Below, piece by piece: positions 1-29,481 of a stretch of 29,481 nt of DNA (position 1 is the stretch's first letter; the number at the start of each line of letters is the position of its first letter). The stretch spans positions 1 through 29,481 of the forward strand of contig JAKQSZ010000003.1 of NCBI GenBank assembly GCA_029569475.1. The letters are read 5' to 3'. Position numbers and translations under genes: made by a program. The notes beneath the pieces are model-generated. The model was not told where the DNA came from, did no database searches, and saw nothing but the letters and a program-made list of their open reading frames with translations. The DNA comes from Candidatus Eiseniibacteriota bacterium. Lineage in GTDB: Bacteria; Eisenbacteria; RBG-16-71-46; CAIMUX01.

Positions 1-4
1 TCTA

Positions 5-22
5 AATAGCTTCGCATGATTC
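5..22 (+). repeat. IS630 left terminal inverted repeat
   Basis: This 18-bp end begins AATAGCTTCGCATG and is an exact reverse complement of 1189-1206. Counting the duplicated TA and the flanking C/G of the target, the visible inverted match is 21 bp (2-22 with 1189-1209). Confidence 0.93.
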
Positions 23-61
23 AAAATCACCTGGGACGTTAAGATCGGATCTCATATGGAG

Positions 62-141
62 TTGTGGGCTTCACAGCGTGAGACCTCACCTGTATTTCTG
101 GAGGTGACCAAACCAAACCAGAATACAAGGAGGTCCCACAA
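62..141 (+). promoter_or_regulatory. Leader stem-loop covering transposase RBS and start
   Basis: The transposase leader can fold back on its own start region. TTGTGGG (62-68) is complementary to CCCACAA (135-141, reaching the A of the ATG). GACCTC (82-87) is complementary to GAGGTC (130-135). The 89-101 segment pairs imperfectly with 118-130, with one bulge on each side. The Shine-Dalgarno GGAGGT (129-134) is inside the stem. In other IS elements similar structures block translation of transposase from read-through transcripts while allowing it from the element's own shorter transcript. The fold is seen; the regulatory role is inferred. Confidence 0.45.
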
Positions 142-1175
142 TGCGAACTCGGCTCCGCCTGCCCCGATCCAGCCGACGGCGTTTGCAGCGACTCGACCGC
201 AAGACCCGCGATGCCAACCTGCGCGTCCGTTGCCGGGTGATCCTCAAGGTGGACCAAGGGCTCTCGGCTCGGGCGGCCGCCCGGGAGATCGGGTGTGTGC
301 CTTCGACCGCCGCCCGGATCGTAGCGCGTTTCCTCGAGCAGGACGAGGCTTCCCTCTACGATCGTCGGGCCGAGAACGGGCAACGGAAGGTCGACGACGA
401 TGTCCGTCAGGCTCTCCGGGAAATCCTGCTCAGGACCCCGGATGCCTTTGGCTATCAACGAACCAGCTGGTCCCTGGAAGTTCTGGCCCGGGTCCTCGCC
501 GAGACCACCCACATCCAGATCTCCGTCGGTCACCTCTGGAAGGTCCTTCGAGAGCTGAAGGTCCGCTGGGGCTGCGCTCGGCCGATCGTGGCCTGTCCCT
601 GGCCAGCCGCCCGGCGCAGACGGCGCGTGAGAGAGCTCCGCGAGCTGCAGCGCCATCCACCTCGACGAGAGGTCGTACTCTTTTCCGACGAGGTCGATAT
701 CCATCTGAACCCCCGGGTCGGCCGGGACTGGATGCTGAGTGGCCACCAGAGGCTGGTGCTGACACCGGGGAAGAATCAGAAAGCGTTCATCGCGGGTGCC
801 TACGACCCGCGGACCGGTCGGATCGTCTGCGTGGATGGAGACCGCAAGGCCGTCTGGCTCTTCCTCAACCTCCTCCGAGCTCTCCTGCAGGTCTACCGCT
901 CGGCGCGCCGCATCCACGTCATCCTCGACAACTACACGATCCACAAGAGTCGGGCGGTGGTGGCCTTTCTCCGGACCATCGGCGAGAAGATCCTCCTGCA
1001 CTTCCTCCCGCCCTATTGCCCGGAGGAGAACCGTATCGAGCGCCTCTGGAGAGACGTGCATGACAACGTCACTCGGAATCATCGGTGTAAGACCCTCCAG
1101 GACCTCCTGGACCAGGTTTATCTCTATCTGGATTCCAGACTCCTTGTCCGCTGGGGCACCTGCCGGCATGTATGA
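141..1175 (+). CDS. IS630-family DDE transposase
   Basis: A 344-residue transposase that should cut and join the element ends at TA dinucleotides. The N-terminal third is a homeodomain/helix-turn-helix DNA-binding region of the winged-helix IS630 type (RAAAREIGCVPSTAARIVARF, about residues 35-57). The C-terminal half is the RNase H-like catalytic core. The triad is visible as D183 (FSDEVDIHLNP), D263 (HVILDNYTIHKS) and E300 (NRIERLWRDVH), a DD36E spacing that fits the family. ATG 141 is chosen because GGAGGT lies at 129-134. The gene fills the space between the inverted repeats and has no frameshift or stop, so the protein should be functional. Confidence 0.95.
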   Translation: MRTRLRLPRSSRRRLQRLDRKTRDANLRVRCRVILKVDQGLSARAAAREIGCVPSTAARIVARFLEQDEASLYDRRAENGQRKVDDDVRQALREILLRTPDAFGYQRTSWSLEVLARVLAETTHIQISVGHLWKVLRELKVRWGCARPIVACPWPAARRRRRVRELRELQRHPPRREVVLFSDEVDIHLNPRVGRDWMLSGHQRLVLTPGKNQKAFIAGAYDPRTGRIVCVDGDRKAVWLFLNLLRALLQVYRSARRIHVILDNYTIHKSRAVVAFLRTIGEKILLHFLPPYCPEENRIERLWRDVHDNVTRNHRCKTLQDLLDQVYLYLDSRLLVRWGTCRHV

Positions 1176-1188
1176 CCGACGCGTTGCA

Positions 1189-1206
1189 GAATCATGCGAA
1201 GCTATT
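1189..1206 (-). repeat. IS630 right terminal inverted repeat
   Basis: Exact reverse complement of 5-22. It starts 13 bases after the transposase stop, which leaves almost no spare sequence at the right end, as is usual in this family. Confidence 0.93.
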
Positions 1207-1431
1207 TAGGTCATCCTCGATGGCCATGCAGCGCGACGAGTAGAGGGAACCTTTCGATGGCGTTAGATACTCTCGGCGTGTCGTTGGTGTATCAATCCGT
1301 GGGGCAACAGAAGCGATTGCTCGGATCGGCTGCCCCTGAGAGGTATAGGCCGCTGGCACGGCATGGGGGCGGAAACCAAACTAGGACGTTATGATTGGAG
1401 CACCAGATCTTCGAACTGTTTCATCTGCTGC

Positions 1432-1740
1432 CTATCTATGATCCCCGATTTGGGCGATGGGCCGGAGTGCTCGTTCAGTAATCGCTGAGCGACAGGCTGT
1501 CTCCGGTAGGGACAATATGTGCTGCTGAATCTCAGGGGCGAGGCGTGACAGAGCCATGACCTGGGTTACGCGGGCGCGCGTGATCCCTTCACAGCGGGCG
1601 ATTTCGGCCTGACTCCCGATCTCGTCGTCGTCTAGCTGCCGCCGCCACTCCTGGGCCTTCCGGAGGAGCTCGACCACCCGAGGCGTTCGGGGCTGCCTGG
1701 GAGGCTTGGCCGGGCGCCGTGCCTTGGCCGCCACGTTCAC
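1432..1740 (-). CDS. Small recombinase-associated HTH protein, probably a relic
   Basis: An open frame of 102 codons from a GTG start. It contains a KorB/ParB-like helix-turn-helix: an alanine/isoleucine recognition region (SQAEIARCEGITRARVTQVM, about residues 43-62) followed by LAPEIQQHILSLP and TERALRPIA. I recognise this order from small proteins often encoded beside serine recombinases, where the conserved tail continues past LRPIA with a tryptophan-containing segment. Here it stops almost at once (QIGDHR). Upstream, the same frame stays charged and coding-like (KRRVTADRV), whereas a beta-strand-like segment (HEQIVEIALGPKG) lies in another frame, which suggests a frameshift near 1790-1800. 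No recombinase gene is nearby. The family assignment is from memory of the motif and is moderate; the relic status is inferred. Confidence 0.5.
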   Translation of the reverse strand: MNVAAKARRPAKPPRQPRTPRVVELLRKAQEWRRQLDDDEIGSQAEIARCEGITRARVTQVMALSRLAPEIQQHILSLPETACRSAITERALRPIAQIGDHR

Positions 1741-2203
1741 GACCCGGTCCGCAGTGACGCGCCTCTTGAGGGGACGCTCCCGTTCTCGAACGCGCCCTTG
1801 GGCCCCAAGGCGATCTCCACAATCTGCTCGTGGAACTCGGCCACCGGTGCGCCGTTGTGGCCGACGGGGGCGACGTGGAGAACCCGAAACCAGACCTCTG
1901 GCGGTCCCGGCCGGCGGGTTCGCAACCTGTTACTCTTGGGTGCGCGCGTGGTCGTGCTGGTCGCCCAGGAGGGGTTCGAGCGGGTCTTCGGCCTCCGGCC
2001 GTTCAAACGCAATCGCATGAACAACGGATCGATCCCGTGCTTGCTAGCGCAGTACCGGATCCATGAACAGGACGGGCGAACAGCATGACGGGTGGGGACG
2101 TCCTCCACCGCGTCGACCGCAGGTGGACAGCATGTGCGGCAATGCCGCGCGGGAGAGTGATGGTCCCATCCTGTTTCTGCCGCTCACCCATCGGAGGTGC
2201 CTC
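1741..2203. other. Gap, possible eroded 5' part of the HTH gene
   Basis: No convincing gene. Several open frames cross this stretch on both strands, but none has a recognisable domain or a good ribosome site. On the minus strand, about 1790-1880 reads like the N-terminal strand of the HTH protein below it but in a different frame. The right end contains the leader of the transglutaminase gene (GGAGGT at 2193-2198). Confidence 0.35.
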
Positions 2204-3340
2204 ATGATCGTCCCTTTGTTCCTTCTGCTGCTCGCCCAGGCTGCCCCCGCCGACGAGGCGTCGATCGCGGAGCGCTATCACGAGGTCGACCAGCAGCGGC
2301 AGGCTTGCTGGAGCACGAAGGACTGGGCATGCGTCGAGAACGTCCTTGAGGGCATGCTGGTCGATCCGGATTTCCGGCAGATTCCCGCGCTCTATCGCAA
2401 CACGCTTTATAACCTCGCCTGCGCGCACGCGCTCCAGGGAGAGCGGGCCGAGGCGCTGCGCCGCCTGGCCGAATCCGTCGACGCGGGATACGACAACTAC
2501 ATCGGCACGCGCTTCGATTCGGACTTCACCGATCTGCGCGGAGATTCGACCTTTGTGTGGATCCTCGACGGGATGCGCCGATCGCTCGGCGTGACCTGGG
2601 ATCCGGCCAGGTCCACGAACCCCCCCACGATTCGTACCGACCGGATGACCGTTCCGGAGCTGGTGCAGTTGCGGTCACAGTATGAGTTGGACCAGGTGGT
2701 GGCGGGCGCCGCCGATGACTATGAACGCGTGCGTCGGATTACGAGCTGGACCCACGGCCGGTGGTCGCATAACGGCAACAACGAGCCCTCCCAGCCCGAT
2801 CCGCTGACCATCCTGCGCGAAGCCGGGGAGGGGAAGATGTTCCGGTGCGTCGAGTACGGCACCGTGGTCGCCGGGGCCGCCCGCGCGCTCGGGATGCCGG
2901 CACGCGTGCTGGCCCTGAAGACGCACGACGTCGAGACGCGGCCGTCCGGCGCGGGACACGTGGTCGCCGAAGTCTGGCTGCGCGACCAGAAGAAGTGGAT
3001 CTTCGCCGACGGCCAGTTCGACGTCATCCCCGAGCGGGACGGCCGTCCCCTCAGCGGATCCGAGTTCGCGGAAGCGATGTGGGACGGAGGAGACCTGCCG
3101 GAGTGCCGGTCCACAAGCCAGGCCTCGTGCTCGGACTACCTTCGGTGGGTGACGCCCTACCTCTATTACCTGGACTACTCCCTCGATCAGCGGATGTTCG
3201 TCTCGAAGCAGGAAGGGTCACTGATGATGGTGCCCAAGGGGGCGCCCGATCCCAAGGTCTTCCAGCAACGGTGGCCGATCGGCCCGTGCACCTACATCTC
3301 CGATCCGCTGGTGTTCAACCGTCCGCCGGAAGGGGAGTAG
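2204..3340 (+). CDS. Secreted transglutaminase-like protein
   Basis: A 378-residue exported protein. The start ATG 2204 has GGAGGT seven bases upstream and opens a short signal peptide (MIVPLFLLLLAQAAPADE). An in-frame opening further upstream lacks a ribosome site. Residues about 20-110 are alpha-helical and look like a TPR-type segment (YNLACAHALQGERAEALRRL). Residues about 160-290 form a transglutaminase-like fold with a visible Cys-His-Asp triad: C215 in FRCVEYG, H252 in GHVVAEVWL and D269 in FADGQFD. Members of this superfamily act as peptidases, amidases or cross-linkers; the sequence does not settle the substrate. The gene stands alone, downstream of the IS and convergent with the dehydrogenase. 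Confidence 0.8.
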   Translation: MIVPLFLLLLAQAAPADEASIAERYHEVDQQRQACWSTKDWACVENVLEGMLVDPDFRQIPALYRNTLYNLACAHALQGERAEALRRLAESVDAGYDNYIGTRFDSDFTDLRGDSTFVWILDGMRRSLGVTWDPARSTNPPTIRTDRMTVPELVQLRSQYELDQVVAGAADDYERVRRITSWTHGRWSHNGNNEPSQPDPLTILREAGEGKMFRCVEYGTVVAGAARALGMPARVLALKTHDVETRPSGAGHVVAEVWLRDQKKWIFADGQFDVIPERDGRPLSGSEFAEAMWDGGDLPECRSTSQASCSDYLRWVTPYLYYLDYSLDQRMFVSKQEGSLMMVPKGAPDPKVFQQRWPIGPCTYISDPLVFNRPPEGE

Positions 3341-3385
3341 GGAGGGCGCCGGTTCCTCGCGGACACTGGCACCGTCCGAAGGTAG

Positions 3386-3520
3386 CGGTGGGACCGGACG
3401 GGTGCATCGCGCCGGCGGCATGGGGACTGATCGGGCGCCTCGGGCCGACGGCATGGGGATCGGACGGGCGCCTCGGACGTTTCGGTCCGCGGCATGGTGG
3501 CCGATCGGGTGCCTCGGGGT
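3386..3520. repeat. Degenerate tandem repeat between convergent genes
   Basis: Three clear copies plus one partial copy of a unit with core GGCATGGGG followed by ATCGGACGGGCGCCTCGG-like sequence. The GGCATGG cores start at 3417, 3450 and 3491, so spacing is 33 and 41 bases. A partial first copy begins near 3386. The array fills most of the 248-base gap between the transglutaminase and dehydrogenase stops. No gene or U-tracted terminator is seen there. Confidence 0.7.
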
Positions 3521-3588
3521 TGCTGCGGGTCCGGGCACGACTCCACCGTGACCACCGGCTTCCACCGGTCCGATGGGGATCCGCCCGA

Positions 3589-4290
3589 TCAGAACGGGTT
3601 CGTTGCCCAGACGGAAAGCTCGGGAATGAACCCGCGGTCGTCCATCTCCAGCGCTCCGACGATCGCGTCGGCGACTTCCGATCCCCGCAGCTTCTTCGGC
3701 GACTCCTCCTGGGGGCGGCCCACCTTGGCGAAGAACGGAGTCTGGACCTCGCTCGGGTTGACCAGCATCACGCGCACGTTGTGCCGGCGCAGCTCGTCGC
3801 GCCAGCACTCGGTCATTCCCCGCAGGGCGAACTTCGATCCGGAGTATGCCGTGCCGCCCCGGCCGCCTTTCAGACCGGAGGTCGAGGAGATGCAGATCAG
3901 GTTCCCCGAACCCTGCCGGATGAAGTGCCGCGCCGCCTCGCGGGCGACCAGCATCGGCCCCACCACGTTGGTGGCAAAGACGGACTGGAGCTCATCGACG
4001 GTGATCTCGGTCAGCGGTTTGAAGATCCCGAAGCCCGCGTTGTTGACCGCGATGTCGATGCCGCCGAAACTCTCGACGACCTGTCGCACGGCGCGCACGA
4101 CGTCCTCTTCCACCGCGACATCTCCCTGGATGGCGAGCGCTCCGAGGTCCCGGGCCGCGTCCTGCAGCGGCCTGCCGCGGCGCGCCATGATCGCCACCTG
4201 CGCCTCGCGGGCGCGAAGGGCCTCCGCGATGGCATAGCCGATTCCCTCGCTACCGCCGGTCACCAATGCTCGCGAGCCTTTCAGGTTCAT
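3589..4290 (-). CDS. Short-chain dehydrogenase/reductase
   Basis: A 233-residue classical SDR. The Rossmann glycine motif TGGSEGIG is at 11-18, NNAG at 83-86, the catalytic serine at 135-136 (CISSTSG) and the YxxxK pair at Y149/K153 (YSGSK). ARR after strand 2 favours NADP(H). Start ATG 4290 has an AGGAGG ribosome site five bases upstream; the open frame further upstream is not coding-like. It would oxidise or reduce an alcohol/carbonyl group, with unknown substrate. It lies 106 bases downstream of the selenoprotein gene on the same strand and is probably co-transcribed with it. Confidence 0.9.
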   Translation of the reverse strand: MNLKGSRALVTGGSEGIGYAIAEALRAREAQVAIMARRGRPLQDAARDLGALAIQGDVAVEEDVVRAVRQVVESFGGIDIAVNNAGFGIFKPLTEITVDELQSVFATNVVGPMLVAREAARHFIRQGSGNLICISSTSGLKGGRGGTAYSGSKFALRGMTECWRDELRRHNVRVMLVNPSEVQTPFFAKVGRPQEESPKKLRGSEVADAIVGALEMDDRGFIPELSVWATNPF

Positions 4291-4396
4291 GTTTCCTCCT
4301 TGCTGGGATGATTCGCGGCTCCCCTCGTCGGGCGAATGGTCAGGACGACTTGCCGGACTGCTGGTCAAGGCCATTTGGTCGCCACCATCGGTGGGA

Positions 4397-5101
4397 CTAT
4401 CTTCGCGTCGCTCCCGCGGCTTCCACGAGCCGCGCGAGCACCTCGTAGGACTGCGCGCCGACCACCTGCCGGCCACCCGCCTCGTAGGTGGGGACGGCGT
4501 TGATGCCGGCGGCGACGCTGCTGCTCCACTCCCGGTTGATCTGCTCCTTGTACAACCGTTCCTCGAGTACCCGGCGCGCCGTGGCGGCGTCGAGCCCGAT
4601 GGAGGACGCCAGGGCGACCAGCACGTCGGGCTCGGAGATGTTGCGGGCCTTGGCGAAGTAGGCGTGGAAGACGGCACGATGGAACTCCGGGCCTTTGCCC
4701 TGCTCCGTGGCCCAGGCGCCGAGTTCCTGGGCCAGCCGGCTATTATAGGTCATCGTCCGCTCGGTCATGGGGAGCCCCTCGGCCTCGGCGAGTTCCCGCA
4801 ATCGCCGTCTCGACGCTTCCCTTCGAGCGGAGTCGGCGGAGCCGAAGAGGCGGCTCAGTTCGATCCCCTCCGCCGGCGTGTCGGGGTGCAAAGGGAAGTT
4901 GATGTATTCGACGGTGATGTCATACGTGCTCTGGAGCTTCTCAATACGCACGGTACTGAGGTAGCACCAGGGTCACACGTAGTCGCTGTAGACGCGGAGC
5001 AGGACCGGCTCCGCGGCCTGGGCGCCCTGGCCGGCGCCGAGCGCGGCAAGCAGGATGAGGGGCGTCCATGCGATCCGGGCCAGGAACGGGGGAAAAGGCA
5101 T
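4397..5101 (-). CDS. Secreted FrnE/DsbA-family selenoprotein (UPWC active site)
   Basis: A continuous 234-codon frame if the single in-frame TGA at 4973-4975 is decoded as selenocysteine. ATG 5101 has GAGGAG nine bases upstream and opens a signal peptide (LILLAALGAGQGAQAAE). The thioredoxin fold starts RVYSDYV, then TGA, then PWC (U43-P-W-C46), then an FrnE-like body with FPLHPDTPAEGIE and a helical insertion. The cis-proline loop INAVPTYEAGG precedes GAQSYEVLARLV, as in FrnE/DsbA oxidoreductases. The TGA falls on the residue that is the nucleophilic cysteine in relatives, and the frame resumes perfectly for more than 190 codons. It would act in thiol-disulfide or selenide redox chemistry outside the cytoplasm. 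A naive gene call would split it at the TGA. The alternative is a Cys-to-stop mutation; the hairpin after the TGA argues against that. Confidence 0.82.
4931..4970 (-). promoter_or_regulatory. Bacterial SECIS-like hairpin
   Basis: Starting three bases after the UGA, the message folds as follows. CUGG (4970-4967) pairs with CCAG (4934-4931). After a U-U mismatch, GCU (4965-4963) pairs with AGC (4938-4936). After a small internal loop, CUCAGUAC (4960-4953) pairs with GUAUUGAG (4947-4940), with one G-U pair. The apical loop is CGUGC (4952-4948), with G at its second position. The loop starts 20 bases after the UGA, inside the window of about 16-37 bases usual for bacterial SECIS elements that recruit SelB. 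Fifteen base pairs in total within coding sequence make a chance fold unlikely, though no energy was computed. Confidence 0.75.
4973..4975 (-). other. In-frame TGA, predicted selenocysteine codon
   Basis: On the minus strand the codons read TAC GTG TGA CCC TGG TGC, that is Y-V-U-P-W-C. In FrnE and DsbA relatives this position is the N-terminal cysteine of CPWC. Replacement of a redox cysteine by Sec in a UxxC motif is the classic selenoprotein pattern. Confidence 0.8.
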
Positions 5102-5314
5102 CGGGAGTATCTCCTCATGCGGATGAGCGTCCATGTTGACGAAAGGATGGTTTCGGTGGATCTCAGCGGATACAGGTGCTCGGGGACCCGAGTCGCCGTC
5201 TGCTGTCCTTCTGCTCTGCCCGCCATCGTACCCCGCGAAACGGATTGTGTCCCGCTGGCGGAATCCCACCTCCGCGGGCGTTTCCGCTGGCCATCACCCA
5301 CCAGGGCGGGAGAC

Positions 5315-5334
5315 GCCGGGTGTCAACTCCCGGC
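5315..5334. repeat. Inverted repeat in divergent intergenic region
   Basis: GCCGGG (5315-5320) and CCCGGC (5329-5334) form a perfect 6-bp dyad with an 8-base centre. It lies between the divergent selenoprotein and TetR genes, 15 bases before the TetR -35 box. It may be a second protein-binding site or a transcript hairpin; there is no U-tract. Confidence 0.35.
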
Positions 5335-5348
5335 ATGACCACTTCGAA

Positions 5349-5377
5349 TTGACAGGCGTTCCGAGTTGATTGATCAT
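5349..5377 (+). promoter_or_regulatory. Promoter of the tetR-type gene
   Basis: A perfect -35 TTGACA (5349-5354), a 17-base spacer and a 4/6 -10 GATCAT (5372-5377). Transcription would begin near 5384, only a few bases before ATG 5387, so the mRNA would be nearly leaderless. That agrees with the absence of a Shine-Dalgarno sequence. Confidence 0.5.
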
Positions 5378-5381
5378 TCAA
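5366..5381. promoter_or_regulatory. Palindromic operator overlapping the -10 box
   Basis: TTGATTGATCATTCAA is a 16-bp palindrome with one mismatched pair. It covers the proposed -10 element immediately upstream of the TetR start. TetR regulators typically bind such dyads as dimers and repress their own and neighbouring promoters, so autoregulation is the simplest reading. Confidence 0.6.
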
Positions 5382-5386
5382 CCAAG

Positions 5387-6184
5387 ATGAGCTCTTCCGG
5401 AACCAGGGACCGCATCCTCGAGGCGGCGCGGCGCCTCTTCCACGAGCAGGGGTACTCCGCGACCGGGATCTCGACGATCCTCCGGGAGGCTGATGTCAAC
5501 CCCGGCAGCCTCTACCACTTCTATCCCAGCAAGGAAGCGCTGCTGGCGGGGGTCCTGGAGTATTACGTCGAGCTGCTGGAGCCGCGCATCATGGGACCCG
5601 CCCGAGCCACCAGCCGTGACCCGATCGAGCGGATCTTCGGCCTGTTGCGCCTCTACCGGGACGGCCTCGAGGCGAGCGGTTGCCGGATGGGCTGCCCGAT
5701 TGGGAACCTGGCACTGGAAGTCGCCGACTCGCACCCGGAAGTCCGCCCGCTCATCGACCGCAACTTCCGCAACTGGATCGGTCAGGTGGAATCGTGGCTC
5801 GTCGAGGGGAGCGACCGTCTGCCGCCGGGAACCGATTTCCGCCAGGTCGCCGAGTTGGTGTTGACCGTGATGGAAGGCGGCATCATGCAGGCCCGCGCCT
5901 CCGGCGATCTGGGGGCCTTTGATGGCGCCGTGGCGCAGCTGCGGATCTACCTGGATCTGCTTCAGGCGGCCCGGCAAACGCCGAATCAGGCTCGAACACG
6001 AGCGCGAGCGAACAAGAGCACGCGGACAAGCCGCGGGACGAGAGCAGAGAGGATTGCCGGAACGCGTACCGGCGCCAAGAACAAGAACTCAGACAAGGAA
6101 GCAGGACCCACATGCCCACGCCGGATAGCCCCCGTCCCTCCATTCCCAGGACCGGAAACGCCTTCATCGCGCTGGCGCTCATGA
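5387..6184 (+). CDS. TetR/AcrR-family transcriptional regulator
   Basis: A 265-residue regulator. Residues about 6-52 are the TetR DNA-binding domain, with the helix-turn-helix GISTILREADVNPGSLYHF. The ligand domain contains ASGCRMGCPIGNLALEVAD, typical of the LmrA/YxaF branch. ATG 5387 is preferred; a TTG seven codons upstream lies inside the operator. The canonical fold ends near residue 200. The last ~65 residues are a basic Arg/Lys/Thr-rich tail unusual for the family, and the final 73 bases overlap the next gene. The tail may be real or may reflect a lost stop. The cluster position suggests control of the selenoprotein/SDR pair and of the SRPBCC gene. Confidence 0.88.
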   Translation: MSSSGTRDRILEAARRLFHEQGYSATGISTILREADVNPGSLYHFYPSKEALLAGVLEYYVELLEPRIMGPARATSRDPIERIFGLLRLYRDGLEASGCRMGCPIGNLALEVADSHPEVRPLIDRNFRNWIGQVESWLVEGSDRLPPGTDFRQVAELVLTVMEGGIMQARASGDLGAFDGAVAQLRIYLDLLQAARQTPNQARTRARANKSTRTSRGTRAERIAGTRTGAKNKNSDKEAGPTCPRRIAPVPPFPGPETPSSRWRS

Positions 6185-7221
6185 TTCCCGCACTGGCCGG
6201 AGCCACCCCGCCGGCGAGTCAGAACCAGGCAAACGCGATGGCACCACTGGTACACGAAGCCGAGATCCTCGCCTCCGTGCAGGAGGTCTGGAATGTCTTC
6301 AGCACGGCCGAAGGCTTCCGGAAGCTCGGCCCGGCGCTGGCCGAGATGGACTTCCGCCCCGGGGGGACGATCCGCTCCCACTACCATGCCCAGGGGGTTC
6401 TCGGGGACGACGGCACGATTGAGCAGACGATTCTGGCCTTCGAGCCCGAGCGGATGGTGGCGTTCAGGATCAGCAAGCCGCCGCGGGAGTTCCCCTTCCC
6501 CAACGCGTGGAAGAATGTCTGGTCGGTGGCGACCATGGAGGGGCTGGCCGGCGGGAGCACGCGGCTGCGCCTGGCGATGATGGGATACGCAGCGGACGAA
6601 GAGAGCCAGCGGATGCGCGCCTTCTTCGATCAGGGCAACGCCTGGGTGCTGGAGCACCTGAAGAAGAGCTTCCAGCCCACAGGACAGGTGTCGCCGCGTC
6701 CCTCTCCGGTCTCCGAGGGCCCGCCGGCCGTCGGGAGCGACGATCCACTCGCGCCGATCACGGTCGTGACGAGGATCCACGCGCCGGCTTCCGAGGTCTG
6801 GAACTGCTGGGCGAGTTCGGAGGGAATCAAGTCCTTCCTCTCCGAAGGGGCGAACGTGCAACTCGCGGTGGGGGGTCCCTTCGAGATCTACTTCGACATG
6901 TCGGCGCCCGAGGGGAGCCGCGGTTCGGAGGGATGTCGGGTCCTCGCCTACGATCCGAGCCGGATGTTGAGCTTCTCCTGGAACGCCCCGCCGAAGTTTC
7001 CCTACGCCCGGGACAAGCACACCTGGGTGGTCCTGCACGTGGAGCCGGCCGGAGCCCATTCCGCCCGGGTGGAGTTGCGCCACCTCGGCTTCGCCGAGAA
7101 CAATGCTGCGGAACCAGGGCACACCGAGGAGTGGGTCGGAGTAAGGACCTACTTCCAGGCGGCCTGGCCGCAGGTGATCGCCGCGCTGGAGCGCCATCTC
7201 ACGACTCCAGCCGCGCCTTGA
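6112..7221 (+). CDS. Exported tandem SRPBCC (AHSA1/START-like) protein
   Basis: A 369-residue protein. A signal peptide (AFIALALMIPALAGATPP) is followed by two SRPBCC-type ligand-binding folds. The first (about 45-185) begins HEAEILASVQEVWNVFSTAE and the second (about 220-365) begins VVTRIHAPASEVWNCWASSE. Both show the AHSA1 pattern of a helix-grip opening, central GGTI/GGPF strand and C-terminal long helix (YFQAAWPQVIAALERHL). SRPBCC domains bind hydrophobic ligands; two in one exported chain is less usual. ATG 6112 follows AAGGAAGCAGGA and overlaps the end of the TetR frame, so translation may be coupled. Ligand unknown. Confidence 0.78.
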   Translation: MPTPDSPRPSIPRTGNAFIALALMIPALAGATPPASQNQANAMAPLVHEAEILASVQEVWNVFSTAEGFRKLGPALAEMDFRPGGTIRSHYHAQGVLGDDGTIEQTILAFEPERMVAFRISKPPREFPFPNAWKNVWSVATMEGLAGGSTRLRLAMMGYAADEESQRMRAFFDQGNAWVLEHLKKSFQPTGQVSPRPSPVSEGPPAVGSDDPLAPITVVTRIHAPASEVWNCWASSEGIKSFLSEGANVQLAVGGPFEIYFDMSAPEGSRGSEGCRVLAYDPSRMLSFSWNAPPKFPYARDKHTWVVLHVEPAGAHSARVELRHLGFAENNAAEPGHTEEWVGVRTYFQAAWPQVIAALERHLTTPAAP

Positions 7222-7235
7222 TCCCGCCGCGATCT

Positions 7236-7253
7236 CCCGTCAAGCAAGACGGG
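7236..7253. terminator. Hairpin between convergent genes, possible terminator
   Basis: CCCGTC (7236-7241), loop AAGCAA, GACGGG (7248-7253): a perfect 6-bp stem 15 bases after the SRPBCC stop. It lacks a U-tract on either strand, so intrinsic termination is uncertain. A second 6-bp stem (CACCGG/CCGGTG) sits at 7338-7354. Nothing else is seen in the 7222-7402 gap. Confidence 0.3.
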
Positions 7254-7402
7254 TGGGGGTAAGGCCTGGCGGGACCGGCCACGAACTCGTGCCATCGCGA
7301 TCAAGACTACGCTTGTGGCCGAGCCGCCGGCATGGGCCACCGGGAACGCCGGTGATCAGGGGATCGCCGACAAGCGAGGGTTGGCGGTTGGCGCGGGCGC
7401 CG

Positions 7403-9820
7403 TCAGTTGCCACCGGCTCCAGGTTCGGCGAGCACCTTGTCGAGCCACCGGTGATAGCGCGCGATGATCGGTGGACTCGGGGACTCGTGCCCCTTCCCGG
7501 GATCGACCGCGAACTCGACCTCGGCTCCCGCCTCGCGGAGGCGCTGCACAAGCAACTCCGTGGACGCGAATGGAACGTTCATGTCACGGGCGCCGTGGTA
7601 GACGAAGACGGGCACTTCACGAAAGCGCGCGAGCAACTCCGGGTTCGTGAAATCCGGCGGATGGTGGACACGGGCGAAACGATTGCCGAGATCAGGACCG
7701 CCCGCAAAGATCGCCAGGGCCCGGTAGCGTTCCGGATGCTCGTAGAAGGTTCGGAGCACCCCGTACCCTCCCATGGAGAAGCCGGTGAGGATGATGCGCC
7801 GCGGGTCGCAGGGGAACCAGCGGAGCGCGTCCTCGATCGCCTCCTCGATGTCGATCTGCGCTTCGGGCGGGGCGAACGCGTTGGAGACGCCGCGCCCTAG
7901 CGGGGCGATCTCGAGGCAGCGATCCTCGCTCAGGAACGTCATCGGACGAAGGCTCATCTCGTCGGAAGCGCTGCCGTGGAGAAAGACGAGGAGTGGATAC
8001 CGGTCCGGGCTCTTCCCCCCTGGGGAACGCGCCTCCTTCCGCGTTCCGTGACCCGCGTCGGCGGGGAGGCGTCCGGCACCGTCCGCGGCGGAGGCGCGAT
8101 CCATGGGATCGGCCTGGGCCGTGACAAGCCGGCGATCCGCGAATCCCCGCGGCAAGCGTGCCAGATAGGGTTGCAGGGTGGAGTCGATCCGGGACAGAAA
8201 GGCCCGCCGCTGGAAGATCGGCCGGTTCGCCGCCTCCACCTTCAAGGGATCAACCCCACGGCCGCCGGCTTCGATCATGTCCGCCAGCTCGGTCAGGCGC
8301 TTGCGCACCGGCCCGCAGGTCTCATAGGGACGCAGCTTCCGCAGGTCCTCTTCCATCTCTTCGGCGAGGAAGCGCAGGGTCGTCCTGCTCCCCTCGGGTA
8401 TCGCGCCGGGCTCGAGCGTCCGCGCGGACGCCAGATCGACCAGGGGAAGGATCGAAAGGCCGGTCTCTCCCTGGTAGCGCCGGTCGCCGCTGGCCCATTG
8501 CATGCGGTACGCTCCCGGAGGGCTCTCCTCGAGCGGCATGTTGAAGACCTTGCGAAAGACACCGGGACCCACCGTGAACTCTCGACGCCGTGCGGCCAGG
8601 CGTTCCCCCTCGCCGGCCAGCAGACGTAGTGTGACCGCCAGGGTGTCCGGGGCGGCCGAGATCCCGACGACGTCGACGGCGAGGGAGTCGCCGATGGGGG
8701 TGTTCCGCCGGGTAGGAGCCGCGTACATTTGCCACGTTCCGGGCTCTCGGCCGTAGCTACGTCCATCGCGTGGGGTGCGGGCCGCGTCGGGACCGACCGT
8801 CCCGGAGTTGATGGTCTTATCGCGGCGGCTGATCCTCCCGGGGCTTCCTTGATCCGGGGCGCCGGCAGTCTCCTCGAGGCTGCTCTCCAGAGCCGGCGGG
8901 GCGAAACAGAGCCTCGCGTACCTCCTCGGCCTCATCTCGGCGCCGACCTCGTCCCCCAGGTCCGTGAACCGGTTACGCTCGTTCTCCCCGACCGCCTTGG
9001 TGAACGCGAGGTGAAAGGCCGCGTCCCCGGTGATCCAGGGATGGTAGGGCGGCACCTCGCTCCAGGGCAGCAGGAGCTCAAAGGAGATCCGCCCGTCCTC
9101 CGCATGAGTCTCCATGCGGGTGTCGCGACCCACCGGCACGAAGATGCGTTCAACGTTGTAGTACCAGAAAACCGCGCGCGACCACTCTCGCTCGGGACGA
9201 TCGACCGCCGAGCAGGCCAGGACGTAGAACTCCTCGGTGGGCGAGCCGTCGTCATGGGGGCGGCCCAGGACGAAGGCGAAACCGTCGCCGTGCTGGAAGG
9301 CCCGGTCCCGGAAGGTCAGCGAGTCGGCGTCGGTCTCGATATAGAGGTAGAAGAAGGTCGTGCCGTATCCGAGCCGGTAGCGAGGCGGGGAAACAGGATT
9401 GGAGTCCCGGGACTTGTACAAGAGCCCGAGGGCGCGTTCCGGCAGGTGCCGGAGTTCATCATCGAGCCGGCCGTCGATCGATGGGACCTCGGGCAGGAAA
9501 TCCACCCGGGGCGACAGGGTGTCCGGCTCGGGCGCGAACTGGACGAATCGGGGGCCGTCACTCCCACGGGCATCACCGGATCCTGGTTTTGCGGAGGGCT
9601 CACGCGCGGGAGCGCCGCCGTAGACACGGCTCTCGGCAGCTTGGCGTGCCGGCTCGGCCGCGTGGGCGAGAGCCACCGGGAGCGCCGGCGCGCAGAGAAG
9701 GGCGCAGGCCACCCGCCCCCAAGGAACTGCCCAGAACATCCGCACGCACCGAAACGCGCAGGCCCACCGCATTCGCCGCCACCGAGTCGCACGCCGCACT
9801 TCCCACCCTGACCACCACAT
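7403..9820 (-). CDS. Secreted CBM9-like plus alpha/beta-hydrolase esterase
   Basis: An 805-residue exported protein. ATG 9820 has GGAGG upstream; the N-terminus is long and Arg/Trp-rich before a hydrophobic signal segment (ACALLCAPALPVALAHA). Residues about 100-310 are a CBM9/DOMON-type beta-sandwich opening VPSIDGRLDDELRHLPE and containing WYYNVERIF and WSEVPPYHPWITGD. About 370-490 is a beta-rich linker domain. The C-terminal ~230 residues are an alpha/beta hydrolase with an oxyanion HGSASDE segment, nucleophile S682 in GFSMGGYG, D746 in GARDMNVPF and H778 in GKGHES, as in PHB-depolymerase/feruloyl-esterase relatives. It probably cleaves an ester on a polysaccharide or polymer outside the cell. 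It lies 32 bases after dnaJ on the same strand. The frame stays open upstream through dnaJ, but that is shadow. Confidence 0.82.
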   Translation of the reverse strand: MWWSGWEVRRATRWRRMRWACAFRCVRMFWAVPWGRVACALLCAPALPVALAHAAEPARQAAESRVYGGAPAREPSAKPGSGDARGSDGPRFVQFAPEPDTLSPRVDFLPEVPSIDGRLDDELRHLPERALGLLYKSRDSNPVSPPRYRLGYGTTFFYLYIETDADSLTFRDRAFQHGDGFAFVLGRPHDDGSPTEEFYVLACSAVDRPEREWSRAVFWYYNVERIFVPVGRDTRMETHAEDGRISFELLLPWSEVPPYHPWITGDAAFHLAFTKAVGENERNRFTDLGDEVGAEMRPRRYARLCFAPPALESSLEETAGAPDQGSPGRISRRDKTINSGTVGPDAARTPRDGRSYGREPGTWQMYAAPTRRNTPIGDSLAVDVVGISAAPDTLAVTLRLLAGEGERLAARRREFTVGPGVFRKVFNMPLEESPPGAYRMQWASGDRRYQGETGLSILPLVDLASARTLEPGAIPEGSRTTLRFLAEEMEEDLRKLRPYETCGPVRKRLTELADMIEAGGRGVDPLKVEAANRPIFQRRAFLSRIDSTLQPYLARLPRGFADRRLVTAQADPMDRASAADGAGRLPADAGHGTRKEARSPGGKSPDRYPLLVFLHGSASDEMSLRPMTFLSEDRCLEIAPLGRGVSNAFAPPEAQIDIEEAIEDALRWFPCDPRRIILTGFSMGGYGVLRTFYEHPERYRALAIFAGGPDLGNRFARVHHPPDFTNPELLARFREVPVFVYHGARDMNVPFASTELLVQRLREAGAEVEFAVDPGKGHESPSPPIIARYHRWLDKVLAEPGAGGN

Positions 9821-9852
9821 CGCCTTGCCTCCATCCGGGGGATGGTCACCGA

Positions 9853-10974
9853 TCAGGCGCCCTCCTTCGCCAGTTGCTCGAAGAGAGCCTTCTGCTTCTC
9901 GGTCAGCCGCTCCGGCAAACCGATCATCACGTGGGCCACATGGTCGCCCCCCGGCGCTCCCTGGCCTCGCAGCCGCAGTTGTGTTCCCGACGACGTGCCG
10001 GCCGGAACCGTCAGGTTCACCCGGCCCCGCAGCGTGGCCAGCGCCACCTTTCCCCCCAGAGCCGCGGTCGTCACGGGAACGACAACGTCCGAGTGGATGT
10101 CGTTGCCTTCCCGGTGATACTGAGGATCCGGGCGGATGCGGACATGGACCAGGAGATCTCCCGAGGGCGCGCCGCCGGTGCCCGCTCCTCCCAGCCCGGC
10201 CAGGCGCAGCACGGCCCCGTCGAGGGTGCCCTCCGGGATCGAGATGTGGATGGTCCGGGTCCGCTCGACCGTTCTTTCCCCCTTGCACTCGGGGCACTGC
10301 CGCGCGGGATCGATGCCCGTGCCGCCGCAGCGGGTGCAGAGGCGGGTGACGGTATAGAAGCCTCCCTGCTCCCGCGGCTGGCTCGTGATCCGGCCGCTTC
10401 CCTGACAGGTCGGGCAGGCGGGGCTCGATCCGGTCGCGCCGCGTCCCTCGCAGCGGGCGCAGGTCACCTCGCCCCGCAGGGAGACCGCGACCTTTCCGCC
10501 GACCACGGCCGTCTTCAGATCGATCTCGAGCTCGACCTCGGCGTCGTGTCCGGGGCGCGCGCCGGCGCGGGAGCGCTGCATGTCCTCGCCGAACTCGCCG
10601 CCGAAGATCCCGCCGAAGCGGCGCAGGATCTCGTCGATGGACATCGCCTCCACATCCTCGCCGAAGGAACCGCCGAACCCGCCCGGACGACCGGCCCCGG
10701 CGCCGCCCCGTTGGCCCCGTCCGCCCGGTCCGCCCGCCGCGGAGCCGAAGGGAGCACGAGTCCGTCCCTCCAGGGCATCGTCGTACTCGCGGCGCTTTGC
10801 CGGGTCGGAGAGAACCTCGTAGGCGGCCGAGAGCTCCTTGAACTTCTCCTCGGCCTTCTTGTCCCCGGGATTGCGGTCGGGATGATGCTTGAGCGCCAGG
10901 GTCCGGTAGGCTTTCTTGATCTCTTCGGAGGTGGCGGTCTTGGAGACGCCCAGGATCTCGTAGTAGTTCTTCAT
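9853..10974 (-). CDS. dnaJ: Co-chaperone DnaJ (Hsp40, type I)
   Basis: A 373-residue complete DnaJ. The J domain (1-70) has the HPD motif at 31-33, which stimulates DnaK ATPase. A Gly-rich linker follows (about 78-105). The zinc domain has four CxxC pairs at C172/C175, C187/C190, C213/C216 and C227/C230; the fourth reads CPECKGER rather than the CxGxG form. Substrate-binding beta domains follow ([16 protein letters not shown]-type [12 protein letters not shown]). It binds unfolded proteins and passes them to DnaK. Its start overlaps the stop of the Hsp20-like gene by four bases (ATGA), so the two are translationally coupled. Confidence 0.97.
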
Positions 10975-11330
10975 CGACCACCCTCCGAGCGGGGGCGGAG
11001 GCGGATCTCCAGCGTGTCTTCGAGGTACCGGATCACCGGGTGCTCGAGGTCGTAGCCCCGGGGGACCGGCAGGATCCCGATGAAGAGGACCCGGTCAGGC
11101 CAGGTGCGCCGCGCCCGCACGATGAGCACCTCGCGCGCGATCTCCACGTCGATGTCCGGCTCGTCGACTTCCTCCAGCGGCACGTGCCAGCAGATGCCGT
11201 GCGCCGCCAGCGTCCAGCGGGCCGGGACCAGGCGAGCCTCCGGCAGCTCGCGCGCGAAGGCGGCATGGCGGCGCAGCAGACGTTCGATCTCCTGCTCCAC
11301 CTCGCGGATCAGATCAAGACGCATGTCCAT
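10971..11330 (-). CDS. Hsp20/alpha-crystallin-like small protein
   Basis: A 119-residue protein with an N-terminal helix rich in Glu/Arg, then a beta-sandwich stretch resembling the alpha-crystallin domain. Strands include [27 protein letters not shown] and [20 protein letters not shown], ending in an edge strand [10 protein letters not shown] like the LxIxxxK ending of small heat-shock proteins. It lacks the usual I-x-I tail. ATG 11330 has GGAGG six bases upstream. Overlap with dnaJ supports a chaperone role: holding unfolding proteins for DnaJ/DnaK. The similarity is weak, so the family call is an inference from pattern and context. Confidence 0.6.
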
Positions 11331-11416
11331 TCCACGCCTCCACCGTCGACCCTACGATTGCGTGAATCCTCTCGCTCTCGCACGAGAAGCGGCCGGCGCC
11401 GCGGCGGCTCTCCACC

Positions 11417-11785
11417 TCAGTCCGACTCATCCCGATGAACCGTCTGCGGCGTGAACGCGGGAAGGCAGACCGAGACATACTCGGCGCCGTTTCCCTCCGG
11501 CGTGCTGTAACGGATCCATTCCCCACGGGGCGCGAGCACCGCCTGACCGGCCGACACGCGGTGGATTCCCGCGTGCGTTTCCACCTGGACCATGCCGCTC
11601 AACACCAGGGTGTATTCGTCGAACTCCGGGGTCTGCCCCGGCTCGGACCAGCCCCGCGGGCTGCGCATCCGCGCGAGGCTCAGCGCAGCGGAGCCCGTGC
11701 TGGCCATGCCGGCGAACTCCTGGATGCGCTTCGGTGGGTTCCCGGCCGCGGCCACCAGGACCGGCTCCGTGATGATCGTGACCAT
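11417..11785 (-). CDS. Small cupin-domain protein
   Basis: A 122-residue single-domain cupin. The beta-barrel signature is visible as GQTPEFDEYTLVLSGMVQVE (motif 1-like, about 52-71) and GQAVLAPRGEWIRYSTPEG (motif 2-like, about 82-100). Motif 1 has Glu but few of the usual histidines, so metal binding is doubtful. The start ATG 11785 has GGAGGG four bases upstream; an in-frame opening at 11830 lacks a ribosome site. It resembles EutQ-like cupins and may bind a small ligand or act as an isomerase. It is 86 bases upstream of the Hsp20-like gene and may be the first gene of that operon. Confidence 0.72.
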   Translation of the reverse strand: MVTIITEPVLVAAAGNPPKRIQEFAGMASTGSAALSLARMRSPRGWSEPGQTPEFDEYTLVLSGMVQVETHAGIHRVSAGQAVLAPRGEWIRYSTPEGNGAEYVSVCLPAFTPQTVHRDESD

Positions 11786-11800
11786 TTTCCCTCCCGCCTC

Positions 11801-11893
11801 TGTGGAGCTGCTGGAGCAGTTGCCTGACACCGGAACACCCTGGATCCGGGCGAATCTTCATCCTGCCCTGTCGGAGCTGTTGGAGCAGTTTCC
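11801..11893. repeat. Direct repeat pair, about 24 bp
   Basis: TGTGGAGCTGCTGGAGCAG (11801-11819) and TGTCGGAGCTGTTGGAGCAG (11869-11888) are nearly identical and 68 bases apart, each followed by a TTGCC/TTTCC-type end. They sit immediately upstream of the cupin ribosome site, so either copy could be a regulator site or a duplication scar. Confidence 0.55.
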
Positions 11894-12171
11894 CGCGGCA
11901 TGGAGACCCCGCACTCGGGCAGCCACTCGGTCTGCCAATCCCGGAAGACCGGCCCCGGCGGAGGCCGCTCTCGACCGCTATCGTGCCTCAACGGCGGACC
12001 TCGGGCAACGCCTGGACGTGCGCCGACGCGGCCTCGCCGGTTGCCTTGGGCGAGCGTGCTGCTGTCTCTCAACATAGCCCGGACGTTGCGCGGGCCCGGC
12101 CTCCTCGACATACTGCGATTGCGGGGACGAACGCGCCCGGTGCAGGCGGAGTGAGGACGGATGGCGACGAT

Positions 12172-12187
12172 CCGGGCGTTCGCCCGG
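12172..12187 (+). promoter_or_regulatory. Hairpin directly before CHAT-gene RBS
   Basis: CCGGGCGTTCGCCCGG is a perfect 7-bp dyad around TT, folding as a 6-bp stem with a GTTC tetraloop. It ends three bases before the Shine-Dalgarno GGAGGA (12191-12196) of the protease gene. It could tune translation or protect the 5' end; it has no U-tract. Confidence 0.35.
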
Positions 12188-12200
12188 TCCGGAGGACGCG

Positions 12201-14129
12201 ATGTTGAGCCGATCGAAGCAGCGGTATCTCGAGATCCGGCTCGTGCGAGGCAGCATCACCGAGGTCGATGCCGGGGCCTATGTGCTGGGCGTCTTCCAGG
12301 GAGTGGATCCGGTCGGCCCCGCCGAGACAGTGGACCGGCTCATGGGCGGGGCCATTCGCGAGTTCGCCTTGCGTCGCATGTTTTCCGCGCGCGCCGGGGA
12401 GGTCTTTGTCGTTCCCGCCGGACGTCACCTGATCCATGCCGACATGGTGCTGCTCTCCGGACTGGGTTCGGTGGACGAGTTCGACGACGAGGTCCAGCGG
12501 CTGGCGGCCGAGAACGTGGCGCGAACGTTGATCCGGACCTGCGTGGACAACTTCGCCACGGTTCTTGTCGGCGCCGGCTCAACCCTGGAGCCGGCGCGGG
12601 CGGTGGAAAACCTGCTGCGGGGCTATCTCCACGCGTTACGCGAGGCCGATGGCGACCAGGTGGTGCGAAGGATCACCTTCTGCGAGATCGATGCTCCGAG
12701 GTATGCCGCCATGCGAGCGGAAGTGTTGCGCCTGGCGGACACGGAGCTCTTCCAGGAGTACCAGGTTTTCTGGGACGAGCGCCGGTTCCCTCCGGGCCGC
12801 ACGCCGGCTGCGGGGTCGCGGAAGTCGAGGAGCCGGTCTCGTGCGGGGACAGGACCGGCCACCGATGTCCGTCCCCCGGTGATGTACCTGGTTGTCCGCG
12901 AGGAGGCCACGGAGACCCGCGGCGTCGCCCTCGCGGCCGGAGCATCTGCCGGCGGCTCCACAGCGGCCCGAGCGTCCGCCGCTGGTCCCGCAGCGGGCCA
13001 AGCATCCGCGGACGCTCCCGCCGCGGCTCGAGCATCCGCGGGTGCTCCCGCCGCTGCGGGGTCGTCCGCCAGGGCGGCAGCGGCAACGGGACGATCCTCG
13101 ACGGACGGCGATACGCAGTGGAGTGTCGCCGTGCTCACGCCGTCGGGGCGGGCCGCGCTTCTCAGCGGACGAATCCGCTTCCAGCGCAGCGTCCTGGACC
13201 GCCTGCTGGCCCGACTCGACTCGTCCTCCTTGAGCATGAAGTCCGTGGAGAGCCTGGGCGACGAACTGGGACGGCTGCTGCTTCCGGCCAACGTCCTGGA
13301 GATGTTGCCCCGTTCCAAGGATGCCCACCTGGTCGTCGTGCACGACGCGCCTTGCGCCCGGATTCCGTGGGAGGTCCTACGGATCGACGGCTGGTTCCCC
13401 GCGGCCGAGGCCGGAACGACCCGGCGCTATGCGGCCGATGACCTCTCCATGGCGAAGTGGGCCGAGACCCGGCGCCAGGCCCCCGGCATTCGGATCCTCC
13501 TCATCGTCAACCCAACGGGAGACCTGCCGGGGGCGTCGGAGGAGGGACGCCACCTCGAGAAGGCGTTTTCGGGCAACAAGTCGATCGTGCTCGAGAAGCT
13601 GACCGGAAGCGAAGCGACCTTCGCCGCGGTGCGCGAGGTCTTCCACTCCGGCCGTTACGACGTCGTCCACTATGCCGGCCATGCCCTCTTCAACCCGGAC
13701 CAGCCTTCGGAGAGCGGCGTCCTCTGCGCGGACAACCGCGTCCTGCGGGGAGCGGACCTCGCCGACCTCTCCAATCTTCCCGCGCTGGTCTTCTTCAACG
13801 CCTGTGAGTCCGGAAGGGTCAGGCGGGCCGGGCGGGCCGGTGCGGCGGCCAACTCCGACAGGATCCGCGCGCTCATCGATGCCAACGTGGGGCTGGCCGA
13901 GGCGTTCATGCGCGGCGGGGTGGCCAACTACCTCGGCACCTACTGGCCGGTCGGCGATGCGTCGGCCACCAGCTTCGCCGAGACCTTCTATGCCTCCCTG
14001 CTGAAGAAGGAAGGCATCGGAACGGCCCTGCAGGCAGCCCGGCGGGTCTTGCGCGAGGAGCTGCGGTCGATGGACTGGGCGGACTACATGTTCTACGGGA
14101 CGCCCGACTTCCCGCTCAAGCTCGGCTGA
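12201..14129 (+). CDS. CHAT caspase-like protease with M17-N macro domain
   Basis: A 642-residue cytoplasmic-type protein; no signal peptide. Residues about 15-180 match the N-terminal macro-like domain of M17 leucyl aminopeptidases (GAYVLGVFQGVDPVG, HADMVLLSGLGSVDEF), but the M17 catalytic domain is absent. Residues 248-297 are an Ala-rich decapeptide-repeat linker. The C-terminal ~330 residues are a CHAT protease: PWEVLRIDGWF, then H494 in VVHYAGHALFN and C535 in FFNACESGR, the Cys-His dyad of caspase-like peptidases, ending YMFYGTPDFPL. CHAT proteases cleave specific partners in defence, death or signalling systems. ATG 12201 follows GGAGGA. Only six bases separate it from a glycosyltransferase gene, implying an operon. 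The function is inferred from domains. Confidence 0.85.
   Translation: MLSRSKQRYLEIRLVRGSITEVDAGAYVLGVFQGVDPVGPAETVDRLMGGAIREFALRRMFSARAGEVFVVPAGRHLIHADMVLLSGLGSVDEFDDEVQRLAAENVARTLIRTCVDNFATVLVGAGSTLEPARAVENLLRGYLHALREADGDQVVRRITFCEIDAPRYAAMRAEVLRLADTELFQEYQVFWDERRFPPGRTPAAGSRKSRSRSRAGTGPATDVRPPVMYLVVREEATETRGVALAAGASAGGSTAARASAAGPAAGQASADAPAAARASAGAPAAAGSSARAAAATGRSSTDGDTQWSVAVLTPSGRAALLSGRIRFQRSVLDRLLARLDSSSLSMKSVESLGDELGRLLLPANVLEMLPRSKDAHLVVVHDAPCARIPWEVLRIDGWFPAAEAGTTRRYAADDLSMAKWAETRRQAPGIRILLIVNPTGDLPGASEEGRHLEKAFSGNKSIVLEKLTGSEATFAAVREVFHSGRYDVVHYAGHALFNPDQPSESGVLCADNRVLRGADLADLSNLPALVFFNACESGRVRRAGRAGAAANSDRIRALIDANVGLAEAFMRGGVANYLGTYWPVGDASATSFAETFYASLLKKEGIGTALQAARRVLREELRSMDWADYMFYGTPDFPLKLG
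12942..13091 (+). repeat. In-frame 30-bp minisatellite in CHAT gene
   Basis: Five imperfect 30-base units, each exactly ten codons, encoding variants of ASAGAPAAAR. They form the linker between the macro and CHAT domains. Copy number is likely to vary between strains, changing linker length without shifting frame. Confidence 0.85.
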
Positions 14130-14135
14130 GGGCCA

Positions 14136-15251
14136 ATGCGCATCCTTCACGTCATCTCGCAGACCAGGATCGGAGGCGCGGAGAACTTTGCCGCGCAGCT
14201 CGTCCGCGCGCTCGGGGAACGGGGGCACGCCGTGCGGCTGGCGGCGACGCGGGACAACGGCGATCTCTTTCGGACGGTCGCGCGCGATCTCCCGGTGTCG
14301 GCGTGCCGGCGGAAGGCTCGCCTGGATCCGGAGGTTCTCCGCTTCCTGGCCCGCGAGATCCGCACCTTCCGTCCCGACGTCCTGCACTCGCACAACTTCG
14401 GCCCCAACTCCTGGAGCCGCGCCCTGGCCATGGCTCACCCCAGGCTCAAGCTGGTCTGTCACTTTCACAGCGGCCGCATTCGATCCCAGTCCCGCCGGAG
14501 CGTGTGGATCGAACGGGCCCTCAATCGCCGCGCCTCGATCCTGATCGCCGTATCCGAGGAAATCGCCCGGATCCTGGTCGCCGACCATCTGATCGCGCCC
14601 CGGCGGGTGCGGGTCGTTCCGGTTGGCATTGACATGGAACCACTGCGACGGGCCGCCGCCGACGAGTCGATCCTGCCGGCGGGCGCGCGTCACCGGGTCC
14701 GCCTTCTGCACATCGCGAGCATGACGCCGGTCAAGAACCACCGTCTTCTCCTGGAGAGCTTCGCGGCCCTCTCCGGCTGTCCCGACGCCGCCCTTCTCCT
14801 GGCGGGGGACGGGCCGCTGCGGGACGATGTCGAACGCCAGGTCGACGCGTTGGGACTGCGCGATCGCGTGGCGATTCTCGGCGAACGGCGTGACATCCCC
14901 GAACTTCTGACGCTCTCGCGCTGCACAGTCCTCCCTTCTCTCGCCGAGGGGTTGCCGCTGGCGATCCTCGAGTCCATGGCCGCGGGCGTGCCCGTCATTG
15001 CCTCCAGGGTCGGCGGCATCCCCAACCTGGTCGACGACGGACGCACCGGAATGCTGGTGCCGCCCGGAGATGGCGCCGAGCTGACGGCGGCCATGCAGAG
15101 GGCGCTCGCTGATCCGGAGGGCATTCGAACGATGGGCGAACAGGCGCGGGACTTCGTGGAGCGGAAGTACTCCATCCGGGTGATCGCGGAGGAAATCGAG
15201 AAGGTCTATCGGGAACTCCTCCGATCACCCGAGCCGGACGCTCATGAATGA
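14136..15251 (+). CDS. Glycosyltransferase family 4-type
   Basis: A 371-residue GT-B enzyme. The N-terminal acceptor domain starts MRILHVISQTRIGGAENFA, with the GGAE motif common in GT4 enzymes. The C-terminal donor domain has SMTPVKNHRLLLESFA and the E-x7-E signature EGLPLAILESMAAGVPVIAS. It would transfer a sugar from an NDP-sugar to a growing glycan on the cytoplasmic face; sugar and acceptor unknown. It starts six bases after the CHAT stop, so it depends on the same transcript. First of three tandem GTs. Confidence 0.92.
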   Translation: MRILHVISQTRIGGAENFAAQLVRALGERGHAVRLAATRDNGDLFRTVARDLPVSACRRKARLDPEVLRFLAREIRTFRPDVLHSHNFGPNSWSRALAMAHPRLKLVCHFHSGRIRSQSRRSVWIERALNRRASILIAVSEEIARILVADHLIAPRRVRVVPVGIDMEPLRRAAADESILPAGARHRVRLLHIASMTPVKNHRLLLESFAALSGCPDAALLLAGDGPLRDDVERQVDALGLRDRVAILGERRDIPELLTLSRCTVLPSLAEGLPLAILESMAAGVPVIASRVGGIPNLVDDGRTGMLVPPGDGAELTAAMQRALADPEGIRTMGEQARDFVERKYSIRVIAEEIEKVYRELLRSPEPDAHE

Positions 15252-15381
15252 TCCGTCAGGTTTCTCACCAATGACCTCGGGGATCCAGGACCCGCCCCGC
15301 CGGGAGACCCCCGCCGACGGCCGCTCCCTCGACGGGATTCCGCGGAGGATCCGCAAGGCGCTGGTGCCGCGCCGGGATTGA
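15244..15381 (+). CDS. Possible 45-residue small protein
   Basis: An ATG overlapping the last eight bases of the preceding glycosyltransferase opens 45 codons that end at 15381, 17 bases before the next GT start. Third codon positions are strongly G/C after the first few codons, like the neighbours. The product is basic and Pro/Arg-rich (ETPADGRSLDGIPRRIRKAL) with no known domain. There is no clear Shine-Dalgarno; translation could be coupled to the upstream stop. It may be a true small gene, or merely open sequence in GC-rich DNA. Confidence 0.35.
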   Translation: MNDPSGFSPMTSGIQDPPRRETPADGRSLDGIPRRIRKALVPRRD

Positions 15382-15398
15382 CGGTAGAGTCTTTCGAC

Positions 15399-16466
15399 AT
15401 GAGGTTGGCATTCTTTAGCAACTCCAACAGCATCCACCTGAAGGAGTGGAGCGAGCACTTCGCCGCGAGTCTCGGCCACGAGGTCCTCGTGCTGTCCCTG
15501 GCGAGGCCGCAGATGCCCTACGAAGGCGTGCGGATCGTGCACGTGGGCAACCCCATGGCCTCCCGCAAGCCGGGTTGGTTCACCGCCATCCCGCGCATCC
15601 GCAGGGAACTGACCAGCTTCGGCGCGGACGTCCTCATCGCCTATCGGGTGGTGAGCTATGGGTTTCTTGCTCGCTGGGTCGGCTTCCATCCACTCGTCGT
15701 GGCCGGGCAGCGCGAGACCCTGATGGAAGCCGACACGCCCATCAGCCGGTACTGCGTCCGCGAGGCCATCCGCGCGGCCGAACTCTGCCAGGCGTGGTCC
15801 CCGAACATCCGCGACTCCTTCCTGCGCCATGGCGCCTCGCCGGACCGCGTGCTGACCTGCCCGCGCGGCGTGGACCTGTCGAGGTTTCCGGCGCTGCGGC
15901 CAAAGCAGGCGCGGCCGCTGCGCATCGTGATGACCCGTTCGCTCAAGAAGACCTACAACATCGGCCAGCTTCTCGATGCCATGCCCCTCGTCCTGGCCGA
16001 GGAGCCTGATGCCCTCTGCACGATCGCGGGGGACGGGCCGCTGCGCGGCGAACTGGAGGAGCGGATCCGTGCGCTTGGACTGGAGAGGAGCGTGCGGCTC
16101 GCCGGCCGGCTCGATCGCGACGCCATCGTGTCGCGCCTGGAGGAAGCCCAGGTCTATGTCTCGACCTCGATCACCGACGGCCTGGCCCTCTCCCACTTCG
16201 AGGCGATGGCGGCGGGCTGTTTCCCGGTGATCTCCGACATCGGCGCCAACCGCCTCTGGGTGCGGGACGGCGACAACGGGTTCCTGGTTCCGATCGACCG
16301 GCCCCGCGATCTGGCCGAGGCGGTTCTGCGGGCCTGGCGGGACACGGAGCTGCGAGAGCAAGCGATCGCGACCAACCGCGCCCTGGTCGAGGAGAGCTTC
16401 GACCGGGCGAAGAACATGCGCCGGATCTCCGAGGCGTACGAAGGACTGGTGGGGCGCCGTGCCTGA
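15399..16466 (+). CDS. Glycosyltransferase family 4-type
   Basis: A 355-residue GT-B enzyme starting MRLAFFSNSNSIHLKEW; ATG 15399 is chosen over a TTG at 15378 because the family N-terminus begins at the Met. The donor-binding half has MTRSLKKTYNIGQLLDAM, IAGDGPLRGELEERI and the E-x7-E-like DGLALSHFEAMAAGCFPVI, with Asp in the first position. Predicted inner-face sugar transfer in a surface-glycan pathway. Second of the three tandem GTs; its stop overlaps the next start by eight bases. Confidence 0.9.
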   Translation: MRLAFFSNSNSIHLKEWSEHFAASLGHEVLVLSLARPQMPYEGVRIVHVGNPMASRKPGWFTAIPRIRRELTSFGADVLIAYRVVSYGFLARWVGFHPLVVAGQRETLMEADTPISRYCVREAIRAAELCQAWSPNIRDSFLRHGASPDRVLTCPRGVDLSRFPALRPKQARPLRIVMTRSLKKTYNIGQLLDAMPLVLAEEPDALCTIAGDGPLRGELEERIRALGLERSVRLAGRLDRDAIVSRLEEAQVYVSTSITDGLALSHFEAMAAGCFPVISDIGANRLWVRDGDNGFLVPIDRPRDLAEAVLRAWRDTELREQAIATNRALVEESFDRAKNMRRISEAYEGLVGRRA

Positions 16467-17616
16467 TCCACTGCCCCGCGAGGTCCGGTTGCCGCCGGTG
16501 CCTCCCGGCCGCCCGCCGCGGGTGGCGGTCGTCCTGACGCAGCTCTCCTTCGGGGGGGCGGAGAAGCAAACCTTCGAATTGCTGCGGCTTCTGCGGGGTA
16601 CCCCGTGGGAGCCGGTGCTGGTGATCACGCTTTCCACGATAGTCGAACCCTATGGGCCGCGGATCCGCGACCTGGGCTACCGCCTGGAAGTTCTCCCGCG
16701 TTCTTCCAGTCTTGATGTCCGGCGTCTGACCCGCACAGCTCACCTGCTGCGTCGCGAGAAGATAGACCTCGTCCACGCGGTCCACTTGCTGGCTTCCGGC
16801 TACTCCTGGCTGGCCTGTGTGGGGTCACGCAGCCGGGTGCTGCCGACCGTGCGCGGCACCGTGGTGCGTCCGGCGTGGGTGAAGCGCGTGGTCTACCGCT
16901 CCATGTTCCGCGGCAGCCGGGTGACGCTGGTCAATTCCCATCGGGGGGCGGAGTTCATCTGCCGCTACTTCAGCGCCCCCTCCGGCCGCGTCACGGTCGT
17001 GCCCAACGGGGTCGACTTCGATCTCCTGCGCCGCGTTGCCGATCCGCCCGTCCTGCGGCGCGAGCTGGGACTGGCCGCCGGCTCGGAGATCATCGGCTAT
17101 GTCGGCAAGGACCACCCGGTCAAGAACCTCGACCTGCTCGTGCATTCCTGCGGCGAACTCCTCCGCCGCCGGCCCGCCGCGCATCTCGTGTTGATCGGAA
17201 ACAAGCTCGGTTGCGACCGCCGGGACCTGCTGGCCGCGGGCCTGCCAGCGGGCCGGGCGCACTTTCTGGGGGTTCGCACGGATGTGCCCGCGCTCCTCAA
17301 AGACATGGACGTCCTGGCCCTGACCTCGGACAGCGAAGGATCGCCCAACATCGTACTCGAGGCTCTCGGGGTGGGCACGCCGGTCGTGTCGACCGACGTG
17401 GGAGACGTCCGTTGCATGATCGACCATGGCCGGACAGGGTTGGTTGTTCCGATCCGAGACGCGGCGGCGATGACCGGCGCGCTTCAGACCGTTCTGGATG
17501 ACGTCGAGGCTTTCCGCCGGCGGGTGCGAGAGGGCTGGGGACTCCTTGAAGAAGGCTTTGCTCTCGAGTCGATGGTCAGATCGACCGTGGAGCAGTGGAG
17601 GCGCGTGCTCGCCTGA
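16459..17616 (+). CDS. Glycosyltransferase family 4-type
   Basis: A 385-residue GT-B enzyme from a GTG start inside the end of the previous gene (8-base overlap, translationally coupled). The N-terminal domain has LTQLSFGGAEKQTFELLRLL (GGAE motif). The donor domain has YVGKDHPVKNLDLLVHS and E-x7-E signature EGSPNIVLEALGVGTPVVST. The best guess is the third sugar-adding step of one glycan. It ends 28 bases before the convergent lipoprotein gene; no terminator is evident in that gap. Confidence 0.9.
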   Translation: MPDPLPREVRLPPVPPGRPPRVAVVLTQLSFGGAEKQTFELLRLLRGTPWEPVLVITLSTIVEPYGPRIRDLGYRLEVLPRSSSLDVRRLTRTAHLLRREKIDLVHAVHLLASGYSWLACVGSRSRVLPTVRGTVVRPAWVKRVVYRSMFRGSRVTLVNSHRGAEFICRYFSAPSGRVTVVPNGVDFDLLRRVADPPVLRRELGLAAGSEIIGYVGKDHPVKNLDLLVHSCGELLRRRPAAHLVLIGNKLGCDRRDLLAAGLPAGRAHFLGVRTDVPALLKDMDVLALTSDSEGSPNIVLEALGVGTPVVSTDVGDVRCMIDHGRTGLVVPIRDAAAMTGALQTVLDDVEAFRRRVREGWGLLEEGFALESMVRSTVEQWRRVLA

Positions 17617-17644
17617 CCGCGCCTCGGCACCGCCGCCCGGCTCG

Positions 17645-19177
17645 TCACGGGGCGTCGACCTGGATGTCCCCGTAGCAGGTAAAGCTGCCCATCTTGATGA
17701 TCGCCCGGTACAGGCCCGGCTCGACCCGCTCGTTGTTCTCGTTGGTGCAGTCCCAGAAGACGGGGTAGTTGCCCGCGCTGAAGACCTGTCCGGAGAGGAG
17801 CGTCTGGATGGTCCGGCAGTGCTCGTCGACGATCACCAGATAGTCGATGGCCTGCGCCACGTTGGTCCCGAAATAGATGGTGACCGCGCTGGTGGCGGGA
17901 TTGGGAAAGGCGGGATCGAGATAGGGGGCCGTCGGGATGCTTCCGGGAACCGACGGGTTCAGGCACCAGTCGCTCGTGTCGCCGCCCAGTGATTGTCCGC
18001 TTTCGTCTGTCTGCAGGATGCCCGCGAGCTCAGGGAGATCACCATATTGGCACGTGAGAGGACAGACCACCTCGTCGGAGCGGGCGACGTTTCCAGCCGT
18101 ATCGAAAGCCTCCGCGTAGAGCCGGACCTCCTCGCTTCCTCCCCCGAGGGCGGCCACGTCCAGGTCGTAGGTGTAGGGAGCCTCGTGCAGGGCCGTGGGG
18201 CGGAGCGTTCCATCGCCCGCATCGACAAACAGGATGACGTGGTCGACCCCGACGGCGTCGGTTGCCGTGATCGACACCGTGGTGATGCCCTGAATGACCG
18301 CTTCGTGGAGCGGGCTGGCGATGCTGACGGCCGGGGCAACCTGGTCGCTGCCCGAAGGCGGGTCCGTCGTCAATCGAAGGACCCCGGCGTCAGCGACCTG
18401 GCCCGCCGGAACCACCACACCCGCCCGGCTCACGGTATAACCGAATCGTTCGGCCACAATGGTGTGCGCGCCCGCGGGAATTCCGGCCAGGTTGAACTCG
18501 CCCCCGGGGCCGGTGATCTGCGCCGCCGTCACGCGCGGTATGAAGACCACAACGCCGGAGTGATCCGTGAGGCCCGCCAGCTCGACGCGGCCCGCGACGG
18601 ACCCGATGAGGGTGAGGACAATGTCTCCCACGACAGTCTCCTGGTCGGCCCGCGCGATCACGCCTCGGGCCACGACGGAGCTGGCGTCTCCCCTTGAACC
18701 AGTGATCTGGTAACGCCCGGGCTCCACGTCCCGGAATCGATACCACCCTTCGTGGTCGGTCGTGGTCGTGCCGTGGTCGATCGCGCCGAGTCCTTCCTCG
18801 GCCTGGAGGCCGGCCATGGACGGTGCTGACGGGGACGGCGCGTCCGAAGCCGCCGGTGCGGCCGGCGCCGGCCGGCCGACCGCCTCGCGGTCCAGCATGA
18901 CGGTGGAGCCGCCTTGGTCCGGCGAACCCGCCACGAGGACGCGTCCGCGGATTTCGGCGGGCTCGCCGGCGCGGTCGGGCGATGAGTCCACCCCGCAGCC
19001 GCAGACCATGAGCCCCGAGGCCAGCAGCGCAAGCACGCGAGCGCGGGCCGGCACGGGCCGCCGGACCCGAGCCGAGGGCGCGGGCGGCCTGACGTGGAAC
19101 GACGGCACCGGCTTGCCGGCCGAGACGGGCGGCGCGGGCGGGACCTGGAACGACGGCGCGGGCGATGGGTGGAGCAC
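17645..19177 (-). CDS. Lipoprotein with carboxypeptidase-regulatory and FlgD-like domains
   Basis: A 510-residue surface lipoprotein. GTG 19177 is chosen because GGGGAGG lies five bases upstream. A Pro-rich cytoplasmic N-region precedes a hydrophobic stretch and a lipobox-like VCGC (Cys61; LMVC at Cys59 is the alternative). Carboxypeptidase-regulatory-type repeats follow, with DHEGWYRFRDVEPGRYQITG and GPGGEFNLAGIPAGAHTIVA. Then comes an Ig-like domain (SIASPLHEAVIQGITTVSIT). The C-terminus is FlgD Ig-like (YLDPAFPNPATSAVTIYFG ... EPGLYRAIIKMG). It probably sits on the outer surface as a binding or structural protein. No enzyme signature. Confidence 0.75.
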   Translation of the reverse strand: MLHPSPAPSFQVPPAPPVSAGKPVPSFHVRPPAPSARVRRPVPARARVLALLASGLMVCGCGVDSSPDRAGEPAEIRGRVLVAGSPDQGGSTVMLDREAVGRPAPAAPAASDAPSPSAPSMAGLQAEEGLGAIDHGTTTTDHEGWYRFRDVEPGRYQITGSRGDASSVVARGVIARADQETVVGDIVLTLIGSVAGRVELAGLTDHSGVVVFIPRVTAAQITGPGGEFNLAGIPAGAHTIVAERFGYTVSRAGVVVPAGQVADAGVLRLTTDPPSGSDQVAPAVSIASPLHEAVIQGITTVSITATDAVGVDHVILFVDAGDGTLRPTALHEAPYTYDLDVAALGGGSEEVRLYAEAFDTAGNVARSDEVVCPLTCQYGDLPELAGILQTDESGQSLGGDTSDWCLNPSVPGSIPTAPYLDPAFPNPATSAVTIYFGTNVAQAIDYLVIVDEHCRTIQTLLSGQVFSAGNYPVFWDCTNENNERVEPGLYRAIIKMGSFTCYGDIQVDAP

Positions 19178-19236
19178 AATGACCTCCCCGAGACTACCGG
19201 CGTGCGCCGGCGACAGCCGGCCTTGAACCGGCGATG

Positions 19237-19341
19237 AACTGCGAAACCGGGTGCGTGCACCGCGAGACCCGATGCGGGAACCGCAACCCAGCGCGGGAAC
19301 TCCGAGACCCGGTGCTGGACCGCGAAACCCTGTACGGGAAC
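19237..19341. repeat. Degenerate ~21-bp tandem repeat
   Basis: About five units with consensus near CGCGAAACCCGGTGCGGGAA, starting at 19237, 19261, 19282, 19301 and 19321; a decayed sixth may run to about 19355. Unit length drifts between 19 and 24 bases, so the array is not translated in frame. It is not CRISPR: there are no unique spacers between fixed repeats. Confidence 0.75.
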
Positions 19342-19386
19342 TGTGCAACCCAGTGTAGATGGCATGCGCCTGTGGGACAAGCTCCC

Positions 19387-19422
19387 AGCGGACGGAGCGG
19401 ACGGAGCGGACGGAGCGTCCGG
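19387..19422. repeat. 9-bp tandem repeat, four units
   Basis: AGCGGACGG occurs three times without interruption (19387-19413), followed by AGCGTCCGG. The last unit makes a small GGACG/CGTCC hairpin. This is a likely slippage site. Confidence 0.85.
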
Positions 19423-19486
19423 AGGCGGTGCCGGAACCGCGGTCCGCCCGGACTTCCGGGAGACTTCACGTTGTGCCCGGGCGCGT

Positions 19487-21037
19487 TCACTTTCTGGCTT
19501 CGAGCGCGGAATCCCGCAGGGCCCTTTTGTCGAGCTTGCCGCTCATGTTGCGCGGCAGCGCGGGGCAGACGTGCACGTGGTGCGGCATCTTGTGGGCCAC
19601 GAGGCGGTCCTGGCAGAAGGTCCGGATCTCCTCCGGCTGCGGGGAAGAAGAGGGGCGCACCGTGACATACGCTTCGATGGTCTCTCCGAGGTACTCATCG
19701 GGAAGGCCGATCACCGCGGCCTCCTCGATGTCGGGATGCTCCAGCAGGACCTCTTCGATCTCGCGCGGACTGACGCGGTGGGCGCCGCTCTTGATCATCT
19801 CCCGCTTGCGCCCGACCACCCAGAGGTAACCGTCCTCGTCGCGGTAGCCGAGATCCCCGGTGTGAAAGCCGTGCTGGTCGAGCACCTCCTCGGTGGCGTC
19901 CCGGTCGCCCCAGTAGCCTTCCATGATGTTGGAGCCCCTCGCCACGATTTCGCCGGTTTCCCCGGCCCCGGCCTCGGACCCGTCGTCACGGCGGATCACG
20001 ATCTCGACGTTGGGGATGGCCCGTCCGATCGACCCGAGCTTCCGCCCCAGCATTTCCGGCTCGAGCCAGCAGAGCCGGGCCCCGGCCTCGGTGGCTCCGT
20101 ACATGACGAAGATGCGGACGCCGGGCAGCGCCTCGATCAAGCGCGCCAGGTGCGGCCTGGGCATCCCGCCGCCGGCCTGCGTCACGTAACGAAGTGAGGG
20201 GATCCGCCGTCTTGCCAGGCTCGAGCGGTTGAGCAGCATGGCGAAGGTGGAGGGCACGCCCGAGAGCCCGGTGACCCCTTCGCGCTCCATCGCGTCCAAG
20301 GCGGTGTCGGGGAAGACGAGGCTGTCGTGGATGACCAGCGCCCCGCCCACGGCCACGTGGGTGTTCAGCAGGGACTTCCCGTAGACGTAGGGAAAGGGAA
20401 GGAGCTGCAGGACACGGTCCTCCGCGGTCAGCTCCAGGTACTGCAGGATCGACCGGGTGTTGGCCACGATGTTGAGGTGGGAGAGCACGGCCCCGCGCGG
20501 GCGTCCGGTGCTGCCGGAGGTGTAGATGATCATCGCCCGGTCCAGATCGATGCCAGTCACCGCCGGGGCGCTGTCGCCGGGCAGTTCGCCGGCACGCTCC
20601 CGGGGCAACCGGCGTATGTGGGCCGGCAACCGGATTGCCTCGGCCTCGGCGCGCGGCAGCACCACCAGGCGCAGCAGCGGCAGTTCCTCGCTCGCCTTCT
20701 CGATCCGCTCCAGCGCGCCGGCGGCCGCTATCAGGCCCGTGGCTTCACAGTCTCCCAGGAGCCGGCGCAGCGCGCGGGCATCGGTGGCGGCGTGCAGGGG
20801 AACGACCACCGCTCCGGCCTTCAGTGCGCCGTAGTAGGAGGCCACGTAGCCGATGGAGTTCGGCTGGAGAAGGCCGAGACGATCTCCGCGCTTCAGGCCT
20901 CCATCGAGGAGGAGCCGCGCGATCTGGTTCGAGGCCCTTTCGAGGTCACCATAGGAGGCCCGCTCCGACTTGTGAATCACCAGCGGGGCGTCCGGGCTCT
21001 TCTGGGCCGAGGACGAGAGGAAGTGATGGATCATCAT
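19487..21037 (-). CDS. AMP-forming acyl-CoA/ACP ligase (ANL superfamily)
   Basis: A 516-residue adenylate-forming enzyme. Motifs in order are the P-loop-like IIYTSGSTGRPRGAVLSH (about 170), YGATEAG (about 310), the hinge TGDLGYRDEDGYLWVVGRKR (about 389), and the C-terminal catalytic lysine in NMSGKLDKRAL (about 497). It activates a carboxylic acid with ATP and transfers it to CoA or a carrier protein. The adjacent ACP gene, 23 bases upstream, is the likely acceptor. ATG 21037 is used; a second ATG follows at once, and the ribosome site is weak. It resembles ligases found with ACPs in exosortase-A/exopolysaccharide loci, but no exosortase is visible here. Confidence 0.9.
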   Translation of the reverse strand: MMIHHFLSSSAQKSPDAPLVIHKSERASYGDLERASNQIARLLLDGGLKRGDRLGLLQPNSIGYVASYYGALKAGAVVVPLHAATDARALRRLLGDCEATGLIAAAGALERIEKASEELPLLRLVVLPRAEAEAIRLPAHIRRLPRERAGELPGDSAPAVTGIDLDRAMIIYTSGSTGRPRGAVLSHLNIVANTRSILQYLELTAEDRVLQLLPFPYVYGKSLLNTHVAVGGALVIHDSLVFPDTALDAMEREGVTGLSGVPSTFAMLLNRSSLARRRIPSLRYVTQAGGGMPRPHLARLIEALPGVRIFVMYGATEAGARLCWLEPEMLGRKLGSIGRAIPNVEIVIRRDDGSEAGAGETGEIVARGSNIMEGYWGDRDATEEVLDQHGFHTGDLGYRDEDGYLWVVGRKREMIKSGAHRVSPREIEEVLLEHPDIEEAAVIGLPDEYLGETIEAYVTVRPSSSPQPEEIRTFCQDRLVAHKMPHHVHVCPALPRNMSGKLDKRALRDSALEARK

Positions 21038-21060
21038 GCCGTCAGGTCCCGGAGTAGCCT

Positions 21061-21330
21061 TCAGGCCGGTGGAGCTGCGGCTTGCAGCCGTTCGATCATC
21101 CGGCTGAGCGCATCGACGGAGGCGAAGTTCTCGGGCCGGATCTCCTCCGGCGGTATCGGCAGGTGGAACCGGTCCTCCAATGCGGCCAGAAGCTGGATGA
21201 TCGCCACCGAGTCGAGATCGCATTCGGCAAGTGGATCCGCGCCCTCAGCCGTCGCCTGGTCGGGCAGCGTCTCGCGGACGGCGGCCACCACTTGCGCCCT
21301 GACCGTGTCGGAATCCTCGAGGGGGTCCAT
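21061..21330 (-). CDS. Acyl carrier protein
   Basis: An 89-residue carrier protein. The phosphopantetheine attachment serine is S41 in CDLDSVAIIQLLAALEDRF, with the helical-bundle pattern after it (PIPPEEIRPENFASVDALS). ATG 21330 has AGGAG nine bases upstream. It is too divergent to be the housekeeping fatty-acid AcpP, and it lies directly ahead of the AMP ligase. It is therefore probably a dedicated carrier holding the acyl group that the ligase loads. Its activation needs a phosphopantetheinyl transferase encoded elsewhere. Confidence 0.88.
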   Translation of the reverse strand: MDPLEDSDTVRAQVVAAVRETLPDQATAEGADPLAECDLDSVAIIQLLAALEDRFHLPIPPEEIRPENFASVDALSRMIERLQAAAPPA

Positions 21331-21596
21331 CGGATCGCGCTCCTTGCGTCAAGACATTGCAGGCCGTACTGCGAAACCCAACTGCGAAAACCTACTCCAG
21401 TGGTCGGCCTCGCGCCAGGGCTTCGTGAGTACCCGCCGCCTGGCGCGCAGGCTTCGTGAGCTTCTGGCCCCGGACCCGCGCTGAGTTCGCCGCCGTTGTC
21501 CTTCGCGTTCCGGTATGATCGGGGGTCACCTTCCTCAGGGAGTTGGTCTTGTTGATTCGGATCCAATCGACGCGAGTTGCCGCAAAGGACTGGTTC
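21331..21596. other. Divergent intergenic region with short repeats
   Basis: Holds two copies of ACTGCGAAA (21368 and 21381) followed by ACC or AACC. It also holds two copies of CAGGCTTCGTGAG-like sequence (about 21413 and 21452). The first motif also occurs at 19238 in the minisatellite gap. The region separates the ACP gene from the TPR-CHAT gene, so both promoters should lie here. Confidence 0.5.
21514..21519 (+). promoter_or_regulatory. Candidate -10 box for the TPR-CHAT gene
   Basis: TATGAT matches five of six bases of the sigma-70 -10 consensus, 78 bases before the chosen ATG. TTGTCC upstream is only 12 bases away, too close for a normal -35, so this is a weak call. Confidence 0.3.
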
Positions 21597-24500
21597 ATGC
21601 CGCGGGTCGCCCTCACGCTGACAGTGTTTGCCCTGTTTCTGACCGCCCTGGTCGGGACGGCCGGAAGCGCGGCCGCAACCGGTCCGTCGCCGGGCCGAGA
21701 GCCGTCGGATCCCGACACCCTTCTGCTGCAGGAAATGCGGACGGCGGGGAAGGAGCGGCGCTGGGCAGACGCGGAAAGCCTCGCTGTTGCGATCGGGGCG
21801 AAGTGGAGACCCACCGCGTCATCCGCCGACTCCTTGATCCTCGCCGAGATGCTCGAGACCCGGGCCCGGGCGCGCCTGGAACAGGGGCGCTGGCGGGAAC
21901 CCGGCACGATGGACCTCGCCGGCCTGGCCCTGGCGCTCCGCCGCCGCCACTCCTCCCGCGAGGATCTCGGCGTGGCGGGGGCGGCGCACACGCTCGGGCG
22001 GTTGTTGCGGCGCGCCGGCCATTACGAAGAGGCTCGCGAACACCTCCGCATGACGGTGCGGATCCTGGAGGCGGAGCTCGGCACCAATCATCCGGAAACC
22101 GCCAAGGCCTGGGGCAATCTCGGGGTTGTCCTGAACGACCTGGGAGACGTCGAGGCGGGCCTGGATGCGTATCATCGCACCCTCGCCATCTTTGAGCGTC
22201 TGCAGGGTCCGGAGGGGGAAGAGGTCGCGGGAGGGTTGTACAACATCGCGCTGGCGCTCGAGGCTCAGGGCGAACCTGCCGCCGCGCTGCCGTACGCTGA
22301 GCGGCTGCTGGCCGTGCGCCAAAAACGCCACGGCGCCGACGGGATCCTGACCGCGGAGGCGCTGCACCTCATGGCGATGCTTCTCTATGCCATGGGCGAC
22401 TACGAGGAAGCCGAGCCGCTCAGCCGGCGCGCGCTCCGCATCCGGGAGGATTCGCTCAGCGCGGACGCGACCTCGCTGGGTCATAGCGTGACGATGCTCG
22501 CGAACATTCTGCGGGCGCGCGGCGATCGGGCGGGGGCGCGTCCGCTCTACGAGCGCGCGCTGGCCATCGACGAGGCGGCCGTGGGCCGCGATCATCCGCG
22601 GGTCCTGGTCTCGTTGATCAACCTCGGGGCGTTGCGCTTGATCGACGGGGACCTGCGGGCAGCCGACGAGATTTTTCGCCGCGGCCTGGCGATCGCGGAG
22701 AAGTCCCTGGGAGCGCTTCATCCGCGCGTGGCGATGGTTCTCTCGCAACTCGGCACGGTGGCACGGGAGTCCGGCCGGGTCGAGGAGGCGATGGGCTTCT
22801 ACCGGCGCGCGCTCGCGATACGCGAAGAAACCCTGGGACCCGACCATCCGGACGTCGCCGGGACGCTCTACTCCATGGCCCTGCTGCTGGAACGGATGGA
22901 TCGCCGCACCGAGGCGATCGCCTCCGCGCTGCGGGCCGAGGAAATCGGGCGCCGGCATCTCCGGCTGACGATGCAGGGTCTGCCGGAGCGGCAGGCCATG
23001 CGCTATTCCGACGTGCGCGTCAAAGGGCTGGACCTCGCGTTGGAGATCCTGGCGCGGGAGGAAAGCCTGACGGAGGCCTACGGCCCACGAGAGGAACTGG
23101 CGCGCCGTGTGTGGGACTCTGTCATTCTCTCCCGCGCCGTGGTGCTGGACGAACTGGCGCGCCGGCAGGCGCTGCTGGAGTCGCGCGAGCCGGCCACCCA
23201 GCGGGCCCGGCAACGTCTGGCCGAAGCGAGCCGCTCCCTGGCTCACTTCATGGTCAAGGGATCGGGCGGCGCCGCGCCCGAGCGGCTGCAGGCCGCGCGT
23301 TCGGAGAGGGAGCAGGCGGAGAAGGAGCTGGCCGCCTTGACATCAGGGCGGGTGGATCCGAGTTTCGTGCGCGACCCGGATCTTGCCGCGATCCATGCCG
23401 CTCTCCCGGAGGAGGCCGCCCTTGTCGCGTTTGTCCGGTACGAGACCGGCGGTTCCGGGCAGGAGCGCGGCGAAGAGGCGGCGGGGCTCAAGGCGGAGAA
23501 GGCGGTCAGGTTGGACGCCGAGGAGGCGGCCGGGTCGGACGCTGAGGAGGCGGCCACTGCCTATCTCGCCTTCGTCCTCTCTCCCCGCCACGAATCCAAC
23601 CCGACGAAACGTTCGCACAACCGTTCGGCGGGCCCGCCGGAGGATCAGCCGAACGTCGCGGTGGTGTCTCTTGGGGACGGCCGGGAGATCGACGAACTCG
23701 TGCGAGGTTGGCGGGAAACCGTGGGCCGCCTTCCGCCGGCGGATCCAGCCGCGGCCGCCCGCGCGGAGGCGTCGGCGCGCGAGGCCGGCTCCGCCCTGCG
23801 CGCCGCGGTGTGGGCGCCGATCGTCCCGCTCGTGGGTGAAGCGCGGAGGATCCTCATCGTTCCCGATGGGGCGCTCTGCCTCGTGCCCTTCGGCGCCTTG
23901 CCCGAGGCCGCCGGCGGGTACCTGGCTGAATCCGACGTGGTCCTGCACCTTCTCACGACCGAGCGGGATCTGCTGGCGCCGCCGGCCGCGGATCAGGGCG
24001 AGGGTTTGCTGGCCCTCGGGGGGCCGGACTTCGACGTCAGGTCTGCAAGATTCGAAGCCCGGGGAGGAAGAGCCGCGACTGGAGGCGCGGTCGGCGCTCC
24101 GGCCGGGCTGGCCGCTTCGCCTTTGTACCGGGGGCAGGCGGATCCGTTCAATTCACGGCCGAACTGCCCGGAGTTCGCAACCGTCCGCTTCTCCGCCCTT
24201 CCGTTTTCGGAAGAAGAGGCCCGGGCGGTGGCCCGCGTCTGGAAAGGGCATTCGCCTGGGCCCGCCTCGGTGCTGGCCGGCGGCGCCGCTTCCGAAGCAA
24301 GGTTCAAGCGGGAGGCGGAGGGCCGGCTCTGCCTGCACCTGGCCACACACGGCTTCTTCATCGGCGAGGACTGTGCAGTGGAAGGCGTACGGCCCGCCCC
24401 CGATGCCGGTGAAGAACCGCGCCATGCGGTGGGTGGTGCGTCACCCCAGGTGGCGGGCGAGTCGTCCACGGATCACGCCGGGGCGCGCGGCATCGGCGGG

Positions 24501-25046
24501 CTGCGTCCCGCGCGTTCTAGCGTTCTTCCGCCCGACCAGCGCCCGAATGCTCCACCTGCCGAGCAGTCGAGCGCCGCTTCCGCCCGCCGCACGAGCGCCG
24601 AACCGCGGGAGAACCCTCTGCATCTGAGCGGCCTCGCGCTGGCCGGCGCCAACCATCGCCAGGAGATCGATGGGACGGGCGAGGACGGCATCCTGACCGC
24701 GGAGGAGATCGCGGCCATGGACTTGAAGGGTGTCCAGTGGGCCGTGCTCTCGGCCTGCGACACCGGACTCGGCTCGTTCATTCCGGGCGAAGGGGTGCTC
24801 GGATTGCGGCGCGCCTTCCAGGTCGCCGGCGTGCGCAGCGTGATCATGAGCATGTGGGCCATCCACGACGAGTCGGCTCGCACTTGGATGGAACACTTCT
24901 ACCGGGGGCGCTGGAACCAAGGGCGTGACACGGCGGAGGCCGCCTGGGAGGCCTCCCGCGCCCTGCTGCGAGCCCGGCGCGCACGCGGGGAGAGCGACCA
25001 TCCGTTCTACTGGGCCGGGTTCACGGCGGCCGGCGACTGGAGATAG
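21597..25046 (+). CDS. Exported TPR-CHAT caspase-like protease
   Basis: A 1149-residue protein. ATG 21597 follows AAAGGA and opens a signal peptide (VFALFLTALVGTAGSAAA); a TTG at 21543 is less likely. Residues about 126-455 hold eight 42-residue kinesin-light-chain-type TPRs (for example GDYEEAEPLSRRALRIRE, TLGPDHPDVAGTLYSMALLL). A helical segment follows, then the CHAT protease with H918 in LHLATHGFF and C1054 in LSACDTGLG, and the usual ending HPFYWAGFTAAGDW. Between His and Cys is a long Pro/Ser/Ala-rich insertion, and a charged repeat lies near residue 626. TPRs normally bind the partner that is cleaved or sensed. Export makes an extracytoplasmic role likely. It is convergent with the giant beta-helix gene. 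Confidence 0.9.
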   Translation: MPRVALTLTVFALFLTALVGTAGSAAATGPSPGREPSDPDTLLLQEMRTAGKERRWADAESLAVAIGAKWRPTASSADSLILAEMLETRARARLEQGRWREPGTMDLAGLALALRRRHSSREDLGVAGAAHTLGRLLRRAGHYEEAREHLRMTVRILEAELGTNHPETAKAWGNLGVVLNDLGDVEAGLDAYHRTLAIFERLQGPEGEEVAGGLYNIALALEAQGEPAAALPYAERLLAVRQKRHGADGILTAEALHLMAMLLYAMGDYEEAEPLSRRALRIREDSLSADATSLGHSVTMLANILRARGDRAGARPLYERALAIDEAAVGRDHPRVLVSLINLGALRLIDGDLRAADEIFRRGLAIAEKSLGALHPRVAMVLSQLGTVARESGRVEEAMGFYRRALAIREETLGPDHPDVAGTLYSMALLLERMDRRTEAIASALRAEEIGRRHLRLTMQGLPERQAMRYSDVRVKGLDLALEILAREESLTEAYGPREELARRVWDSVILSRAVVLDELARRQALLESREPATQRARQRLAEASRSLAHFMVKGSGGAAPERLQAARSEREQAEKELAALTSGRVDPSFVRDPDLAAIHAALPEEAALVAFVRYETGGSGQERGEEAAGLKAEKAVRLDAEEAAGSDAEEAATAYLAFVLSPRHESNPTKRSHNRSAGPPEDQPNVAVVSLGDGREIDELVRGWRETVGRLPPADPAAAARAEASAREAGSALRAAVWAPIVPLVGEARRILIVPDGALCLVPFGALPEAAGGYLAESDVVLHLLTTERDLLAPPAADQGEGLLALGGPDFDVRSARFEARGGRAATGGAVGAPAGLAASPLYRGQADPFNSRPNCPEFATVRFSALPFSEEEARAVARVWKGHSPGPASVLAGGAASEARFKREAEGRLCLHLATHGFFIGEDCAVEGVRPAPDAGEEPRHAVGGASPQVAGESSTDHAGARGIGGLRPARSSVLPPDQRPNAPPAEQSSAASARRTSAEPRENPLHLSGLALAGANHRQEIDGTGEDGILTAEEIAAMDLKGVQWAVLSACDTGLGSFIPGEGVLGLRRAFQVAGVRSVIMSMWAIHDESARTWMEHFYRGRWNQGRDTAEAAWEASRALLRARRARGESDHPFYWAGFTAAGDWR
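23472..23555 (+). repeat. In-frame 24-bp minisatellite in TPR-CHAT gene
   Basis: Three and a half units of 24 bases (8 codons) at 23472, 23496, 23520 and 23544, encoding EEAAGLKA, EKAVRLDA, EEAAGSDA and EEAA. They lie just inside the protease half, in a stretch predicted to be disordered or helical. Confidence 0.8.
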
Positions 25047-25088
25047 CCGCCGCCGGCTGCCGGCAACAACCACCGGAGCATCGTCAAC

Positions 25089-28000
25089 CTACCGGAGCAT
25101 CATCCACCGGGTTGTACACGTTCCCGAGGGAGTCGACACCCGCGCCCAGTATGTGCCGGCCGGCAGCTCCGACGGCGCTTCCAGGGTTCTTTCGTGCCGC
25201 CCCGCGCGCAGCCCCGGCCAGTCCTCGCGCAAGATCTCGCGGCCGGCGAGGTTGAACAGGCGGACGCTCACGTCCCCTCCCCGCGGCAGCGCCAGCGCCA
25301 CGCGTGGCGTGCCGCCGGGATTCGGAAGTATCTTCAGGGAAAGCTCCCGGATCGCGGGAAGACCGGCCGTGACCGGTCCCCACCATTGCCAGGTTCCCGA
25401 AGGATCTGTCTGGCGTACCGCATATACATGGAGCGTTCCCGGCTCGGTCTCGGCATCCAGCCAGGTCACGAACCCGTCGGTGGCGCGCAGATCCGGCGAG
25501 ATGGCCATCCACCCCGGAGCCTCGGCCTCTACCGGCAGCGCGGTCTCGTCCGGCGGCGCGTTCCCGTCGCCCCCAGAGTCCCGCCGGTAGACCCGGAAGA
25601 GGGACGAGGGTCCGGCCGGGCTGGTCCAGGAGATCTCGATTCCGCCAGGTCCCGGCGTCGCCAGCAGTGACGGCAGCGCGGGAAGGGCCGGATTCTGGAA
25701 ATGCCAGCCACCGCCCTCCGACCATCGACTCAATCCGGAGCCGTCCACCGCGCGCACCCTCCAGGTGTACCAGACCGACGGCAAGACATCGTCTTCACCC
25801 AGGGTAGCCATGGTGTCGGAGCCGACCGCGAGCGATTCGCTCTCGGAGAACAAAGGATCAGGGGACCAGTGGAAGATGTAGTCGACCGTGTCGCCGGGAT
25901 CGAACGCGCGGCGCCAGCGGAAGGTTGTCACCGGCCCCACGAGAGCGCTGTCGGGCGGTGAGACGAGGGCGAAGGGTTGCGGCGGCGCGATCCACTCCGA
26001 GTAGTTGATCCGCGGAAGGGCATGATCATCCCACCAGTCGTGGATGCGGCTGAGGTTCTTCGGATTCGCGCTTCCCAGGATCTCCTGGGTCGTGATCTCG
26101 CCCCAGTCGTTCGAGCGCAGGTTGACGCTGAACGTGCCGGCTTTCCCGCAGCGGACATCCGCTTCGGCCCCGTTGCCGTGGATGGAGCACTCGCGCACGA
26201 TCAGGTGGTGGGGCTCGATGGCGCCGCTCAGGAGGATGCCCCAGCCGAGATTGTCCGTGATGGCGCAGCCGCTCAGGTGGCCGGCGGCGCGCTCCCCGAG
26301 ATCGACCCCTGCCGGCCGGTTGCCGGAGATGACCGTGTGCCGTACCGAAAGGAGATCGCCGAGGCGGACCTGCGCGATCTGCAGCCCGGCCACACCCTCG
26401 GCCGTGGAGCCGTTACCGACGATCTCGCAGGATTCGATCAGAACCACCGGATCACCCGAGTCCCAGCTCGTCCCCTCGTGGGAAAGGGCAGACGAGATGT
26501 CCGTCACGGTCACGCCGCGGCGGGAGCATTGGGCAATCGCGCTGTGCGTGAGGCTGAACGGAGCGGTCCCGTAGACGAGGCAGCCGTCGCGGGCCCGCTC
26601 GATCCGAACATGGGAGAGGGAGGAGCCGGCATCCCCGCGCGGGTCGAAGACGAGCCCATCCCAGGGCGTCTCCTCGCCGCTGTCGCGATGCGGCGCGAAG
26701 AGGATCGGCTCTTCGGCGGTCCCGGTCGCGGACAACGAGCCGCGCACGGTGAGGCCGCATTCCGGATGGAAGCGAACCTCCGTGCCGGCCTCGATGACCA
26801 GGGACGCGCCCGTCAGCACAAGGAGATCGCCCGTGACCACGTACGGCCCCTCCTCCCGCGACCACGTGCCCGACACGGGACCTGCGACGCCGCCCAGCGG
26901 CGCCTCGTCCTCGACCGTACGCTGGTTGCCGTAGTCATCCAGGGGATCCAGGTACGACACGTTGATCCGATCGCCCGATCGTACCGTCAGAGCCACGTCG
27001 TCGTTTCGACCGGAACGGTACCTTCCTCCCGGAGGCGGACCGTCCGCTTGCTCCAGATGGTCGAGCGGCAACGTCGCCCGGTACGACCCCGGTTGGTCCG
27101 GCACCACCTCGAAGACCAGCGGCGTCCCCGAGGAATCGCTGTCGCTGCGGGCCTCGCCCGTGGGCGCCGAACCGCCGTCGGGCTCGAACACCATCACGCG
27201 CAGGGTGTCCGACTCCTCCGGCAGCCGGGTCTGGATGGGATTCCAGTTCTCGTCGGCCAGGACGATCTCGGCCGTGTAGCCGAAGGGCCCCACGCCCCCG
27301 ATCCACCGGCCGTAGTTGATCTCCGGCAACGCCGGTTCGTCAAACCGGTCGCGCACTCGCGTCAGGTTGCGGGGATTAGGGCCGGCGTTCATCTCACCCG
27401 TGCTCTGCGCTCCCCAGTCGTTCTCGCGCAGATCCAGGATGAACGCGGGGACGCCGTCATCGCAGTAGACGTCGTGGTCCCGGGCGTTGTCCTCGATGAG
27501 GCAGGACCGGAAGGTCAACTCCGAGGGGATGGCCATCTCGTCGACAAAGATTCCCCAGCCGTGATTGCCGGTGATCACACAATCGACGATCCTGCCCCCG
27601 GCGGTGAACTCGAGGTCGACTCCCGTCTCGTAGTTCCCTTCGATCCGGCAGCCGCGGACCTGCAGGTTGTTTCCCGTCCAGACCGAACTGATGCCGAGGC
27701 CGCCGGCGTCCGGGTCGTTCCAGCCGCACTCCTCGATCACGCAGTTCTCGATCGTGACCGGCCGGCTGGCCTGGTAGACCAGAACGCCATAGCCCCCGCA
27801 GTCGCGGATCGAGCAATGCGAGAGGGTCGTCGTCGAAGAGCCGGAGATGACGCAGCCGATGGCGGCCTGTTCTATGGCGCAGTGCGAGAGGGTGGAGGCC
27901 GGTTGGTTCGGGCACTCCGACATCGGGTCGAAGAGGATGCCGTCCCAAAGCGGCTCGAGCGGATCCACGGTATCGCGTACGTGGCGCAAGAGGATGGGGT

Positions 28001-29481
28001 GCTCTTGATCCCCCGGCGCGCTCAGCCGTCCCAGGACCTCCAGCCGGCACTCCGGGAGGAAGCGGATCTCCGCGCCGGGCTCAATCGTGAGGGTGGCGCC
28101 GCAATCCACGGTGACGTCCCCGGTCACGAGGTGAGGGCTGCCGTCGAGCGTCCATGTGCCGGAGACGCTTCCGGAGATGCCGCCGAAGGCGGCCTCATCG
28201 CGGACAAGCTCGGGCTGGCCATACTCGTTGAGCCCGTCCTGATAGGTGACCTCGATGATGTCCCCCGAGGCCACGTCCAGGATGCCGTCGCCGGGCCCCG
28301 ATCGCCGCGACCCACGCAACGCCGGGACAGCCCGGATAACGCCTCGATCCCGTAGATGACGGTGGGCGAGGAGGCGCGCCTCGATGGCCAGCGACTCGGC
28401 GCTCCGTCCGGGGCGCTCTGCCTGCAGCCGCGCCAGGACGGAACCGGTCTCCGCCTGGAGCTCCTCGGCGGTATAGGACTGAAGCGACAGCAGAGAGACC
28501 GCGATGGCGCCGCGAAAGTGTCCGGGCGCTCCGGCAACCGCGGAAAGGACCACGATTTCACCGCCGGTCTCGTGTCCGCTCGTGACGGTGACCGTGGCCG
28601 ATCCCGACAGGTCGGGCTCGTGGAGCAGCACGCGGATCGAGTCGGTGTCGGCCGGGTAGCCGCCCGGCAGGTCCTGCCATTGAGGATCGGCTAGCGTCAC
28701 CGTGGCGGAGTTGCCGAAGGGGCCGGCGCCGCCGATCCAGTTCCCGTAGTTCACCATCGGGATTCCGATGGCGTCGAAACCGTCGCGAATCCGGGAGATG
28801 TTCTTGGGGTTGCCACCCGTGTTCATCTCCGCCGTGACCGCCGGTCCCCAGTCGTTGCCGCGCAGATCGACCTCGAAGACGCCGATGCCGGAGTCGCAGT
28901 AGACGTCGTGAGAGCCGGTGTTGCCGTGGATGGCGCTGTCGCGGATGGAGAAACCGCCTGGAAGGACGGCGTCATCGACGAAGATCCCCCAGCCGTGATT
29001 GCTGACGAACTCGCAGTCGCGGATCGTGGCGGCGGCCCCGGACTCGAGATCGAGGCCTGTCTGGAAGTTGCGGGTCACGACCGTGTTCTCGACCCACAGA
29101 TCGCCGGCGCTGCCCAGCCGCGCGATCTGCAAGCCGCCTCCGTCTTCCTGGGCCGCGGCGTTCTCCTCGATCACGCACGAGGAGATGGTCAGCCCGAAGT
29201 CCGTCTCGTCCTGGCCGCCCGCGGCCACGCCCAGTCTCCAGCAGCGGCGGATCCGGCTGTGCTCCAGCCGGCTCCCGAGACCTCCGCGGAAGAGGCAACC
29301 CTCTTCCGCCCGCTCGATGAGGCAGTAGGAGAGCAGAGAGGCACGTGCCTCGGCGGGGTCGAAGGTCAGGCCTGGCCAGAGCGCCCCCGCCATCCCAGGG
29401 GCGATGACCGGCCCGAAGGCGATCGTGTCCTGCTCGGCGCCGATTGCTCGCAAGACACCGCGCACGACCAGCGCGCATCCC
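25089..29481 (-). CDS. Giant right-handed beta-helix surface protein, 5' end missing
   Basis: At least 1463 residues; the frame is open to the window edge with no start needed there, and the edge sequence (GCALVVRGVLRAIGA) is mid-module, so the true start is off the right end. Three related modules each contain beta-helix coils (CVIEENAA, HGWGIFVD, SCLIEDNA) and a closing NDWG...NPKNLSRI...NYG.WIGG segment. Two fibronectin-III-like domains follow (VTTFRWRRAFDPGDTVDYIF; GGIEISWTSPAGPSSLFRVY). The C-terminal ~85 residues (LKILPNPGGTPRVALALPRG ... LPAGTYWARVSTP) are a FlgD-like / type-A sorting domain used for outer-membrane export and anchoring in FCB-type bacteria. It is likely an adhesin or polysaccharide-binding or -lyase protein; no catalytic signature was recognised. 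Confidence 0.85.
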   Translation of the reverse strand, partial: GCALVVRGVLRAIGAEQDTIAFGPVIAPGMAGALWPGLTFDPAEARASLLSYCLIERAEEGCLFRGGLGSRLEHSRIRRCWRLGVAAGGQDETDFGLTISSCVIEENAAAQEDGGGLQIARLGSAGDLWVENTVVTRNFQTGLDLESGAAATIRDCEFVSNHGWGIFVDDAVLPGGFSIRDSAIHGNTGSHDVYCDSGIGVFEVDLRGNDWGPAVTAEMNTGGNPKNISRIRDGFDAIGIPMVNYGNWIGGAGPFGNSATVTLADPQWQDLPGGYPADTDSIRVLLHEPDLSGSATVTVTSGHETGGEIVVLSAVAGAPGHFRGAIAVSLLSLQSYTAEELQAETGSVLARLQAERPGRSAESLAIEARLLAHRHLRDRGVIRAVPALRGSRRSGPGDGILDVASGDIIEVTYQDGLNEYGQPELVRDEAAFGGISGSVSGTWTLDGSPHLVTGDVTVDCGATLTIEPGAEIRFLPECRLEVLGRLSAPGDQEHPILLRHVRDTVDPLEPLWDGILFDPMSECPNQPASTLSHCAIEQAAIGCVISGSSTTTLSHCSIRDCGGYGVLVYQASRPVTIENCVIEECGWNDPDAGGLGISSVWTGNNLQVRGCRIEGNYETGVDLEFTAGGRIVDCVITGNHGWGIFVDEMAIPSELTFRSCLIEDNARDHDVYCDDGVPAFILDLRENDWGAQSTGEMNAGPNPRNLTRVRDRFDEPALPEINYGRWIGGVGPFGYTAEIVLADENWNPIQTRLPEESDTLRVMVFEPDGGSAPTGEARSDSDSSGTPLVFEVVPDQPGSYRATLPLDHLEQADGPPPGGRYRSGRNDDVALTVRSGDRINVSYLDPLDDYGNQRTVEDEAPLGGVAGPVSGTWSREEGPYVVTGDLLVLTGASLVIEAGTEVRFHPECGLTVRGSLSATGTAEEPILFAPHRDSGEETPWDGLVFDPRGDAGSSLSHVRIERARDGCLVYGTAPFSLTHSAIAQCSRRGVTVTDISSALSHEGTSWDSGDPVVLIESCEIVGNGSTAEGVAGLQIAQVRLGDLLSVRHTVISGNRPAGVDLGERAAGHLSGCAITDNLGWGILLSGAIEPHHLIVRECSIHGNGAEADVRCGKAGTFSVNLRSNDWGEITTQEILGSANPKNLSRIHDWWDDHALPRINYSEWIAPPQPFALVSPPDSALVGPVTTFRWRRAFDPGDTVDYIFHWSPDPLFSESESLAVGSDTMATLGEDDVLPSVWYTWRVRAVDGSGLSRWSEGGGWHFQNPALPALPSLLATPGPGGIEISWTSPAGPSSLFRVYRRDSGGDGNAPPDETALPVEAEAPGWMAISPDLRATDGFVTWLDAETEPGTLHVYAVRQTDPSGTWQWWGPVTAGLPAIRELSLKILPNPGGTPRVALALPRGGDVSVRLFNLAGREILREDWPGLRAGRHERTLEAPSELPAGTYWARVSTPSGTCTTRWMMLR
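25985..26876 (-). repeat. Beta-helix module 3 (lacks Ig-like tail)
   Basis: Starts VSGTWSREEGPYVVTGDLLV and keeps the beta-helix and the NDWG...INYSEWI segment. It then passes directly into fibronectin-like domains instead of the Ig-like half seen in modules 1 and 2. Confidence 0.75.
26877..28166 (-). repeat. Beta-helix module 2 (complete)
   Basis: Runs from VSGTW (Val codon at 28166-28164) to just before the next VSGTW (26876-26874), a period of exactly 1290 bases or 430 codons. It has the signature pieces VTGDVTVDCGATLTIEPGA, HGWGIFVDEMAIP and NYGRWIGGVGPFGY. Confidence 0.8.
28167..29481 (-). repeat. Beta-helix module 1 (partial)
   Basis: The first visible copy of the ~430-residue module. 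Between the NYG.WIGG segment and the next module it carries a unique alpha-helical insertion (about 28300-28510; SYTAEELQAETGSVLARLQA) missing from the other copies. Confidence 0.75.

Follow-up and report, generated by a model that had tools for sequence, protein, structure and literature searches.

A gene split at TGA that very probably encodes one exported DsbA/FrnE-type redox enzyme with an active-site selenocysteine

DsbA-like selenoproteins and FrnE

Selenocysteine (Sec)-containing DsbA-like proteins with a UxxC motif were predicted in the Sargasso Sea survey of 2005 (nine sequences, COG2761; PMC1088965). The GOS survey counted them as DsbA 1 (63), DsbA 2 (18) and DsbA 3 (UxxV; 5) (PMC2398784), two reviews include them (PMC9312934, PMC13188914), and two sequences have been described from Asgard archaea (PMC11227280). 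They are already a known predicted kind, as the first-pass annotation of the locus described here had noted. As far as the available parts of these sources go, form 1 carries the PF01323 domain, a UxxC motif with Sec first and a SECIS element just downstream (PMC1088965, PMC2398784, PMC9312934, PMC13188914); the protein reported here shares PF01323 and UxxC. It differs in belonging to a branch with signal peptides, whereas the same parts of the survey and review literature make no mention of export, periplasm or signal peptide (“secreted” in PMC2398784 refers to proteases). The representatives AACY01178397 and NIP15863.1 were compared by description only. By titles and the beginnings of abstracts, literature searches found nothing on an exported form of the DsbA-like selenoprotein and nothing on bacterial FrnE selenoproteins; a search combining Eisenbacteria and selenocysteine also found nothing. 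Exported members may sit unnoticed in the earlier counts.

The best matches in sequence and fold are FrnE (Deinococcus radiodurans DR_0659, PDB 5cnw and others) and SCO1869 (PDB 3gl5), with which the protein has the xPWC motif in common. According to the part of PMC8945050 available, FrnE is cytoplasmic, carries CPWC and in many members, but not all, a C-terminal CXXXXC; the D. radiodurans protein is a cytoplasmic disulfide reductase with disulfide isomerase and insulin-reducing activity. The protein described here instead has Sec in place of the first Cys, a signal peptide, C46 as its sole Cys and no C-terminal CXXXXC. With a DsbA/FrnE fold and xPWC at the start of the first helix it is FrnE-type in fold, but we do not file it as FrnE because its signal peptide contradicts the cytoplasmic location. 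The Rcas_1661 family of thioredoxin-like (seleno)lipoproteins (NF041057), named DsbG-like in the part of PMC13188914 available, also comprises UxxC thioredoxin-fold selenoproteins. It was the sole NCBIfam match and a weak one (52.2 bits against a cut-off of 190, covering residues 121-228 only), and we rejected membership.

One reading frame across the TGA and its predicted product

The window, a 29,481-nucleotide stretch of a Candidatus Eiseniibacteriota contig, contains the gene on its minus strand (Table 1). The first-pass annotation had the coordinates right and gave no strand; the plus strand of the same interval gives an unrelated reading. As it had claimed, a single frame runs through one internal stop, the TGA at residue 43 (codons TAC GTG TGA CCC TGG TGC), into a complete thioredoxin-fold body. 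The translation begins MPFPPFLARIAWTPLILLAALGAGQGAQAAEPVLLRVYSDYVUPWCYLST, taking in a hydrophobic N-terminal segment and YSDYV-U-PWC, and continues through a complete DsbA/FrnE domain containing NAVPTY to its end at ATRR. The ribosome-binding site and signal peptide that had been proposed are both recognizable. The protein body matches PF01323 (E 7.5e-36) and, among solved structures, D. radiodurans FrnE (E 9.5e-22). GC content at codon positions 1-3 is 0.76/0.50/0.90 5' of the TGA and 0.65/0.50/0.86 3' of it, which is of coding type on both sides and resembles three other window genes that were checked. Residue 43 and C46 are the only U or C residues of the protein; thus, C46 has no possible redox partner within the protein other than residue 43. 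Plain ORF calling returns the truncated product that the first-pass annotation had foreseen, and this fragment is also the database entry. Annotation software splits the gene in two at the TGA, yet its product is very probably a single exported redox enzyme with an active-site Sec.

Table 1. Features of the DsbA/FrnE-type selenoprotein gene (window coordinates)
Feature	Coordinates	Strand	Remarks
DsbA/FrnE-type selenoprotein (predicted), whole gene	4397..5101	-	234 residues, TAG stop; translated with TGA as one residue
Likely ribosome-binding site GAGGAG	5111..5116	-	9 nt 5' of the ATG at 5101; read in the sequence
Putative signal peptide, about residues 1-30, AQA-type cleavage site	5012..5101	-	by eye and from the hydrophobic segment
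TGA codon 43, probably read as Sec, first residue of UPWC	4973..4975	-	
TGC codon of Cys46, presumptive resolving partner in UPWC, sole Cys of the protein	4964..4966	-	
SECIS-like hairpin core, 8-bp stem CUCAGUAC/GUAUUGAG, loop CGUGC	4940..4960	-	starts 12 nt 3' of the TGA
Start-less gene-caller fragment, 184 aa, GTG start	4397..4951	-	plain ORF calling; P0003 in the protein database

An AlphaFold2 model (mean pLDDT 86.7, pTM 0.79; residues 1-15 below 50) found FrnE and SCO1869 as its best PDB matches and places residue 43 directly before the first helix (44-59). V203-P204-T205 is invariant in 30 aligned sequences, at a position that we take to be the cis-Pro loop site of DsbA-type proteins. 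We consider it highly probable that the gene encodes a selenoprotein in which the hairpin that closely follows UGA codon 43 directs SelB and tRNA-Sec to read this codon as Sec, and which is exported via its signal peptide. The mature DsbA/FrnE-type fold would then present U43 and C46 at the start of the first helix, beside the VPT (cis-Pro) loop. Its extracytoplasmic selenol would exchange with protein disulfides, giving a U43-C46 selenenylsulfide that a partner would reset.

Candidate partners were sought in 47 genomes of the phylum (Eisenbacteria) to which one carrier of the exported form, G001, belongs. As a pointer to function the counts, taken from genomes of unreported completeness, are no more than suggestive: DsbB was found in 0/47 (six control genomes were positive), VKOR in 8/47, including G001 but not the gene carriers G042 or G045, and a DsbD membrane domain in 40/47, including G001 and G045 but not G042. 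Since DsbD-type membrane domains are widespread in the phylum and the search for DsbB found none, we favor, with moderate confidence, an extracytoplasmic reductase/isomerase or repair role.

The same selenoprotein could instead be a DsbA-type disulfide-forming oxidase that is recharged by a VKOR-type membrane protein, as its DsbA-type fold and the VKOR homologue in G001 would allow. We regard this as a possible but less probable role. The scarcity of VKOR and its apparent absence from G042 and G045 argue against it, as does the failure to detect DsbB, and Se-S bonds are more reducing than disulfides. A further point against an oxidase is that D. radiodurans FrnE is, according to the part of PMC8945050 available, a reductase and isomerase. 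A branch of exported proteins of this kind raises the question of why Sec would be used in an extracytoplasmic thiol-disulfide enzyme of bacteria in which DsbB is not detected.

The TGA codon, the hairpin and the Sec machinery in relatives

A scan of genome contigs gave at least 80 loci, with the strict motif readable in 78; the window's closest kin were not among the matches listed and came instead from the phylum of G001, which includes the Eisenbacteria genome G042. Among the 78 readable loci the codon equivalent to codon 43 was TGA in 69, from several phyla, TGC in 7, TGT in 2, and TAA or TAG in none. A looser motif added one TGA (L068) and one TGC (L047). Thus, as the first-pass annotation had suggested checking, the in-frame UGA falls where homologues have Cys, and protein sequence is conserved on both sides of it, including the downstream frame.

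The protein database gave 2685 matches among 7999 candidates scored. Within the best 120, 87 have Cys at the Sec position, 28 (including the window's own entry) begin after the motif, and the remaining five have Arg in two cases, Gly in two and Trp in one. The 28 entries that lack the active site amount to a systematic annotation gap among these best 120 relatives. P0021, “DsbA family protein [Candidatus Eisenbacteria bacterium]”, is the post-TGA part of locus L085 and is the one fragment of the other 27 whose DNA was seen; the start points of the remaining 26 suggest a TGA in each. The five full-length relatives with Arg, Gly or Trp (P0028, P0029, P0055, P0087 and P0031) have codons one base from TGA, or a TGA read as Trp by a gene caller, and may be escapes of TGA genes, sequencing errors or real losses.

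Membership in the bacterial SECIS class was judged by a G in a small apical loop, as given in the part of PMC1088965 available; the loop CGUGC has such a G. An Rfam scan of the window gave no match at gathering thresholds. The 54 nt from the last TGA base fold with a z of -2.99, and 3/200 shuffles were as good. For comparison we assembled 73 TGA and 10 Cys genes (83 in all, including the window gene, L085 and L087; L086 was left out since it repeats L001). In these statistics the rows are related by descent and the stem is defined on the window gene. Eight stem pairs form in 23 of the TGA genes, seven in 46 and six in 4, and the outermost pair is C-A in 46/73; the Cys genes form 3 to 6.

As a synonymous null, eight codons were redrawn in 200 rounds, with codon frequencies taken from the gene bodies of the full set of 83. 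The TGA genes average 7.26 pairs against 3.85 under this null (highest of 200 rounds, 4.22), and the Cys genes 4.1 against 4.47. One result counts against this contrast, in that the Cys genes fold slightly better than the null (-5.8 versus -4.7 kcal/mol, sd 0.6). For the window gene alone, 4/20000 synonymous versions reach eight pairs, and for L085, 360/20000. Codon choice under the stem is strongly skewed. At the sixth codon after the TGA all 68 Ser codons are AGT (55) or AGC (13), and AGT makes up 31/474 of Ser codons in the gene bodies; at the ninth, Arg is CGT in 72/73, and CGT makes up 62/833 of Arg codons there.

In all 55 genes with Ser AGT the residue four codons downstream is Ile, and in all 13 with Ser AGC it is Val, with no instance of the reverse; a silent Ser change thus accompanies an amino-acid change. 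When the residues over the hairpin were left out of tree building, at least seven switches of this pair were needed, six of them forced by well-supported branches. Pairing holds in 90.7% of cells, against 20.6-48.3% when the partners are slid by 1-3 nt. Shuffling the 3' letters gave a mean of 88.0% (maximum of 500, 89.0%), a weak contrast because most columns hardly vary. What carries weight for the hairpin is therefore the 21-31 pair together with three comparisons, namely the synonymous null, the slid control and the Cys genes. As far as sequence comparison can tell, codon choice and paired changes maintain the hairpin in TGA genes, and Cys genes do not have it, which makes the selenocysteine reading very likely even without an experiment. 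The first-pass annotation had named, as grounds for abandoning that reading, Cys relatives without the hairpin together with a decaying downstream frame; the Cys relatives do lack it, but the TGA relatives keep it and the downstream frame is conserved. Its other ground was a genome lacking Sec machinery; most genomes of relatives have it. One Cys (TGT) gene, L021 (at 1003), has a recognizable but decayed hairpin with 6/8 pairs, possibly reflecting a recent Sec-to-Cys change; in its genome selA was not found and there is no clear tRNA-Sec.

These comparisons bear on two alternatives. If a Cys codon had become TGA by mutation or miscall, the gene would be dead or misread. Such an origin would fit the presence of only the downstream fragment in the protein database and the prevalence of Cys at this position in the best 120 relatives. 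We consider it very improbable, given the recurrence of TGA in 69 of 78 readable relatives across several phyla, the retention of the hairpin, and the protein conservation and coding-type composition on both sides of the codon. Alternatively, the TGA could end a 42-residue exported peptide, with a second protein restarting at the GTG at 4951, within the hairpin; gene callers do choose this in-frame GTG as their start. The protein is conserved over its full length, yet a restarted product would have neither its signal peptide nor its first strand nor its active-site motif. The N-terminal part is also kept in relatives, since a start (ATG, GTG or TTG) lies 10-24 codons ahead of the TGA/Cys position in all 79 genes outside the exported set, and two separate products are likewise very unlikely.

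Returning to selenocysteine, we searched for its machinery in 40 genomes holding listed loci from the scan, 32 with TGA loci and 8 with Cys loci. selA was found in 28/32 TGA and 2/8 Cys genomes, and selB above its curated cut-off in 27/32 and 2/8. tRNA-Sec of at least 60 bits was found in 23/32 and 2/8, a line drawn post hoc in the gap that separates these from weaker matches of at most 53 bits; Rfam's own cut-off passes 30/40. Two Cys genomes, G036 and G037, have all three components. For G010 the search gave fragments of selA and selB, none reaching the cut-offs, and in G005 and G016 a TGA gene is present while selA and selB were not found.

Within the phylum of G001, selA exceeds its cut-off in 40/47, selB in 37/47 and tRNA-Sec in 39/47 genomes. 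At E 1e-20 the protein has a match in three of the 47, and each match contains one internal TGA. All three machinery components are present in G001; in G045 selB and tRNA-Sec are present and selA was not found, and in G042, which holds a close exported-type relative, none of the three was found, gaps that perhaps come from incomplete assemblies. G041 and G043, which hold the window's nearest DnaJ relatives in this phylum (67 and 68%), have all three components and no match to the protein at E 1e-20. Named database relatives of that DnaJ include Candidatus Krumholzibacteriia (67%), Eisenbacteria (65%) and Latescibacterota (63%), so the window probably belongs in or near Eisenbacteria. A tRNA search of the window itself found none. 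Together, TGA conservation, the hairpin and the machinery of relatives lend the Sec reading, as first proposed, what we judge to be strong support. That the source organism reads TGA as one of the standard amino acids, for instance Trp or Gly, as the five Arg, Gly or Trp proteins might hint, is hardly credible given that TGA ends 14 of the 18 window genes, that the 17 window genes besides this one have no internal stop, that most full-length relatives listed have Cys rather than Trp or Gly, and that relatives possess Sec machinery.

An apparently undescribed exported branch and its surroundings

Four of the 83 genes, the window gene, L001, L085 and L087, are counted as exported. Of the 83, only the window gene is without an ATG, GTG or TTG 10-24 codons 5' of the site, which leaves the long N-terminus as its only option; the hydrophobic N-termini of L001, L085 and L087 resemble signal peptides, but these genes have possible inner starts too. 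The starts of the other 79 genes we take, from their position, to be those of cytoplasmic proteins. In a midpoint-rooted tree of 102 rows with the active site masked, one branch (support 100/99) unites the window gene, L001, L085 and L087 with 10 of the 11 database fragments included and with P0010, which has a signal peptide and CPWC; the eleventh fragment, P0122, falls among betaproteobacterial genes. Cytosolic Cys forms need seven changes on this tree, four of them forced by well-supported branches. Sec and Cys have therefore been exchanged repeatedly, in a direction that is uncertain under the midpoint root. Two further loci, L007 and L009, come from bins titled Klebsiella pneumoniae and Bordetella parapertussis; in the tree their DsbA forms a tight group with the DsbA of the betaproteobacterial bins L008 and L002, and by this sequence grouping their public names look wrong.

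This exported branch of DsbA/FrnE-type selenoproteins is apparently undescribed so far. We lean, by a small balance of probability, towards the view that it gives Eisenbacteria and neighboring lineages without detected DsbB an extracytoplasmic selenol, so that part of their thiol-disulfide traffic beyond the cytoplasm would run on selenium while databases record start-less fragments. The first-pass annotation had doubted whether an exported FrnE-type protein beside a TetR/SDR/SRPBCC cluster had been described. The available parts of the literature on DsbA-like selenoproteins bear out the first half, with no mention of an exported form, and the neighborhood looks incidental. A conserved operon with TetR, SDR or SRPBCC was rejected after tblastn of nine neighboring window genes against the relatives' loci, which gave only seven SDR matches at six loci (28-34% identity). 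Around the three exported-type relatives the nine genes had no tblastn match, two of these loci being only about 6.5 kb long.

Other genes of the window were recorded in passing. A plus-strand gene at 6112-7221 carries two SRPBCC (AHSA1/polyketide cyclase) domains behind an apparent signal peptide, and it begins, in a different frame, before the TetR gene has ended. A complete IS630 family transposase, above its curated cut-off, lies at 141-1175 (plus), and a CHAT-domain protein with a Peptidase_M17_N match at 12201-14129 (plus). By eye, the long ORF at 21543-25046 (plus), with TPR-like repeats, has a CHAT-like C-terminus, and the protein of at least 1463 aa at 25089-29480 (minus), which has internal repeats, ends in a region resembling a FlgD-like sorting domain.
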